A DNA stretch of 64,000 bases, taken from positions 1 through 64,000 of the forward strand of contig NZ_CP086107.1 in the NCBI RefSeq assembly GCF_016765655.2, given 5' to 3'. This stretch comes from Skermanella mucosa. Its GTDB lineage: Bacteria; Pseudomonadota; Alphaproteobacteria; Azospirillales; Azospirillaceae. Under the pieces are notes generated by a model. The model was not told the DNA's origin. It was given only the letters and a program-made list of their open reading frames with translations, and ran no database searches. Every line of letters starts with the position of its first letter. The stretch's first letter is position 1. Shown here in pieces: positions 1 to 64,000 of this stretch. Position numbers and translations under genes: made by a program.

Positions 1-293
1 ATAAAGTTGGCGCATCTCGGTCCAATCCGGGCTCATACGGTAAAAGACTTCGGAACTGGCTTTCGCCAGAGTCCTGAAGCGTTCTTCGCTCGTGCGCCGG
101 GAAACAACCACCTGGGTGGTCTCCGTGCAGAGGACCAGGACACCGCCGACACCATTGAGTGCGCTGGCGTCGTTGATAGGTCCGTAGCTGTAGGTCCAGT
201 AGACGTCTTCGCGCCGGCCGTTGCGGATGATTGGAACCAGCTGGTTCTCATGCCAGGTCGGCTCGCCGCCCGCCATGACCTGGCTGATCTGCG
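1..293 (-). pseudogene. PAS-domain sensor kinase, third segment (split by IS66)
   Basis: Minus-strand reading continues a PAS sensor protein: ISQVMAGGEPTWHENQL, then a region matching VYWTYSYGPIND, then GVGGVLVLCTETT, typical of PAS-containing hybrid or HWE histidine kinases. A second PAS start (FYRMSPDW) runs off the left edge of the window, so the catalytic part is not visible. The segment joins in frame to 6068-6198 and 9214-9411 once the two IS66 copies and their target duplications are removed. Family assignment comes from motif recognition; which kinase class the missing C-terminus belongs to is unknown. Confidence 0.8.
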
Positions 294-377
294 GTAAGCG
301 ATGCGAGTGCACCCTTCTTCCCGGAACCGGGTCTGTGAGCGAGATTACGCGCGGGTTCACGGGGCACGGAGGGGGCG

Positions 378-827
378 ATGGAGGATGGCGTCAGGCTTCA
401 TCCCAGGCTTGAAGCCAAGGATGAAGACAGGCCGTATCGGCGGGTCGAGGTGATCACGGGACGGCGTCAACGGCGCGTGTGGACGGCGCAGGAGAAGGCG
501 CGCATCGTGGCGGAGAGCGCGGTACCGGGCGCCAACATCTCCGAGATCGCGCGGCGGAACGGAGTGAACCGCGGCCTGCTCACGGTCTGGCGCCGGGAGG
601 CAGGTGCCGTCCCGGAAGCGATGCCGGCGCAGACGCCGCTGTTCGTCCCGGTCACCGTGGTCGAGGAGCCTGCGCCCGCTCCTCCGCGGGACCGGCGTCA
701 AGCATCCCGGGAGACGGTGCCGGGCCGGATCGAGATGGATCTGCGCAGCGGGCGGCTGGTGTTCCACGGCGCCGTCGATCCCGGCCTCGCCGCGGCGGTC
801 GTCGCGGCCGCCCGAGGGCGGGGATGA
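378..827 (+). CDS. tnpA: IS66 accessory protein TnpA
   Basis: 149-residue IS66 OrfA protein. The N-terminal third has the helix-turn-helix pattern of IS3/IS66 OrfA proteins (WTAQEKARIVAESAVPG, then ISEIARRNGVNRGLLTVWRRE, about residues 34-75), so it probably binds DNA at the element ends. The proline-rich middle and a short conserved tail (RIEMDLRSGRLVFHG) are usual for the family. Its TGA overlaps the ATG of tnpB (ATGA), indicating translational coupling. Copy 2 differs at only a few residues. Confidence 0.93.
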   Translation: MEDGVRLHPRLEAKDEDRPYRRVEVITGRRQRRVWTAQEKARIVAESAVPGANISEIARRNGVNRGLLTVWRREAGAVPEAMPAQTPLFVPVTVVEEPAPAPPRDRRQASRETVPGRIEMDLRSGRLVFHGAVDPGLAAAVVAAARGRG

Positions 828-1177
828 TCACGCCGCGTCCCGGCCTCAAGGTCGTGCTCGCCACGCAGCCGATCGATTTCCGCAAAGGGGTCCACGGCCT
901 GGTCGCCCTGGTGGCCGAGGCGCTGAAGGCGGATCCCTACTGCGGCGACGTCTTCGTCTTCCGCTCCAAGCGCAAGGACCGGCTCAAGCTCCTGGTTTGG
1001 GACGGTAGCGGATTGATCCTCGCAACGAAGTGGCTGGAGGACGGCGGATTCCCCTGGCCGCCGGTCCGGGACGGCGCGGTCCGGCTGAGCGCGGTCCAGT
1101 TCGCGCTGCTGCTCGACGGACTGGAGTGGCGCGCGGCCGCGCCGCCACCCGTGAAGACGCCCCGGTGGATGGGCTGA
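824..1177 (+). CDS. tnpB: IS66 accessory protein TnpB (IS66 Orf2)
   Basis: 117-residue IS66 Orf2 protein, normal length for the family. Signature segments are PIDFRKGVHGL near residue 16, PYCGDVFVFRSKRKDRLKLL near residues 38-57 and the WDGSGLILATKWLEDG stretch. It is needed with TnpA and TnpC for IS66 transposition in characterised members; its biochemical role is unclear. It is unrelated to the RNA-guided TnpB proteins at 55.9 and 59.8 kb despite the shared name. Start is fixed by the ATGA overlap with tnpA. Confidence 0.95.
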   Translation: MITPRPGLKVVLATQPIDFRKGVHGLVALVAEALKADPYCGDVFVFRSKRKDRLKLLVWDGSGLILATKWLEDGGFPWPPVRDGAVRLSAVQFALLLDGLEWRAAAPPPVKTPRWMG

Positions 1178-1216
1178 AGGCGTTGATCCGTCTGGGATGC
1201 TGCCGGCTTTTGCGGT

Positions 1217-2797
1217 ATGCTCCGGGGCATGGCCGAGCCTCCCGACCCGCTCCCCGCAGACCCCGCCGAACTGGTCCGGATCATCCGTGATCTGGAGGCC
1301 AGGAACGCGGATCTGCAGGCGCAGGTGAAGACCCTGAAGGCGATGATCTTCGGGGCGAAGTCGGAGAGGGCCGCGATGATCGACCCGGAGCAGGGCGTCC
1401 TCGATCTCGGCGACCTCGCCGTCGAGGCGGCTCCGGCCGCCAACGACAACGCGGACCGCACGTCCGGGAAGCCGCGGCGGCACCCGCGCCGTCCGGCGAA
1501 CCGGAATGTTGGAGCTCTGCCCCGGCATCTGCCGCGGGTCGAGACGACTATCGAGCCGGAGAGCACCGCGTGCCCGTGCTGCGCCGGGCCGATGCACCGG
1601 ATCGGCGAGGACGTCGCCGAGGCGCTGGACGTGATCCCGGCCCTTGTGCGCGTCCTGCGCACCATCCGGCCGAAGTATGCCTGCCGATGCTGCCGCGGCA
1701 CCCTGGTCCAGGCCGCCGCCAGGCCGCGCGTGGTGGACGGCGGCATGGCCACCACCGCGCTGGTCGCCCACGTGGTGGTGGCGAAGTTCGCCTGGCACCT
1801 GCCGCTGTACCGGCAGTCCCGGATGTTCGCCGGCCAGGGCATCGCGCTGGACCGGACGACGCTGGTGTTCTGGGTTCGCCGGGCGGCGTGGTGGCTGAAG
1901 CCGCTGTACGAGCGGCTGCTGCTCTACATCCGATCCCAGGAGCGGGTGTTCTGCGACGAGACGCCGTTGCCCCGGTTGGATCCCGGACGGGGCCGCACCA
2001 GGATCTGCCAGCTGTGGGCCCAGGCGGTGGACGACCGCCCCTGGCAGGGACCGGCCCGACCGGCGGTCGGCTACGTGTTCGCCGAGGGGCGGGACACGGC
2101 GGCGATCCAGGACCAGCTGGCGGGCCTCGACGGGCTTCTCCAGGTGGACGGCTACGCGGCCTACAAGGCGCTCGTCCGCCGCCGGAGGCGGGCGACGATC
2201 CGGCTCGTCTTCTGCCTGAGCCATGCCCGCCGCAAGTTCGTGGCGGTGTTCAGGACGACCCGGTCGGAGGTGGCGCGGGAAGTGATCGGGCGCCTCGGTG
2301 AGGTCTACGCCATCGAGGCACGCATCCGCGGCACGACGGCGGAGACCCGCCTGCGGGTCCGGCAGGACCGGTCCCGGCCGATCCTGGAAGCTCTGAAGGT
2401 CCGGCTGATGGCGGTGCGGGCGGAGATCTCCGGCCAGTCGAGCCTGGCCAAGGCGATCGCCTACACCCTGGGTCACTGGGACGGGCTGGTCGCCTTCCTC
2501 GAGGACGGCCGCATCGAGGTGGACACCAACACCGTGGAGAGACTGATGCGCCCGATCGGGTTGGGCCGCAAGAACGCCCTGTTCGCCGGCTCCGCGGCGG
2601 GCGGCCGGGACTGGGCGATCCTCGCCTCGCTGATCAACAGCGCCAGGCTGAACGGCCTCGACCCGTTCTCCTACCTGGCCGACGTGCTGGAGCGCATCGT
2701 GTCGGGTGCCGTGAAGGCCAACGACCTCGACCGCCTGCTGCCGTGGGCATGGAAAGCCGAGCGGGACGCCGATGCCGGGACGGTCCGGGCGGCATGA
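1217..2797 (+). CDS. tnpC: IS66 transposase TnpC
   Basis: 526-residue DDE transposase. An N-terminal coiled coil (residues 20-50) is followed by a zinc-finger pair (CPCC at 119-122, CRCC at 156-159) and the DDE core: D247 in VFCDETPLP, D311 in LLQVDGYAAY and E441 in DTNTVERLMRPIGLGRK. All catalytic positions are present, so the protein is probably active. ATG at 1217 is the longest start; ATG at 1229 (MAEPPD) is an equally good alternative. The TGA overlaps the ATG of the downstream UPF0149-like gene. Confidence 0.95.
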   Translation: MLRGMAEPPDPLPADPAELVRIIRDLEARNADLQAQVKTLKAMIFGAKSERAAMIDPEQGVLDLGDLAVEAAPAANDNADRTSGKPRRHPRRPANRNVGALPRHLPRVETTIEPESTACPCCAGPMHRIGEDVAEALDVIPALVRVLRTIRPKYACRCCRGTLVQAAARPRVVDGGMATTALVAHVVVAKFAWHLPLYRQSRMFAGQGIALDRTTLVFWVRRAAWWLKPLYERLLLYIRSQERVFCDETPLPRLDPGRGRTRICQLWAQAVDDRPWQGPARPAVGYVFAEGRDTAAIQDQLAGLDGLLQVDGYAAYKALVRRRRRATIRLVFCLSHARRKFVAVFRTTRSEVAREVIGRLGEVYAIEARIRGTTAETRLRVRQDRSRPILEALKVRLMAVRAEISGQSSLAKAIAYTLGHWDGLVAFLEDGRIEVDTNTVERLMRPIGLGRKNALFAGSAAGGRDWAILASLINSARLNGLDPFSYLADVLERIVSGAVKANDLDRLLPWAWKAERDADAGTVRAA

Positions 2798-3096
2798 CGG
2801 CCGAGCCCGCTGCGCAGACCGGGCCGGCGGCGCCCAGGACGATGCTGGACGCGGAGGAGCTCGAAGCGTACCTGCGGGGCCGGGCGGCGCCGGTGTCGCG
2901 CCTGGACGGCCTCGACGGCTACCTGACCGCCGTGCTGATCGGGCCGAAGTTCCTCGATCCGCGGATCTGGCTCGGCGACCTGCTGGGCGACCACGCCCTG
3001 CTCGCCGCGGAGAGCACTCGGGAACACCGGGCCGTCCAGGCCGTGGCGGACCACCATAACCGCCTGTCGGAGACGATGGCGCAGTTCCCCGTGTAG
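2794..3096 (+). pseudogene. UPF0149/YecA-like passenger of IS66, 5-prime part
   Basis: Starts at the ATGA overlap with tnpC and encodes about 100 residues of a UPF0149-type protein (LDAEELEAYLRG, then APVSRLDGLDGYLTAVLIGP), a pattern known from YgfB/YecA-like proteins. Reading runs into the IS21 element at 3092 and stops at 3096. The 3-prime half resumes at 5756. In copy 2 the same gene is unbroken but fused to tnpC. No function is known for such passengers; a role in transposition control is only a guess. Confidence 0.8.
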
Positions 3097-3230
3097 CGCG
3101 ACAATCTGGATGAGAAGCGAGCGACAATCTGGATGAGAAACAGCGGTCGCAGTGGAAGCATGATTGCCGCTGTTTACAGGAAGAGCAAGAGCGTGGTTGA
3201 GGTTTTGGCCTGATTGACGCGGCGCGACAA

Positions 3231-5590
<2,360 letters not shown>

Positions 5591-5749
5591 TCAGACCATC
5601 GCGACCGCCAGACGGCGTGATCCGATCAAGGATCACACCGTCGCCAGCGCCGTGCCTCCGATCGGGCTACGCCCTCACTCCGGCACGGCGCTGGCGACAC
5701 TTTCTCATCCAGATTGACGCTCCGTTCTCACCTTGATTGTCGCGGGATA

Positions 5750-6027
5750 TCCCCGGCCTGTACCGGCCGCACCTGGCGCCGCACCACGCAGGAGGGCTGG
5801 ACCCGATCTTCTGGTCGCTTGGGTTCCTGGTGGCCACCCGGCTGGCGCCGCGCGCGTGGAAGAGCGTGACCAACCCGGGCAAACCGGAACACGCTCCGTT
5901 CCAGGCCCTGGGCCCCGTGCTGTTCGGCACGGCGGCCATCGCCGAGGCCGACGTCCCGGCCGTAGCCAAGGCCATCCTGGACTTGCGCGAACACTTCAAG
6001 GCCCGCCGCAACAGATCCATGCGGTGA
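5750..6027 (+). pseudogene. UPF0149/YecA-like passenger of IS66, 3-prime part
   Basis: Continues the passenger gene after the IS21 insertion: GLYRPHLAPHHAGGLDPIF, then a hydrophobic helix with WSLGFLVATRLAP, ending in EHFKARRNRSMR and TGA. It lacks its own start. Joined to 2794-3091 without the target duplication it gives one uninterrupted UPF0149-like protein; its 3-prime end is 40 bp inside the IS66 right end. Confidence 0.8.
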
Positions 6028-6067
6028 TCGCGCAGCCAAAGGCCAAGGGTCCGCTCGCATCGCTTAC

Positions 6068-6198
6068 GATCTGCGGCCCGATGACGGGCCAAGCGTCCGG
6101 CCAGGCCTGCCGGCCCGGAGCTCCCAGAATGGAGGGATGTTTCTCAGGACCGAGCGAGGCGGCGTAGGCGTCGTTGTAGAGGCAGATGTGCTCAGAAC
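6068..6198 (-). pseudogene. PAS-domain sensor kinase, middle segment
   Basis: 131 bp of target gene trapped between the two IS66 copies, including one target duplication of each (GATCTGCG and CTCAGAAC). The minus strand reads SEHICLYNDAYAASLG, then PEKHPSILGAPGRQ and WPVIGPQI, the PAS segment expected between the N-terminal and 1-293 pieces. Removing the insertions restores one open frame across all three segments. Confidence 0.85.
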
Positions 6199-6238
6199 GT
6201 AAGCGATGCGAGCGGACCCTTGGCCTTTGGCTGCGTGA

Positions 6239-8290
6239 TCACCGCATGGATCGGTTGCGGCGGGCCTTGAAGTGTTCGCGCAACTCCAGGATGGCCTTGG
6301 CTACGGCCGGGACGTCGGCCTCGGCGATAGCCGCCGTGCCGAACAGCACGGGGCCCAGGGCCTGGAACGGAGCATGTTCCGGTTTGCCCGGGTTGGTCAC
6401 GCTCTTCCAGGCGCGCGGCGCCAGCCGGGTGGCCACCAGGAACCCGAGGGACCAGAAGATCGGGTCCAGCCCTCCTGCGTGGTGCGGCGCCAGATGCGGC
6501 CGGTACAGGCCGGGGAACTGCGCCATCGTCTCCGACAGGCGGTTATGGTGGTCCGCCACGGCCTGGACGGCCCGGTGCTCCCGGCTGCTCTCCGCGGCGA
6601 GCAGGGCGTGGTCGCCCAGCAGGTCGCCGAGCCAGATCCGCGGATCGAGGAACTTCGGCCCGATCAGCACGGCGGTCAGGTAGCCGTCGAGGCCGTCCAG
6701 CCGCGACACCGGCGCCGCCCGGACCGTCCCGGCATCGGCGCCCCGCTCGGCTTTCCATGCCCACGGCAGCAGGCGGTCGAGATCGTTGGCCTTCACGGCA
6801 CCCGACACGATGCGCTCCAGCACGTCGGCCAGGTAGGAGAACGGGTCGAGGCCGTTCAGCTTGGCGCTGTTGATCAGCGAGGCGAGGATCGCCCAGTCCC
6901 GGCCGCCCGCCGCGGAGCCGGCGAACAGGGCGTTCTTGCGGCCCAACCCGATCGGGCGCATCAGTCTCTCCACGGTGTTGGTGTCCACCTCGATGCGGCC
7001 GTCCTCGAGGAAGGCGACCAGCCCGTCCCAGTGACCCAGGGTGTAGGCGATCGCCTTGGCCAGGCTCGACTGGCCGGAGATCTCCGCCCGCACCGCCATC
7101 AGCCGGACCTTCAGAGCTTCCAGGATCGGCCGGGACCGGTCCTGCCGGACCCGCAGGCGGGTCTCCGCCGTCGTGCCGCGGATGCGTGCCTCGATGGCGT
7201 AGACCTCACCGAGGCGCCCGATCACTTCCCGCGCCACCTCCGACCGGGTCGTCCTGAACACCGCCACGAACTTGCGGCGGGCATGGCTCAGGCAGAAGAC
7301 GAGCCGGATCGTCGCCCGCCTCCGGCGGCGGACGAGCGCCTTGTAGGCCGCGTAGCCGTCCACCTGGAGAAGCCCGTCGAGGCCCGCCAGCTGGTCCTGG
7401 ATCGCCGCCGTGTCCCGCCCCTCGGCGAACACGTAGCCGACCGCCGGTCGGGCCGGTCCCTGCCAGGGGCGGTCGTCCACCGCCTGGGCCCACAGCTGGC
7501 AGATCCTGGTGCGGCCCCGTCCGGGATCCAACCGGGGCAACGGCGTCTCGTCGCAGAACACCCGCTCCTGGGATCGGATGTAGAGCAGCAGCCGCTCGTA
7601 CAGCGGCTTCAGCCACCACGCCGCCCGGCGAACCCAGAACACCAGCGTCGTCCGGTCCAGCGCGATGCCCTGGCCGGCGAACATCCGGGACTGCCGGTAC
7701 AGCGGCAGGTGCCAGGCGAACTTCGCCACCACCACGTGGGCGACCAGCGCGGTGGTGGCCATGCCGCCGTCCACCACGCGCGGCCTGGCGGCGGCCTGGA
7801 CCAGGGTGCCGCGGCAGCATCGGCAGGCATACTTCGGCCGGATGGTGCGCAGGACGCGCACAAGGGCCGGGATCACGTCCAGCGCCTCGGCGACGTCCTC
7901 GCCGATCCGGTGCATCGGCCCGGCGCAGCACGGGCACGCGGTGCTCTCCGGCTCGATAGTCGTCTCGACCCGCGGCAGATGCCGGGGCAGAGCTCCAACA
8001 TTCCGGTTCGCCGGACGGCGCGGGTGCCGCCGCGGCTTCCCGGACGTGCGGTCCGCGTTGTCGTTGGCGGCCGGAGCCGCCTCGACGGCGAGGTCGCCGA
8101 GATCGAGGACGCCCTGCTCCGGGTCGATCATCGCGGCCCTCTCCGACTTCGCCCCGAAGATCATCGCCTTCAGGGTCTTCACCTGCGCCTGCAGATCCGC
8201 GTTCCTGGCCTCCAGATCACGGATGATCCGGACCAGTTCGGCGGGGTCTGCGGGGAGCGGGTCGGGAGGCTCGGCCATGCCCCGGAGCAT
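6239..8290 (-). CDS. tnpC: TnpC-UPF0149 fusion protein of IS66 copy 2
   Basis: 683-residue reading frame fusing nearly all of IS66 TnpC (zinc fingers CPCC and CRCC, DDE residues near D247, D311, E441) to a UPF0149-like domain from APVSRLDGLDGYL onward. In copy 1 these are two genes overlapping by ATGA. The fusion arises from a 95-bp deletion between two 9-bp CCGGGCGGC repeats, which removes the tnpC stop and the first 30 or so passenger codons and restores the frame. Whether the chimera still transposes is unknown. A start at 8278 (MAEPPD) is also possible. Confidence 0.92.
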   Translation of the reverse strand: MLRGMAEPPDPLPADPAELVRIIRDLEARNADLQAQVKTLKAMIFGAKSERAAMIDPEQGVLDLGDLAVEAAPAANDNADRTSGKPRRHPRRPANRNVGALPRHLPRVETTIEPESTACPCCAGPMHRIGEDVAEALDVIPALVRVLRTIRPKYACRCCRGTLVQAAARPRVVDGGMATTALVAHVVVAKFAWHLPLYRQSRMFAGQGIALDRTTLVFWVRRAAWWLKPLYERLLLYIRSQERVFCDETPLPRLDPGRGRTRICQLWAQAVDDRPWQGPARPAVGYVFAEGRDTAAIQDQLAGLDGLLQVDGYAAYKALVRRRRRATIRLVFCLSHARRKFVAVFRTTRSEVAREVIGRLGEVYAIEARIRGTTAETRLRVRQDRSRPILEALKVRLMAVRAEISGQSSLAKAIAYTLGHWDGLVAFLEDGRIEVDTNTVERLMRPIGLGRKNALFAGSAAGGRDWAILASLINSAKLNGLDPFSYLADVLERIVSGAVKANDLDRLLPWAWKAERGADAGTVRAAPVSRLDGLDGYLTAVLIGPKFLDPRIWLGDLLGDHALLAAESSREHRAVQAVADHHNRLSETMAQFPGLYRPHLAPHHAGGLDPIFWSLGFLVATRLAPRAWKSVTNPGKPEHAPFQALGPVLFGTAAIAEADVPAVAKAILELREHFKARRNRSMR

Positions 8291-8329
8291 ACCGCAAAAG
8301 CCGGCAGCATCCCAGACGGATCAACGCCT

Positions 8330-8683
8330 TCAGCCCATCCACCGGGGCGTCTTCACGGGTGGCGGCGCGGCCGCGCGCCACTCCAGTCCGTCGAGCAGCA
8401 GCGCGAACTGGACCGCGCTCAGCCGGACCGCGCCGTCCCGGACCGGCGGCCAGGGGAATCCGCCGTCCTCCAGCCACTTCGTTGCGAGGATCAATCCGCT
8501 ACCGTCCCAAACCAGGAGCTTGAGCCGGTCCTTGCGCTTGGAGCGGAAGACGAAGACGTCACCGCAGTAGGGATCCGCCTTCAGCGCCTCGGCCACCAGG
8601 GCGACCAGGCCGTGGACCCCTTTGCGGAAATCGATCGGCTGCGTGGCGAGCACGACCTTGAGGTCGGGACGCGGCGTGATCAT
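8330..8683 (-). CDS. tnpB: IS66 accessory protein TnpB (copy 2)
   Basis: 117-residue IS66 Orf2 protein, almost identical to that of copy 1 (G7 of copy 1 is D here). It carries PIDFRKGVHGL and the YCGDVFVFRSKRKDR signature. ATGA overlap with tnpA at 8680-8683 fixes the start. No lesion seen. Confidence 0.94.
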   Translation of the reverse strand: MITPRPDLKVVLATQPIDFRKGVHGLVALVAEALKADPYCGDVFVFRSKRKDRLKLLVWDGSGLILATKWLEDGGFPWPPVRDGAVRLSAVQFALLLDGLEWRAAAPPPVKTPRWMG

Positions 8684-9129
8684 CCCCGCCCTCGGGCGGC
8701 CGCGACGACCGCCGCGGCGAGGCCGGGATCGACGGCGCCGTGGAACACCAACCGCCCGCTGCGCAGATCCATCTCGATCCGGCCCGGCGCCGTCTCCCGG
8801 GATGCTTGACGCCGGTCCCGCGGAGGAGCGGGCGCAGGCTCCTCGACCACCGTGACCGGAACGAACAGCGGCGTCTGCGCCGGGGTCGCTTCCGGGACCG
8901 CACCTGCCTCCCGGCGCCAGACCGTGAGCAGGCCGCGGTTCACCCCGTTCCGCCGCGCGACCTCGGAGATGTTGGCGCCCGGCACCGCGCTCTCCGCCAC
9001 GATGCGCGCCTTCTCCTGTGCCGTCCACACGCGCCGTTGACGCCGTCCCGTGATCACCTCGACCCGCCGATACGGCCCGTCTTCATCCATGGCTTCAAGC
9101 CTGGCATGAAGCCTGACGCCATCCTCCAT
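8680..9129 (-). CDS. tnpA: IS66 accessory protein TnpA (copy 2)
   Basis: 149-residue helix-turn-helix OrfA protein of IS66. It differs from copy 1 at several positions (for example EVARRN for EIARRN and EATPA for EAMPA), so the two copies are not the product of a very recent duplication in place. It overlaps tnpB by ATGA. Confidence 0.92.
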   Translation of the reverse strand: MEDGVRLHARLEAMDEDGPYRRVEVITGRRQRRVWTAQEKARIVAESAVPGANISEVARRNGVNRGLLTVWRREAGAVPEATPAQTPLFVPVTVVEEPAPAPPRDRRQASRETAPGRIEMDLRSGRLVFHGAVDPGLAAAVVAAARGRG

Positions 9130-9213
9130 CGCCCCCTCCGTGCTCAGTGAACCCGCGCGTAATCTCGCTCACAGACCCGGTTCCGGGAAGAAGGGTGCAT
9201 TCGCATCGCTTAC

Positions 9214-9411
9214 CTCAGAACTCCAGAAGATGAAAACCGGGTGCTTGGTGCTGAGCATGATGCCGACCGCTGTCTTCAGGCTCTGCGGCCAAGCCTCGGT
9301 GGGACCGAGAGGGGTGCCGGACCAGTTGTGCGCCCGTATCAGCGTCCCCATGGCGCCACCGCCGACCAGCCAGGAGCCATCTGCATGACCGACATCAGGC
9401 GTCATGATCAC
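9214..9411 (-). pseudogene. PAS-domain sensor kinase, N-terminal segment
   Basis: N-terminus of the split kinase: GSWLVGGGAMGTLIR, then NWSGTPLGPTEAWPQSLKT and HPVFIFWSSE, the stereotyped opening of many alphaproteobacterial PAS kinases. Reading enters IS66 copy 2 after SSE. Possible starts are ATG at 9411, at 9405, or later at 9351 (MGTLIR). It overlaps the end of the upstream antitoxin-like gene by 17 bp on the same strand. Confidence 0.82.
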
Positions 9412-9592
9412 CGACCGGGATGGTGAAGCCGGTGACCGGGCGCGTTCGGTCCGGTGTTCGCTCCTGGAGCAGGCGCAGCCCGTCGCGGATGACTTCGCTA
9501 GCGGTCTGGTAACTGCCTGACGCTACCTGGGCCTGGACGAAGCGGTTGAGCTCTGGAGTGAGAGAGATGCTTTGGCTAACGCGTCTAGTCAT
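9395..9592 (-). CDS. ParD-like ribbon-helix-helix antitoxin (orphan)
   Basis: 65-residue protein from ATG 9592 (MTRRVSQSISLTPEL); an upstream GTG at 9634 is less likely. The sequence SISLTPELNRFVQAQVASG followed by YQTASEVIRDGLRLLQER is the ribbon-helix-helix and dimer pattern of ParD antitoxins. Normally a ParE toxin gene follows; here the next frame is the PAS kinase, so the partner is missing or elsewhere. Assignment rests on motif; activity is unknown. Confidence 0.75.
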   Translation of the reverse strand: MTRRVSQSISLTPELNRFVQAQVASGSYQTASEVIRDGLRLLQERTPDRTRPVTGFTIPVGDHDA

Positions 9593-9709
9593 GAAGCTGC
9601 CGCGGGGAATGGGAACCACGTTGTGCGACAACACGGCACGCGCAGTGGTGTTACGGCGGCAGCCTTCTGGTGAGTCACATGGCTGATGGGGAGCGGCGGG
9701 TGACTGCCC

Positions 9710-10168
9710 TCATTGCCCGGACGCACCGCTCTGCTGCTGCGGATGTTCGGTGCGTTTTGCCTCCACGATGGTGGTGAGTTGTTCGACCCTTTGTGCCAGT
9801 TCGCTGATCTGGTTTCGCAGGTCGGAGACCTCCTCACATAGCCCGACCAGCGTCTTGGTCTGCTGCTCTTCCATGCGCTCGATGATCGTCCGAACGGTGT
9901 TCAGATCAGCCGCCAAGTGGTCCAGGACCGGGCATCCGTCCTCCCGTCGAAACAGCTCGGCAAGAGCTTCGTGGATGACGTCGGTAACGGTCTGGACGGC
10001 ACCATCCCGCCCTCCGGCCGCAAGGTGTGCCTTCCCAACATGTGGGGAGCGGTATCGGAGTGAGGTGACAGGATAAAAATAAACCCCGGCGATCGGCGCG
10101 TGAATGAGGAGGACCAAGGGTTTTTGCCCCCCGGTTAACCCTTCGATCTCCCGGTTCTCCGGGGGCAA
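9710..10168 (-). CDS. hypothetical coiled-coil protein
   Basis: Open frame of up to 152 residues that I do not recognise. The C-terminal half (from TVTDVIHEALAELFRRED) is strongly helical and ends in a heptad-like region (VSDLRNQISELAQRVEQL), a plausible coiled coil. The first 45 or so residues are atypical, so the true start may lie downstream of position 10050. It resembles small regulatory or mobilisation-accessory proteins in composition, but no motif assigns a role. Confidence 0.5.
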   Translation of the reverse strand: MPPENREIEGLTGGQKPLVLLIHAPIAGVYFYPVTSLRYRSPHVGKAHLAAGGRDGAVQTVTDVIHEALAELFRREDGCPVLDHLAADLNTVRTIIERMEEQQTKTLVGLCEEVSDLRNQISELAQRVEQLTTIVEAKRTEHPQQQSGASGQ

Positions 10169-10729
10169 ATCCCCGGTTTACCTGGGTGGGCATTTCAGGA
10201 TGGATTGCGGTTCAGAACGGGGGCCAGTGTCATGATAGGTGTCGAGATATCCTTTCTCTGGCAGTTTGGGTTCACTCTGTGGAACTTTTTATCCAAATAC
10301 TGCAACATTGATATGCGAATGCCATCGATTGAGATCAACCGAGGAGGAGAGGAATAGAAGGGATCTGAGTACAAGATAAAACCCTATTCGCGATCGGTTA
10401 TGTGGTTCTCACAGAATCCGTTTTCCCGATGGCGATGCATTTTGATCATCGGCTGTCCATCGAGTTTTCGATGGAAGACCATCGACTACCTCCGATGAAT
10501 CATCGCTGCCCTGAGTCCCTCGTTGTACCCTGTTTGTGCCCGTCGAAAGGCACCCAATGAGCAGGTTCAAACATGCTATCCAGTTTCTGTCCGGTGGCCG
10601 CTGTCGCATGTCCAAGTTGGAGGTCTCACCCCTCCAGCCAAAGGACAGCGGGCCGCTTGCTCATTGCGGTTTCGAACCACCGGGCGCTCCAACACTCATG
10701 TCATCGTGTCCCGTCGAAAGGAACTGAGC
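10169..10729. other. non-coding stretch upstream of the Tat-exported protein
   Basis: About 560 bp, more AT-rich than its surroundings, without a convincing reading frame. CCCGTCGAAAGG occurs twice (about 10538 and 10711), the second just upstream of the Tat protein start. No IS end or tRNA is seen. Confidence 0.4.
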
Positions 10730-11221
10730 ATGCACATCACTTCAAGCCTGTCCCGTCGCGCGTTCTGCTCCGTCGCTGCAGCATCGACTGCGGCCGTCAG
10801 CACTGTCGCTGCTGCGGGCTTCGCTCCGCCCACACTCTCCACTGCGGTGCCTGCTGGCGGTGACGAGTTCATCTTCGCTGCGTGCGCGCGTTATCGCGAG
10901 ATGACCGAGATCATCGCCGCGCATCAGGGCCGGATCGCTGCGGCATACGAACAGGCCATCCCCGTGATCGGGGAATTTCCGGAGAGTGATCTTGCAGCTC
11001 GCTCCGCTTGGCAGGAGCGCTATCAGTCGACCGATGCGTGGGCTTTGGAGCTGGAGCTGGACGACATCTGCGAAGAGTATGGCGAGGTTCTTGGCACGAT
11101 CGTCGACGCGCATCCCGTCACGCTCGCTGGCCTTCTCGCGAAGATGCAGATTTACCAGGAGACGCGCGACGATGTCGGATACGAGGACGAATTCCTCGAC
11201 ATCATCCTGGAGGACCTGTGA
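10730..11221 (+). CDS. Tat-signal hypothetical protein, stop codon donated by IS3
   Basis: 163 residues from ATG 10730, preceded by AAAGGA at good spacing. It opens with a twin-arginine signal (SLSRRAFCS, then an Ala-rich hydrophobic stretch ending near GFAPP), so it should be exported folded. The mature part is helical and acidic at the end (DDVGYEDEFLDIILEDL). No family recognised. The TGA at 11219-11221 is the first triplet of the IS3 inverted repeat: after removal of the IS the gene would continue LKAFT and stop at 12583, so only four residues are lost. Confidence 0.8.
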   Translation: MHITSSLSRRAFCSVAAASTAAVSTVAAAGFAPPTLSTAVPAGGDEFIFAACARYREMTEIIAAHQGRIAAAYEQAIPVIGEFPESDLAARSAWQERYQSTDAWALELELDDICEEYGEVLGTIVDAHPVTLAGLLAKMQIYQETRDDVGYEDEFLDIILEDL

Positions 11222-11271
11222 ACCGCGCCGGGTTTACCGGAGGCCCCATTTCTTGAGAGACTGGGGTCATC

Positions 11272-11600
11272 ATGACGAAACAGGCATCACCCAAGTACGC
11301 CCCTGAAGTCCGCGAACGCGCGGTTCGGATGGTGTTCGATCACGAAGGGGAGCACGCGTCGCAGTGGGCGGCGATCAGCTCGATCGCGGCCAAGATCGCT
11401 GCACGGCGGAGACGCTGCGGGGCTGGGTCCGGCAGGCCGAGCGCGACCAGGGCAAGCGGCCTGGTCCGACAACGGACGAGCAGGAGCGGATCAAGGCGCT
11501 GGAGCGCGAAGTCCGTGAGCTGCGCCAGGCAAACGAGATCCTTCGCAAGGCATCGGCGTATTTCGCCCAGGCGGAGCTCGACCGCCCGTTCCGGAAATGA
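11272..11600 (+). pseudogene. IS3 OrfA, frameshifted
   Basis: Begins [18 protein letters not shown], a standard IS3 OrfA start, but loses frame near 11398, where one G appears to be missing (expected KIGCTAETL). The rest continues in another frame as [16 protein letters not shown], then a leucine-zipper region and [14 protein letters not shown] to 11600. HTH and zipper are both present but on different frames. Confidence 0.88.
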
Positions 11601-12528
11601 TCGCCTTCATCGACGAGCAGCGCGCCGTCCACGGGGTCGAGCCGATCTGCAAGGTGCTGCCGATCGCCCCGTCGACCTACCGCGCCCATGCCGCCCGGCG
11701 GACTGACCCGTCAAAGGCGCCGGCCCGCTGGCGAAGCGATGCCGAGATAAGCGTGGTTATCCGGCGGATCTGGGATGAGAATTTCCAGGTCTACGGGGTC
11801 CGGAAGGTCTGGCGGCAGTTGCGGCGGGAAGGCCTTGCCGTGGCGCGTTGCACGGTAGCCCGCCTGATGCGGCGTATGGGGCTGAAGGGGGTGACACGCG
11901 GCAAGACGGTACGGACGACGATAAGCGACCTGGCGGCGCCGTGTCCGCTCGACCGGGTGAACCGTCAGTTCCGGGCGCCCCGCCCGAACACCCTGTGGCT
12001 GGCGGATTTCACGTATGTGGCGACTTGGCAGGGCTTCGTCTACGTGGCCTTCGTCATCGACGCCTTTGCCCGGCGGATCGTCGGCTGGCGGGTCTCCGGC
12101 ACCGCCCACGCCGGCTTCGTGCTGGATGCCCTGGAGCAGGCGCTTCACGACCGCCGACCTGCCAAAGGCAGCGGTCTCATTCATCATTCCGATCGCGGGT
12201 CGCAATATGTCGCTATCAAGTACACCGAGCGTCTCACCGACGCTGGCGTCGAGCCCTCCGTGGGAAGCGTTGGCGATTCCTATGGAGCTTTAGCTAACGC
12301 CGAAGGCGGTACAATGCCTTGGCCGAGACGATCAACGGCCTCTACAAGACCGAGGTGATCCGGCGCCGCGGACCGTGGCGCACCCTGGAAGCCGTCGAGT
12401 TCGCCACCCTGGAATGGGTGGACTGGTTCAACCACCAGCGCCTGCTCGAACCCATCGGCAACATTCCACCCGCCGAGGCCGAAGCGCGCTACTATGCTCA
12501 AACCGAGCACGTCGCCAGGGCAGCGTGA
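11597..12528 (+). pseudogene. IS3 OrfB transposase, broken by a 26-bp insertion
   Basis: OrfB is intact to about 12280: HTH_21 region, then the rve core with the first Asp in WLADFTYVATW and the second in HHSDRGSQY. A 26-bp stretch at about 12283-12308 sits inside the expected GDSYDNALAETING motif and shifts the frame, so the catalytic Glu (LAETINGLYKTE) is only in the frame ending at 12528. The product as read would lack the third DDE residue. Confidence 0.88.
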
Positions 12529-12597
12529 CTCAACCAAATCGGCCTCCGGTAAACCCGGTGCGGTTCACTGAAAGCGTTTACGTAAAGTTGGCAGACT

Positions 12598-12639
12598 CTG
12601 TGCTGGCGTTCTATAACACAGTGGCGAACGCCAGCACAG
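12598..12639. terminator. hairpin, possible terminator
   Basis: Perfect 14-bp inverted repeat: CTGTGCTGGCGTTC at 12598-12611 and GAACGCCAGCACAG at 12626-12639, with a 14-nt loop. It lies 12 nt after the TAA that would end the Tat-protein gene without IS3. No T-run follows, so rho-independent action is uncertain. Confidence 0.5.
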
Positions 12640-12666
12640 GGACGGCGGGAATGCCGGTGAAAAGAC

Positions 12667-13000
12667 ATGTCCGATGATATCCTTGTTCGAAGAGGGCTGG
12701 CCTCGAACGTGCCGTCGATCATTCGCGAGGCGCTTGGCTACTGGGAGAGCAAGCTTGCCGGGCGCAGAATGCCCGCCCGGCGGGATTTCGATCCGGTGTT
12801 CGAGATCCCGCACCTTCTGCCCTGGATCATGCTGGTCGATGTTCTGCGCGACCCGCTCGATTTCAGATACCGCGTCATCGGCATGGGCATCGCTGAGAGG
12901 TCCACGAAGGATTATACCGGCCGGCATCCACCTCCCGCTATCCAGTGACGGCGAGACGGTCGACATGATCTTCACCTTCGTCGCCTACCGGACGACATGA
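12667..13000 (+). pseudogene. small PAS-family protein, internally deleted
   Basis: Starts MSDDILVRRGLASNVPSI and continues with a PAS_5-like core (PHLLPWIMLVDVLRDPLDFRY, with a break counted after residue 20, then RVIGMGIAERSTKDYTGR). Shortly after TGR the frame stops; the other frame holds the usual C-terminal signature (PLSSDGETVDMIFTF). The middle of the domain, roughly 40-50 residues by comparison with the family, seems deleted. Such proteins are common stand-alone PAS sensors in Rhodospirillales. Confidence 0.65.
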
Positions 13001-13015
13001 CGAGTATCTGCTCGT

Positions 13016-13390
13016 TCAGAGAGCTTGTCCGACCGCTTTGGCCAGTGCTTCTGCGAGAGTCGCATCCAGATACGGCTTCTGAAGAACGGTGCTGGAGGGA
13101 AAGACGCCGTCGATTCCGTCCGTTCCATACCCGGTCGTGAACACGACCGGCACGCCTCGGGACGTCAGCGCCTCGGCCACGGGAAACACACGTTCACCCG
13201 CAATGTTGACGTCGAGCACGGCTGCATCGAGCTCCGCTCCCACGAGCTCCATGGCACGCCGCACCCGCCCGACCGGTCCGACCACGACGCACCCGAAGCG
13301 TTCCAATGTTTCCTGGACGGCCATGGCGACCAGTACCTCGTCCTCGACGACAAGGACCCTGAGCGCCTGCAGGCTCTGCACTCCGGTCAT
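13016..13390 (-). CDS. stand-alone response regulator receiver protein
   Basis: 124-residue receiver domain from ATG 13390. Acidic pocket E16/D17, phospho-acceptor D60 (AAVLDVNIAGE), switch Thr in VVFTTGYG and Lys in LQKPY are all present; there is no output domain. Its ATG overlaps the stop of the upstream kinase (ATGA at 13387-13390), so it is the third gene of a regulator/kinase/regulator operon. Stand-alone receivers of this kind often act as phosphate sinks or partners of HWE kinases. Confidence 0.92.
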   Translation of the reverse strand: MTGVQSLQALRVLVVEDEVLVAMAVQETLERFGCVVVGPVGRVRRAMELVGAELDAAVLDVNIAGERVFPVAEALTSRGVPVVFTTGYGTDGIDGVFPSSTVLQKPYLDATLAEALAKAVGQAL

Positions 13391-15579
13391 CCCGTTGCTT
13401 TCCCAACGAAGGGAAAATCGATCACGCACCTGGCACCCGCGGGAGGGAAATCCAGGGTGACGTTGCCGTCCAGCTGGTTGGCCAATCCAGCTCCAATGAG
13501 CTGTGATCCGAATCCTCGCCGCGCCGGCGGCGTGACCGGAGGTCCGCCAACCTCCTCCCATCTGACCGAGAGACGGCATTCTCCCGTCACATCGACGATC
13601 GACCACCCGAGCCGCACCTGCCCGTCCGGTACGGATAAGGCTCCGTACTTGGCGGCATTGGTCGCCAGTTCATGGAAGGCCATGCCCAGGGCAACCGCAT
13701 CCTGGGGCGGCAACCACACGGCGGGGCCGTCGATTACGGCATGGCCACGGCCATAGGGCGCCAGTTCGGCCAGGGCGAGTTCGACCAGCGGCGCACCTTC
13801 CCAGTTGCCGCGCGTGAGGAGGTTATGGGCATTTGACAGGGCCAGCAATCGCCCTTCGAAGGACTGCACGAACGCTGCTGGCGTGGAGCACGACCGCGAG
13901 GTGTGCCGGGCAATCGACTGTACCGCGGCCAGGGTGTTCTTGACCCGGTGATTGAGCTCGTTGATCAGCAGCTTGCGGTGCTCCGCCTGTTTCTGCACGG
14001 TGCCGAACAGCCGGGCATTGTCAACCGCCACGGCCGCCTGTGCCGCAAGACCGACAACCAGCCGCTCGACGTAGGCCGTGAAAACGCCGGGCTCGCCGTG
14101 TCCGAGGATGATGCTGCCGAGCGTCTCTCCCGACCGGGAAATCACGGGTACCGCCAGGTAACTGCGGACCGGGGGATGGCCGGGGGGCATGCCACGATGC
14201 GGTGCATTGTGCCCGTATCGCGGATCCTGGGTGATGTCGTCGGATCGGACGGCCGTCTCGCCCCGGAAGGTCGGGCTGAACAAGGCTGTATTGCGGGGCA
14301 TGGGGAACCCGGCGAACATGTCGGAACCTGGACCTGACAGGGCGTGCAAGGTGTAGGCCTCACCACGCTCGTCGACCGCGTTGTAGAAGAAGGCTCCGAC
14401 CTGGGCGCCGGCCAGGCGGGTGGCACCGTCGGTGACGGACTGAACCAGTTGATCCAGATCCAGTTGCGCCGAGACCTCGGTCCCAACGTTGTTGATGGTT
14501 TCAAGCTCCTGGGCCCGCAGCCGCTCGGCTGCCGAGGCGCGCTCCGCATCCACGCGTGCCAGCGCCTGGGCCCAGGCGGCGGCGGATACCATGCCGGTCG
14601 CGAGAAGGCCGCCGACCGCGACGACCCACACCAGCTCACGTCCCGAGGTACCGTCCAGGCCATCTCCTGCCGCGTAAGCGACGGCCCAGTGCCGGCCCGC
14701 GACTTCCAGCGGGCGCTCTGTCCGATACTTCGCCCCGCCATCAACGCTCCAGCCGTTGGAGCGGTGCATTACGACTCCCGCGGCCGGATCGCCGTCGTGG
14801 ATCTCCAAGGCGACGCTGGGCTGTACCCCGCCAAGGAGTTTGCCGAGCAGGTCGTCGGCCCGAAACGGGGCATAGGCATGCCCGAGGAGAAGGCGCCGGC
14901 GCTCCTCGACGGTGTCCGGGACATCGCGCCCCCGGTACACCGGCACATAGATCAGGAAACCTGCCTGGGCATGCTGCCCGATCTCCTGCACCAGCCGGAC
15001 CTTGCCGGAGGCGGCGGGTTCGCCGGAGTCGCGTGCCAGTTCCATGGCCGCACGGCGCACCGGATCGGTCGCCATGTCAAAGCCGATGGCCGCATTGTTC
15101 CGGCTGTCGAGCGGCTCAAGGAACACGATCGAGTGGATCTCGCTCCGCGGAGCGTCAGGCCAGATGCGAAAATCATCAAGCCCCTGCCGATGCATATCCG
15201 CTTCCAAGTGTCCGACCTCATCCGGCGACACATGCGCACTGAAGCCGATGCCCTGAATTCCGGGATAGCGCTCAGGAAGGTTCAGCCGCGTCGCGAAAGC
15301 GGCGAACTCGGCGCGGGTCACGTCGTCGCTTGCCGTGAACAGGGCAGCCGTGGCCCGAAGGACCGCAACGTAAGTTTCCATGCGGTCCTGGATGGCGACG
15401 TGGGTCTGTTCAACCTCCTGGAGAAAGCGATCCTGGCCCTTGAGGTCCATCGCGCGCCAGGATCCAGCTGCCGCGACAGCCGTGGCGAGGCTCCCCACGG
15501 CCATGACCATCACCGGCCAGGTATAGCGCCTCCGCATCATTCCTCGCAGTGCTGAAGCGACGACAGAAGCGCTCAGCAT
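13387..15579 (-). CDS. CHASE-GAF-HWE sensor histidine kinase
   Basis: 730-residue membrane kinase. A transmembrane helix near residues 20-40, an extracytoplasmic CHASE domain (with YPGIQGIGFSAHV and AIGFDMATDPVRR), a second membrane helix near WVVAVGGLLATGMV, a GAF domain (RLAGAQVGAFFYN to AVAVDNARLF) and a C-terminal HWE kinase core with the H box LINELNHRVKN and N box FHELATNAAKYGAL. HWE kinases replace the classical HisKA/HATPase pair. It overlaps the upstream regulator by 7 bp and the downstream one by 4 bp. Confidence 0.93.
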   Translation of the reverse strand: MLSASVVASALRGMMRRRYTWPVMVMAVGSLATAVAAAGSWRAMDLKGQDRFLQEVEQTHVAIQDRMETYVAVLRATAALFTASDDVTRAEFAAFATRLNLPERYPGIQGIGFSAHVSPDEVGHLEADMHRQGLDDFRIWPDAPRSEIHSIVFLEPLDSRNNAAIGFDMATDPVRRAAMELARDSGEPAASGKVRLVQEIGQHAQAGFLIYVPVYRGRDVPDTVEERRRLLLGHAYAPFRADDLLGKLLGGVQPSVALEIHDGDPAAGVVMHRSNGWSVDGGAKYRTERPLEVAGRHWAVAYAAGDGLDGTSGRELVWVVAVGGLLATGMVSAAAWAQALARVDAERASAAERLRAQELETINNVGTEVSAQLDLDQLVQSVTDGATRLAGAQVGAFFYNAVDERGEAYTLHALSGPGSDMFAGFPMPRNTALFSPTFRGETAVRSDDITQDPRYGHNAPHRGMPPGHPPVRSYLAVPVISRSGETLGSIILGHGEPGVFTAYVERLVVGLAAQAAVAVDNARLFGTVQKQAEHRKLLINELNHRVKNTLAAVQSIARHTSRSCSTPAAFVQSFEGRLLALSNAHNLLTRGNWEGAPLVELALAELAPYGRGHAVIDGPAVWLPPQDAVALGMAFHELATNAAKYGALSVPDGQVRLGWSIVDVTGECRLSVRWEEVGGPPVTPPARRGFGSQLIGAGLANQLDGNVTLDFPPAGARCVIDFPFVGKATG

Positions 15580-15986
15580 TGTTGCCCTGGCTGCAGGACG
15601 GAAGCCACGGTTTTCAGGATAGCTCCATCGGAAACAGGCTTGATCAGGATGTCCGCTGCGAACTCCCTGCCGTCAAGGCAGGCCCGCTGGTAATCGCCCG
15701 TCAGGAAAATCACGGGCACTGCCCGCGATGCGAGTTCGGCCGCGACCGATATGCCGTCGATCGCCCCCCGAAGACCGATGTCGACGAGCGCCAGATCGGG
15801 TGGATGGCGATCCGCTTCCATCAAGGCTTCCGTGCCGGTACAGACAGGCCCGACAACGACATAGCCACTGGTCTCCAAGACTGCCTGGAAGTGCATGGCG
15901 ATCACCGGGTCATCCTCGCAAAGCAGAATGCGTGAGCTGCCTGCAGTGGACGACATCACCAGGGGATCCTTAGCCAGGTACATCAT
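15573..15986 (-). CDS. response regulator receiver protein
   Basis: Up to 137 residues; MSSTAGSS at 15956 is a possible later start. Acidic residues E24-D25-D26, phospho-acceptor D69 (LALVDIGLRGA), Thr in IFLTGDYQ and Lys in LIKPV make a complete receiver domain without output domain. It is the first gene of the operon and its stop overlaps the kinase start by 7 bp. The second receiver at 13016 is clearly divergent from it, so this is not a simple recent duplication. Confidence 0.92.
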   Translation of the reverse strand: MMYLAKDPLVMSSTAGSSRILLCEDDPVIAMHFQAVLETSGYVVVGPVCTGTEALMEADRHPPDLALVDIGLRGAIDGISVAAELASRAVPVIFLTGDYQRACLDGREFAADILIKPVSDGAILKTVASVLQPGQQC

Positions 15987-16299
15987 GCTTCTCGATCACA
16001 AAAGAAGCTGCGGAACTTACGATGTATATGGTTAACAAATGGCTAAAGCATACAACCCAAGGTGATAAATAAGGTAGGCATATATTATTTTGCTTCATTG
16101 AAACGAAAGGCCCCGCCCAGAGAGAACTGAGCGAGGCCAGTAGGCGGTTGAGCAGAAAGTGATCGAATGCCTGCGAGGGCACAGTTATAGTATCAGCGAC
16201 ACCAGCGTGGCGCTTGGTCTTATGCGGTCATACCTGATAGGGCACAGGCTGCGCAGGGAATGAAACACTCTCGGTATTCGCCTGTTAGGCGATCATGAC
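15987..16299. other. AT-rich intergenic region upstream of the kinase operon
   Basis: About 310 bp with runs such as TATATTATTTTGC near 16080, probably the promoter region of the minus-strand kinase operon. No small gene, IS end or clear operator is seen before the IS256 repeat at 16300. Confidence 0.4.
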
Positions 16300-17698
16300 G
16301 AGCTATAGCGGAATTTGGGTGACGAGGTGTTCAGGCGGCGCTGTGTGATGTCGGCACGCTGACCTCGATGCCGTCGCGGAATTTGACGCCTTGGATGATC
16401 TTGGGCAACTGGTTTTCGCCCTGAAGTCGCCGCCAAGTTCTGGATGCTGCCGAGATCAGCTTGAAGACCATGAGCTTGGCAGTGTCCTGGGAAAGCGCCC
16501 CCTTGGTGCGGACCGTCCGGTGCCGGACTGTGGCGAAGACGCTTTCTATAGGGTTTGTGGTCCGCACGTGATCCCAATGCTCGGCCGGGAAGCTGTAGAA
16601 GGCCAGCAGGGCATCACGATCTTTGGTCAGGCATTCGACGGCACCGGAGTACTTGGCGCCGTACTTCTTCTCGAAGGTATCAAGGGCATGCTCCGCCGCC
16701 TTGAGGTCGGGCGCCATCCAGATCTCCCGCAGGTCCTGCTTGACCGCGGGCTGGAGCGATTTCGCCACCTTGTTGAGAACATTAGAACTTTTATGAAACC
16801 AGCAGCGCTGATGACGCGTGCCGGGGAAGACCTCGTCGAGCGCCTTCCAGAAGCCCAAAGCACCATCGGCGACCGCCAGTTCCGGGGCGATTCCCAGCCC
16901 GCGGGCCTTCAGGTCGATCAGCAGTTCGCGCCAGCTCTGGGCGCTTTCGCGGACGCCGACCTGGAAGCCGAGCAGTTCCTTTTTACCCTCCGGCGTGGCG
17001 CCGATCATCACCAGCATGCACTCGGCGGCAGGCTCCATGCGGGCCTGGAGGTAGACGCCGTCGGCCCAGACATAGACGTAGCGCCGGGCCGACAGGTCCC
17101 GCCGCTGCCAGCGCGCGTAGTCGTCCGCCCAGCTCTCCTTCAGCCGCGCGATGACCGCCGGTGACAGGTTGGGCGCGTCCTTGCCGAGCAGAACGCTCAG
17201 CGCCTCCTGGAAATCACCGGCTGAAACGCCGCGCAGATACAGGATTGGCAGCAGGGCGTCGAGACTGGTCGTCCGGCGCGCCCAGCGCGGCAGCAAGGCT
17301 GAGCTGAACCGGATGCGCTCGGCTGCCGGACCGGGAGCGCGATCACGGACCTTGATCCGCTGGACCTCGACCGGCCCAATCCCGGTCTGGATCATGCGCT
17401 CCGGTCCATGGCCATGCCGGACCAACCGGTCCCGGCCGTCGGCCAGCTTCAGGTCTTTGCTGGCAGCCAGGAAAGCCGCCACCTCGGCTTCGATGGCCTG
17501 CTCCAACAACTGGCGGGCTCCCGATCGGAGAAGGGCCGTCAGGGGATCATCGATCTCTTCGGGCTGGCGAAGCCGGACAATGCTGGTATCTTCGTTCATG
17601 GCGTAGCGCTCCCTCGTGGAGGTTCTGGCAGGCGTCAAGCACCTACCTCGTTACGCCACCTTCCTCACCTCGTCATCACCCAGTTTCCCCCATAGCTC
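16300..17698 (-). mobile_element. IS256-family element
   Basis: Imperfect inverted repeats GAGCTAT at 16300 and its complement ending at 17698, both followed inward by GGAA and GGGTGA motifs and by ACGAGGTG. About 1399 bp with one intact transposase. No 8-9 bp target duplication is visible, so one flank may have been rearranged after insertion. Confidence 0.85.
16331..17599 (-). CDS. IS256-family (mutator-type) transposase
   Basis: 422 residues from MNEDTSIVRLRQPEE (an upstream start at 17638 is possible). DDE residues lie in YVYVWADGVYLQ (first Asp), LAVADGALGFWKAL (second Asp) and TTNPIESVFATVRHRT (Glu), with the conserved CWFHKSSNVLNKV segment. Full length with no frameshift, so probably functional. 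Confidence 0.95.
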   Translation of the reverse strand: MNEDTSIVRLRQPEEIDDPLTALLRSGARQLLEQAIEAEVAAFLAASKDLKLADGRDRLVRHGHGPERMIQTGIGPVEVQRIKVRDRAPGPAAERIRFSSALLPRWARRTTSLDALLPILYLRGVSAGDFQEALSVLLGKDAPNLSPAVIARLKESWADDYARWQRRDLSARRYVYVWADGVYLQARMEPAAECMLVMIGATPEGKKELLGFQVGVRESAQSWRELLIDLKARGLGIAPELAVADGALGFWKALDEVFPGTRHQRCWFHKSSNVLNKVAKSLQPAVKQDLREIWMAPDLKAAEHALDTFEKKYGAKYSGAVECLTKDRDALLAFYSFPAEHWDHVRTTNPIESVFATVRHRTVRTKGALSQDTAKLMVFKLISAASRTWRRLQGENQLPKIIQGVKFRDGIEVSVPTSHSAA

Positions 17699-18014
17699 CC
17701 GGTTCACAGGCCTGCGTCCAGAGTCACGCGGGAATTCGTCTCATGCCTTAAAGCTTATCGCAAGGAAGTCCTGAGCCGCGTCTGAGTTCTGTTGCGGCAT
17801 TGATGGGCATTGACGAGAACCTGTTCGCAGACAGAATGTGCAGACCCATGCTGATCGGGACACTACTTTGAGCTGAAGGAGGGCTGACGCGCGGGAGAGG
17901 GGCGGGCTATGTCTGCGACCATCGTCAACCAACGTTGGCGCATAAAACGGCCTGCGCCTGGCGGTTCGGGGCCTTGACGAATATGGAGGCCGGCCCTCTG
18001 AAACTGAGAGCCGC
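17699..18014. other. non-coding stretch between IS256 and an IS5 remnant
   Basis: About 316 bp. Open frames exist on both strands, but none has coding character or a recognisable motif. I see no repeat or regulatory element here. Confidence 0.35.
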
Positions 18015-18365
18015 ATGCCGTACAAGATCAACCAGAGCCGTCGCCATAAGATGCCCGGACGATTTCCCGCCACTCGCCGCGGTGATCGTCCCGCCGCGGT
18101 CAACGCGGTGCCGGGCGACAAGGCGCGAACAGCTCCGACCCAGCGCGACCTGCGCATCCTGCTGAACCGGGGGCGCGGCAGCTCGGCTGGCAGAAGGCGG
18201 TCGGATATGGCCGCCGCTCCTTCGGAGAGGTCGCCATGCTGCGCTACCAGGTCGTCATCGGCCGAAGTCTCCGGGCCCGGACTTTGCCTAGCCAGCCGGT
18301 CGAGGCGAACCCCTCTGTGCCAACGTCGGATGCAAAGTTCTCAACAGCATGACCAAACTCGTGCA
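18015..18365 (+). pseudogene. IS5-family transposase remnant
   Basis: Starts with the IS5-type opening MPYKINQSRRHKMP, then jumps to C-terminal sequence: AVIVPPRST, APTQRD and, in another frame, WQKAVGYGRRSFGEVAMLRY and IGRSLRARTLPSQ, ending near CANVGCKVLNSM. The central catalytic part is deleted and at least two frameshifts separate the pieces. It is related to the IS5 fragments at 31.1 kb and 57.4 kb. Confidence 0.75.
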
Positions 18366-18544
18366 AGGTCACCCGAGCAACACATCCCGAGGTCGAAATC
18401 CGCCCTACAGACGAATTTCGCACCAGTTGCGACAGGCGCGGCTCGGTCGGTGCCATCCCGGCGCCGGGATAGCGATTCCGGTTCGCACGCGGTTTTACGC
18501 TCGCTGCCGGCATCAGTGCCGGCCTGCGCGAGAGCCTAGGCGTT

Positions 18545-18774
18545 CTAGCGCCGGGCCCGGGTTTTGCGGCAGCAGGACAACGGGCACCCGGCAGCCCGGC
18601 TCCCCCAATCCGCCAGCCAGGTGTCCTGGTCGGCGAGGACGGCCAGCCGATCGCGCCACACGGTATCGGGCATGGCCCACTGCGGCCGTGCCGGGGTTCC
18701 CGGATCACCGCCGGCAGCGCCGCCGCGAACGGGCGGGCTGACGGTGGGGCTCCGGCCTGCAGGATCGTCCACAC
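18545..18774 (-). pseudogene. possible 5-prime fragment of a lost downstream operon gene
   Basis: Three nt after the ligase stop a GTG (18774) could start MWTILQAGAPPSARPFAAALP; another frame then continues ARPQWAMPDTVWRDRLAVLAD and TWLADWGSRAAGCPL to 18545. This looks like a coupled fifth gene broken by frameshift near 18710 and cut off before the IS5 remnant. No family recognised; it may instead be chance open frame. Confidence 0.35.
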
Positions 18775-18777
18775 GTC

Positions 18778-20202
18778 TCAGCCGTTCTTCGCGCCTTGTG
18801 CAATCCAATCCCGCAATGCTCCACGATCGGCCTTTCCCGTCCGCCCAAGCGGCAGCTCGGCTGAAAAATGGAAAACGTCGGGGATCTTGAAGCGTTCGAT
18901 CCGTTCGGCGGCCCAGTCGGCCAGCGACCGGGCGTCCACCGCCGAGCCGGCGCGTGGCACCACCATGACATGGAGCCGCTCGCCGAGCAGCGGATCGGGC
19001 ACGCCCGCCGCAAGCGCCGCGACCACATCGGGATGGCTGCAGAACAGCCTGTCTATCTCCAGCGGCGCGATCTTGTTCCCCCCGCGCGAGACGATGTCCT
19101 TCGCCCGGCCCGCCAGCTCGACGGTACCGTCGGGGCGCCGGCGCGCCAGGTCGCCGGTACGGAACCAGCCGTCGGTGAAGGCGGCGGCGGTCAGGTCGGG
19201 CCGGTCCAGATAACCCAGCATGCCGTACGGCGTGCGGATCAGCAGTTCCCCGGCGCCGCCCGCACCGGCGTCGGCCGGCTCGGCGATCCGGAACGCCACT
19301 CCGGGAGTAGGCATCCCGATCGTGCCGGGAGCCGCTGCCCGCAGTTCCGGCGTGACGCAGAAATCGCAGGATCCGGTCTCGGTGAGCCCGTACAGGTCGT
19401 ACAGGTCGGCCGCCGGGAAGGACCGGGCAATCCGGGTGCCCAAGCCCTCCCCCAGCGGCTCGCCGCCGGTCAGGATCCGCGTCAGGTCCGGCGCGGCTGG
19501 CGGCGGGGCCGCCTCGGAGAACAGGGCGCGCAGCATGGTCGGCACGAACGCGGCCGTGGTCACGCCGGACCCGAGCGCCGCCCGCGCCTCGGCGGGAGTG
19601 AACTTCGGCATCATCGTCAGCCGTCCGCCAGCCAGGACGGTGACCAGCGAGACCCAGATGCCGAAGATGAAGGTGACCTGCAAGGGCAGCAGCGTATGCG
19701 GGCCGTGCGCGATGCCGAGCACCGACCGGAGCACGTCGAGCTTTCCGGCGAGCCTGCCGTGACCGATCACGACGCCCTTCGGCGCCCCGGTCGAGCCGGA
19801 GGTGAAGATCACGAGCGCCGCCCCGTCGAGGAGAGCGCGTCCGGGCGGCGGCCTGTCGGCGACCCGGGCCGCCTCGCCGGTCGCCCCGTCGAGGACCAGC
19901 CGGACGCCGGTGGCCTCGCGCAGGGATTCGAGTACCCGGCCCGGCGTCGTCGAGTGCACCGGGACCGCAACCGCCCCGGCCCGCCACGTTCCGAGCAGGG
20001 CGGCGAAGTCCGCGGCGCGGTTGCCGACACTGACCAGCACGGGCTCGTCCGGTCCGATCCCGTGCCGTGCGAGTTCCGCCGCGACGGCACCCGCCCGTGC
20101 CAGGATCCCGCCGGCATCGAGCCGGCCGCCGGGATCCTCGACGATCGCACCGGACCCCCGCTCCAGCCCCTCGTCCAGCAGGGATGCCAGCCGGCCCGTC
20201 AT
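18778..20202 (-). CDS. AMP-forming acyl-CoA ligase / synthetase
   Basis: 474-residue ANL-superfamily enzyme. A3 loop LVIFTSGSTGAPKGVVIG (about residue 131), A5 YGLTETG, A8 GWFRTGDLARRRPDG and the C-terminal catalytic lysine in LPLGRTGKADRGAL are intact, so it should activate a carboxylic acid to its acyl-CoA through an acyl-AMP. It is short for the family (trimmed N-terminal region). ATG at 20202 overlaps the hydratase stop (ATGA). The substrate is not evident; context favours a short unsaturated or hydroxylated acid. Confidence 0.9.
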   Translation of the reverse strand: MTGRLASLLDEGLERGSGAIVEDPGGRLDAGGILARAGAVAAELARHGIGPDEPVLVSVGNRAADFAALLGTWRAGAVAVPVHSTTPGRVLESLREATGVRLVLDGATGEAARVADRPPPGRALLDGAALVIFTSGSTGAPKGVVIGHGRLAGKLDVLRSVLGIAHGPHTLLPLQVTFIFGIWVSLVTVLAGGRLTMMPKFTPAEARAALGSGVTTAAFVPTMLRALFSEAAPPPAAPDLTRILTGGEPLGEGLGTRIARSFPAADLYDLYGLTETGSCDFCVTPELRAAAPGTIGMPTPGVAFRIAEPADAGAGGAGELLIRTPYGMLGYLDRPDLTAAAFTDGWFRTGDLARRRPDGTVELAGRAKDIVSRGGNKIAPLEIDRLFCSHPDVVAALAAGVPDPLLGERLHVMVVPRAGSAVDARSLADWAAERIERFKIPDVFHFSAELPLGRTGKADRGALRDWIAQGAKNG

Positions 20203-21023
20203 TGGCCGGACCCTCCCGGGAACCGGCCGTCGCGCCAGGCAATCGCTGCCCGCAGGCCCCGGGCGCGGGCGATCTCCATGAACTCCTGCTTGTCGGGCGA
20301 GCCTTCCCCCTCGATCTGCAGGTCGATGTCCAGCGCCGCTTCCAGAGCCTCGCCCATCCCCATGATTTCGAAGGCCCGGTTGATCGCCCGCTTGGTCTGG
20401 CGGACCAGGTTCGGATCGATCGCCGCGATGTGGCGGGCCGTCCGCTGCGCCTCCTCCAGGAGCCGGTCGGCCGGCACCACGCGGTTGACCATGCCGATCT
20501 GCAAGGCACGGTCGGCGGGGATCCGGTCCTCTCCGGTCAGGATGATTTCCTTGGCGATCTTCGGGCCGACGATCCAGGGCAGGATCATCACGACGATGCC
20601 GGCGCCGAATTTCAGTTCGGGCTCGCCGAACACGGCTTTCTCGGACGCGACGGTGATGTCGCAGGCGAGCGCCAGCTCGCAAGCTCCCGCCAGGCAATGG
20701 CCGTTGACGGCGGCGATGGTCGGCTTGGACAGGCGCCAGAACCGGATCACCGGATCGAAGTCGTTGCGCAGCAGGGCGCGCCACTGCGCCACTCCGGACG
20801 GCCGCTTTTCCATCTGTTCCTTGAGATCGAAGCCGGAGGAGAAAGCGGATCCGGCGCCGGTCACCACCACCGCCCGGATGTCGGGATCGGCTTCAACTTC
20901 GTCCAGCGCCCAGTCGATCTCCCGCAGCATGGTCTGGTTGATCGCGTTGAGGCGATCCGGCCGGTTGAGCACCAGCGTGGCGACCCCGTCGCCCTTTTCG
21001 AGAAGGATCGTCGTGTAAGTCAT
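20199..21023 (-). CDS. enoyl-CoA hydratase/isomerase family protein
   Basis: 274 residues from MTYTTILLEKGDGV, with GGAGAA upstream. Crotonase fold: oxyanion segments FSSGFDLKEQ and GHCLAGACELALACD, and both catalytic glutamates of true hydratases (E116 in GACELAL and E136 in EPELKFG, 20 residues apart as in crotonase). It is therefore likely a hydratase, not just a crotonase-fold protein. It sits between the MFS gene (37-bp gap) and the ligase (4-bp overlap) in one minus-strand operon. Confidence 0.92.
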   Translation of the reverse strand: MTYTTILLEKGDGVATLVLNRPDRLNAINQTMLREIDWALDEVEADPDIRAVVVTGAGSAFSSGFDLKEQMEKRPSGVAQWRALLRNDFDPVIRFWRLSKPTIAAVNGHCLAGACELALACDITVASEKAVFGEPELKFGAGIVVMILPWIVGPKIAKEIILTGEDRIPADRALQIGMVNRVVPADRLLEEAQRTARHIAAIDPNLVRQTKRAINRAFEIMGMGEALEAALDIDLQIEGEGSPDKQEFMEIARARGLRAAIAWRDGRFPGGSGQ

Positions 21024-21060
21024 GGAAGACAGTTCTCCGGGGTGTGACGGGTGGGGATGA

Positions 21061-22299
21061 TCATCGCTTGCCTCCGGCAATCGAGAGGGCGGCGGGGTCG
21101 GCGCGGAGGCGCAGCATCGCGACGATGCCGAGGAACGGGCCGATCGCGAGCACCGAGAAGGCGAACGTCCAGCCGACCAAGTCCACGACGTAAGGCAGCA
21201 GATGGATGCTCGCCAGCGTCAGCAGGAAACCGATGCAGGTCTGGATCGTCAGCATGGTGCCGACCAGCGACCGATCGGACAGTTCCGCGACGGTCGCCGA
21301 GAACTGGCCGCTGTCCGCGATGATGCTGATTCCCCACACCATGCCGACCGCCACCACCAGCGCCGGCGGTCCGTGGAACAGCAGGCCGATCGTCAGCGCG
21401 CAGACGCCGCTGATGGCCATCGACGCCGAGGTGACCAGCGTCCGGCCCCAGCGGTCCGCCAGCCATCCCCCGGCCAGCGCACCGACGGCGCCCGCGGCCA
21501 CCACGGCGAAGGTCGCGAGCTTCGCCGTGGTCGAGGAATCTTCGCCGAGCGTTTGCGCGAAGCTCGCATGGATGAAGACGCCGAACCAGGCCCACATCGC
21601 GTAGAGTTCCCACATGTGCCCGAGGTAGCCGAGATTGGCGAGCCGCAACGGCCGGTTCCGCCAAGCTTCCAGGGCGTTGCCAAGCCGCAGCGGCGGCGCC
21701 TTGGCGACATTGGGGCCGATCCGCGCGAAGATGATCAGCACGCCGGCCAGCGTCGCGGCGGCCGAAGCCGCCATGTACGGCACGCGCCAGTCCACTCCGC
21801 CGAACGCGGCCAGCAGGTGGGGCGAGGCGGAACCCAGCGTCAGCGCCGCGATCAGCAGGCCGATCAGCAGGCCAAGGTCTCGCTCCGCCCAGGTGCTGGC
21901 AAGCTTCATGCCGACGGGATAGACGCCCGCCATGCACATGCCGGTCACGAAGCGGAGCAGCGGAACCATGGCATCGATCGGCTCGAAGGCCAGTATCGCG
22001 GCGTTCGCCGCCGCCGCGACCAGGGCGGACCCGCAGAACAGCCGGCGCAGGTCCAGCCGGTCGGGCAGGCTGAGCAGGGCGCTGACCAGGGTTCCGGCGA
22101 CGAACCCGGCCTGGACGCTGCTGGTCAGCAGCGCCTCCTGGAAGGCACCCAGGTGCCATTCCTCCCGGATGCCGGCGAGCGAGGCCGTCGTGGCGAACCA
22201 GACCGACATCGCCGCCACCTCGCTCACCAGCAGGAGGGCAAGGGACAGGGTCTTGCCGGCCGGCCATGCGGCCGGGTTTCGGCCCTCCAGGCTAGCCAT
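21061..22299 (-). CDS. MFS transporter
   Basis: 412-residue protein with about 12 hydrophobic segments. MFS hallmarks: AGIREEWHLG near the first loop, the motif-A-like GWLADRWGRTLV in the central loop, and GMCMAGVYPVGMKLAS. The family includes sugar-acid and aromatic-acid permeases and efflux carriers. The gene starts 6 nt after the binding-protein stop and precedes the hydratase and ligase, which suggests uptake of their substrate, though export cannot be excluded. Confidence 0.9.
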   Translation of the reverse strand: MASLEGRNPAAWPAGKTLSLALLLVSEVAAMSVWFATTASLAGIREEWHLGAFQEALLTSSVQAGFVAGTLVSALLSLPDRLDLRRLFCGSALVAAAANAAILAFEPIDAMVPLLRFVTGMCMAGVYPVGMKLASTWAERDLGLLIGLLIAALTLGSASPHLLAAFGGVDWRVPYMAASAAATLAGVLIIFARIGPNVAKAPPLRLGNALEAWRNRPLRLANLGYLGHMWELYAMWAWFGVFIHASFAQTLGEDSSTTAKLATFAVVAAGAVGALAGGWLADRWGRTLVTSASMAISGVCALTIGLLFHGPPALVVAVGMVWGISIIADSGQFSATVAELSDRSLVGTMLTIQTCIGFLLTLASIHLLPYVVDLVGWTFAFSVLAIGPFLGIVAMLRLRADPAALSIAGGKR

Positions 22300-22305
22300 G
22301 CCCGA

Positions 22306-23547
22306 TCACTGCCCCCTCGCCGCCGAACCGACCATCGGGCAGTCGCTGTCCTTCAACGGCCGGAAGGCTTGGTCGCCGGGAATGGTGCTGACCACGTCGT
22401 AGTAATCGTAGGGCTGCTTGGATTCCGACGGCGATTTCACCTCGAACAGGTACATGTCGTGGATCTTGCGCCCGTCGATGCGGATGCTGCCCTTGCCGAA
22501 CAGCGCGTCGTCGGTCGGCATCGACTTCATGACCTCGACCGCGTGGCGGCCAGACCGCGCCGCCGCCTTGTCCGGCATCGCGGCGACCGCCTTCATCCAG
22601 TGCAGGACCGAGGCGTAAGTGCCGGCCTGGTTCATCGTCGGGTACCGGTTCGAATTGCGTTGGATGAACCGGTCGGTCCAGGCCCGGGTTCCTTCGTTCA
22701 TGTCCCAGTAGAAGGCCTCGGTCAGAAGCAGTCCCTGGGCGGTCTGGAGGCCGATCGAATGGACGTCCGTCAGGAACACCAGCATCCCGGCGAGTTTCTG
22801 CCCGGCATCGGTCAACCCGAACTCGGCGGCCTGCTTGACCGCGGTGATAGTATCCCCGCCCGAATTGGCCAGCGCCACGATCTGCGCGCCGCTGCCCTGC
22901 GCCTGCAGGAGGAACGAGGAGAAGTCGTTGGTCTGGAACGGGGCCCTGACCTGACCCGTGATCTCCCCGCCGTTCGCCTTGATGATCGACATCGCGTCGC
23001 GTTCCAGCGCGTGTCCGAAGGCGTAGTCGGCGGTCAGGAAGAACCAGCTCTTGCCGCCGTTGCCAATCACCGCCTTGGCCGTGCCGTTGGCGAGCGCCCA
23101 GGTATCATAGGTCCAATGGACGTTGTTCGGCGTGCACCCCTTGCCGGTCAGGTCGGACGTGCCGGCGCTGGCGATCAGGAAGACCTTGTCCTTCTCCCGC
23201 GCGATCTCCGACACCGCCAGGGCGATCGACGAGGTCGGCACGTCGGCGACCACGTCGACCTGGTCGCGATCGAACCATTGCCGGACGATGTTCGCGCCGA
23301 CGTCGGGTTTGTTCTGGTGATCCGCCGACAGGATCTCCACCCGGAACCCCTTCGTCTCGGGCTTGAAGTCCTCGACCGCCATGCGGGCGGCCTCGACGGA
23401 TCCCAAGCCGGCGATATCCGAATAGAGACCGGATTGGTCGTTGAGCACGCCGACGCGAAACACCGGCAAGGCGTCGTTCTGTGCCTGTGCCGGCGCGGCC
23501 GTCGCCAGGAACGCCGCGGTGAGCAGGCCTGCTGTCCTGAAATGCAT
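22306..23547 (-). CDS. type I periplasmic binding protein (branched-chain amino acid type)
   Basis: 413 residues from ATG 23547, with a GGAGG-type site upstream. Signal peptide MHFRTAGLLTAAFLATAAPA(QA). The mature part opens FRVGVLNDQSGLYSDIAG, the start of LivJ-like receptors, and has SIALAVSEIAREKDKVFL and FGHALERDAM. It should bind a small acid or amide in the periplasm. No ABC permease or ATPase follows; the next gene is an MFS carrier, an unusual arrangement. First gene of the operon, divergent from the GntR-type regulator. Confidence 0.9.
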   Translation of the reverse strand: MHFRTAGLLTAAFLATAAPAQAQNDALPVFRVGVLNDQSGLYSDIAGLGSVEAARMAVEDFKPETKGFRVEILSADHQNKPDVGANIVRQWFDRDQVDVVADVPTSSIALAVSEIAREKDKVFLIASAGTSDLTGKGCTPNNVHWTYDTWALANGTAKAVIGNGGKSWFFLTADYAFGHALERDAMSIIKANGGEITGQVRAPFQTNDFSSFLLQAQGSGAQIVALANSGGDTITAVKQAAEFGLTDAGQKLAGMLVFLTDVHSIGLQTAQGLLLTEAFYWDMNEGTRAWTDRFIQRNSNRYPTMNQAGTYASVLHWMKAVAAMPDKAAARSGRHAVEVMKSMPTDDALFGKGSIRIDGRKIHDMYLFEVKSPSESKQPYDYYDVVSTIPGDQAFRPLKDSDCPMVGSAARGQ

Positions 23548-23681
23548 TTCCTGATTTCCTCCCTGTCGGAGACGCGCGGGCCGTGCTCCCGCGTCCGATC
23601 CGCATTGGGCCGGCCCCGCCTGTTCTCGGCGTGTTCCGTGTCGATCCGGCCGGTCGAGTTCAGGCTCGCCCGGCTTGCTGC

Positions 23682-23698
23682 TATTTGTCAAACAAATA
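23682..23698. promoter_or_regulatory. candidate operator of the FadR-type regulator
   Basis: Perfect inverted repeat TATTTGT-CAA-ACAAATA (7-bp arms, 3-nt centre) between the divergent binding-protein gene (start 23547) and regulator gene (start 23781). An AT-rich palindrome of this size fits an operator for the adjacent GntR/FadR regulator; binding itself is inferred. Confidence 0.65.
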
Positions 23699-23780
23699 AT
23701 GACTTACCTTTTCACCCTTTGCGGTCGGCCAACTTGTGATAGGGTGTTTTCGAAACGGGACGGCGGAGACGCGAGAGAGA

Positions 23781-24521
23781 ATGGGCATCGAGTTCAAGGA
23801 CGTGGTCACCGCCAGCGCCGCGCGTCAGATCGCCGAGAGCATCCGCTCCGCGATCCTGGACGGGCGGCTCAAGGTCGACGAGCGGCTGCCGACGGAGGAG
23901 GAACTGGCCCAGCGTTTCGGCGTGTCGCGCCCGACGGTGCGCGAGGCGTTGAAGCGATTGGCCGCGCAGCATCTGATCCGGTCGCGCCGCGGCCCGACCG
24001 GCGGCAACTTCGTCGCGAGCCCGGCGCCCGAGGAGGCGGCCCTGACGCTGGCCAACGCCACGACGCTGATGGTGGCGGTCGGCGACTTCGGCCTGGACGA
24101 CGTAGCGACCGCCCGGCTGGAGTTGGAGTCGGTCTGCTGCCGGCTGGCCGCCCGGAACCGCGCGGACGCCGACCTGGAAGCCATGCGGCGCGAACTGGGG
24201 CGGCAGCGCGATGCCACCCTGACGGACGAGGAGTTCTGCGCCTCCGACGTGCGGTTCCACCGGGCCCTGGTGGATGCGACCGGCAACGCGCTGCTGCGCT
24301 TCGTCATGCATTCGGTGGTCGAGGCGCTCCAGCCCGTCAGCAACATGATCATCTTCCGCGTGCGCGACCGGCAGACCATCGCGGATTTCCACGAAAGCAT
24401 TCTGGATGCGGTGGAGCGGCGGGACGGCGAGGCCGGCGTCGCCGCACTTCGCAACCTGATGATCTATATCCGCGACCGCTACCGCGAGGCACTTGAACGC
24501 CGGGCCGAGCGCGCCGGCTGA
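23781..24521 (+). CDS. FadR-subfamily GntR transcriptional regulator
   Basis: 246 residues from MGIEFKDVVTASAARQ. N-terminal winged HTH (LPTEEELAQRFGVSRPTVRE, then LKRLAAQHLIRSRRG) followed by an all-helical FCD ligand domain (RLELESVCCRLAARN, DVRFHRALVDATGNALL, DFHESILDAVERRD), the latter with the Asp/His residues that bind metal and organic acids in this family. It is divergent from the binding protein/MFS/hydratase/ligase operon and 39 bp upstream of the AcuI-like gene, so it likely controls both. Confidence 0.92.
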   Translation: MGIEFKDVVTASAARQIAESIRSAILDGRLKVDERLPTEEELAQRFGVSRPTVREALKRLAAQHLIRSRRGPTGGNFVASPAPEEAALTLANATTLMVAVGDFGLDDVATARLELESVCCRLAARNRADADLEAMRRELGRQRDATLTDEEFCASDVRFHRALVDATGNALLRFVMHSVVEALQPVSNMIIFRVRDRQTIADFHESILDAVERRDGEAGVAALRNLMIYIRDRYREALERRAERAG

Positions 24522-24560
24522 GCCGACCGTCACGAACATCAGCAAGGGGAGAAACCGCCG

Positions 24561-25553
24561 ATGACCGACACGACTTTCCGCGCCCTGGTCGCGGACCAGA
24601 AGGACGGTGCGCAGACCGTCGAACTGAAACGCTGGAGCGACGCCGATCTGCCCGACGGCGATGTGACCGTCAGGGTCGCCTGGTCCAGCCTCAACTACAA
24701 GGACGGGCTGGCACTGACCGGCAAAGGCCGCATCCTGCGCAGGTTTCCCATGGTGCCGGGCATCGACTTCGCCGGGACGGTGGTCGAGTCGGCCTCGCCC
24801 GACTACAGGCCGGGCGACGGCGTGGTCCTGACCGGTTGGGGCGTCGGCGAGAGCTGGTCCGGCGGCTTCGCCGAGCGTGCCCGGGTGAAGTCGGACTGGC
24901 TGGTGCCGCTCCCCGACGGGCTGGATGCGCGCCACGCGATGGCCGTCGGCACGGCGGGCTTGACCGCCATGCTGTGCGTCATGTCGCTGGAGCGCCACGG
25001 CATCGATCGCGCCCGGGAGGTGTTGGTGACCGGCGCCGCGGGCGGCGTCGGCAGCGTCGCGGTGCGGCTGCTCGCCAACCTGGGCTACAAGGTCGCCGCC
25101 TCGACCGGCCGGCCGGAACAGGCTGACTACCTGAAATCGCTCGGCGCGGCCGTGATCGTCGATCGCGCCGAGTTGGCGCAGCCGTCGAAGCCGCTGCTGT
25201 CCGAGCGCTGGGGCGGTGCGGTCGACACGGTCGGCAGCACGACGCTCGCGACCGTGCTGGCGGGCACCGTGTACGGCGGCGCGGTCGCAGCCTGCGGGCT
25301 CGCGGGCGGTCCGGACCTGCCCGCCACCGTGATGCCCTTCATCCTGCGCAACGTCGCCCTGCTCGGCGTGGATTCCGTCAACTGCCCCAGGGAGCGCCGG
25401 ATCGAGGCCTGGCAGCGCATCGCGCGGGAACTGCCGCCGGAGACGCTGGACGCGGTCACGACCGATATTTCGCTCGAGGAGCTGGCGGCCAAGGGTGCCG
25501 AGATCCTGAAAGGCCAGATCCGTGGCCGTACCGTGGTCCGGGTCGGCGGCTGA
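24561..25553 (+). CDS. acuI: AcuI/YhdH-family quinone oxidoreductase (acrylyl-CoA reductase type)
   Basis: 330-residue zinc-free medium-chain dehydrogenase/reductase. Family marks: WSSLNYKDGLALTGKG, PGIDFAGTV, the nucleotide-binding LVTGAAGGVGSVAVRLLANL and LGVDSVNCPRERR. YhdH/AcuI enzymes reduce acrylyl-CoA to propionyl-CoA with NADPH. A GGGGAGAA site precedes the ATG. With the ligase and hydratase next door it gives two alternative fates for an enoyl-CoA, reduction or hydration; the natural substrate is inferred only. Confidence 0.88.
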   Translation: MTDTTFRALVADQKDGAQTVELKRWSDADLPDGDVTVRVAWSSLNYKDGLALTGKGRILRRFPMVPGIDFAGTVVESASPDYRPGDGVVLTGWGVGESWSGGFAERARVKSDWLVPLPDGLDARHAMAVGTAGLTAMLCVMSLERHGIDRAREVLVTGAAGGVGSVAVRLLANLGYKVAASTGRPEQADYLKSLGAAVIVDRAELAQPSKPLLSERWGGAVDTVGSTTLATVLAGTVYGGAVAACGLAGGPDLPATVMPFILRNVALLGVDSVNCPRERRIEAWQRIARELPPETLDAVTTDISLEELAAKGAEILKGQIRGRTVVRVGG

Positions 25554-25796
25554 CGCCGGGGCTGCTCCGGCGCAGGGAGGGATGAGAGCGGAGCGCCATC
25601 TCATCAACGTCACGAGGGTGTCCGGATGCGATACGTTATCGGTGCTGTCGACGGTCGACCGGACGACGGCTTTGATTTAGGTGCGGTCGCCTGAACTGGG
25701 TGGCTGGCAGCTCTCCAGGTTCCGGTGCCGCAGGTCGAACCGATGTCGGTGCGTGCGACCGTCGAGGTCGCCACCGGGCGACTCCCGAACGCTGGA

Positions 25797-25858
25797 CGTC
25801 AACAGCCTTCGTGGGGACCCAAATCCGCTTTCAGGAATTGGGCGGAAGGCTGTTGACG
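25797..25858. repeat. 14-bp inverted repeat with 34-nt spacer
   Basis: CGTCAACAGCCTTC at 25797-25810 and its exact complement GAAGGCTGTTGACG at 25845-25858. No transposase lies between the arms. Confidence 0.8.
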
Positions 25859-25885
25859 CCCGCGACTATAATATCCTGACGGCTT

Positions 25886-25908
25886 CCTGGTTTGATTATC
25901 AAACCAGG
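25886..25908. repeat. 10-bp inverted repeat with 3-nt loop
   Basis: CCTGGTTTGA, TTA, TCAAACCAGG: a perfect hairpin or operator-like palindrome 28 nt after the longer repeat. Confidence 0.8.
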
Positions 25909-26192
25909 GTGCACTCCCGGCGAGGGACCTTCAAACCTTACTTCCCCATAGCCGGAAACACACAAGCACCTTGATGACGGTGGACTGCCAAACTCCTGAC
26001 GGGGAAAGCGATGCATGCCCGTCGCCATGGTGGAAAGCCAGGATGCCGTGCTCCGCGTCACCCTGTCAGCCCGGCAGCGTTCATCCCCCGGGACTGTGAT
26101 TGGAGCAAAGGCAGTGCACTCGCCGGGCCGGCATCTCTTCCGGTTGGCGGTGGCAACTGGAGGAAAGCCAACAGGGTATTCATCAGGTGGGG

Positions 26193-26250
26193 TCAACAGG
26201 GTTTCGCCCACGCGCCGCTTGTGTGCGCGGGGCCCCGCGAACCCTGTTGA
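26193..26250. repeat. bulged inverted repeat with GC-rich loop
   Basis: TCAACAGGGTTTCGC at 26193-26207 pairs with GCGAACCCTGTTGA at 26237-26250 with one bulged base; the 29-nt loop itself contains GCGCGGGGCCCCGC-type self-complementarity. Confidence 0.75.
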
Positions 26251-26502
26251 TCTCGACCCTGGACGGGCTGATCGCCACTCGGTGGCTGCTCGGCTTACGG
26301 ACGCGTCGGGAAGGCGGACCGCGCCGGCCTCTCCATAGGTGGTGCGCGATCATGGCCGGGGACTGCCAGCCGACTACGACGTGCAGGCTGGCGGTAACCG
26401 GGGCACGCCGCAGGGTAATGAGATGAACGGTCTCCGCATCTGGGCACTACGGTGCCGGATGACGAACAAGCTCCCCCTCATCACGCTGACCTGCGCCAGG
26501 CT

Positions 26503-26868
26503 CTACATCTCGGCAGCGATCGTGGAGAGCAGATCCATTCCATACTTCTCGGCAAAGGATTTGCGCAGAGGATCCTCGACGATCTGCCGGAACCGGGTGG
26601 TGTCGATTTCCTCGATCATCTCCATGCCCGCCTCCTTCAGCCCGGCAATGATCTCGGCAACCTGCTTCGCGTTGAGATCGCGCTGGTAAGCCGCCGTCTC
26701 GCGCGCGGAGTCGATCAGGATCGTCCGGTACTCCGCCGGCAGGCTATCGAACTTACGCTTGTTCATCACGAGGATAAGGGGCGAGTAGGCGTGGTGAGTG
26801 AGGGTGAGATACTTCTGGATTTCGTAGTACTTGGCCGCCCACAGCACCGGTAGCGGGGGCATCGTCAC
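26503..26868 (-). pseudogene. TRAP transporter DctP-type binding protein, C-terminal fragment
   Basis: About 120 residues of the C-terminal lobe: LPVLWAAKYYEIQKYLTLT, HHAYSPLILVMNKRKFDSLP and TTRFRQIVEDPLRKSFAEKY are typical of DctP/SBP_bac_7 proteins. Signal peptide and N-terminal lobe are missing; the break lies at the IS6-type fragment to the right. It is clearly different from the complete DctP at 42.4 kb, so it marks a second, destroyed TRAP system. Confidence 0.82.
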
Positions 26869-26918
26869 GTTAACGGACTGAGGTGGCGTTTGATGTTCGG
26901 GTGGGGCACGGTGGCGGA

Positions 26919-27194
26919 ATGAAACGCGTCCTTGATCCTCATCATCGTCACCGCTTCCCAGCCGAAATCATCAGTCACGCCGTTTGGCTGTACCACACGT
27001 TCTGTCTCAGCTTCCGGGATGTCGAGCTGATGCTGGCGGAGCGGGGCGTAGTAGTCTCCTACGAAACGATCCGGCGCTGGTGTCGGAAGTTCGCCCAGAC
27101 TTTCGCCAACCGACTGCGGCGGCGCCGACCAAGGCCGGGCGATCACCGGCATTTGGATGAGCTGTTCATCCGGATCAACGGCGTCCAGCACTAA
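26919..27194 (+). pseudogene. IS6-family transposase, N-terminal fragment
   Basis: Reads MKRVLDPHHRHRFPAEIISH, then LMLAERGVVVSYETIRRWC and DELFIRINGVQH, the IS6/IS26-type opening with the first DDE Asp (LDELFIRI). It stops where an IS5 element enters at 27195 (the stop TAA lies in the target sequence). The rest of the gene is not found beyond the IS5 element. Confidence 0.85.
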
Positions 27195-28500
27195 CAGGAC
27201 GCGGAAAAACGGGCCTTCGCAGCGCCCTTGCCTCCGCTGAGGCTTGATGAGGGCGCTTTGGACGCCCGTTTTGGTCGAGATGTAGCGGTTTGCCTTGATC
27301 CAGGGCTCGCGGAGCCGCCGTTCAGGCGGACTCCGGACGTGATTATGCCGCAGCCAGCAGCTTGGGCAGGCGGATCAGGTTGTAGGCCGCGGCGGTCAGC
27401 GTGAACATCCAACCGACACGGGCCGTGCCGCGATGACGCGTTTTGCGCAAGCCGGCTCCCTTGATCCAGCCGAACACCTCTTCGATCCGCTTGCGGATAC
27501 GCTGGCTGACGGCGTAGCCGGGGTGGCGGGTGGTCCGGCCGTCGATCGCCGAGCGGCGGTTGTTCGTGTTCTGGGCGACGTGCGGGGCCGCGCCCAACTC
27601 GCGCATGTTCGCCACGAAATCCCTGGTGTCGTAGGCCTTGTCGGCCCCGACCGTGATGCGGTGGCGGCCCGGAATGGCCTCGACCATGGCCACCGCCGCC
27701 TCGCGCTCGGCCAAGCCGGTGGCCGCCGTCAGCCGGACATCCACCACCAGGGCGTGGCGGTTCTCCATCAGCGCATGACCCATGAAGGCCAGCTTCGCCG
27801 GCTGCCCGTTGCCCTTGCGGTACAGCCGCGCCTCGGGATCGGTAGTCGAGGCGTGGGTCTCGTTGGAGCGCTTCTCGCCATGGAAGTCGCGTTCGCCGTT
27901 GCGTCCCGGCCCCGGCGGCTCGCCGCTGCCGTCCTTGGGCCGGAAGCTCTTCACCGAGGCCCACGCTTCAATCAGCGTGCCGTCCACCGAGAAATGCTCG
28001 TCCGACAGCAGCGTTTTGACCCGCGGCTGATCCAGCACGGTGGCCAGGAACTTGGCCGCCACATCGCCGGCCAGCAGCCGTTCACGGTTCTTGGTGAACA
28101 CCGTCACGTCCCACACCGGCGCGTCCATCGACAGGCCGACGAACCAGCGGAACAGCAGATTGTAATCGAGCTGTTCCATCAGCTGACGCTCCGAGCGCAC
28201 CGAGTAGAAGGCCTGCAGCAGCAGCGCCCGCAGCAGCTTCTCCGGCGGGATCGATGGTCGCCCAATCCTGGAGTACAGCCCCTCGAAGGCCGGCGACATC
28301 ACCTCCAGCGCCTCGTCCACGATGGCCCGGATCGGCCGCAACGGATGGCTCGCCGGAACCCGCGCTTCACAGCTCACGTAGCTGAACAGACCCTCGCTGC
28401 GTTCGTCCAATCCCCGCATCGTCCCCTCGCCGGCCGCAGTCTCCACCACCGAAGAGAATCACGACCGCCCGCCCGTGCACAGCCCTTCTTCCGCAGCCTG
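27195..28500 (-). mobile_element. IS5-family element
   Basis: 1306 bp. Ends CAGGACGCGGAAAAACGGGC at left and the complement of CAGGCTGCGGAAGAAGGGCT at right. Flanks CTAA (27191-27194) and CTAG (28501-28504) fit the YTAR target preference of the IS5 subgroup, although the duplication is not exact. It cuts the IS6 transposase fragment. Confidence 0.82.
27343..28419 (-). CDS. IS5-family transposase
   Basis: 358 residues from MRGLDERSEGLFSYV. A DUF772 N-terminal domain (HPLRPIRAIVDEALEVMSP to LMEQLDYNLLFRWFVGL) is followed by a DDE_Tnp_1-type core: first Asp in HFSVDGTLIEAWASV, second in VGADKAYDTRDFV and Glu in RKRIEEVFGWIKG. Full length and unbroken, so potentially active. Confidence 0.93.
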   Translation of the reverse strand: MRGLDERSEGLFSYVSCEARVPASHPLRPIRAIVDEALEVMSPAFEGLYSRIGRPSIPPEKLLRALLLQAFYSVRSERQLMEQLDYNLLFRWFVGLSMDAPVWDVTVFTKNRERLLAGDVAAKFLATVLDQPRVKTLLSDEHFSVDGTLIEAWASVKSFRPKDGSGEPPGPGRNGERDFHGEKRSNETHASTTDPEARLYRKGNGQPAKLAFMGHALMENRHALVVDVRLTAATGLAEREAAVAMVEAIPGRHRITVGADKAYDTRDFVANMRELGAAPHVAQNTNNRRSAIDGRTTRHPGYAVSQRIRKRIEEVFGWIKGAGLRKTRHRGTARVGWMFTLTAAAYNLIRLPKLLAAA

Positions 28501-28731
28501 CTAGACGCCATCACGGCCGGGAAAGTGCGACCGCGGCGGTTCTGCTGCATTCTCTCGAAGCGGTCGAGGCGCTTGCGTCCCGATCAGTCAGATTGTCGCT
28601 GGGCATCCCGTTCCCCGAAAAGTGACCCGTGTATTCCAATTCCAGCGGTGAGCCGACCGGCCGCTCAAGGCCTAGTGCACTGACGCCGACAAGGGATTCA
28701 CACGAGGGCGGCATTGTGCGAGTCTGGGGTC

Positions 28732-28902
28732 ATGGCCCAGACAGTCAGCGTCATCGTCAGCCCTGAGGACCGCGCGCGGTTGGCCGCCGTTATCGGGGAC
28801 CGCAGCCGCCCGCTCAAACACACGCAGCGGGCCCGTATCGTGCTTCTGTCGGCGGATCGGCTGCCGGTCCTGGAAATCGCCCGGCAGACCGGGGTAATAC
28901 CA
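28732..28902 (+). pseudogene. IS630-type transposase, N-terminal fragment
   Basis: Only the first 55 or so residues (MAQTVSVIVSPEDRARLAAV, then HTQRARIVLLSADRLPVLEIARQTGV) of an IS630-family helix-turn-helix region. It is interrupted by a second IS630 element at 28898. The 230 bp to its left (28501-28731) hold no gene. The C-terminal part was not found to the right of the insertion. Confidence 0.75.
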
Positions 28903-30098
28903 AATTCAGGAAGTTCTGACTGGTAGGGCCCAGGGGTAACCGCATGTGGACTGGATCCGTCCGGGCTGGCTGATCAGAGTATTCCAAGTTGTGCAGCAGA
29001 CCTCGATGATGTGGTTGAGATCGGTGAAGAGGCGGTGTGAGAGCAAGGTGTCGCGCATGACTTGCCACAGACGCTCGATGGCATTGAGTTCCGGGCTGTA
29101 GGGCGGCAGCGGGACCAAGGTGATGTTGGCCGGCACCTCGAGATCGTTTGCGACGTGCCAGCCGGCGCCGTCGATCAGCACGGCGGCGTGTGCGGCCTTG
29201 CCGACGGCCTGGCTGATCTCGGCGAGCATGAGGTTCATCGCCTCGGTGCTGACCCGGCTGACCACCAGCGCCACCCCGGTGTCGCGCTCCGGACAAACCG
29301 CGCCGAAGATGTAGGCGGATTTGAAGCGATGGTCGCGCACCGCTCGAGGCCGCGTGCCGGTCGGTGCCCACAGGTGGGTCAGCGAGCCTTTCTGGCCGAC
29401 CCTGGCTTCGTCCTGGAACCAGACCTCCACCCGCTCGACTTCGGGATGCTGATCACGGATGCATGCCAGCGTCTGGCCGAAGTTTTTTTAAATGTCTCCT
29501 GGGCCGCAAGGTCGGTCTTGGGGTGGATCGGCCGGGGCTTCAGCCAGGAAAAGCCCATCCGGCGCAGCACGGCGTGCATGCCGCCCTGGCTGTAGTCGGC
29601 GCCGAAGTGCCGCAGCGACAACGCGTGGATATGGGACAGCCGGAACTCGACCACACCGTCGCGCTCGACCTGCGGACCGTCCGCGATCAGGGCGGCCAGT
29701 TCCGGGAGCAGTTCCTCGGCCAGCAGGCAGGGCCGTCCAGGCCGGGCACGGTCGCGCAGGCCCGCAACACCCGCTTCGTTGAAGCGGTGAACCCAGTCGC
29801 GCAGGGTCTGCCGATCCATTCCCCCGATGCGAGCGGCCTGTTCGCGGCTGACACCATCGAGCACCGCCGCCAGCGCCAGAAGCCGGCTGGATACCCGACC
29901 ATCCCGCTCCAGACGGGCAAGGCGCCGCAACTCGCTGGCCTCGATGTCTCGTCGGATCGCAACAGCCACCATCATGTCCCTCCGCAGATTAATGCGGTGA
30001 AACCGCATCACAAACTGCCCGATCCCACAAGCCCCGGTAGAAGCCTCTCGCCAAGACGGTGCGCCCTCTTCAAGAGTCAGCATTTACTGAATGCGGTA
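28898..30098 (-). mobile_element. IS630-family element
   Basis: Ends resemble each other (TACC, ATTCAG and CTGACT in order) and are bounded by TA at 28898-28899 and 30097-30098, as expected for IS630/Tc1-type insertion at TA. It lies inside the first IS630 fragment. Its right end is 2 bp from the IS5 element beginning at 30101. Confidence 0.82.
28906..29975 (-). CDS. IS630 transposase, two frames joined at an A-run (putative -1 frameshift)
   Basis: Upstream frame 29975-29379 carries HTH domains (DGVSREQAARIGGMDRQTLR, LSHIHALSLRHFGADYS). Downstream frame to 28906 has the DDE core: VWFQDEARVGQKGS, LIDGAGWHVANDLEV and PPYSPELNAIERLWQVM. The frames meet at TTTAAAAAAACTTC near 29485; a -1 slip there gives ETFKKNFGQTLACIRD, the expected family sequence. 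Several IS630 members use programmed frameshifting, so this is probably functional, but a 1-bp mutation in the A-run cannot be ruled out. Confidence 0.82.
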
Positions 30099-30100
30099 TG

Positions 30101-31098
30101 AGAGGGTGTTTAGGTGAACGCGAGCTAAATTAGAGCCGAAAGTCACGTTGTCGGCTTCAGGTATTTTTCCAGCCGTATGATCAGGATGCGGCTCATGGCC
30201 ATGTAGAGGAACATCTCGCCGGTTTCCGGTAGTCGTTCATAGTCCTTGGCCAGGCGGCGGTTGCGGCAGAACCAAGCCAGCGACCTTTCAACCACCCACC
30301 GGCGCGGTAAGACATGGAAGCCGGCAGGAATGGTCGGGGGCTCCTGACCGGGAGCACACCAGAACCCCCGGGCGCCGGTCCACCAATGCCTGGCGATCGT
30401 CAGCGTCCATCCAAGGTTTTCCTGGATCCAGCTTCTCAGGCCTTGATAGCTGCTGTCGGCCCAGACCAGCACGATGGTGGGGAACAGGATGTGCAGGCAG
30501 GTGAGCAGGAGCATGCCGCCCGACTTGTCATGGATGTCGGCCGGGTGGATCTTGGCTTTCAGCAAGGTGCCCTCGGTATCGACCAGCACCTGACGCTTCC
30601 GGCCGGTCACCTTCTTGCCGCCGTCATAGCCGCGCGGACCACCGGCCTCGGTGGTCTTGACCGACTGGCTGTCGATTACCGCCGCGGTGGGTTGGGGCTT
30701 GCGTCCCTTGGCGACCCGATGACGCTCGCGCAGGACCTGGTTGACCCGCTCCCAGGTCCCCTTCCGGCGCCAGGTGCACAGATGATAATAGACATCCTCC
30801 CACGGCGGCAGATCGTGAGGCATCATACGCCAGGGGATACCGCCCCGCAGAACATAGAAGCAGCCATCGACGATCCGCCGCAGACTGTAGTGCCGCTGGC
30901 CACGCCGTCCATGGCTGTGCTCAAGCAACGGCCGGATCAATTCCCATTGCTGATCCGTCAGATCTGTTGGGTAGGGTTTGTCCGCCATCGCGTCCTCCTG
31001 GATCCCGCTGCGCCCCTTACCAGATCAACAATCGATCAGTCCCAAGCCTCACGCTTCCCATAGCTCAAATTTAGCTCGCGTTCACCTCAACACCCTCT
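30101..31098 (-). mobile_element. IS5-family element (second type)
   Basis: 998 bp with inverted repeats AGAGGGTGTT then AGGTGAACGCGAGCTAAAT at left and the near-exact complement at right. No matching target duplication remains, probably because the left flank was changed by the IS630 element 2 bp away. It splits a third IS5-type transposase gene at its right end. Confidence 0.85.
30143..30988 (-). CDS. IS5-family transposase
   Basis: 281 residues, unbroken. Opens MADKPYPTDLTDQQWELIRP, with the DUF4096-like N-terminal region (YSLRRIVDGCFYVLRGGIPW). DDE residues lie in AAVIDSQSVKTTE, IVLVWADSSYQGL and RRWVVERSLAWFCRNRRLAK. Distinct from the 358-residue IS5 transposase at 27.3 kb and from the fragment at 31.1 kb. 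Confidence 0.94.
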   Translation of the reverse strand: MADKPYPTDLTDQQWELIRPLLEHSHGRRGQRHYSLRRIVDGCFYVLRGGIPWRMMPHDLPPWEDVYYHLCTWRRKGTWERVNQVLRERHRVAKGRKPQPTAAVIDSQSVKTTEAGGPRGYDGGKKVTGRKRQVLVDTEGTLLKAKIHPADIHDKSGGMLLLTCLHILFPTIVLVWADSSYQGLRSWIQENLGWTLTIARHWWTGARGFWCAPGQEPPTIPAGFHVLPRRWVVERSLAWFCRNRRLAKDYERLPETGEMFLYMAMSRILIIRLEKYLKPTT

Positions 31099-31408
31099 GA
31101 TCCGGCACCGGCAGATCCAGCCCCATCAGCTCGAGCAGTGAGCCGACCAGCCCTTCGGTTTGCCGCAGCGGCTGGTGAAACACTGTCCTCAAGATCAGCG
31201 ATGTCTCGATCGCGAGATCCGAGTAGTGTGCCTGTCCGCCCGGCGTGGTCCGCGGCGCCGCCTGCCCGGCTGCGATCGCCTCGTCCGTGAACCAGATCGT
31301 CAGCGAGCCGCGCTTTCGCAGCCCAGCCTCATAGTCTCGCCAGTTCGTCACCTTGTAGCGGGTCTTCGGAATCCGATGGCGGCGGTCGGCATGGTACTTG
31401 TGCGGCAT
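31099..31408 (-). pseudogene. IS5-family transposase, N-terminal fragment (third type)
   Basis: 103 residues beginning MPHKYHADRRHRIPKTRYKV, then RKRGSLTIWFTDEAIAA and LRQTEGLVGSLLELMGLDLP, ending at LPVPDQ where the neighbouring IS5 element begins. Same family as the fragments at 18.0 kb (MPYKINQSRRHK) and 57.4 kb (MPNKHNDARRHH). The catalytic domain is absent. Confidence 0.88.
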
Positions 31409-31999
31409 GGTCAGAAAGGGCGATCAGAAAGGGGCTTGCCTTCTATCCAGCCTCATCCGCCTGGGCAACTGCGATATCCCTGCACCATCTATGGACGGCC
31501 CCCCGCCTTGCAAGAGTTTCTTACAGCGTTCAGACGTAGTGAGTCGGTTGCTGCCATCTATCCGGCCTGTTGTGCAGCTTTCAGGCTGCTGGCCCTGATG
31601 AAGATCCGCGGATCGACGCCCAATCAAACCAGCGAGCTCGGTGGCTCATTGGTGCAGGCGGGTTTGGCCGATCCCGGTCCGACCTGTCGTGTCATCACGC
31701 CGTCAGTCACCCTCGCAAACCGAAGGAGAGCCTCATGTGCCGCCCTCGGCGCCGTGACGGCTGCCGAGCCTGCGGCGCTGTCTCATCCTGTTCTTTCTCC
31801 TAATCCCAACCTCTTTGTTCGATCGGCGGAACCACCTCTCCGTCCCGACCTGTCTTTATCAGGAGCGCCGCGCGCAGCGGACGGCAAGGCTGGCCCGCCA
31901 GGGCCACCGCCGAAGGCGGCTTGGCCTTGCCGGAGCGAGCACGGTGCTATTCTGCCGCAGGTCGGGATCCCCAGTGCGAATGGCGCCTTCATCGCTGCC
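31409..31999 (-). other. non-coding region 3-prime of IS110 recombinase, candidate bridge RNA
   Basis: About 590 bp without a supported gene, downstream of the IS110 recombinase. It contains a nested hairpin (GGCAAGGC at 31883-31890 pairing with GCCTTGCC at 31924-31931, enclosing CCGCC-GAA-GGCGG). In the IS1111 subgroup of IS110 the structured bridge RNA that pairs with target and donor lies downstream of the recombinase, and the upstream flank here is short, which favours that layout. RNA boundaries and loops are not resolved. Confidence 0.4.
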
Positions 32000-33028
32000 T
32001 CACGCCGTCGCCGGTTCAGCCGTCACGGCAGGCTTGCGGTAATCCTCACCGCGCGCCATCACCGCCCAGGCAATCCGGGCCAGCTTGTTGGCCAGCGCCA
32101 CCGCCGCGACGTTGAAGGGCCGCCGTTTCAGCAATCCGGCAAGCCAGGGCGACTTCGTGCCATGCCAGCGTATCACCGCCCGCGCGCCATTCACCAGCAT
32201 CCGGCGCAGATAACCGTCGCCCGCCTTGGAGATGCCGCCCAGGCGTTCCTTGCCGCCGCTCGAGTTCTGGCGCGGCACCAGGCCGAGCCAGGCCGCCAGG
32301 TGACGACCTGACTCGAAGACCGTGGCGTCGCCGACCGTCGCCGTCAGTGCTGTCGCGGTGATCGGACCAATGCCGGGAACCGTCATCAGCCGCTGACACA
32401 CCTTGTCCGCCTGAGCCTGCTCGGCCAACCAGGCGTCGATGTCCTCGACCCGCCGTTCGGTGTCGCGCAGCTGGTCGACAAGACTTTGGAGAACGCTTCG
32501 CGCCAGAGCGGGAACCCGGGTATCCTCCAGGTCGGCCACTACGGCGGTCAGCTGCGCGATCCTGCCGGCGCCCTGGGGTGCGATGATGCCGAACTCGGCG
32601 AGGTGAGCGCGCAGCGCGTTAATCAGCTGCGTCTTCTGGGCGACCAGCGTCTCGCGCACCCGGTGGATCGCCAGGGTGCTCTGCTGCTCCTCGCTCTTGA
32701 CCGCGACGAACCGCATGCTCGGTCGCTGCACCGCCTCGCAGATCGCCTCGGCGTCGGCCCGGTCATTCTTCTGCCGCTTCACGTAAGGCTTGACGTACTG
32801 CGGCGCCATCAGGCGCACCGTATGACCGAGCCGGGCGAGCTCTCTTGCCCAGAAATGCGACCCGGCACACGCCTCCATCCCAACCACGCACACGGGCAGG
32901 TTGGCGAAGAACGCCAGCACCGCGTCCCGCCGCAGACGCTTCGTCACAACAACCTTGCCCTGGGCATCAACGCCGTGAACCTGAAATACCGACTTCGCCA
33001 GATCGAGACCGATGAACGCCGTAGACAT
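32000..33028 (-). CDS. IS110-family recombinase
   Basis: 342 residues. RuvC-like DEDD N-terminus: D in FIGLDLAKSVFQVHGV, E in VVGMEACAGSHFW, then KRQKNDRADAEAICEAV. A coiled-coil middle precedes the Tnp20 domain (MTVPGIGPITATALTATVGD, then the serine-containing RQNSSGGKERLGGISKAGDG). IS110 recombinases use an element-encoded bridge RNA to choose their targets. Full length, no lesion. It has inserted in the tnpC of a third IS66 element at about 33117. Confidence 0.94.
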   Translation of the reverse strand: MSTAFIGLDLAKSVFQVHGVDAQGKVVVTKRLRRDAVLAFFANLPVCVVGMEACAGSHFWARELARLGHTVRLMAPQYVKPYVKRQKNDRADAEAICEAVQRPSMRFVAVKSEEQQSTLAIHRVRETLVAQKTQLINALRAHLAEFGIIAPQGAGRIAQLTAVVADLEDTRVPALARSVLQSLVDQLRDTERRVEDIDAWLAEQAQADKVCQRLMTVPGIGPITATALTATVGDATVFESGRHLAAWLGLVPRQNSSGGKERLGGISKAGDGYLRRMLVNGARAVIRWHGTKSPWLAGLLKRRPFNVAAVALANKLARIAWAVMARGEDYRKPAVTAEPATA

Positions 33029-33107
33029 CGCACACTCTCCGGGATGAAGGGGACCTATCCGTCATATGGCACTGAACGAGCGTCGATGCGGGGGACCGTC
33101 CATCTCA

Positions 33108-33665
33108 TCAAACCACCTCGCTGCAACTCCTGTAGCCGTAGATCGGGCGCCGGATGACCCTGACACGCAGGCGCAGGGGGACGGCATCCAGGCGCTCGGT
33201 TTCCTCGACGTCGATCTGGTGCATCGCCCCGCCGCAGCACGGGCAGCTTCGGCTCTCCGGCTCGATCACCACCTCATAGCGCTCGAGATGGGCCGGCAGG
33301 TGACCGAGGTTGCGCCGTGCCGGGGTTCGCCGGGAACGCCGGCTTGCATCACTGTCCCCGGCATCCTGCCGGGTGGCCTTGGTCGCCGCGATCTCCTGCT
33401 CGACGTTTTCCAAGGTCAGTTGGAACTGGTCGGGATCCAGGCGCTCGGACTTGCGACCGAACTGCGCCCGGACCAACTGCCTGACCACAAGCTCCAGCCG
33501 CTGGCGCTCGGCATCGGCCTCCTCGAAGGCGCCCTTGAAGTGATCGCGCTCGATCTCCAGAGCGTTGAGCGCTTCTCGCTGCCGCTCAACAAGGACTTCC
33601 ATCTCGATCAGCCTGGCCTTCAGCTGATCTGAATTGGGCATGTCTTCGAAGCCGATGGTTGACAT
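33108..33665 (-). pseudogene. tnpC: IS66 TnpC, N-terminal fragment
   Basis: 185 residues: long N-terminal coiled coil (MPNSDQLKARLIEMEVLVE onward), QLVRAQFGRKSERLDPDQF, and the first zinc knuckle CPCCGGAMHQID. It breaks after YGYRSCSEVV, in the middle of the second knuckle, where IS110 sequence supplies the stop. No DDE domain remains. Confidence 0.9.
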
Positions 33666-33710
33666 GGCGCAATTATACTTGAACCATTCGAGATGATCTA
33701 CGCCTTTGTC

Positions 33711-34064
33711 TCAGCACGCGGCCAACGGGCGGGTAACCGGCGGCACCTGCAAGCGTTCCCAGGGCAAGCCGGACAACAGGGCGGACATCTGCAACGCCGA
33801 CAGCCGGACCACGCCGTCAGTCACGGGCGGCCACTTGAATCGGCCGGCTTCCAGTCTCTTCGTTATAAGAACCAGACCGGTGCCGTCATAGAGGATCAGC
33901 TTCACCCGGTCCGGACGCCGCGAGCGGAACACAAAGACATCGCCGGCGAAGGGATCAAGACGCAGGGTGACCTGCACCAGGGCCGCCAGGCTGTCCATAC
34001 CGCGGCGGAAATCGACCGGCACCGGCCAGACCAGCACTCGGATACCGGGCGGCAACGTGATCAT
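33711..34064 (-). CDS. tnpB: IS66 accessory protein TnpB (third element)
   Basis: 117-residue IS66 Orf2 protein from ATG 34064 (MITLPPGIRVLVWPVPVDFR). It keeps the signatures PVDFRRGMDSLAALVQ, PFAGDVFVFRSRRPDRVKL and FKWPPVTDGVVRLSA. Intact, but its element is not, because tnpC is truncated. Confidence 0.92.
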   Translation of the reverse strand: MITLPPGIRVLVWPVPVDFRRGMDSLAALVQVTLRLDPFAGDVFVFRSRRPDRVKLILYDGTGLVLITKRLEAGRFKWPPVTDGVVRLSALQMSALLSGLPWERLQVPPVTRPLAAC

Positions 34065-34482
34065 GCCAGCTCCGGACCACCTCGAGAACCTGGCGCAGGG
34101 CCGCGGCATCGACGGTGCCGGTGAGACGGACCGAAACGGACCCGATGACGATCTCGATAAGTCCGTTGGCAACGGACGCTTCGGGCGCCTCCGACACGAC
34201 CGTGACCGGAACGAAGCCAAGCGCCTCGCCTGCTTGCCCGGCCTTCGCCGGTCGAGCTCCGAAGGCGGTTCGCCAGCCGTAGAGTTGATTGCGGTGAATG
34301 CCATGTCGCCGGGCGACCGCCGCCATGATCACGCCGGGTTCCAGGCTCTCCGCGACAATCCTGGCCTTGTCCTCCTCCGACCAGCGGCGTCGGCGCTCAA
34401 GCCCCGTGATCACCTCGATGCGCCGGAGCGGTTCGTCCCTGATGGCGTCTGTATGGGGCAAATTATGCTGCAAACGATCCAT
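33955..34482 (-). CDS. tnpA: IS66 accessory protein TnpA (third element), read-through 3-prime end
   Basis: HTH protein of IS66 (SEEDKARIVAESLEPGVIMA, then ARRHGIHRNQLYGWR). The normal end should be at the ATGA shared with tnpB at 34064, but here the frame reads past it as VVRSWHDHV and goes on about 110 bp into tnpB. A 1-bp change just upstream of 34064 explains this best, giving a 175-residue product with about 36 foreign residues. Confidence 0.8.
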   Translation of the reverse strand: MDRLQHNLPHTDAIRDEPLRRIEVITGLERRRRWSEEDKARIVAESLEPGVIMAAVARRHGIHRNQLYGWRTAFGARPAKAGQAGEALGFVPVTVVSEAPEASVANGLIEIVIGSVSVRLTGTVDAAALRQVLEVVRSWHDHVAARYPSAGLAGAGRFPPRYGQPGGPGAGHPAS

Positions 34483-34563
34483 GCCGGAAGTCCCCTGAAA
34501 ACGGAACTTCCAATCCTGGAGCGACTGTCAGATCACGCAAGGTGCCCGCCAGACGACGCTTAC

Positions 34564-34683
34564 AGTCTTAGGCACGGGCGGCTCTCGCCGGCAAGAGCAT
34601 CCAGAAGCACGATGGTCTGCCCATTTCAGCCTTGCCCGAGGAAAATCCCTTCACCCTCGCTCAGATCGAGCAGGATGACTGGT
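34564..34683 (+). pseudogene. DUF29-family protein, C-terminal fragment
   Basis: Frame from the IS66 end to TGA at 34683 reads ARAALAGKSIQKHDGLPISA and LPEENPFTLAQIEQDDWYPD, the usual end of DUF29 proteins (small alphaproteobacterial proteins of unknown function, multiplied in many Rhodospirillales). The N-terminal part is lost to the left of the IS66 element. Short fragment, motif-based call. Confidence 0.65.
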
Positions 34684-34689
34684 ATCCCG

Positions 34690-34900
34690 ATCCGCCCGCT
34701 TGAACTCGTTGCTACATCTGCTGGCGCTGGGCGACCTCAAGTGCGGCATGTGCGGCAGAGGGCGGCGGCAGGTGCGGCAGAGCGCGACACAGGGCGGCAA
34801 GGGGGCGGCAGAAGGCGGCAAGCGGGGCGGCATGGGGCGCGGCAATAGGCGGCAGCGGAGCGGCACGGGCGGCGGCGTCGGATGCGAAAAAGGGCATGCT
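34690..34900. repeat. GGCGGCA-type low-complexity repeat region
   Basis: Many irregular repeats of GCGGCA and GGCGGCA over about 200 bp. All overlapping frames give low-complexity products (Gly/Arg-rich on one strand, Ala/Pro-rich on the other). I regard it as non-coding. Confidence 0.65.
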
Positions 34901-34948
34901 GCTTCTCCGGGTTCCTTTGCTCAAAGGCCGGAGCCCCTGGCGCGTCCG

Positions 34949-35045
34949 GTGGCCAACACGGGAGCCAACATGGCCAACAAAACATGCAACATGAGGCCAA
35001 CAGAAGGCGGCAAGGGCCAACACTGAATCCAACACAGGGCCAACG
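34949..35045. repeat. iteron-like GGCCAACA repeats
   Basis: CCAAC occurs at least seven times in about 95 bp, mostly as GGCCAACA or GAGCCAACA, in the same orientation and at irregular spacing of 8-21 bp, just left of an AT-rich segment. Confidence 0.65.
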
Positions 35046-35049
35046 CCGT

Positions 35050-35137
35050 TGCGAAAATATACTATATTAGGTTGTAGAAAATCACCAAAAACAACTTGAT
35101 CTGACCGAAAAGAGCGTCGTTAGAGTATATTTTCGCA
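35050..35137. repeat. 14-bp perfect inverted repeat around AT-rich DNA
   Basis: TGCGAAAATATACT at 35050-35063 and AGTATATTTTCGCA at 35124-35137; similarity extends outward (GCCG versus GCCGC) for several more bases. The 60-nt spacer has no gene. It could be the ends of a tiny mobile element, a regulatory site or part of an origin or partition locus; there is no protein evidence to decide. Confidence 0.75.
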
Positions 35138-35300
35138 GCGGCGCTAGTTGTGCCGCATGAAACTAGTCGGTCATAGATAAGGCACTGATACAAAAAGATA
35201 AAATCCTTTCACCAGCATAAAACCGGCAAAAACCCGGGCATATTGATGCACAGGTGTGACACCCATTGTACAACAATGCCGCGACACAACCACGACCCCC

Positions 35301-35325
35301 GCCAGGCCCCGCCAGGCCCCGCCAG
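35301..35325. repeat. 10-bp tandem repeat
   Basis: GCCAGGCCCC twice in tandem followed by a partial GCCAG. Small, no gene overlaps it. Confidence 0.7.
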
Positions 35326-35467
35326 CGCCGTCCTGACGACCCGACCCATCGCTGTCAAGGTGCACGCAATTTTTGCGTCAAGTACCCATCAATCTGGATT
35401 GATGCTCTCCAACACCTGTTCGGCCGCAACGGCACAGCGCTTTGCTTTGCACACATTACCGAATGAG

Positions 35468-35485
35468 CCTATAACCTGTTATAGG
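35468..35485. promoter_or_regulatory. palindromic operator candidate of mazEF
   Basis: CCTATAAC-CT-GTTATAGG, perfect 8-bp arms and 2-nt centre, 13 nt upstream of the antitoxin ATG. The position suits autorepression by the antitoxin/toxin complex, as is usual for MazEF systems; the TATAAC part may also serve as a -10 element. Confidence 0.7.
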
Positions 35486-35498
35486 TATGGAGGTCGAG

Positions 35499-35732
35499 AT
35501 GGCAACGCCCAACAACATTCGCAGGAACGTTCATAACTACCGCAATCGCCTGCGCGCGATTGGCCTGCGCCCCAAGACGATCTGGGTTCCGGACACCCGA
35601 TCCTCCTCATTCGCCGAGCAGCTCCGTCAAGACTCGCTGGCCGTTCGTGATCTCCCCTCCGAGGCCGAGGCGCTCGACTGGATAGAGGACATTATGACGG
35701 AAGATGAACACGACTCCGACAACGATGCCTGA
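35499..35732 (+). CDS. mazE: MazE-family antitoxin
   Basis: 77 residues from ATG 35499, chosen over the ATG at 35487 because GGAGG lies 6-7 nt upstream of it. MATPNNIRRNVHNYRNRLRA, then IGLRPKTIWVPDTRSSSF, resembles the antitoxin-MazE family found beside type II MazF toxins in alphaproteobacteria; the acidic tail (IEDIMTEDEHDSDND) fits a toxin-wrapping segment. It overlaps the toxin gene by 8 bp. Confidence 0.85.
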   Translation: MATPNNIRRNVHNYRNRLRAIGLRPKTIWVPDTRSSSFAEQLRQDSLAVRDLPSEAEALDWIEDIMTEDEHDSDNDA

Positions 35733-36063
35733 GATCAAGCGCGGAGACATCGTTCTCGCTGCGGCCAAGGGAGATTATGGCAAAGTCAGGCCCAACGTCG
35801 TTGTCCAGTCCAACCTGCTGAATCCAACTCACGCAAGTGTCCTTGTCTGCCTGCTTGAATCGAGTTACCTGACCGGCGGCAATGCATTCCGGATTCCAGT
35901 TTCTCCCGCTGCCGGAAACGGACTGGATAGACCATCCGAAATCATGGTGGACAAAGTCGCCGCCCTCAGAGCCGATCGCATCCGCTCCGTGATCGGCCTT
36001 TTGGATGATGAGACGATGACGGCAATTGACCGGGCTCTCCTCGTGGTTCTTGGTCTCGCCTAA
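35725..36063 (+). CDS. mazF: MazF-family toxin (PemK/MazF endoribonuclease type)
   Basis: 112 residues from MPEIKRGDIVLAAAKGD; an ATG at 35704 is possible but deeper inside the antitoxin gene. PemK/MazF marks: RGDIVLA, GKVRPNVVVQSN and ITGLLDD-like IRSVIGLLDDETM, with the Arg-Pro of the catalytic loop. Such toxins cut single-stranded mRNA at short motifs and are neutralised by the upstream antitoxin. Complete and in frame. Confidence 0.88.
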   Translation: MPEIKRGDIVLAAAKGDYGKVRPNVVVQSNLLNPTHASVLVCLLESSYLTGGNAFRIPVSPAAGNGLDRPSEIMVDKVAALRADRIRSVIGLLDDETMTAIDRALLVVLGLA

Positions 36064-36354
36064 CAAAAGCCTTCCCTCCGACGTTGATGAAATGGACGTC
36101 CCCCATTCCCGCCCAGAGGCGGATACACTGCGGCTGGCCGCAATCTTCACAGTCCCGCCGTAAGCGAGTGAGCGGATCATGAAGAAAGGGACGGGAGCAT
36201 CCGTCATCATCATCGTCGGCGGCGTGATGAAGCGTTGGTGAATCGAGGTAGGAATGGCTGGGCTGGCAAGATAGTGAGGTGGTCCTGTAGAACGGGCTCC
36301 CCTCACAGGAGGGGCTCGCTGTGACGCCGATCACCCCCGAAACTGGCCTACTGT

Positions 36355-36620
36355 TCCATGCCGATGCACACCGGGACGGCGGGGAAGAAGCCGGCGATCC
36401 TGCCCAACCTGGGCGGTTCCCTGCCGAACGACACCTTTTCCGAGATCCTCAGAATGCGGACCGTCTGGGTCCCACACTCTCCTATCCTGCCTGCTCGCAG
36501 CACGCGCCCAACGAGCACCTACCGGTGGCGATCGCCCGGGAAGGTCTGGCGATGATGGCCGGACTGCACTGGGACCTGGGGGAAGCCGAGGTGCCGGCCC
36601 GCTGGCGTCGGCGGTGGTGT
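36355..36620 (+). pseudogene. M20-family metallopeptidase, C-terminal fragment with frameshift
   Basis: [38 protein letters not shown], then, in another frame, [14 protein letters not shown] and [18 protein letters not shown]: the end of an M20/ArgE-type peptidase including the late metal-binding His of SQHAPNEH. The shift near 36480 looks like a 2-bp TC duplication. The N-terminal catalytic part is absent; the 290 bp to its left hold no gene. Confidence 0.78.
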
Positions 36621-36644
36621 CCTGAGCCAACTCACCGAGGGTTC

Positions 36645-37262
36645 TCACCCGACGAAGCGGCCGGGATCGGTCGGTCGGAGCAGTTCGAAAACCTCGCTGA
36701 CGACGGCATAGTCGCGATAGCCGCACCGGGCGATGGTCTGGGCCCGCACGATGTCGAAACGGCCGTCCCGGATGAAGTGGTCGTCGATGTGGACGCCGAC
36801 CACTTGGCCGACCGCCAGATAGCGGTCGGTCGGCTGACCGGCGATGTCGTGGAATTCCGTGAAGTGGACGAGGCGGCACTCCAGCGCCGCCGGACTAGCG
36901 GCGACGCGGGGAGGCTTGACCAGCGTCGAGGGCGCCATCTCCAGTCCGGCGAACTCGAACTCGCTTTCGCCGTCCGGCACCTCGCTGGAGGTCTTGTTCA
37001 TGGCGTCCACGAGCGGCAGGGTCACGAGATTGAAGACGAACTCGCGGGTGTCGCGCGCATTGCGCATGCTGTGTTTCAAACCCTCGCTGGTGAATCCCAC
37101 CATGTTTGGCCGGCTCGCCATGGCGTTGAAGAAGCTGTAGGGCGCGACGTTCGGCCGTCCCTCACGGTCCGTCGTCGAGATCCAGCCGATCGGCCGGGGC
37201 GCCACGATCGCCTTGAAGGGATCGTAGGGCAGCCCAGGTCCGTCCTTTGACTGGTAGAACAT
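36645..37262 (-). CDS. flavin reductase-like (FMN-binding split barrel) protein
   Basis: 205 residues from ATG 37262. Split-barrel flavoprotein: FKAIVAPRPIGWISTTDREG, NVAPYSFFNAMASRPNMVGF and FVFNLVTLPLVDAMNKTS are the family's FMN-binding stretches. Members reduce flavin for partner monooxygenases or bind FMN. Last gene of the minus-strand catabolic cluster, 59 bp after the dioxygenase gene. Which oxygenase it would serve is not evident. Confidence 0.88.
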   Translation of the reverse strand: MFYQSKDGPGLPYDPFKAIVAPRPIGWISTTDREGRPNVAPYSFFNAMASRPNMVGFTSEGLKHSMRNARDTREFVFNLVTLPLVDAMNKTSSEVPDGESEFEFAGLEMAPSTLVKPPRVAASPAALECRLVHFTEFHDIAGQPTDRYLAVGQVVGVHIDDHFIRDGRFDIVRAQTIARCGYRDYAVVSEVFELLRPTDPGRFVG

Positions 37263-37321
37263 CCGTTTATCCTTTTCGGGTGCCAGAGGGGCGGGGAGAT
37301 GACCGCCTCCTCCGCTGGTCG

Positions 37322-38233
37322 TCAGGCGAACTGGCGGTCGGCGCCGACCGCCTTGGCCCGAGGCGAGTCGAAGATCCAGTCCGCCATGACCTGGCAGCGC
37401 TTGATCAGCCGGTGCTCGTCGGGGCGGTAGTCCGAGACCGCGTTGTGCAAGGTTCCGATATTCTCCCACATCAGCACGTCGCCCTCGTTCCAGAGATGCT
37501 TGTACCGGTACTTGGGATCGAGCTGATGGGCGAACAGGAATTCCAGCAGTTCGTCGCTCTCGCTTTGCGGGATATCGTTGATCCTGACGGTGTAGCCGGG
37601 ATTGGCGTAGAGCACCCTACGGCCGGTGATGGGGTGGGTGAGGAAGACGGGGTGGGAGACCGGCGGCTTCCGCCGGCGCTGCTCCTCGGTCAGCGGTGGC
37701 CGCGTGCTGCCCTTCTCTCGCCGCATCATCTCCCAGAACTTGTTGAAGTCGTGCAGGGCGGTGGCGCCGTCCAGCCGGGTCCTGATCTCGTCGGGAAGAT
37801 CGTCGTAGGCGGCGTGCATGTTGGCGAACTCGGTGCAGCCGAGCGGCCGCCCGTCCCGGCGCGGGATCTTGATGCCGTACAGCACGTTCGCGAAGGCGAT
37901 CGTGTCGCTGTAGGACATGTCGGTGTGCCAGTCCTGTCCGGCGTCGGCGATCCCGATCGGCTTGCCGTCCTCCACGATGTTGGACAGGATCATTACCTCG
38001 GGGTGCCCCGGCTCCTGGAACGAGTTGGCGACGTTGACCTCAAGGCTGCCGAACCGGGCGCTGAACTGCTTCAAGCTGACGGCGTCGAGGTTCTGTCCCG
38101 GAAAGCAGACGACGCCGTGCTTTCCCAGCGCGTCCAGGACGAGGTCGAAGTCCCCCGAGCCGATCGGCTGGGACAGATCGATGCCTTCGATGGACGCGCC
38201 GAGCGTCTGGCCGCTTGGGATGATCTTGGTCAT
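37322..38233 (-). CDS. TauD/TfdA-family Fe(II)/2-oxoglutarate dioxygenase
   Basis: 303 residues from ATG 38233 (GAGGAG upstream; the TTG two codons earlier is unlikely). Metal ligands H103 and D105 (DWHTDMSYSD) and the distal His (NIGTLHNAVSDYRP), with the 2-oxoglutarate Arg in DEHRLIKRCQV. The family hydroxylates taurine, phenoxyacetates, carnitine precursors or alpha-hydroxy acids, usually releasing a leaving group. The substrate is open; position in a TRAP-linked operon suggests an imported organic acid. Confidence 0.92.
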   Translation of the reverse strand: MTKIIPSGQTLGASIEGIDLSQPIGSGDFDLVLDALGKHGVVCFPGQNLDAVSLKQFSARFGSLEVNVANSFQEPGHPEVMILSNIVEDGKPIGIADAGQDWHTDMSYSDTIAFANVLYGIKIPRRDGRPLGCTEFANMHAAYDDLPDEIRTRLDGATALHDFNKFWEMMRREKGSTRPPLTEEQRRRKPPVSHPVFLTHPITGRRVLYANPGYTVRINDIPQSESDELLEFLFAHQLDPKYRYKHLWNEGDVLMWENIGTLHNAVSDYRPDEHRLIKRCQVMADWIFDSPRAKAVGADRQFA

Positions 38234-38306
38234 TCTCAACTCCTCGGAATTCTCGCTTGGCCCTAGTGGGTTGGTGTGGTCTGGGCTGATTGGGGTCGCG
38301 CCATCG

Positions 38307-39431
38307 TCAGGAGACGGAGGCCTTTGCCGGGTCCAGGTGGAAGGGGACGCCCAGGGAACCGGCCACCTCCTCGAGTTGCCGGATCAGGGTCGATGCCAGG
38401 GGAATGCCGCCCTTCAGCCGCTCGGCCCGGACCCGCTCCTCGATGTCGCCCGGCAGCAGGACGGGCCGTTCCGGATCGATCGGCGGGGTGTCGTGGAGGC
38501 TGTCGGCGACGTCCTCGACATCGCCCAGGAAGGCGGACATGTCGCGGAAGACGCCGGGATCGATGGCGAGGAAGAAGTGGCCGATATTGTCGTCGTTGCC
38601 GGTCTTGACGGTGCCGCGCCGGGAGCCGGCGAAGGTTCCACCGGGGAGGGCCCCGCCCAGGAAATGGACGAGCAGCGCCAGCCCGTATCCCTTGTGGCTT
38701 CCCAGCTCTGGCGTCGCGCCCAGGGGGGTCAGGCCGCCGCCGCCGCGCTGGTAGACCAGCTGGTTGGCCTCGTGCGGGTCGGTCACCGGCCGGCCCTCGG
38801 CATCGACCACCCATCCCGCCGGGAGGGGCGCCGACCTCAGGTGGTGCATCCGGATCTTGTTGCCGGCGGCGGTGGAGGTCGCCATGTCGAAGACGATCGG
38901 CTCGCCCGAAGCGCGCGGCACGCCATAGGCCAGCGGGTTGGTGCCGAGGACGGCTTCCGACGCCCCCGGCGGAACCACGCAGACGACCTTGGTCGAGGTC
39001 GCGACCAGGCTGAGCATCCCGGACCGGGCGGCGAGCCTGGCGTAGTAGCCGGCGGCGCCGAAGTGGCGCGAGTTGCGCACGGTCACCGCCGCGAGGCCGG
39101 TTTCCCGCGCCTTCGCCACCGCCATTTCGGTCGCTTGGACCGACACCGCGAAGCCCAGGCCGCCGCGCGCGTCAATCAGGGCGTGGCCGGCGCCTTCGCG
39201 CTCGACGCGGGGCTTGGCGGTCAGGTCGAACTTGCCGTCCTTCATCCAGACGGAATAGAGCGCCAGCAGCGAGATGCCATGGGTGTCGATGCCGCGCAGG
39301 TCGCAGTCCAGCAGGACCTCCGACGTCACGGCGGCGTCGGCCTCGTCCATGCCCCAGCCACGCAGGATGGCGATGGTCTGGGAACGGACAGCCTCGCTCC
39401 GGATCAGGTGGGTCTTCACTGGCGCGTCCAT
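38307..39431 (-). CDS. Ldh_2-family malate/L-lactate/ureidoglycolate-type dehydrogenase
   Basis: 374 residues from MDAPVKTHLIRSE. Ldh_2 fold marks: LRGIDTHGISLL, RNSRHFGAAGYYARLA (nucleotide and substrate loop), VLGTNPLAYGVPRAS and GSHKGYGLALLVHFLGGALP. These NAD(P)-dependent enzymes oxidise 2-hydroxy acids or reduce 2-oxo acids or imines. It lies between the FAH-family gene and the dioxygenase gene, so a product with a 2-hydroxy acid group is plausible. Confidence 0.9.
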   Translation of the reverse strand: MDAPVKTHLIRSEAVRSQTIAILRGWGMDEADAAVTSEVLLDCDLRGIDTHGISLLALYSVWMKDGKFDLTAKPRVEREGAGHALIDARGGLGFAVSVQATEMAVAKARETGLAAVTVRNSRHFGAAGYYARLAARSGMLSLVATSTKVVCVVPPGASEAVLGTNPLAYGVPRASGEPIVFDMATSTAAGNKIRMHHLRSAPLPAGWVVDAEGRPVTDPHEANQLVYQRGGGGLTPLGATPELGSHKGYGLALLVHFLGGALPGGTFAGSRRGTVKTGNDDNIGHFFLAIDPGVFRDMSAFLGDVEDVADSLHDTPPIDPERPVLLPGDIEERVRAERLKGGIPLASTLIRQLEEVAGSLGVPFHLDPAKASVS

Positions 39432-39553
39432 CGGTGTCTCTCCTTGAAATTCCGGTTCCATGCGGTGGAGGCGGGCGAGCCTCCGGCTTCCGGCGCCTCG
39501 GAGGGGCGCCGGCTCGATGTCTCGACTTTTCGGGATGGCTGGGTTTGGACCGA

Positions 39554-40480
39554 TCAGGTCCGGTCGGAACCGGTCACCGGATTCTCCAGGACGCCGATGC
39601 CGGGGATCTCCATGCGGACGAGGTCGCCCGGCTTGAGGTAGACCGGCGGCGTCCGGAAATGTCCCACCCCGGCCGGCGTGCCCGTCGCCACCACGTCGCC
39701 CGGTTCCAGCGTGACGTAGCGGGTGATGAAGGACAGGATGTAGGGCACCGGGAAGATCAGGTCGTGGGTCGATCCCTCCTGCATCAGGTCGCCGTTGACC
39801 CAGCAGCGGAGTTCGAGGTCGCCGGGATCGGTCAGCTCGTCCCGCGTGACCAGCACCGGCCCCATGGGTGTGAAGCCGTCCATGCTCTTGGCGAAGGTCG
39901 TCTGGGGTGGCGAGACGTCGAACTGGAATTCGCGCGCCGAGACGTCGTTCAGGATCGTGTAGCCGGCGACATGGTCCAGCGCCTCTGCCTCCGAGACGTC
40001 CTTCATCGTACGGCCGATCACCACCGCCAGTTCGACCTCCCAGTCGAGCTTGGTGACGCGGGCCGGGCGGGGGATCGGCGCTCCGGGGCCGATCACCGAG
40101 GAGGGCACCTTGGCGAGCATCCGTGGCTCCTCCTGCCGCGCCAAGCCGCCCTCCGCCGCGTGGGCGCCGTAGTTGCGCCCGACGGCGAGGATCTTGCCGG
40201 GCCGGGGCACGGGGGACAGCATCCTGACGGCCGAGGCATCCAGTCCGGCTTCCCGACCGGCTTCGGAGACCGCCCGCGTCGCCATGCCCAGGTCGCCCCC
40301 GGAGCGCGCCAGGAAGGCGGTCATGTCGGAGGGGACGTGGTATTCCGCCTCAACCGCGGGATCCGGCCGTCCCTGGCGGGTCAGCCACGCGGCCACGGCG
40401 CTCCGGACGTCGACGACGCGCCCCTCTTGGAGCGCCCCTATCCGGGGACCCATTCCGGGATCGTAAGTCACGAGTTTCAT
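39554..40480 (-). CDS. fumarylacetoacetate hydrolase (FAH) family protein
   Basis: 308 residues. The FAH domain has the N-terminal small region, then ILAVGRNYGAHAAEGG, LDWEVELAVVIGRTMKD (metal-binding Glu pair), GYTILNDVSAREFQ, KSMDGFTPMGPVLV and VATGTPAGVGHF. Members cleave or decarboxylate 2,4-dioxo acids and acylpyruvates in the last steps of aromatic and sugar-acid breakdown. Complete, between the Ldh_2 gene and the TRAP genes. Confidence 0.92.
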   Translation of the reverse strand: MKLVTYDPGMGPRIGALQEGRVVDVRSAVAAWLTRQGRPDPAVEAEYHVPSDMTAFLARSGGDLGMATRAVSEAGREAGLDASAVRMLSPVPRPGKILAVGRNYGAHAAEGGLARQEEPRMLAKVPSSVIGPGAPIPRPARVTKLDWEVELAVVIGRTMKDVSEAEALDHVAGYTILNDVSAREFQFDVSPPQTTFAKSMDGFTPMGPVLVTRDELTDPGDLELRCWVNGDLMQEGSTHDLIFPVPYILSFITRYVTLEPGDVVATGTPAGVGHFRTPPVYLKPGDLVRMEIPGIGVLENPVTGSDRT

Positions 40481-40547
40481 GGCGATTGCCTCATTGCATG
40501 CTTTTTGGGACCCGACAGTCCGGTTGGGGTGGGGGCGGGCCGCCGCC

Positions 40548-41849
40548 TCAGCCCAGCAGGTCGGGCAGGAACAGGGTGATCTCGGGGAAGGCGACCAGCA
40601 GCGCCAGGATGATGAGTTCGGTCACCACGAAGGGTGTCACGCCGGCGAAGCCCTCCCGGGTCGTGACGCCGGTGGCGGCCGACGAGATGAAGATGTTCAG
40701 GCCCATCGGCGGCGTGACCAAGCCGATCTCGGCCGTCTTGACGATCAGCACGCCGAACCAGATGCCGTCGAAGCCGAGCCCCGTCATCAGGGCGTAGGTG
40801 ATCGGGACGGTCAGGACGATGATGGCGAACTGGTCCATCAGCATGCCCAGGACCAGGTAGACCGCCAGGATGAGCAGCAGGACGGCGTGCGGCGACAGGC
40901 CGGAGTCCCGGATCCAGACCAGCAGCGTCGTGGTGGTCTGGGTGTAGGAGATGAAGTATCCGAACAGCAGCGCTCCGAAAATGATCGTCACGATCATCGC
41001 CGTCGTCCGCACGGTGTTGCCGACGGCCTGGACGAGGCTGGGGCCGGTCAGCCGCCGCATCATGACGCTGAGCAGCAGGGCTCCCAACGCCCCGATCGCC
41101 CCGACCTCGGTCGGCGTCGCGACGCCGGCGTAGAGCGCGCCGAGGATCAGGATCACGAGGCCGACGATCGGCCACACGTTGCCGGACTGGCGCAACTCTT
41201 CCGTGACGGCTCCCGCGCCGCTGTTCGGCCTGCCCACGCCGGGGGCGAGTTCCGGCTTGCGCCAGACCATGAAGGCGATGGTGATGATGTAGCCGGCGGC
41301 GGTCAGCAGTCCGGGGACCAGTCCCGCCATGAACAGGCGGCCGATCGACTCCTCGGTGATGATCCCGTAGACGACGAAGGCGATCGAGGGCGGGATCATG
41401 ATCGCCAGCGTCCCGGCGATCGAGATCGTGCCGATCGCGAAGCCGCGGTCGTAGCCAAGCGCCTTCATGGTCGGGAAGGCGGCGCTCGATATGGTCGCCA
41501 CCGACGCGGTGCTGCTGCCGGACGCCGCCGCCAGGATCGCGCCCGCCATGACGCAGGCCATGGCGAGGCCGCCCCTGATACGCCGGAGCAGGCGGTTGCA
41601 GGCGATCATGAGATCCTGCGCCAGACCGCCCGCTCCCAGCAGTTCGGACATCAGGACGAACATGGGGATGGTCAGCAGGACGTAGTTGGCGGCGGTCTCG
41701 TGGACGACCTGGCCGAGCAGGCCGTTGACCGTGTCGACATTACTGACCATGAGCAGGCTGAACGTGCCGGCGAGGCCGAGCGCGAACCCGATCGGGATGC
41801 CGATGACGATCAGGGACAGGAGTATGCCCACGCCATATGTGATGATCAT
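40548..41849 (-). CDS. dctM: TRAP transporter large permease DctM
   Basis: 433 residues from ATG 41849 (MIITYGVGILLSLIVIGIPI). Twelve or so membrane spans; family marks include TAANYVLLTIPMFVLMSELL, AASGSSTASVATISSAAFP, GTLAIMIPPSIAFVVYGI and LVTPPMGLNIFI. It forms the sodium-coupled channel of a TRAP importer with DctQ and DctP. DctQ ends 20 bp upstream and the FAH gene follows 67 bp downstream. Confidence 0.95.
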   Translation of the reverse strand: MIITYGVGILLSLIVIGIPIGFALGLAGTFSLLMVSNVDTVNGLLGQVVHETAANYVLLTIPMFVLMSELLGAGGLAQDLMIACNRLLRRIRGGLAMACVMAGAILAAASGSSTASVATISSAAFPTMKALGYDRGFAIGTISIAGTLAIMIPPSIAFVVYGIITEESIGRLFMAGLVPGLLTAAGYIITIAFMVWRKPELAPGVGRPNSGAGAVTEELRQSGNVWPIVGLVILILGALYAGVATPTEVGAIGALGALLLSVMMRRLTGPSLVQAVGNTVRTTAMIVTIIFGALLFGYFISYTQTTTTLLVWIRDSGLSPHAVLLLILAVYLVLGMLMDQFAIIVLTVPITYALMTGLGFDGIWFGVLIVKTAEIGLVTPPMGLNIFISSAATGVTTREGFAGVTPFVVTELIILALLVAFPEITLFLPDLLG

Positions 41850-41869
41850 TGCGGATCTCCCCGTCCGTG

Positions 41870-42424
41870 TCAGTCGTGCGCGTTTCCGATCGGGCGCAGG
41901 GTGGGCGCCGCCGCGTCGACGACGAGCCGAAGCGCCAGCAGCCCGCAGCCGATCGGCACCCAGATCCAGGACCACGCCACCGGCCAGTCGATGACGCCCA
42001 TGATCACCTCGTCGTTGGCCAGCGCCTCGCTGAAGGTCAGCCATCCCCGCCACGTCACGGCGAGAAGATAGCCGGCCGAGACCATCAGCCCGATCCGCGT
42101 GATGGTGTCGGACAGGGGAGCGGGCAGGGCGGCCAGGAGCAGGCGGATCTGGATCGCGCCGCCGGTCCGGTAGCCCCACGGCAGCGCCAGCATGACCATG
42201 GCGACCAGCAGGTAATACTGGGTCAGGTACATCTGGAAGGTGAGGGGGCTGGCGAAGGCGTAGCGCATGATCACGTCGAGCGAGACCAGGACCATCGCCG
42301 TCACCGCCGCGGCGCCGGCGCCGACCGCCGCGACGTTCTCGACGCGCGCCAGCACCTGGTCGACGCGGCCGTGGAACGCGGGGAAAGCCGAGCGCGCGCC
42401 CTCGTCACGGGATGCCAGCGTCAT
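41870..42424 (-). CDS. dctQ: TRAP transporter small permease DctQ
   Basis: 184 residues, four hydrophobic segments, with VLVSLDVIMRYAFASPLTF and MLALPWGYRTGGAIQIRLLL typical of DctQ. Its ATG overlaps the dctP stop (ATGA at 42421-42424). The C-terminus is slightly longer than average. Bridges DctP and DctM in the importer. Confidence 0.92.
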   Translation of the reverse strand: MTLASRDEGARSAFPAFHGRVDQVLARVENVAAVGAGAAAVTAMVLVSLDVIMRYAFASPLTFQMYLTQYYLLVAMVMLALPWGYRTGGAIQIRLLLAALPAPLSDTITRIGLMVSAGYLLAVTWRGWLTFSEALANDEVIMGVIDWPVAWSWIWVPIGCGLLALRLVVDAAAPTLRPIGNAHD

Positions 42425-43482
42425 TGGGCGCCCATCAGGTCGGCGTAGGACTTCAGGACCTCCTCGGCGGGCAGGCCGCGGTCCGACAGCCGCTTGACCC
42501 AGTCGTCGTTGGTAGCGGAGATGCGCTGGTTGATCGACTTCAGCTCATCCGGCGCGAACTGGTAGACCGTCACTCCCTCGGCGGCGAACTCCTCCTCCAA
42601 ATCCTTGGTTTCGGCGTCCATGAACCTGGCGATCGACATCTCGATCCCCTGGCCGCAGTCCATCATCACCTTCTGGACGTCCTGCGGCAGGGTCTTCCAT
42701 TTTCTCGCCTGGATCGAGAAGACGTTGGAGAAGGTGCCGAACTCGCCGTTGGTGCTGACCGCCTTCATGAGTTCGTCGACGTTGAACGGCTTCAGGCTCG
42801 ACAGGGCGGAGATGGTGCCGTCGGCGGTGCCGCGCTCCAGGGCTATGTACATGTCGGCGACCGGGATCTCGGCCGGGGAGGCGCCCAGGGAGGAGATCGC
42901 GAGATTCATGCTGCCACCGGCCGACCGGATCACCTTGCCGCTGAAATCCCCGACGGTCTGGATGGTGCCCTTCGTGGATACCATCTGGTACGGCGGAAAG
43001 GCCATGACCCAGATCGGCACCGCCTTGTTGGCGGCGAACTCCTTGGCCAGCGGTCCGGTCTTGATGGCCTTGGAATAGGCGCCGATGATCCGTTCGGCCG
43101 AATTTCCCAGGCCCGGGAGCATGGAGACGCCGTTGAGGGGCATCTTGTCGCTGACATAGCCGATCGGAATGGGCGCGAGGTCGGCGATCCCGCTGTTGAT
43201 GGATTTCAACAGGTCCGGGGTCCGCGACAGCTGTCCGCCGGGAAAATACTTGAAGTCCACCCGGTCGCCTGTGCCCTCCTTGACGCAGGCCATCCAGGGC
43301 TCGACGCCCTGAGCGGAGAGCACGTGGCTGGTCGGGGTACCGTGGATGACGGTGAGTTCGATCTTGTCCTGGGCCAGCGCGCCAGTAGCCATAGTGATGG
43401 CCATGGTGGCGGCGGCGCCGAAAGCCAGTGGGGCGGACATGAGGGCAGCGGTCGTCAGAAGCGCTTTTCTGAGCGTCGTCAT
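42421..43482 (-). CDS. dctP: TRAP transporter binding protein DctP
   Basis: 353 residues with an Ala-rich signal peptide ending near ATGALAQDK. Mature part: ELTVIHGTPTSHVLSAQGVE, RVDFKYFPGGQLSRTPDLL and VIRSAGGSMNLAISSLGA (the conserved substrate-carboxylate Arg in the latter region). DctP proteins bind organic acids in the periplasm. First gene of the TRAP trio, 97 bp downstream of the GST gene. Confidence 0.94.
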   Translation of the reverse strand: MTTLRKALLTTAALMSAPLAFGAAATMAITMATGALAQDKIELTVIHGTPTSHVLSAQGVEPWMACVKEGTGDRVDFKYFPGGQLSRTPDLLKSINSGIADLAPIPIGYVSDKMPLNGVSMLPGLGNSAERIIGAYSKAIKTGPLAKEFAANKAVPIWVMAFPPYQMVSTKGTIQTVGDFSGKVIRSAGGSMNLAISSLGASPAEIPVADMYIALERGTADGTISALSSLKPFNVDELMKAVSTNGEFGTFSNVFSIQARKWKTLPQDVQKVMMDCGQGIEMSIARFMDAETKDLEEEFAAEGVTVYQFAPDELKSINQRISATNDDWVKRLSDRGLPAEEVLKSYADLMGAQ

Positions 43483-43579
43483 CTCGGTTTCCTCCTGCTG
43501 TGCCGTCGCGGGACGTGGACGCTCTCGACGGCGCCTTTCCCAATCCGCCTCGCGCGGTCGATTGCGTCTGGATCGGTGA

Positions 43580-44203
43580 TTAAAGAGGTTGTCCGGGAGC
43601 CGTGTCGCGCATCGACGGGCGGCTGGAAAAGTCCTCGTGCCAGCGCGCCAGTCCTGGGCGGGACCCTAGCCAATCGTGTTCGGGATGACGGAACAGGATC
43701 CAGGCGACGCAGCATCCGGCCGCGATCGAGGCCAGATCGGCCGGCTTTTCCGGGGATTTGCCCCGGAAAAGCGGAGATGCCTCCTGGAGCGCGTCGAGTC
43801 CGCGCGCCACCGTCGCCAGGTTCTTCTCGATCCAGGCCGGTGACCTTTCGGTCTCGGGGCGGAGGTTCTCCAATCGGACCGCCATGCCCGCGTCCATGAC
43901 GCCATCGGCCAGCGCCGTCAGCGTGCGGACGCGCCAGCGCTCGCCGTCGCCGGCGGGCAGCAGGCTTCCGTCGCCGATCGCTTCGTTCAGGTACTCGCAA
44001 ATGATCGGGGAGTCGTAGATGGCCTCGCCGGCATCCGTCGTCAGCGCCGGAATCTTCGCAAGGGGATTGAGAGCCCACAGGCCAGTATTGGGATCGCGGG
44101 CATTGGTATCGATCACCTCGATCCGAGAAATGATCCCCAATTCGATGGCGGCGACCCTGACCTTGCGAGCGTATGGCGAATTCGCCGAACAGTATAACTT
44201 CAT
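43580..44203 (-). CDS. glutathione S-transferase family protein
   Basis: 207 residues. Thioredoxin-like N-terminus (MKLYCSANSPYARKVRVAA, then NPLAKIPALTTDAGEAIYDS with the cis-Pro and the Asp-Ser glutathione motif) and an all-helical C-terminal half. It is the first structural gene after the divergence with the LysR gene's 3-prime side, oriented into the TRAP operon. A detoxification or isomerase step (maleylacetoacetate isomerase-like) with the FAH-family enzyme is possible but not shown. Confidence 0.92.
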   Translation of the reverse strand: MKLYCSANSPYARKVRVAAIELGIISRIEVIDTNARDPNTGLWALNPLAKIPALTTDAGEAIYDSPIICEYLNEAIGDGSLLPAGDGERWRVRTLTALADGVMDAGMAVRLENLRPETERSPAWIEKNLATVARGLDALQEASPLFRGKSPEKPADLASIAAGCCVAWILFRHPEHDWLGSRPGLARWHEDFSSRPSMRDTAPGQPL

Positions 44204-44271
44204 ATCCTCCCCTCAGCCCGTCTTCGCGGACTTCTTTGCTGGTGTTCCGGGATGAGTTTCCGGATTGCCTA

Positions 44272-44303
44272 TCCCTCATTAATGCCGAGGAATTGATGAG
44301 GGA
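44272..44303. promoter_or_regulatory. inverted repeat upstream of the GST/TRAP operon
   Basis: TCCCTCAT at 44272-44279 and ATGAGGGA at 44296-44303, with TAA and TTG continuing the match partly inward. It lies between the end of the LysR gene and the GST start, in the position expected for a LysR-type activator site. Confidence 0.5.
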
Positions 44304-44369
44304 CAATACGGAAGTTTTGATGGGCCGATCAGTAAAACTGATCAATAGCCGGTATGGCGCCGGCTCGCT

Positions 44370-45308
44370 TCAGGCCAGGCCGAGCTGGTGGCCCTCCTGC
44401 TCGGCGATCAGGAGGAGAGTCTTGACGAAGGCGTCGGCGGCAGGCGCCAGCGCCTCGTCCCGCCGGACGATCATCCCGATCGGTCTTGCCAGCCGGGCGC
44501 CGCGAAACGGCACCGCCTTGAGCCCGAAGGCTTCCAGCATGTCGGGATCGACCGTCGGCATGACGATGGCGCCGAACCCGGCAGAGGCCAGGGCGAACAG
44601 CGTCGGATAGGTCAGCGTCTCGTATTTGGGCCGGATGACGATGCCTTCGGCGCGTGCCGCGTCCTCCAGGACCTCGCGCGCGGTCGTGCCGGTGGCGGAG
44701 CACAGGATGCTGAGGTCCGCCAAGTCGCGCACTCTGGCGTGCCCCTTGAGCGCCAGCGGGTGCCCGGTCGGCAGGATGAGGAAGAACTCCTGTTCGAAGA
44801 TCGCCTGAAAGACCAGCTGGTCCGGCACCCGGGCATAGGGGCCGATGCCGAAATCGACGCCGCCGGTCTGGACGGCGGCGAACATCTCCGGTCCCAGATC
44901 CTCGCGCAGCAGGACGTGGATGCCGGGATGCTCGTGCTCGAACGCCCGGAGGACGCGGGGGACCAAGCTGACCGCGATGGTGGGGGAGAAGGAGGCGACC
45001 ACCTGGCCGCTGACGAGTCCCGCCTGGGATTGCAGGTCACTGACCAGGCGGTGCGTCTCCGACAGGAGCTTTCGGGCGCGGCTGAGCAGTTCGGCACCGG
45101 CCGACGTCAGGCGCACCTGCCGGGTGGTGCGGACGAGCAGCCTGACCCCGAGCAGTTCCTCCAGCTGGTTGATTTGGGCCGTGACCGCCGGCTGGGATCG
45201 TCCGACCACCTCAGCGGCGCGGCGGAAGTTCAGGGTTTCCGCGACGGCGACGAAGGTCGTCAGGTGGCCGAAGATCTGCCGCGATATCAGTTCCGGATTG
45301 AGGGGCAT
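44370..45308 (-). CDS. LysR-family transcriptional regulator
   Basis: 312 residues. N-terminal HTH (TFVAVAETLNFRRAAEVVGR, SQPAVTAQINQLEELLGVRL) and a LysR effector domain (GQVVASFSPTIAVSLVPRVL to FGAIVMPTVDPDMLEAFGL). It lies upstream of, and co-directional with, the GST/TRAP/catabolic genes, so it probably activates them in response to an organic acid. Complete. Confidence 0.93.
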   Translation of the reverse strand: MPLNPELISRQIFGHLTTFVAVAETLNFRRAAEVVGRSQPAVTAQINQLEELLGVRLLVRTTRQVRLTSAGAELLSRARKLLSETHRLVSDLQSQAGLVSGQVVASFSPTIAVSLVPRVLRAFEHEHPGIHVLLREDLGPEMFAAVQTGGVDFGIGPYARVPDQLVFQAIFEQEFFLILPTGHPLALKGHARVRDLADLSILCSATGTTAREVLEDAARAEGIVIRPKYETLTYPTLFALASAGFGAIVMPTVDPDMLEAFGLKAVPFRGARLARPIGMIVRRDEALAPAADAFVKTLLLIAEQEGHQLGLA

Positions 45309-45760
45309 GGGAGTCCTGGGCGGGCGGAGAGCCGTTGTCGCGCGAAGCGCCGGCCCTGATCGGAAGCGGGCTCGCCGCGCGAGGCCAGTGGATATAGGCT
45401 GGGCCCGTCCCGCTTCGTCAGAATTTCGTCGAAGGTCTAATAGACGCGAGCCCGTCGCAAATCAATCGCGTCATCAGGAAGCTGACCGGACCGCGCCGTG
45501 TGTGACGCCGGAGACGATCGCGACACGCGGCGATGATGACATCCTCATGCCGCCCATCACAGGCCCATGATCCGGCCGGGTTTGGCCATTTGTCCCCGCG
45601 GCGGGAAGTGAAGGCTTCTTCGCTTTCTCCGTGCGGCACGCCGACCGGATCCGCCGCATACATCCGCACGCTCTGACATCCGCGCTCCCTGATGAAAAAA
45701 TGCCTTGCATAAAAATCCTATTCGGAAAAAAATTGTTTCATCATCCGGACTCATGGTGCG
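45309..45760. promoter_or_regulatory. regulatory region between LysR and RpiR genes, with RpiR operator candidate
   Basis: About 450 bp between divergent genes with no gene of its own. The RpiR-proximal end is AT-rich and carries TGATGAAA at 45690-45697 and TTTCATCA at 45736-45743, a perfect 8-bp inverted repeat; the near-palindrome GAAAAAAATTGTTTC overlaps its right arm. A MurR/RpiR-type operator and promoter are likely here. Confidence 0.55.
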
Positions 45761-46645
45761 ATGGAAAGCCGAAGTTCCCTCATCTCCCTCATTTTGGACC
45801 ATCGCGGCGCGATGTCGGCGTCCCATGGCCGGCTGGCGGATCATATCCTGGCGAACCCGCTGCAGTCGGCCACCATGGGGATCGAGCAGCTCGCCGGCGC
45901 CGCGGGGGTTTCGGTGGCGACCGTCAACCGCTTCGTCCGCGCGCTCGGGCTGGCGGGCTACGCGGAGTTCCGGGCGCGCTCGGTCGAGGCGTTCCAGCAG
46001 ACCATCGGCCCGATCGAGAAGCTTCGCGATCAGGAGGGCGCCCCGCGCGAACCCGCGGCGATCTTCGCGGCCGCCCTCCGCGCCGCCGCCGCCAACGTCG
46101 AGGAAAGCGAGCGCCTGCTGAACGGCGACGCCTGCGGGCGGGCCGCCGACATGATCCTGTCGGCCGGCACGGTCGTTCTCGTCGGGGCCGGCATCGGCGC
46201 CGCGCTGGCGGATTTCACGGCCGAGATCATGGCGCCCTTCTGCAAGGGCCAGCTCCTGCTGACCGGCTGGGGCGGGCCGGAGCGGATGATGCGGCACGCC
46301 ATGCGGATCGGCGGCGGCGACGTGGTGATCGGGCTGACCGTGCCCCGCTATTCCCGATCGACCATCGACCTGGTCCGGTCGCTGCGTGGGCAGGGTGCCG
46401 GCGTGATCGGCCTGACCGACGCGCCGACCTCGCCGATCGTCCCCCACTGCGACGTGGCGCTGTTCGGCAGCGCCCAGCATCCGGTCCTGCACGCCTCCGT
46501 GACCGGGATCGTCGCGATGGCGGAGGGGCTGGCCGCCGTGCTGACCCGCCGGCGCCAGACGGTCGCCGAGGCCACCGAACTGACCGAACGCATCTACCCC
46601 TATCTCGTCGACGACGATGCCGGACCGACGGAGGATTTCATTTGA
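45761..46645 (+). CDS. MurR/RpiR-family transcriptional regulator
   Basis: 294 residues. RpiR HTH ([38 protein letters not shown]) followed by a SIS domain ([51 protein letters not shown]), which binds phosphosugars in known members such as the MurNAc-6-P sensor. First gene of the peptide-utilisation operon; its TGA overlaps the TTG start of the aminotransferase. The link to a murein-type signal is inferred from the SIS domain and context. Confidence 0.92.
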
Positions 46646-47499
46646 CGCTCGCTTACTGGAACGGACACTACATGCCGCTGGACGCGGTGAAGGTCTCGCC
46701 GCTGGACCGGGGTTTCGTCTTCGGCGACGGCGTGTACGAGGTCGTGGCCTTCTACGGAACCGAGGCCTTCGAGCTCGACGCCCATCTCGCCCGGCTGGCG
46801 CGCAGCCTCGCCGAGATCGGGATCGCCCTCGATCCGATCGCCGGCGGCTTCGCCGAGATCTTCCGGCGCCTCCGCGCGGACTGCGGCGCGCCCGACGCCA
46901 CCGTGTATCTCCAGGTGACGCGGGGCGCGCCCGGTACCCGGGGCCATGCCTTTCCCGCCGACGCGACCCCCACCGTGTTCGGCTTCGCCACGCCGCTCGC
47001 CCGTCTGCAACCGGATGCCCTGGCGACGGGCTTCCCGGCGGTGACCGCTCCGGATATCCGCTGGCTGCGCTGCGACATCAAGGCGATCTCCCTGCTTCCC
47101 GCCGTCCTGTCGGCCCAGGCCGCCAAGGAGCGGAACGCGCTGGAGACGATCCTGCACCGCGACGGGCTGGTGACCGAGTGTTCGTCCAGCAACGTGCTGA
47201 TCGTCAAGGACGGCAGGATCGCCACCCCCGTCGCCGATCACCGCATCCTCGACGGCATCGACCGGCAGGTCGTCGTCAGGCTCGCCCGCCAGCACGGCAT
47301 CCCGGTGCAGGAGCGGAACGTCCTGCTGGAGGAGCTTCGGACCGCCGACGAGATCTGGATCACCAGCACCACCAAGGAAGTGGCGCCGGTCGTGACCCTC
47401 GACGGCGCCGCGGTCGGGCTCGGGAAACCGGGTCCCGTCTGGCGCGAGATGCGCGCCGCCTTCGACGTTCTGATCGGCCGCCCGGCCAGCCGAGGATGA
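46642..47499 (+). CDS. class IV aminotransferase, D-amino-acid transaminase type
   Basis: 285 residues with a TTG start overlapping the RpiR stop (TTGA); this start keeps the conserved YWNG opening, whereas ATG at 46672 would lose it. PLP Lys K147 ([11 protein letters not shown]) and Glu179 ([11 protein letters not shown]) match the spacing of D-alanine transaminase, and [17 protein letters not shown] and [13 protein letters not shown] match its substrate-binding parts. Expected to convert D-amino acids to 2-oxo acids in the cytoplasm. Overlaps the ABC gene by ATGA. Confidence 0.9.
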
Positions 47500-49412
47500 C
47501 CCGGATACCCATGACAGCCAGCATCGACACCACGACCGGACCCGCATCCAGGACGCAGGGCGGCCCGCTGATCGACGTCCGGGGCCTGACCGTGGAGTTC
47601 CCGACCGAGGACGGCGCCTTCCGCGCCGTCGACGACCTGAGCTTCACCATTGACCGCGGCGAGACGCTGGCCATCGTCGGGGAATCCGGTTCGGGCAAGT
47701 CGGTGACCTCGCTCAGCCTGATGCGCCTGGTCGAGTTCGGCGGCGGCCGCATCGCTTCGGGCTCCCTGTGGCTGGAGGGGCGCGACGGCGCGCGCCGCGA
47801 CCTGGCGCGGCAGACCCTGCCGGCCATGAACGCGATCCGCGGCGACGAGATCGCCATGATCTTCCAGGAACCGATGACCTCGCTCAACCCGGTGTTCACC
47901 GTCGGCGACCAGATCGCCGAGGCGGTCATGCTGCACCAGGGGCTGAGCCGGCGCGAGGCCCGCGCCGAGGCGCTGGCGATGCTGGAGAAGGTGCGCATCC
48001 CGGAGGCCCGCCGCCTGCTCGACCGCCATCCCCACCAGCTGTCCGGCGGGATGCGCCAGCGGGTGATGATCGCGATGGCCCTGTCGTGCCGGCCGACCCT
48101 GCTGATCGCCGACGAGCCGACGACCGCGCTCGACGTCACCATCCAGGCCCAGATCCTGCGTTTGATCCGCACGCTCCAGGAGGAGATGGGCATGGCCGTC
48201 ATGTTCATCACCCACGACATGGGCGTTGTGGCCGAGGTCGCCGACCGGGTGCTCGTCATGTATGGCGGCCGGAAGGTCGAGGAGGGCTCCGTCGAGGAGG
48301 TCTTCGCCCGTCCCCGGCAGGCTTACACAAGGGCGCTGCTGGCCGCCGTCCCGAAGCTCGGCAGCCTCTCGGGGGAACCGCTGCCGCGCCGCTTCCCGGT
48401 GCCGTCCGGCAGGGTGGAGGGCGCTCCCGCCGCCGTGGCGGATACCGGGCAGGTCCAGGACACCGTCAGGCGGGACGAGAAGCCGCTGCTCGAAGTCAGC
48501 GACCTCGTCACGCGGTTCGAGGTCCGCCGCGGGCTGTTCGGCCGTCTGGTCGGCTGCGTCCACGCGGTCGAACGGGTCAGCTTCGACGTCCGGCCGGGCG
48601 AAACGCTCGCCATCGTCGGCGAGTCCGGCTGCGGCAAGTCCACCGCCGGCCGCACGATCATGCAGTTGCAGCAGGCGGAGTCCGGGTCGATCCGGTTCCG
48701 GGGCGAGGACATCTTCGCCATGCAGGCGGAGGAGCGCCGCCGCATGCGCCGCAAGATCCAGTACATCTTCCAGGACCCCTACGCCTCGCTGAACCCGCGG
48801 CTGACGGTCGGCTTCAGCATCGCGGAACCGCTCGTCACCCACGGACTGGCGGCCGGGCGGGAGGTGGAAGAGCGCGTCGCCCGTCTCCTGACCGATGTCG
48901 GCCTTTCTCCCGACCATGCCAAGCGTTACCCGCACGAGTTCTCCGGCGGACAGCGCCAGCGCATCTGCATCGCGCGGGCGCTCGCCCCCGAGCCGGAACT
49001 GATCATCGCCGACGAGGCGGTGGCGGCGCTGGACGTGTCGGTCCAGGCGCAGATCGTCAACCTGTTCATGGACCTCCAGGAGAAGCGGCGGCTCAGCTAC
49101 CTGTTCATCTCCCACGACATGGCCGTGGTGGAGCGGGTCAGTCATCGCGTCGCCGTCATGTACCTGGGGCAGATCGTCGAGCTGGGGCCGCGCCAGGCTG
49201 TCTTCGAGAACCCGCGGCATCCCTATACCCGCCGCCTCATGGCGGCCGTCCCGATCGCCGATCCGGCCCGGCGCGACCGCAACCGCCCGCTCCTGGAAGG
49301 CGAGATCCCGAGCCCGATGCGCTTGGTCGGCGACGAGCCGGCCTGGAACCCGCTGGTCGAAGTCGGTCCGGGACACTGGGTCGCCCGGCATCCGGTGGGC
49401 GACTTCCGCTGA
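47496..49412 (+). CDS. fused peptide ABC transporter ATPase (GsiA-like)
   Basis: 638 residues with two complete ABC domains. The first has Walker A GESGSGKS near residue 65, a LSGGMRQRV signature and DEPTTALDV; the second has [17 protein letters not shown] and DEAVAALDV. Each has an oligopeptide C-terminal extension. A fused ATPase of this kind is characteristic of GsiA (glutathione/dipeptide) importers, which also lie next to iaaA in E. coli. ATGA overlap with the aminotransferase gene. Confidence 0.94.
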
Positions 49413-49440
49413 TAACACGACAACGAAGGGATAGAGCACA

Positions 49441-50970
49441 GTGGCATTCAAGGAACTGATGACGGCCTGCGCGCTCGCGGCCCTGGCCGCGATACCGGCC
49501 ACGGCGTCCGCCAGGACGCTGGTGGTCGGCGTGCAGGACAATCTCACCGGCCTCGACCCCACCAACATCAACGACACGCTGTCGCAGACCTCGCTGCGCA
49601 CCGTCTACCAGGGCCTGTTCGGCTTCGACCGCGACATGAAGCTGGTTCCGCTGCTGGCCGAACGGTTCGAGGCCAGCGACGATGCGACCGAGTACACGTT
49701 CCATCTCCGCCGGGGAGTCAAGTTCCACGACGGCACCGACTTCGACGCGGAGGCCGTGAAGGTCAACATCGAGCGGCTCGCCAACCCCGAGAACCGCCTG
49801 TCCCGCCGCAGCCTGGTGTCGATGGTGGATCGGGTCGAGGTGGTGGACCCCGCCACGGTCAAGGTCGTGCTGAAGGAGCCGTTCGGCGCCTTCCCCAACA
49901 ATCTCGCCCATCCCGGCGCGATGATGATCAGCCCGGCGGCGATCGCGAAGCACGGCAAGGACATCGGCCGCAACCCGGTCGGCACCGGCGCCTTCAAGTT
50001 CAAGCGTTGGGCCGCCGACACCTTCGAGGTCGTGCGCAACGAGGATTACTGGAAGCCGGACCTGCCGAAGGTGGACGGCGTCACGATCCGCTCGGTGCCG
50101 GAGAACGGCAGCCGCGTCGCGATGCTCCAGGCCGGGGAGGCGCAGTTCATCACCCCGCTGCCGCCCGAGATGGTGACGGTCGCGGAGCGCAACGCCGACC
50201 TCGAGGTCGTCAAGCGCCCGTCCATCGTCGGCTGGTACGTGGCGATGAACACCTTGAAGAAGCCGTTCGACGACGTCCGCGTCCGGCGGGCGCTGAACTA
50301 CGCCGTCAACAAGCAGGCCTATTGCAAGGTCGTCGAGAACGGCTTCTGCGACCCGCTCGACTCGCCGTTGCCGTCGCTGCTCCGGTTCCACCAGGCGCAG
50401 GAGCCCTATGCCTTCGACCTGGCGAAGGCCAAGGCGCTGCTGGCGGAGGCCGGCTATCCGAACGGGTTCGAGACCGAGATGTTCGGCAAGAACAACACCA
50501 CGGCCATGCGGGCCATGCAGTTCCTCCAGCAGCAGTTCGCCCAGGTCGGGGTCAAGGTCGCGGTGACCCCGCTGGAGGCGGGCGTCGAGGCCCAGCGCAT
50601 CTGGAGCGTCGCGAAGCCGGAGGACGCCACGGTCAAGATGCAGTTCGCCGGCTGGTCGTCCTCGACCGGCGACGCCGACTGGGCGCTGCGTCCGCTCCTG
50701 GCGAGCACCAGCTTCCCGCCGGCCATGTTCAACGTCGCCTACTACCGCAACGAGGCCGTCGACAAGGCCATCCAGTCGGCGATCGGGACGGCCGACGCCG
50801 ACAAGCGGGCGGGGTTCTACGCCGAGGCCCAGAAGCTGATCTGGCAGGACGCGCCCTGGGTGTTCCTGGGCACCAACCAGCTCCTGACCGCCCAGAGCAA
50901 GAACCTCAACGGCGTCTACATGCTTCCCGACCGCGGCTTCTCGCTCGAGGAAGCGGCCTTCACGAACTGA
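49441..50970 (+). CDS. peptide ABC transporter binding protein (GsiB-like)
   Basis: 509 residues from a GTG with AAGGGA upstream. Signal peptide [20 protein letters not shown], cleavage near ASA-R. SBP_bac_5 marks: [37 protein letters not shown] and [10 protein letters not shown]. It should bind peptides in the periplasm. A 30-nt palindrome follows the gene before the permease genes, a common way to keep the binding protein in excess. Confidence 0.93.
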
Positions 50971-50978
50971 GCGCCGTA

Positions 50979-51008
50979 CCCCCGCGCGGCACCGGTGCCG
51001 CGCGGGGG
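50979..51008. promoter_or_regulatory. perfect 30-nt palindrome between binding protein and permease genes
   Basis: Left arm CCCCCGCGCGGCACC at 50979-50993 and its exact complement at 50994-51008. No T-run follows. Probably an mRNA-stabilising or attenuating hairpin, because the downstream permease genes continue in the same direction 30 bp later. Confidence 0.75.
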
Positions 51009-51037
51009 CTTCGCCAGCAGGACGTTGGGATCCATCT

Positions 51038-51958
51038 ATGTCCAGTTATCTGATCAGGCGGCTGATCGGCACGGTGCCGGTCATCCTGGTGATCTCGCTG
51101 CTCGTCTTCGCCTTCGTCCACCTCCTGCCGGGCGATCCGGCCCGGCTGGTGGCGGGACCCGACGCCACGCCCCAGGACGTCGCCAACGTCCGGCAGTCGC
51201 TCGGCCTCGACCGGCCGCTGTGGGAGCAGTACGCGGTCTTCCTCGGCAATGCGGTCCAGGGCGATTTCGGCATCTCCCTGAAGACCCGCCGCCCGGTCAT
51301 CGAGGAGATCGGCGAGCGGCTGATGCCGACGTTCTGGCTGACGGTCGTGAGCATGGTCTGGGCCACCGTCGCGGGCCTGCTGATCGGCGTGCTCTCCGCC
51401 GTCAGGCGCGGCCGGTGGCAGGACTATACCGGCATGCTGGTGGCGGTTTCCGGCATATCGTTCCCGTCGTTCTGGCTGGGCCTGCTGCTGATCGACGCCT
51501 TCTCGGTCCAGCTCGGCTGGCTGCCGACCGGCGGATACGGAACCTGGCAGCATTTCGTCATGCCGGCCTTCACGCTGGGGCTGGGGGTCGCCGCCGTGAT
51601 GGCGCGCTTCACCCGGTCGGCCTTCGCGGACATCGCGCGCGAGGACTATGTCCGCACCGCCCGGGCCAAGGGCGTGCCGGAGCGGCTCGTCGTCTGGAAG
51701 CACACGCTCAGGAACGCCCTGGTTCCGGTGATCACGATGGTCGGCCTCCAGTTCGGCTTCCTGCTCGGCGGCTCGATCGTGGTCGAGACCGTGTTCTCCT
51801 GGCCGGGGCTCGGGCGGCTTCTCGTCGATTCCGTGTCGTACCGGGACTACCCGGTGATCCAGGCCGAGATCCTGCTCTTCTCGATCGAGTTCATCCTCAT
51901 CAACCTCGCCGTCGACGTGCTCTACGCGCTGGCGAACCCGGAGATCCGCTACAAATGA
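51038..51958 (+). CDS. peptide ABC transporter permease (GsiC-like)
   Basis: 306 residues, six membrane spans. The opening [20 protein letters not shown] and the EAA-type loop [20 protein letters not shown] are typical of DppB/GsiC permeases. Its stop overlaps the ATG of the next permease gene (ATGA at 51955-51958). Confidence 0.94.
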
Positions 51959-52842
51959 CAGCCGTAGCAAACCCGGCGACCCTGGCGGCGCGGCCGGTCC
52001 GCAGCCCCTGGCGCGAGTTCATCCGCCGGTTCCGCCGCGAGAAGCTGGCCATCGCCGCCGGAATCTTCCTGCTCCTCCTGCTGATCGTGGCGGTCGGCGC
52101 TCCCTATCTTGCGCCGTACGATCCGGCCGAGCCCGACTACATGCGGATACTGGAAGGTCCCTCGGCCGTCCACTGGGCGGGGACCGACGCCTATGGGCGG
52201 GACATCCTCAGCCGGATCATCCACGGGGCCCGCATCTCGCTCGCGGTCGGTTTCCTGTCGGTGACGCTCGGCGGCCTGATCGGGGTGGTCCTGGGGCTGG
52301 TCAGCGGCTTCCACGGCCGCTGGGTGGACTCCGCGATCATGCGGGTCTGCGACGTTCTGCTGGCGTTTCCCGGCATCCTGCTGGCGATCGCCGTCATCGC
52401 GATCCTGGGGCCGGGCATCGACAACGTCATCTATGCGGTCGCGGTCTTCAGCGTGCCGGTGTTCGCCCGGCTGGTCCGGGGCTCGACGCTGGCGCTCAAG
52501 CAGGCCGTCTACGTGGACGCGGCGCGCGCCATCGGCGTGCGCGACAGCGTGCTCATGCTGCGCCACCTGCTGCCGGGGACCTTGCCGAGCGTGATCGTCT
52601 ATTTCTCGATGCGGATCGGGACCGCGATCCTGACGGCGGCCAGCCTCAGCTTCATCGGCCTCGGCGCGCAGCCGCCCAGCCCCGAATGGGGCGCCATGCT
52701 GGCCGACGGGCGCAGCTATATCGGCGTCGCCAGCCACGTCACGGTCTTTCCGGGACTGGCGATCTTCATCACCGTGCTGGCCTTCAACATGTTGGGCGAC
52801 GGCCTGCGCGACGCGCTCGACCCGAAGCTGAGGACGCCGTGA
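51955..52842 (+). CDS. peptide ABC transporter permease (GsiD-like)
   Basis: 295 residues with an N-terminal cytoplasmic stretch ([15 protein letters not shown]) and [40 protein letters not shown] and [19 protein letters not shown], marks of DppC/GsiD permeases. Its TGA overlaps the GTG start of the peptidase gene (GTGA). Confidence 0.94.
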
Positions 52843-53891
52843 CCGGCACCGTCCGGCTTGCCCGGGACTACGGCCTGGCTTGCGGCACCCTGCCGGCCGG
52901 GGCGCTCGACGCGATCACCGACGTGCCCGGCGTGCGGGTGGGGCACCTGACCCGCACGGACGGCGCCCTGCGCACCGGCGTCACGGCCGTGCTGCCCCAC
53001 GGCGGCAACCTGTATCGCGACAAGGTCCCGGCCGCGGCCGACGTCATCAACGGGTTCGGCAAGAGCGCCGGCCTGATCCAGGTCGAAGAGCTGGGTTCGA
53101 TCGAGACGCCGATCCTGCTGACCAACACCTTCGCGGTCGGCGCCGGCTTCAACGCGCTGGTCCGCCACGCGATCCGGGGGAACCCCGACATCGGCCGCGA
53201 GACGGCGACCGTCAATCCGGTCGTCTGCGAATGCAACGACGGCTATCTCAGCGACATCCAGGCGATGGCCCTGACCGAGGCAGATGCCCTGGAGGCGGTC
53301 GCCGCCGCGGTGGAAGGGCCGGTTGCCCAGGGCTCGGTCGGCGCCGGGACCGGCATGAGCGCCTTCGGCTTCAAGAGCGGGATCGGCACCGCGTCGCGCC
53401 GCCTTGTCCTGGACGGGGCAAGCTTCCATCTCGGCGTCCTGGCGCTTGCCAATTTCGGCAGGGCAGGGGATCTCGTGCTGCCCGACGGCCGCCGGCCGGT
53501 GCCGCCCGATGTCCGGGGGCCGCGCGGCGAGCGCGGCTCCGTGATCCTGCTGATGGCCACGGACATCCCGCTGGAGAGCCGGCAACTCCGGCGCGTGGCA
53601 AGGCGCGGCGGCGCCGGCCTCGCCCGCCTGGGCGCCTGGTGGGGCCACGGCAGCGGCGACATCGCGCTGGCCTTCACCACCGCGCGCCGCATCTGCCACG
53701 ACCAGGCGCGCGACATCGTGGAAAGGGCCTGCCTGAACGAGAACCGGATCGACCGCCTGTTCCGGGCGGCCGTCGAGGCCACCCAGGAAGCCGTCCTCAA
53801 CGCGCTGTGCGCCTCCCCCGCCATGACGGGTCGCGACGGGCACCGGAGGCCATCGCTGGCCGACTGGCTGTCGGAAAGGGAACCCTCGTGA
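52839..53891 (+). CDS. P1-family peptidase (DmpA/beta-peptidyl aminopeptidase type)
   Basis: 350 residues, GTG start coupled to the permease stop. N-terminal nucleophile hydrolase of the DmpA/BapA family: [34 protein letters not shown], and the self-cleavage/nucleophile site G233-S234 in [16 protein letters not shown]. Known members cut D-amino-acid amides or N-terminal beta-amino acids. Substrate choice here is uncertain, but the operon (D-transaminase, D-aminopeptidase, isoaspartyl peptidase) points to non-standard peptides. Confidence 0.9.
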
Positions 53892-54706
53892 ACGTCTATA
53901 TCTGCGCCGACATCGAGGGCGTCGCCGGCGTCGTCTCGCCCGAGCAGTGCCGGCCCGGCAATCCCGAGTACGAGCGCGCCCGCCGCCTGATGACCGGGGA
54001 GGTCAACGCCGCGGTCGAAGGAGCGCTGGAGGCCGGCGCCTCCGCCGTCCTGGTCAATGACGCGCACGGCCCGATGACCAATCTCCTGCCGGAAGTCCTG
54101 CACCCGGCGGCCGGGCTGATCCTGGGCAAGCCGAAGCCGCTCAACATGTTTGCGGGTCTCGACGGCGGCTTCGACGCCGTCTTCTGCGTCGGGCACCATG
54201 CCCGGGCCGGCGGCTTCGGTGTGCTGGCTCACACCACCAACGGCTTCGCGTTCCGCGCCGTCCGCGTCAACGGCGAGGACCTGGGCGAGCCGGGCCTATA
54301 CGGTGCCTATGCGGGGAGCCTGGGCGTGCCGGTGGCGATGGTCACCGGCGACGACCGCTGCGCCGCCGAGAACCGGGGTTTCTTCCCGGACGCCGAACTG
54401 GTCGAGGTCAAGCGGTCGCTGGGCAACCGCGCCGCCCGGAACCTTCCGGTCGAGGCCGCGCGGCGGGCGATCCGCGACGGCGCCGGGCGGGCGCTGGCCC
54501 GGCTGGGGGAAATCAAACCCTTCGTCATCGAACCGCCCCTGACGCTGGAATTCGAGATGACCCACCCGTCGCTCGGCGATCTGGTGGCGGTCCTGCCGCC
54601 CGCCGAACGCCTCGACGCCCTCCGCATCCGGCTTCCGGCCGCGTCGATCGCCGACGCGATCGGCTGGATGAATTCCATTTCGGCCATGGCCGCCTTTCTA
54701 CGTTGA
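53888..54706 (+). CDS. M55-family D-aminopeptidase (DppA-like)
   Basis: 272 residues from a GTG overlapping the previous stop (GTGA). Zinc ligands of the M55 family: YICADIEGVAGVV (Asp and Glu), LVNDAHGPM (His), VFCVGHHARAG (His). The prototype is DppA of Bacillus subtilis, which removes D-Ala from peptides. The usual decameric ring proteins are cytoplasmic, so it should act on imported peptides. Confidence 0.92.
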   Translation: MNVYICADIEGVAGVVSPEQCRPGNPEYERARRLMTGEVNAAVEGALEAGASAVLVNDAHGPMTNLLPEVLHPAAGLILGKPKPLNMFAGLDGGFDAVFCVGHHARAGGFGVLAHTTNGFAFRAVRVNGEDLGEPGLYGAYAGSLGVPVAMVTGDDRCAAENRGFFPDAELVEVKRSLGNRAARNLPVEAARRAIRDGAGRALARLGEIKPFVIEPPLTLEFEMTHPSLGDLVAVLPPAERLDALRIRLPAASIADAIGWMNSISAMAAFLR

Positions 54707-54715
54707 GGTTCCACA

Positions 54716-55663
54716 GTGACCAGACCTGAACCCGTGCTGGCGATCCACGGCGGTGCCGGTACGATCCGGCGCCAATCCATGACGCCGGGGGCGGAAGCCC
54801 GCTACCATGCCGGGCTGCGCGACGCGCTGTCCGCCGGCTATGCCGTCCTGGCCCGCGGCGGCGCCGCACTCGACGCGGTGGTCGAAGCCGTCAAGTCGCT
54901 GGAGGACAATTCCCTGTTCAATGCGGGCCGGGGCGCCGTCTTCAATGCCGACGGGGTCCAGGAGATGGACGCGGCGCTGATGGATGGGCGGGACCGGCGC
55001 GCCGGGGCGGTCGCCGGGATCTGCGGGCCGCGCCACCCGATCCTGGCGGCCCGCGCCGTGATGGAGCGCTCCGAGCATGTCCTGCTCTCCGGCGAGGGGG
55101 CCAGGCGGTTCTGCGCCGAGGCCGGGCTGGAGCACCGCGACCCCGCCTGGTTCCGCACGGAGCAGAGGTGGCAGGCGTTGCAGGAGGAGCTGGAGCGCCG
55201 CCGCGCCGGGGCCGCCGACGACGGCGACGAGGCGCGCAAGCATGGCACCGTGGGGGCCGTGGCCCTCGACGGCGACGGGCACTTGGCCGCCGCCACCTCG
55301 ACCGGCGGCATGACGGCCAAGGCGGCGGGCCGGGTCGGCGACAGCCCGGTGTTCGGCGCTGGCACCTGGGCCGACGACCGGACCTGCGCCGTGTCAGCCA
55401 CCGGCCACGGCGAGCTGTTCATCCGCCATGCGGTCGCGCACGAGATTGATGCGCGCATGCGCTGGGGCGGCCAGCCGCTGGCCACGGCGGCGGAATCCAT
55501 CATCGCTGAGATAGCGCCCCTCGGCGGTTCCGGCGGGCTCATCGCGGTCGATGCCCGGGGGAACGTGGCGCTTCCCTTCAACAGTTCCGGGATGTACCGC
55601 GGCGTGGCATCCGGCGCCGGCGTGCTGACCGGCATCTATGGCGACCCGCTGGTCGGAAGCTGA
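54716..55663 (+). CDS. iaaA: isoaspartyl peptidase / L-asparaginase (Ntn hydrolase, T2 family)
   Basis: 315 residues, GTG start. T2 family marks: AIHGGAGTIRR, DNSLFNAGRGAVFNADG and the autocatalytic site G177-T178 in KHGTVGAVALD, followed by TSTGGMTAKAAGRVGDSP. It should release Asp from isoaspartyl dipeptides. In E. coli iaaA heads the gsiABCD operon; here it is the last gene, 9 bp after the D-aminopeptidase. Confidence 0.94.
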   Translation: MTRPEPVLAIHGGAGTIRRQSMTPGAEARYHAGLRDALSAGYAVLARGGAALDAVVEAVKSLEDNSLFNAGRGAVFNADGVQEMDAALMDGRDRRAGAVAGICGPRHPILAARAVMERSEHVLLSGEGARRFCAEAGLEHRDPAWFRTEQRWQALQEELERRRAGAADDGDEARKHGTVGAVALDGDGHLAAATSTGGMTAKAAGRVGDSPVFGAGTWADDRTCAVSATGHGELFIRHAVAHEIDARMRWGGQPLATAAESIIAEIAPLGGSGGLIAVDARGNVALPFNSSGMYRGVASGAGVLTGIYGDPLVGS

Positions 55664-55693
55664 GTTCGGGTTCCGGCCCGCGCACGGGAACGG

Positions 55694-55900
55694 TCAGGTG
55701 AAGACCAGCACGATGGAGCCGGCGTAGAGGGCGAGCACCAGCGCGCTCTCGAAGCCGATGTTGGCGATCCCCTGCTGCTGGCGCCGCAGCATGCCGAGCA
55801 GCAGGATGCCGGTCATCAGGATGGCCAGGACCGTGGTGAAGACGTTCTCCTCCGTGAACCGGTGGTAGATCGAGCCGGAGCGGCAGCGTGTTTCATAGAG
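55694..55900 (-). pseudogene. cation antiporter-like membrane protein, C-terminal fragment
   Basis: About 68 residues with two membrane helices (FTTVLAILMTGILLLGML and ALVLALYAGSIVLVF), preceded by GSIYHRFTEEN. It resembles the C-terminal helices of sodium/calcium-type antiporters, but the signal is weak. It begins exactly at the TnpB element end at 55901, so the rest was lost with that insertion. Convergent with iaaA. Confidence 0.55.
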
Positions 55901-56010
55901 GTGAACACTCCGCCGCCTGAAGGCGGACGGCTTCTGAAGCAAGCTATGCGGCAACCCGCTGGCTTGACGCTTCAAGGCTCGCTCCTAGCCCCTTTGACCA
56001 CGGGAATGCC
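55881..56010 (-). ncRNA. candidate omega (reRNA) and guide of TnpB copy A
   Basis: By analogy with ISDra2-type elements the RNA would span the tnpB 3-prime end and the element's right end, reading leftwards, with the guide in the flank. The 20 nt beyond the end (55900 to 55881, minus strand) are CTCTATGAAACACGCTGCCG. The hairpin GCC-TTC-GGC type stem at 55910-55930 would lie just before the guide. RNA ends are inferred. Confidence 0.45.
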
Positions 56011-57206
56011 CGATGCTTGATGACTTTTGCCGCGTGAATGTCGCGATCTTCAACCGTCCCGCAACCGGGACAGTCGTGGATGCGCTCACTCAGCGTCTTC
56101 GGTGTCACCCGTCCGCAGCAGTCGCATTCCTGGGAAGTTCCGCGCGGGTTGACCTTCGCGACCAGACCACCAGCGTATGCTGCTTTGTAGTCGGTGAACG
56201 AGATCAACTGGCCCCACGCGGCATTGAGTACGGACTTGGCAAGCATGCCGCTCGCGAGCCCGGTGATGTTCAAGTCCTCGAAGGCGATGTGAGAGTAGCG
56301 GTTGACCAGATCGCGGGAGACTTTGTGGGCAAAGTCCCGCCGCTGGCTGGCCGTCCGGGCGGCGTGCCGAGCCAACCGCATCTTCGCCCGCAGTCTGCTC
56401 TTGCTGCCCCGCTTGCACCGGGCGAGGGCACGCTGGAGGCGTCGCTGTTTCTTCGATGCCTTGCCGATCCACTTCGGCGTCGGCACCCTGCAGCCGTCCG
56501 ACGTGGCGACCAGACTGGTCAAGCCGACATCGACGCCAACCGCCTCCCGGAACGGGTGCGGGCCGTAGGCGTCCGGTGTCTCGACCGAGAAGCGGATGTA
56601 CCATTTACCGCAGGACCGCATCACGACGGCGGTACTGATCTTGGCTCCAGCCGGAAGATCGCGGTGCCACCGCACCTTGATCTCGCCGGGGATGCCGACG
56701 ACGGTGATTTTTCGGTTCCTGCAGATTGTCAGTCCGTCACCGACCCGGAAGCCGGCACTGTCGAACATGCTTTTCGCCCGGAAACGGGGAAAGCCGCCCT
56801 TGCCTCTCCTGACCCTGCCGAAGAACGCCTTGAATGCTTTGTCCAGGCGGCGGACGACTTGCTGTTCGGCCGAGTAACTGTAACCGGCCAGCCGTTCGTC
56901 CGCCAGCCGAACCGCTTTCAGTTCGTTGGCCTGATCGATGTAGCCGAGCGATTTGCCCCGCCGCTGGTATGCCTCGATACGCTGCTGGAGACAGGCGTTG
57001 TAGAGGTCGCAGAAGCTTCCAAGCATGTCGGTCAGCCCGGCGGCCTGCGTCGGGTTCGGAAAGAGGCGGTATTTGAACGAACGGAGCATGAACATAGGAT
57101 ACCGGACATCCGTCTCGTCACAACTGCTCAAGGGTATTCGCCCTTTGCGCGACCGGCTTTCCTCCGCCGCCTGAAGGCGGCGGTCCCCAGCCGGAGGCTC
57201 TGATGG
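55901..57206 (-). mobile_element. IS200/IS605-type TnpB-only element, copy A (IS1341-like)
   Basis: 1306 bp found twice in the window (copy B 59753-61058), which defines the ends: GTGAACACTCCGCC at the right-end side (55901) and TCTGATGG at the left-end side (57206). It has subterminal hairpins CCGCCGCCTGAAGGCGG and its relatives at both ends and no target duplication, as expected for IS605-type single-strand transposition. No TnpA Y1 transposase is present. Confidence 0.92.
55944..57095 (-). CDS. tnpB: TnpB RNA-guided nuclease, copy A
   Basis: 383 residues from MFMLRSFKYRLFPNPTQAAG; ATG at 57089 is an alternative. OrfB/TnpB of IS605: N-terminal HTH_OrfB domain, then RuvC with D in VGVDVGLTSLVATS, E in HIAFEDLNITGL and D in VEDRDIHAAKVI, and a CxxC...CxxC zinc ribbon (CDCCGRVTP, HDCPGCGT). 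All three catalytic residues are kept. TnpB nucleases use an RNA transcribed from the 3-prime end of the element as a guide. Confidence 0.95.
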   Translation of the reverse strand: MFMLRSFKYRLFPNPTQAAGLTDMLGSFCDLYNACLQQRIEAYQRRGKSLGYIDQANELKAVRLADERLAGYSYSAEQQVVRRLDKAFKAFFGRVRRGKGGFPRFRAKSMFDSAGFRVGDGLTICRNRKITVVGIPGEIKVRWHRDLPAGAKISTAVVMRSCGKWYIRFSVETPDAYGPHPFREAVGVDVGLTSLVATSDGCRVPTPKWIGKASKKQRRLQRALARCKRGSKSRLRAKMRLARHAARTASQRRDFAHKVSRDLVNRYSHIAFEDLNITGLASGMLAKSVLNAAWGQLISFTDYKAAYAGGLVAKVNPRGTSQECDCCGRVTPKTLSERIHDCPGCGTVEDRDIHAAKVIKHRAFPWSKGLGASLEASSQRVAA

Positions 57207-57366
57207 GATGGACGGTCTCCGCATCTGGCAAGGTAGTGCCACATGCTGGATGGACTGCGTCATGACGGCTTAGGTGCATCGAGGCAGGGCTGAACGAGTT
57301 GGCAGGTGGGGATTGACCCTTTAGAAAGTCTTCCTCTTCCTTCCCGCGGATTGATCAGCGCCCGAT

Positions 57367-58149
57367 ATGCCAAACAAACACAATGACGCCCGACGCCATC
57401 ATATCCCGGAGATGAAGTTCAGGGTGACGAACTGGTCGATCTATGAAGCTGGTCTGCGACGGCGCGGAAGCTTGACGTTGTGGGTCAACGATGAGGCAAT
57501 CGCCCCCTGGAGGGCGCCACCGCGAAAGACGCCCGGTGGCCAGGCGCACTACTCGAAGACAGCGATCGAAACAGCCCTCATGGTCAGGTTAGTTTTCCAC
57601 CAACCGCGGCGCCAGACCGAGGGGCTGCTCGGATCGCTGCTGGACCTGATCGCCGTTGATCTGCCGGTTCCGGATTATACGACAATCAGCCGGCGGGCGG
57701 CATGCCTGACGCCGGTGCTGCGCACCGCCCTGCCGGATGGCCCGGTCACCCTGGTAATCGACGGCACCGGCCTGAAGGTCTACGGGGCTGGTGAATGGCG
57801 CCGTGACAAGCACGGCGTGCGCGGGCGGCGAACCGGGAGGAAGCTTCACCTGGCGCTCGACGCGTCGACCGGCACCATCGTCGCCGCAACCCTGACGACC
57901 AGCGGCGAGGGCGATGCCGGCCAGGTCTGTCCGCTGCTGGAACAGACTGAGGGACCCATCGACACCGTCATGGCGGACGGCGCCTATGACGGTGAACCAA
58001 CCTATCAGACTGTGGCTGAGCGCGATCCCGCCGCCGCGGTCGTCATCCCGCCGCCGAGCACCGCAGTGCTGGGATTAGGCGCCGACCCGACGCAGCGCGA
58101 TCGTCATTCCAGTTTCTTACCGACAAGTGAGGTGGCTCCGCTTGTCTGA
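57367..58149 (+). pseudogene. IS5-family transposase, C-terminally truncated
   Basis: 260 residues opening MPNKHNDARRHHIPEMKFRV, with DDE Asp residues in VTLVIDGTGLKVYG and TVMADGAYDGEPTYQ, then PTQRDRHSSF, after which sequence turns foreign. The Glu-containing end (expected RSRVEAQIGRW) is missing, cut where the IS3 remnant begins near 58140. Same family as 18.0 and 31.1 kb fragments. Confidence 0.85.
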
Positions 58150-58179
58150 ACAGATTTTTCGGCTGATAAGTGGAGCGCC

Positions 58180-58588
58180 TGCCGGGTTCAGGCTGCCGCG
58201 ATCTGCGGAAGCGGGGTTAAGTAGGCCTGATCGGGTGTTTGCCGGTCAAGGCTGGAATGTGGCCTGCGGGAGATGTGCAAGCCGAAGTAACGGGCGAGCG
58301 GTTTCCGCGCCTCGGCCACGGTATTTTAGGCTTTCAGGTAAACCTCCGTACTTGACGGAGCGCCAGAGCCGCTCCACGAACACGTTGTCGCGCCATGCGC
58401 CCCTGGCGTCCATGCTGATGGCAATGGCGTTGTCGGTCAGCAGGCCGGTGAACGCGGCGCTGGTAAACTGGCTGATGAATGTCGAACTGCTGCGCCAACT
58501 CGGCCAGCGTCTTCTCGCCCTTGACGGCGGCCAAGGCCACCTTCGCCTTGAAGGCCGGTGTGTGGTTCCGACGTGGTCGTCTTGTCAT
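58180..58588 (-). pseudogene. IS3-family element remnant, OrfA-OrfB deletion fusion
   Basis: Begins like IS3 OrfA (MTRRPRRNHTPAFKAKVALA, GEKTLAELAQQFDIHQ) and passes, with a frameshift, directly to the end of OrfB (FTSAAFTGLLTDNAIAISMD, GAWRDNVFVERLWRSVKYGG, DRQTPDQAY). About two thirds of the element, including the first two DDE residues, is deleted. It differs from the IS3 element at 11.2 kb. Confidence 0.8.
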
Positions 58589-58757
58589 TGCTTCTCCTGT
58601 CCGGCACGCATACTGGCCGCTTTCAGGCAGAAACTCCGCTTATCCCGATGTTCAGATTTCCTGAACCAGCTCTCCACCAGCCTGTCAACTGTTCGATCGG
58701 ACTCAATCGAGTTGCCGGTGCCGATCCCGCATATCTCTGCAACGCGCCGGCGCACGG

Positions 58758-59243
58758 TCAAGGTGGTGGTGCGAACAGCCGAGCATCCCACAGCACAGGC
58801 CGTGGCCGTGCCGGGCGTATGTCGGCAAAGTCAGGATGCAGTTGGTTGATGAGCAGATTGCGTTCGAAGCCCATCGCCGGATGCGATGGCACGACCAGGA
58901 CCGCGGAACGCCGGCCGTCGTACCATGCGTCGCCGTAGGTGCGGCTGGCCGCATAGCCGGGATCATTCCACCCGGGGACGTCGCTGGGGCCAATCTCTTC
59001 GACGGTGATGTGGCCAGGAATGAAGATCTCAGCGAACTGCTGCCCGATCGGAACCTTGCCGATCCGGGTGTGCGCCAGCTTTTCCAGCATGGCGGTGGCG
59101 AAGCCGATCCCGGCATACACGACGTAGCGTCCCTTGCTGTTCCAGCGTCCGCCGGTCTTGAAAGCGCCGCCACCATCCAGCAGAGGAAAGCGATCATCGG
59201 CAATGCGGAACGCCGTGAACGGTCCGGTTGGGTGCGACGGCAT
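58758..59243 (-). CDS. RES-domain toxin (NAD+ phosphorylase type)
   Basis: 161 residues. RES marks: TAFRIADDRFPLL, GRWNSKGRYVVYAGIGFATA, then EKLAHTRIG and, near the end, VVPSHPAMGFERNLLINQLH. The conserved Arg, Tyr, Glu and Ser positions of ParT/MbcT-type toxins appear to be present. Such toxins deplete NAD+ or modify proteins and are kept in check by an Xre-type antitoxin encoded just upstream, as here (2-bp gap). Confidence 0.88.
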   Translation of the reverse strand: MPSHPTGPFTAFRIADDRFPLLDGGGAFKTGGRWNSKGRYVVYAGIGFATAMLEKLAHTRIGKVPIGQQFAEIFIPGHITVEEIGPSDVPGWNDPGYAASRTYGDAWYDGRRSAVLVVPSHPAMGFERNLLINQLHPDFADIRPARPRPVLWDARLFAPPP

Positions 59244-59245
59244 GA

Positions 59246-59689
59246 TCAGGCGGGAAGCCCATGCAGGATCGCGTCGAGGATGTCCTCGACGTGTCGGGCG
59301 CCGAATTCATCGACGGCCACGTCGATGGGGAGGCGGTCACCGAGTTCCGGGTGCGGCGTGGTCAACCATTGCCGCGCATCATCCTCGTTGCGCCAGACGT
59401 ATTCGGCGTGCGTGATGATGTTGGCCAAGCGTGCCGTTCGCTCGCTTTCCGCCGGAGTGAGCCGCCCTTCGCGCTGGCGCCGCTTCAGCGTGCCTTCGGG
59501 AACGACGCGATTCATCAGCGCGCGCCGGGCCGTCGGGTCGGCGTAGACGTGCCCGACGACGCGGTCGAGAGCGCCGACGTTCACCCCCTCGCCGAGGCCC
59601 CGTTGCAAATCCAACGGGGTGGCCACGGCGCGTCCAAACATCGCACGGCCACCCATAACGTTGACGATGTCCTGAATCTGCATCACCAC
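59246..59689 (-). CDS. Xre/MbcA/ParS-type antitoxin
   Basis: 147 residues from ATG 59689 (or MQIQDIV at 59683). N-terminal region MGGRAMFGRAVATPLDLQRG, central VPEGTLKRRQREGRLTPAES HTH-like part broken after 20 residues, and the C-terminal toxin-binding domain ending in WLTTPHPELGDRLPIDVAVD, the hallmark DUF2384 sequence of antitoxins that partner RES toxins. Located 2 bp upstream of the toxin gene on the same strand. Confidence 0.9.
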   Translation of the reverse strand: MVMQIQDIVNVMGGRAMFGRAVATPLDLQRGLGEGVNVGALDRVVGHVYADPTARRALMNRVVPEGTLKRRQREGRLTPAESERTARLANIITHAEYVWRNEDDARQWLTTPHPELGDRLPIDVAVDEFGARHVEDILDAILHGLPA

Positions 59690-59732
59690 CTCCGATCAAA
59701 TGATGGGATCATATAGCATCATTTGATCCGGC

Positions 59733-59862
59733 CGCAAGGTGTCCCTGAGCCAGTGAACACTCCGCCGCCTGAAAGCGGACGGCTTCTGAAGCAAGCTATG
59801 CGGCAACCCGCTGGCTTGACGCTTCAAGGCTCGCTCCTAGCCCCTTTGACCACGGGAATGCC
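59733..59862 (-). ncRNA. candidate omega (reRNA) and guide of TnpB copy B
   Basis: Same layout as copy A. The 20 nt beyond the right end (59752 to 59733, minus strand) are TGGCTCAGGGACACCTTGCG and would be the guide, different from that of copy A because the flanks differ. RNA ends are inferred. Confidence 0.45.
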
Positions 59863-61058
59863 CGATGCTTGATGACTTTTGCCGCGTGAATGTCGCGATC
59901 TTCAACCGTCCCGCAACCGGGACAGTCGTGGATGCGCTCACTCAGCGTCTTCGGTGTCACCCGTCCGCAGCAGTCGCATTCCTGGGAAGTTCCGCGCGGG
60001 TTGACCTTCGCGACCAGACCACCAGCGTATGCTGCTTTGTAGTCGGTGAACGAGATCAGCTGGCCCCACGCGGCATTGAGTACGGACTTGGCAAGCATGC
60101 CGCTCGCGAGCCCGGTGATGTTCAAGTCCTCGAAGGCGATGTGAGAGTAGCGGTTGACCAGATCGCGGGAGACTTTGTGGGCAAAGTCCCGCCGCTGGCT
60201 GGCCGTCCGGGCGGCGTGCCGAGCCAACCGCATCTTCGCCCGCAGTCTGCTCTTGCTGCCCCGCTTGCACCGGGCGAGGGCACGCTGGAGGCGTCGCTGT
60301 TTCTTCGATGCCTTGCCGATCCACTTCGGCGTCGGCACCCTGCAGCCGTCCGACGTGGCGACCAGACTGGTCAAGCCGACATCGACGCCAACCGCCTCCC
60401 GGAACGGGTGCGGGCCGTAGGCGTCCGGTGTCTCGACCGAGAAGCGGATGTACCATTTACCGCAGGACCGCATCACGACGGCGGTACTGATCTTGGCTCC
60501 AGCCGGAAGATCGCGGTGCCACCGCACCTTGATCTCGCCGGGGATGCCGACGACGGTGATTTTTCGGTTCCTGCAGATTGTCAGTCCGTCACCGACCCGG
60601 AAGCCGGCACTGTCGAACATGCTTTTCGCCCGGAAACGGGGAAAGCCGCCCTTGCCTCTCCTGACCCTGCCGAAGAACGCCTTGAATGCTTTGTCCAGGC
60701 GGCGGACGACTTGCTGTTCGGCCGAGTAACTGTAACCGGCCAGCCGTTCGTCCGCCAGCCGAACCGCTTTCAGTTCGTTGGCCTGATCGATGTAGCCGAG
60801 CGATTTGCCCCGCCGCTGGTATGCCTCGATACGCTGCTGGAGACAGGCGTTGTAGAGGTCGCAGAAGCTTCCAAGCATGTCGGTCAGCCCGGCGGCCTGC
60901 GTCGGGTTCGGAAAGAGGCGGTATTTGAACGAACGGAGCATGAACATAGGATACCGGACATCCGTCTCGTCACAACTGCTCAAGGGTATTCGCCCTTTGG
61001 GCGACCGGCTTTCCTCCGCCGCCTGAAGGCGGCGGTCCCCAGCCGGAGGCTCTGATGG
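59753..61058 (-). mobile_element. IS200/IS605-type TnpB-only element, copy B
   Basis: 1306 bp, nearly identical to copy A; I see only a handful of differences, among them one G/A change in the right-end hairpin (GAAAGCGG for GAAGGCGG), one A/G change near 60059 and one C/G change near 61000. The ends are the same. It abuts an HTH gene at 61059. Same orientation as copy A. Confidence 0.92.
59796..60947 (-). CDS. tnpB: TnpB RNA-guided nuclease, copy B
   Basis: 383 residues, essentially identical to copy A and with the same RuvC residues (D in GVDVGLTSL, E in FEDLNI, D in DRDIHAAK) and zinc ribbon. The frame stays open upstream to 61271 but the extra residues have no family similarity, so MFMLRSFKYRLFP is taken as the start. 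Presumably active like copy A. Confidence 0.95.
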   Translation of the reverse strand: MFMLRSFKYRLFPNPTQAAGLTDMLGSFCDLYNACLQQRIEAYQRRGKSLGYIDQANELKAVRLADERLAGYSYSAEQQVVRRLDKAFKAFFGRVRRGKGGFPRFRAKSMFDSAGFRVGDGLTICRNRKITVVGIPGEIKVRWHRDLPAGAKISTAVVMRSCGKWYIRFSVETPDAYGPHPFREAVGVDVGLTSLVATSDGCRVPTPKWIGKASKKQRRLQRALARCKRGSKSRLRAKMRLARHAARTASQRRDFAHKVSRDLVNRYSHIAFEDLNITGLASGMLAKSVLNAAWGQLISFTDYKAAYAGGLVAKVNPRGTSQECDCCGRVTPKTLSERIHDCPGCGTVEDRDIHAAKVIKHRAFPWSKGLGASLEASSQRVAA

Positions 61059-61283
61059 ATGAACCTGACCAAAGCCGCGGCGTTCCTCGGCATCAGCACC
61101 AAAACACTGCGCCTGGCCGCCGAGGGCGGCGAGATAGAGGCCGAGCATCCCCTCGCCGATGGACCATGGCTGTTCCGCAGAGTCATACTTGAGGGGAAAA
61201 CCGGGCAGCGGATTACAGATCAGGCCCGCCAGCGCCACAGGCACCCCGCGGGACCATCGGATGAGCAGCAAATGCTATTCTGA
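61059..61283 (+). CDS. small helix-turn-helix protein (recombinase C-terminal-like)
   Basis: 74 residues: MNLTKAAAFLGISTKTLRLA, GGEIEAEHPLADGPWLFRR, ending RHRHPAGPSDEQQMLF. This matches the HTH tail seen at the end of some serine recombinases and as a stand-alone protein in alphaproteobacterial mobile elements. The ATG directly follows the TnpB element end, so the original 5-prime part may have been removed; a true stand-alone gene is also possible. Confidence 0.6.
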   Translation: MNLTKAAAFLGISTKTLRLAAEGGEIEAEHPLADGPWLFRRVILEGKTGQRITDQARQRHRHPAGPSDEQQMLF

Positions 61284-61367
61284 TCAATGACATAGCCGGG
61301 TGGGGTAGTATGAAACAGCATTGTAAACTCCGGCTGATCGTTGCGGTAAAAACGGCGGGCGTAAAAC

Positions 61368-61643
61368 TCAGGGCCGTTTGAGGCGGCGGGTCCGGTGGGC
61401 CAGGGTGATCACCCGACCGCCGTCGCCGAGCACGGCGTAGACGTCGAGCCGGCGACCGCCCAGACGGCGCAGGGTGGGGGCATCGACGCCGCTTTCCAGC
61501 CGCCGGCGCGACGCCTTGTCGAAGCACAGGACATCAGCGCCGCGGTGGCGCATCTCGGTGCCGAAGGTCAGCAGCAGGTCGAGGATCTTCGCCGGGATCG
61601 CGCGCTGCTGGGCGCGGGTCTGGGCGTGCCGGGTCATCTCCAT
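61368..61643 (-). CDS. DUF4258-like small protein
   Basis: 91 residues: MTRHAQTRAQQRAIPAKILD, then VLCFDKASRRRLE and YAVLGDGGRVITLAHRTRR. The HAQTRxQQR opening and the GxVITxxHR ending resemble DUF4258, a family with RNase-toxin-like folds and unknown function. Six bp downstream of the 323-residue gene, same strand, so probably one transcript. Confidence 0.65.
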   Translation of the reverse strand: MEMTRHAQTRAQQRAIPAKILDLLLTFGTEMRHRGADVLCFDKASRRRLESGVDAPTLRRLGGRRLDVYAVLGDGGRVITLAHRTRRLKRP

Positions 61644-61649
61644 AGCGGC

Positions 61650-62621
61650 TCAGCCCAGGCCCAGGTCGCGGGCCGGTTTGCGCAGCCAGGTCGGCATGCC
61701 GGCGACGATGCCCCAGTTGCCGGCGCTGTTCGGCCGGCGCCAGTACGGCACCGGCATGCGGGCGAGTTGGCGTAGCGCCTCCAGGTAGTTCTCGACCGTC
61801 CGCTCGTCGCCCTTGGGGCCGATCGTGTAGCCGCCGGCGCGGCGACACGTGCGGGGATCGAACCAGGAGCCGTCGCGGGCCTCCGGCACGAACACCACCT
61901 CGCCCAGGTCCTGAGCTTCCGGCGACGCTTCCTCGTCGCTGTCGTCACTAAGTTCCTCGCGCCACACCGAACTGCGGAACCCGCCGCGCCCGGTCAGCCA
62001 CGCCAGAGCCGCCGGAGCCGGGATCTTGCCGTCGGCGTCGAGGCTGACGCCGCTGCCCGAAGACGGGGCGAGCAGGTTCTTGACGCTCTTCAGGCTGACC
62101 CGGGCGAGGGCGGCCAGCTGCTCCGGCATGATCGCCTCGTCATGGTCGAGGCGGAAGCGGGCCTCGGCGGCGGCGACGGTGACCTCAGCGGCGGCGAGGT
62201 CGGCCCAACCGGACGGAGCGGCCTCGAGTAGGGCCCGCATCGCGGAGATCGTCCGGGCGATCTCGGCCTCACGCTCGGCGATCGATCCCTGGGGGGCCAT
62301 GGGCAGCCCCCAGAACGCGAAAGCGTTGAGGCCGGTCAGGTGCTGGGCCGCGTCGAGCTGCGCCAGATCGCTGAGATCGATATCGTCGCGCCACAGGGTC
62401 CGCCAGCCGGTCTGCACCACAACCTGGTCATCGGCGCTTCCACGGGTTCGGGCGAGCAGCTGCTGGTGCAGGGCGGTCATGGCACCGTCGGCCAGTTCGG
62501 GACCGGTCAGCGTCTCCAGCCACTCGCCGGTCGCGACGATGAGGTCGCCGAGGACGCCCGGCTCGAGATCCTCATAGGCCTGACCAAACTGCTGCAGGCG
62601 TTCTTTGATGATGGTGACCAA
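61650..62621 (-). CDS. hypothetical protein, 323 aa
   Basis: I do not recognise this protein. It is acidic and helical, with EQLAALARVSLKSVKNLLAP near the middle that looks like an HTH, followed by LDADGKIPAPAALAWLTGR, which could be a DNA-binding wing or linker, and a C-terminal half rich in Trp and Arg (WFDPRTCRRAGGYTIGPKG, VPYWRRPNSAGNWGIVAGMP). It is upstream of the DUF4258-like gene and divergent from the HNH-like gene. Confidence 0.7.
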   Translation of the reverse strand: MVTIIKERLQQFGQAYEDLEPGVLGDLIVATGEWLETLTGPELADGAMTALHQQLLARTRGSADDQVVVQTGWRTLWRDDIDLSDLAQLDAAQHLTGLNAFAFWGLPMAPQGSIAEREAEIARTISAMRALLEAAPSGWADLAAAEVTVAAAEARFRLDHDEAIMPEQLAALARVSLKSVKNLLAPSSGSGVSLDADGKIPAPAALAWLTGRGGFRSSVWREELSDDSDEEASPEAQDLGEVVFVPEARDGSWFDPRTCRRAGGYTIGPKGDERTVENYLEALRQLARMPVPYWRRPNSAGNWGIVAGMPTWLRKPARDLGLG

Positions 62622-62714
62622 CTTTATCTCCTAGGATGAGGGATGTCCTTGTTCCTGATTCCATATATACCCCTTTCTAATCTTCCAGCAAGGGAAAAGT
62701 GACGTCCCGTCTCC

Positions 62715-62763
62715 CGAGTCTGCGCATTTCGGCACAGACTCGTGATAATCCGGGCTTATCACG
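62715..62763. promoter_or_regulatory. two adjacent inverted repeats between divergent genes
   Basis: CGAGTCTG (62715-62722) with CAGACTCG (62735-62742), and CGTGATAA (62741-62748) with TTATCACG (62756-62763); the two palindromes share 2 bp. They lie in the 221-bp gap between the divergent 323-aa gene and the HNH-like gene, a good place for an operator. The 323-aa protein with its HTH-like part is a candidate ligand. Confidence 0.6.
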
Positions 62764-62842
62764 AACGATCGGGTTGACCTGGGCACCACACGCAATGGTA
62801 ACTATCAGAAAAGGAGTTCTTGCTAAGATGGTGGCTTGACCG

Positions 62843-63472
62843 ATGGGAAAACGGCTGGCCGACAAACTCAACCGGACCCGAGCGATCGGGCGGGCCGCGT
62901 ACGACGCCCTCATGATGGCGCGGTCGCGGGGCGCGACCCCGGACGACGAGGTCGCGATCGCCGCCGAGCTGCTGTGCCGCCAGTCCCCCACGCGTCTAAC
63001 CCGACAGGATGCTCGTCGGCACATCGGCCGCGTTCTCGCCAAGCTCCAGCCCTACGAACCGCCCCAGTTCGCGGATGATGGAATCACGGTCCGCCGCTGG
63101 CCCACGTGGATCGACGCCATGGCCCGGTCGAAGAATCCGGCGGGAGATCCTGGCCTGGTGTCCCGCGAGGACATCTGGCGAATGTTCCGCGACCAGGGCG
63201 GTCGTTGCCTGCTCAGCGGCATCGCGTTCTCCCCGGAGCCGTTCTTCAACGACTCCCTGGTCACCCGTCCCTTCGCCCCGAGCCTGGATCGCCTGGACGG
63301 GACCCGGGGCTACCAGCGGGACAATGTCCGGCTTGTCTGCACGATCGCCAACTTCGCGATGAACCGCTGGGGCGAGACCGTGCTGTTCCAGCTGGCGCAG
63401 GGCATCGTCGCGCATCAGGGGTTTGAACTGGCCGTTGTCCCGGACGATACCGACGGGACGACTCCAGCATGA
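62843..63472 (+). CDS. HNH-endonuclease-like protein
   Basis: 209 residues. The C-terminal third has GRCLLSGIAFSPE, then PFAPSLDRLDGTRGYQRDNV and RLVCTIANFAMNRWGE, the pattern of HNH-like proteins in which SLDRxDxxxGYxxDNVRxV carries the conserved Asp/Asn. Only one Cys (GGRCLLSG) remains of the usual zinc pairs, so metal binding may be reduced. Its first half is helical with no known domain. Divergent from the 323-aa gene. Confidence 0.7.
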   Translation: MGKRLADKLNRTRAIGRAAYDALMMARSRGATPDDEVAIAAELLCRQSPTRLTRQDARRHIGRVLAKLQPYEPPQFADDGITVRRWPTWIDAMARSKNPAGDPGLVSREDIWRMFRDQGGRCLLSGIAFSPEPFFNDSLVTRPFAPSLDRLDGTRGYQRDNVRLVCTIANFAMNRWGETVLFQLAQGIVAHQGFELAVVPDDTDGTTPA

Positions 63473-64000
63473 CCCCGGCTTAGGGGTTCGAGGCGGAGAT
63501 TCGCTGGGGAGAAGCCGCAGGACGGACAGGTTCATACGCTGAGCCGGTCTGCATCCCTGTCCCTCAACCGCTGGCAGCACCAGAGCTTGTGTCAAGGGGG
63601 CCGGAGCCGGCCTTCAGCGACGCCTATAACCTCGCGCGGTGCGGGAGCGGCTTGGAATCACACGCCGATCCGGCGCCGGCTGGATCGCGGAACAAACAAT
63701 ATGGAAAACAGCCCGAGCAACTACGACCATATGATCAGCAAGCCGACCATGCCCTCGCAATCGTCCGCCAGCATGGGAGCTATCAATCCGCCGGCGAGGC
63801 GAAGGTTCTCATGTGGCACGGCCAAGCTTTGTCGATCATGCATCGGACGCCGTCGCCGCCATCCAGGCGCTCGCGGCGAAACATGAGCTTACAGAGGGAC
63901 TTTCTTGCACTGGCTACCATCTGCCGTTCATACTACCGGTGGATCGTTTCTAGTGAGCAACTCGCCTGCACCTCCTGAACAATTTTTAGCCGCATGCAGG
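63473..64000. other. right-hand edge of the window, no supported gene
   Basis: About 530 bp. Two overlapping plus-strand frames run from about 63587 to 63886 and 63978 but show no motif; HALAIVRQHGSYQSAGEAKV in one of them has some coding flavour and may be a decayed gene. Nothing else is seen. Confidence 0.35.

Follow-up and report, generated by a model that had tools for sequence, protein, structure and literature searches.

Two IS66 elements at the start of the window

The DNA analysed here, called the window, comprises the first 64,000 nucleotides of one contig (G000:C2:1-64000) of a genome of 7.84 Mb in 5 contigs. It starts with two IS66 elements in inverted orientation, with 131 bp between them (Table 1). 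Three close copies of this element are present in the genome: copies 1 and 2 in the window, and copy 3 (L020) on contig C1. IS66 elements have inverted ends that start with GTAA and generate an 8-bp target duplication. The elements described here have GTAAGCGATGCGA ends, with 8-bp duplications flanking all three copies (GATCAATC for copy 3), and accessory tnpA and tnpB genes lie upstream of a tnpC gene, the product of which has DDE_Tnp_IS66, zinc-finger and C-terminal element domains. Right after tnpC follows a gene for a UPF0149 protein, the passenger. In copies 1 and 3, the passenger start overlaps the tnpC stop, in copy 1 in the form of an ATGA in which the passenger ATG is contained; in copy 2 this overlap has been deleted and both genes are fused. 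Without nested insertions, copies 1, 2 and 3 measure 3110, 3015 and 3109 bp, respectively.

Among the three close copies, only copy 2 is uninterrupted. Both split copies house an IS21 relative, located in the passenger gene of copy 1 and in tnpC of copy 3, and these two relatives are distinct, sharing 76% DNA identity. The interruption of the copy 1 passenger, the 5' frame of which extends a few bases into IS21 (from 3092), was absent from the first-pass annotation of this DNA. The tnpA gene of copy 3 has a one-base deletion. Finally, both IS66 copies in the window may interrupt the same host gene, perhaps encoding a PAS-type sensor (window positions 1-293 and 9169-9522, the latter on the minus strand): the piece at 1-390 matches PAS_4 with an E value of 0.0093, which is below the cut-off, and the other piece has no match.

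Table 1. Features of the two IS66 elements in the window
Feature	Position	Strand	Remarks
IS66 copy 1, split genes, holds nested IS21	294-6067	+	ends GTAAGCGATGCGA.../...TCGCATCGCTTAC
Copy 1 target duplication, 8 bp, GATCTGCG	286-293 and 6068-6075		
Copy 1 tnpA	378-827	+	HTH_Tnp_1; NCBIfam IS66_ISRel24_TnpA
Copy 1 tnpB	824-1177	+	TnpB_IS66, E 2.8e-34
Copy 1 tnpC, 526 aa	1217-2797	+	DDE_Tnp_IS66, zf-IS66, LZ, C-terminal elements
Copy 1 tract identical to copy 2	minimum 985-2392, maximum 947-2645	+	1.4-1.7 kb
Direct repeat, first CCGGGCGGC	2785-2793	+	copy 1
Direct repeat, second CCGGGCGGC	2880-2888	+	copy 1
95-bp segment missing from copy 2	2785-2879 (equivalently 2794-2888)	+	copy 1 coordinates
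Copy 1 UPF0149 passenger, 5' part	2794-3096	+	PF03695, E 3.9e-10
IS21 nested in copy 1 passenger	3092-5749	-	istB 3231-4040, istA 4037-5587
IS21 target duplication TCCCCG in copy 1	3086-3091 and 5750-5755		
Copy 1 passenger, 3' part	5750-6027	+	96% identity to fused-protein residues 585-683
IS66 copy 2, fused, uninterrupted, 3015 bp	6199-9213	-	both ends intact
Copy 2 target duplication, 8 bp, CTCAGAAC	6191-6198 and 9214-9221		
Copy 2 fused TnpC-UPF0149 ORF, 683 aa	6239-8290	-	526/526 TnpC residues + passenger 33-189
Single CCGGGCGGC at fusion point	6714-6722	-	copy 2
Copy 2 tnpB	8330-8683	-	TnpB_IS66
Copy 2 tnpA	8680-9129	-	HTH_Tnp_1

The 95-bp deletion and the lineage to which it belongs

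The first-pass annotation had placed CCGGGCGGC on either side of the tnpC stop and passenger start in copy 1, and had described copy 2 as having a single CCGGGCGGC, as exactly 95 bp shorter and as encoding one protein of 683 residues. Both descriptions are correct: the repeats are exact matches that flank the ATGA (2794-2797), and the length difference and the long product follow from the alignment and the open reading frame. When copy 2 is aligned with copy 1 minus its IS21, the 95 bp form the sole gap, all remaining differences being substitutions. In copy 3, the two repeats and the 95 bp are all present.

A 9-bp repeat pair in such an element is unremarkable by itself. The window contains 16 exact matches to CCGGGCGGC (shuffle mean 5.7), and in copy 3 the direct pairs that are 9 bp or longer and spaced by 30-300 bp number 14, against 7 to 13 in 15 dinucleotide shuffles. 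More telling is how seldom the ends of a deletion share such homology. At least 9 bp of end homology is found for 146 of the 789,694 possible deletions of 30-300 bp in copy 3, the observed pair counted, and for 10 of the 63,590 possible 95-bp deletions in the window; by arithmetic, these 10 placements are equivalents of one 9-bp pair, the observed repeat. Since chance homology of 9 bp thus amounts to about 0.02% per deletion, there is good support for a repeat-mediated loss. When replication slippage or single-strand annealing deletes DNA between short direct repeats, one repeat is lost together with the intervening segment, and here too the breakpoints lie at direct repeats and one repeat is left. 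With regard to the slipped mispairing proposed earlier, the deletion from repeat to repeat stands, while slippage is a plausible mechanism that, by sequence, looks no different from other short-homology deletion routes, among them single-strand annealing and unequal exchange.

In either gene the repeat is divided into codons as CGG GCG GC, giving RAA at the TnpC end and RAA at passenger residues 30-32. Since (R)AA is encoded in one and the same phase by the two repeats, the join between TnpC and passenger is in frame. What copy 2 has lost is the stop of tnpC together with the start codon and the first 29 codons of the passenger, while RAA is common to both genes. The fusion put forward in the first-pass annotation, arising within a mobile element by the loss of 95 bp between 9-bp direct repeats and keeping the frame, is supported. 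In-frame pairs of at least 8 bp, starting at most 60 bp upstream of the stop and removing 20-219 bp, were surveyed in 12 split sequences. Five have such a pair, namely copies 1 and 3 (9 bp) and the relatives L061, L064 and L074 (8 bp, at a spacing of 98-101 bp and with the segment still present); in the other seven sequences surveyed it is absent.

The same annotation had presented copies 1 and 2 as a direct before-and-after pair, which is not supported, as copy 1 is a mosaic. Aligning all three shows three clean blocks (19/51/16 informative sites). Within element positions 1-653, copy 2 deviates from the other two at 19 sites; from 692 to 2099 the deviating copy is copy 3, with 51 sites; and over 2353-3110, a block that includes the 95 bp, it is copy 2 once more, with 16 sites. 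At no site does copy 1 deviate. The ends of copy 1 are of the copy 3 type, identical save for a one-base gap in copy 3, and at the junction copy 1 matches copy 3 as well. Copy 2 departs from copy 3 at 86 of about 3,000 sites (approximately 3%). Judging from this pattern, the mosaic probably arose by gene conversion between the inverted neighbours, the conversion tract having ended, it would seem, about 140-390 bp before the deletion; in principle, the identity of copies 1 and 2 in their middle could also stem from short-read polishing. Given the mosaic structure, the idea of copy 1 as the direct parent of copy 2 was rejected: copy 1 is a cousin, probably a converted one, and the deletion is to be assigned to the copy 2 lineage. 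The uninterrupted split passenger that represents the state before fusion is that of copy 3, on contig C1.

The split form as the ancestral state

The UPF0149 gene regularly stands fourth in an ISSme3-like IS66 subgroup in Azospirillaceae and rhizobia. UPF0149 genes with an ATGA overlap were also seen in L076, L077 and L078 and in loci among L086-L139. PF03695 scores 56.6 bits with the whole passenger of copy 3 and 49 bits with the fused protein, both above the curated cut-off of 25, and a TIGR02292 match above cut-off is present in the passenger. A predicted model of the copy 3 passenger (mean pLDDT 89.9, pTM 0.85) best resembles two structures, YgfB of Haemophilus (1IZM), with Z 12.3 over 153 residues at an rmsd of 3.4, and 4GYT, with Z 11.7 over 155 residues at an rmsd of 3.8. 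The next structural match is far lower (Z 2.5), bearing in mind that for helical bundles a Z value under about 13 may lack specificity. Foldseek alone gave a weak match to 1IZM (E 0.011), the second structural comparison being stronger, and a PDB sequence search with the passenger profile gave no match. The passenger is thus predicted to have the YgfB fold.

A scan of genome contigs yielded 103 passenger relatives, 80 of which were taken in. A TnpC match lies just upstream in 47 of these 80 loci, many of which are closely related, and 33 lack one. From frames and stops, 46 of the 47 TnpC-linked loci were called split: 41 have ATGA, one has GTGA and in four the TnpC match ends early (L110, L117, L118, L131). 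The remaining one, L119, is fused by frame. Between the tnpC stop and the core of the passenger lie 86 bp in copies 1 and 3, 89-92 bp in L061, L062, L064, L069 and L074, and 59 bp in L033, where the N-terminus is shorter. As sequence homologous to the 95-bp stretch is present in split Azospirillaceae relatives (six were compared at the junction), the 95 bp were lost and not gained.

The reverse course, in which the fused form would be ancestral and the split form would result from a 95-bp insertion, is scarcely credible and was rejected: nothing was found in its favour, and the homologous stretch refutes it. As a rule, the linked loci are split and have homologous sequence in the gap, and both copy 3 and the six Azospirillaceae relatives are split at the junction and retain the stretch. 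The tree of the passengers, with 29 rows of which 27 are different, speaks against it as well. In this tree, midpoint-rooted for drawing and with long-branch warnings among the distant rows, the fused forms appear as two single tips, apart from one another and each beside a split row, copy 2 lying next to split copy 3. The phylogeny, for which the first-pass annotation had named an ancestral fused form as the refuting result, came out the opposite way (46 of 47 split, copy 2 a tip): the split form is ancestral and the deletion in copy 2 is derived.

That annotation had also suggested a search for TnpC-UPF0149 fusions in other genomes, and in the genomes searched this gave L119, fused by one extra base, and no second case made by deletion. 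Among the matches listed for 145 genomes (the source included; 57 with matches), copy 2 alone crosses the junction without a stop. The same holds for 385 genomes of the class, the source included (8 with matches at E <= 1e-110, up to three candidates scored per genome), in which there was none beyond copy 2, and for 394 genomes of a rhizobial family (8 with matches at E <= 1e-200, up to two candidates per genome), in which there was none. The exact fused junction, with at most 3 mismatches, occurs in one of 82 genomes of the family to which the source belongs, the source itself, at copy 2; a second match in the source genome (C1:6181380, 3 mismatches) was taken as chance, there being no element match at that place. 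Among the 60 plasmid matches listed from a tblastn search that covered 5000 records, H3 is the only one in a single piece (66% query cover), the others consisting of 2 to 5 pieces, and six pattern matches in viral contigs included no relatives.

A single TnpC-UPF0149 reading frame is seen in L119 (1030-3216) of Rhizobium leguminosarum Vaf-46. The cause is a single additional base in a C run ahead of the stop of tnpC, with no deletion involved, and the locus was rejected as a second, independent fusion. It is on a draft contig with a coverage of 9.7 given in its name, and its best plasmid relatives, H61 and H62, match 600 of its 601 bases and are therefore consistent with a split form, so that the fusion in L119 is possibly a sequencing error. 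No confirmed second case of a fused TnpC-UPF0149 was found in the genomes searched, and an undetected fusion elsewhere is possible.

That copy 2 itself is an artefact of assembly or sequencing is very improbable. Near-identical inverted copies so close together (131 bp) can confuse assembly, and the only other fusion found, that of L119, depends on a single extra C-run base in a draft contig. However, the loss in copy 2 runs exactly from repeat to repeat, copy 2 bears private changes on either side of the deletion, and the genome is assembled into only 5 contigs for 7.8 Mb.

We are thus highly confident that a derived deletion between 9-bp repeats, in the lineage of copy 2, fused tnpC to the UPF0149 gene. 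The ancestor would have been an element of the ISSme3-like subgroup that carried tnpA, tnpB, tnpC and a UPF0149 gene with its start overlapping the stop of tnpC. On the way to copy 2, the DNA between two 9-bp direct repeats was deleted, and the repeat length by itself would suggest that this happened through short homology and independently of RecA, for example by replication slippage. The join was automatically in frame, giving a single chain of 683 residues with TnpC intact and a UPF0149 domain minus its predicted first helix. Copy 1, a relative of copy 3, would probably have had its middle converted toward copy 2, short of the fusion point.

Consequences of the fusion and comparison with known systems

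In the fused chain, the complete TnpC (residues 1-526) is followed by passenger residues 33-189. The passenger start is lost, as are residues 20-29, the first helix of the predicted model. A model of the whole fused chain is poor (mean pLDDT 50.6). The changes polarised to the lineage of copy 2 comprise 4 silent and 1 replacing in the passenger, 4 silent and 2 replacing in tnpA, 1 and 0 in tnpB, and 0 and 1 in tnpC. The passenger changes fit constraint on this gene, but they are few and may predate the deletion. Because there is one fused copy only, there is no sign of spread after the fusion. Most likely, the fusion is a tolerated accident, that is, a transposase with a C-terminal passenger extension.

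Two other outcomes deserve consideration. The fusion could be a dead-end allele, the C-terminal extension or the loss of the free passenger inactivating the element. This has a substantial chance of being true, if somewhat below even: the fused form exists as a single copy, its UPF0149 domain is truncated, and fusions are rare even though an 8-bp pair pre-exists in three relatives, but TnpC, TnpB, TnpA, the ends and the target duplication are all intact. Conversely, the fused chain could be a working and selected transposase, with UPF0149 as a partner of TnpC and the tethering neutral or useful. The retention of all of TnpC, the intact ends with their duplication, the excess of silent over replacing passenger changes (4 to 1), the status of copy 2 as the sole uninterrupted copy of the three, and the conserved order of TnpC and passenger with overlapping start would all agree with this. 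It is nevertheless unlikely, as the single copy gives no sign of spread, the five passenger changes are few and possibly older than the deletion, the lone tnpC change polarised to copy 2 is a replacing one, the passenger is without its first helix, and no further deletion-made fusion was found in the genomes searched. Marginally less likely again is the specific proposition that the fused chain is active, with UPF0149 as a physical partner or regulator of TnpC and a tethering compatible with transposition. If true, UPF0149 proteins would gain a role in a mobile element.

Events of this kind are known, and this one is a tidy, fairly ordinary example of gene fusion. Split relatives in the same genome document how an overlapping gene pair became one gene in a single in-frame step. 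The case also draws attention to a UPF0149 gene, conserved yet unexplained, that an IS66 subgroup carries in Azospirillaceae and rhizobia, and the split, fused and IS21-interrupted states form a natural set bearing on whether this gene matters for transposition. The broader matter is why the subgroup keeps a UPF0149 gene. A literature search found no paper on an association between IS66 and UPF0149 and no reported function for the ATGA-overlapping UPF0149 gene of this subgroup. YgfB of Pseudomonas is reported to interact with the regulator AlpA and to counteract it (PMC9998450); by likeness to YgfB, a protein-binding regulatory role of the IS66 passenger may be taken as a lead only. A UPF0149 gene is also present on a Xanthomonas plasmid, with IS66 absent from the excerpted text (PMC12840622).

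As to known systems, copy 2 resembles other deletions between short direct repeats in the loss of one repeat and the segment between, and differs in that the deletion is situated at a gene boundary and is in frame, the same residues being encoded in phase. With the YgfB/UPF0149 fold of 1IZM and 4GYT, the passenger model aligns over 153-155 residues; in contrast to these, the passenger has only 13-16% identity, is encoded by a transposon and, in its fused form, is devoid of helix 1. ISSme3 and its relatives in Sinorhizobium, Rhizobium and Agrobacterium have the same tnpA-tnpB-tnpC order, followed by a gene annotated as UPF0149/YecA with an ATGA overlap. Their TnpC is 57-59% identical to that of the fused protein, and the three records examined (L076, L077, L078) are split, whereas copy 2 is fused by deletion. 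The same gene order recurs in the Azospirillum-type IS66 elements (Azospirillum sp. B510 pAB510e, A. doebereinerae, A. rugosum), with the best TnpC matches among those listed being 77-85% identical (G042, G054, G067, G075, G076). Three loci, L074, which is named as Azospirillum, and L061 and L064, which are taken as Azospirillum, have an 8-bp in-frame pair in the same place. The elements of this type are unfused, whereas copy 2 is fused.
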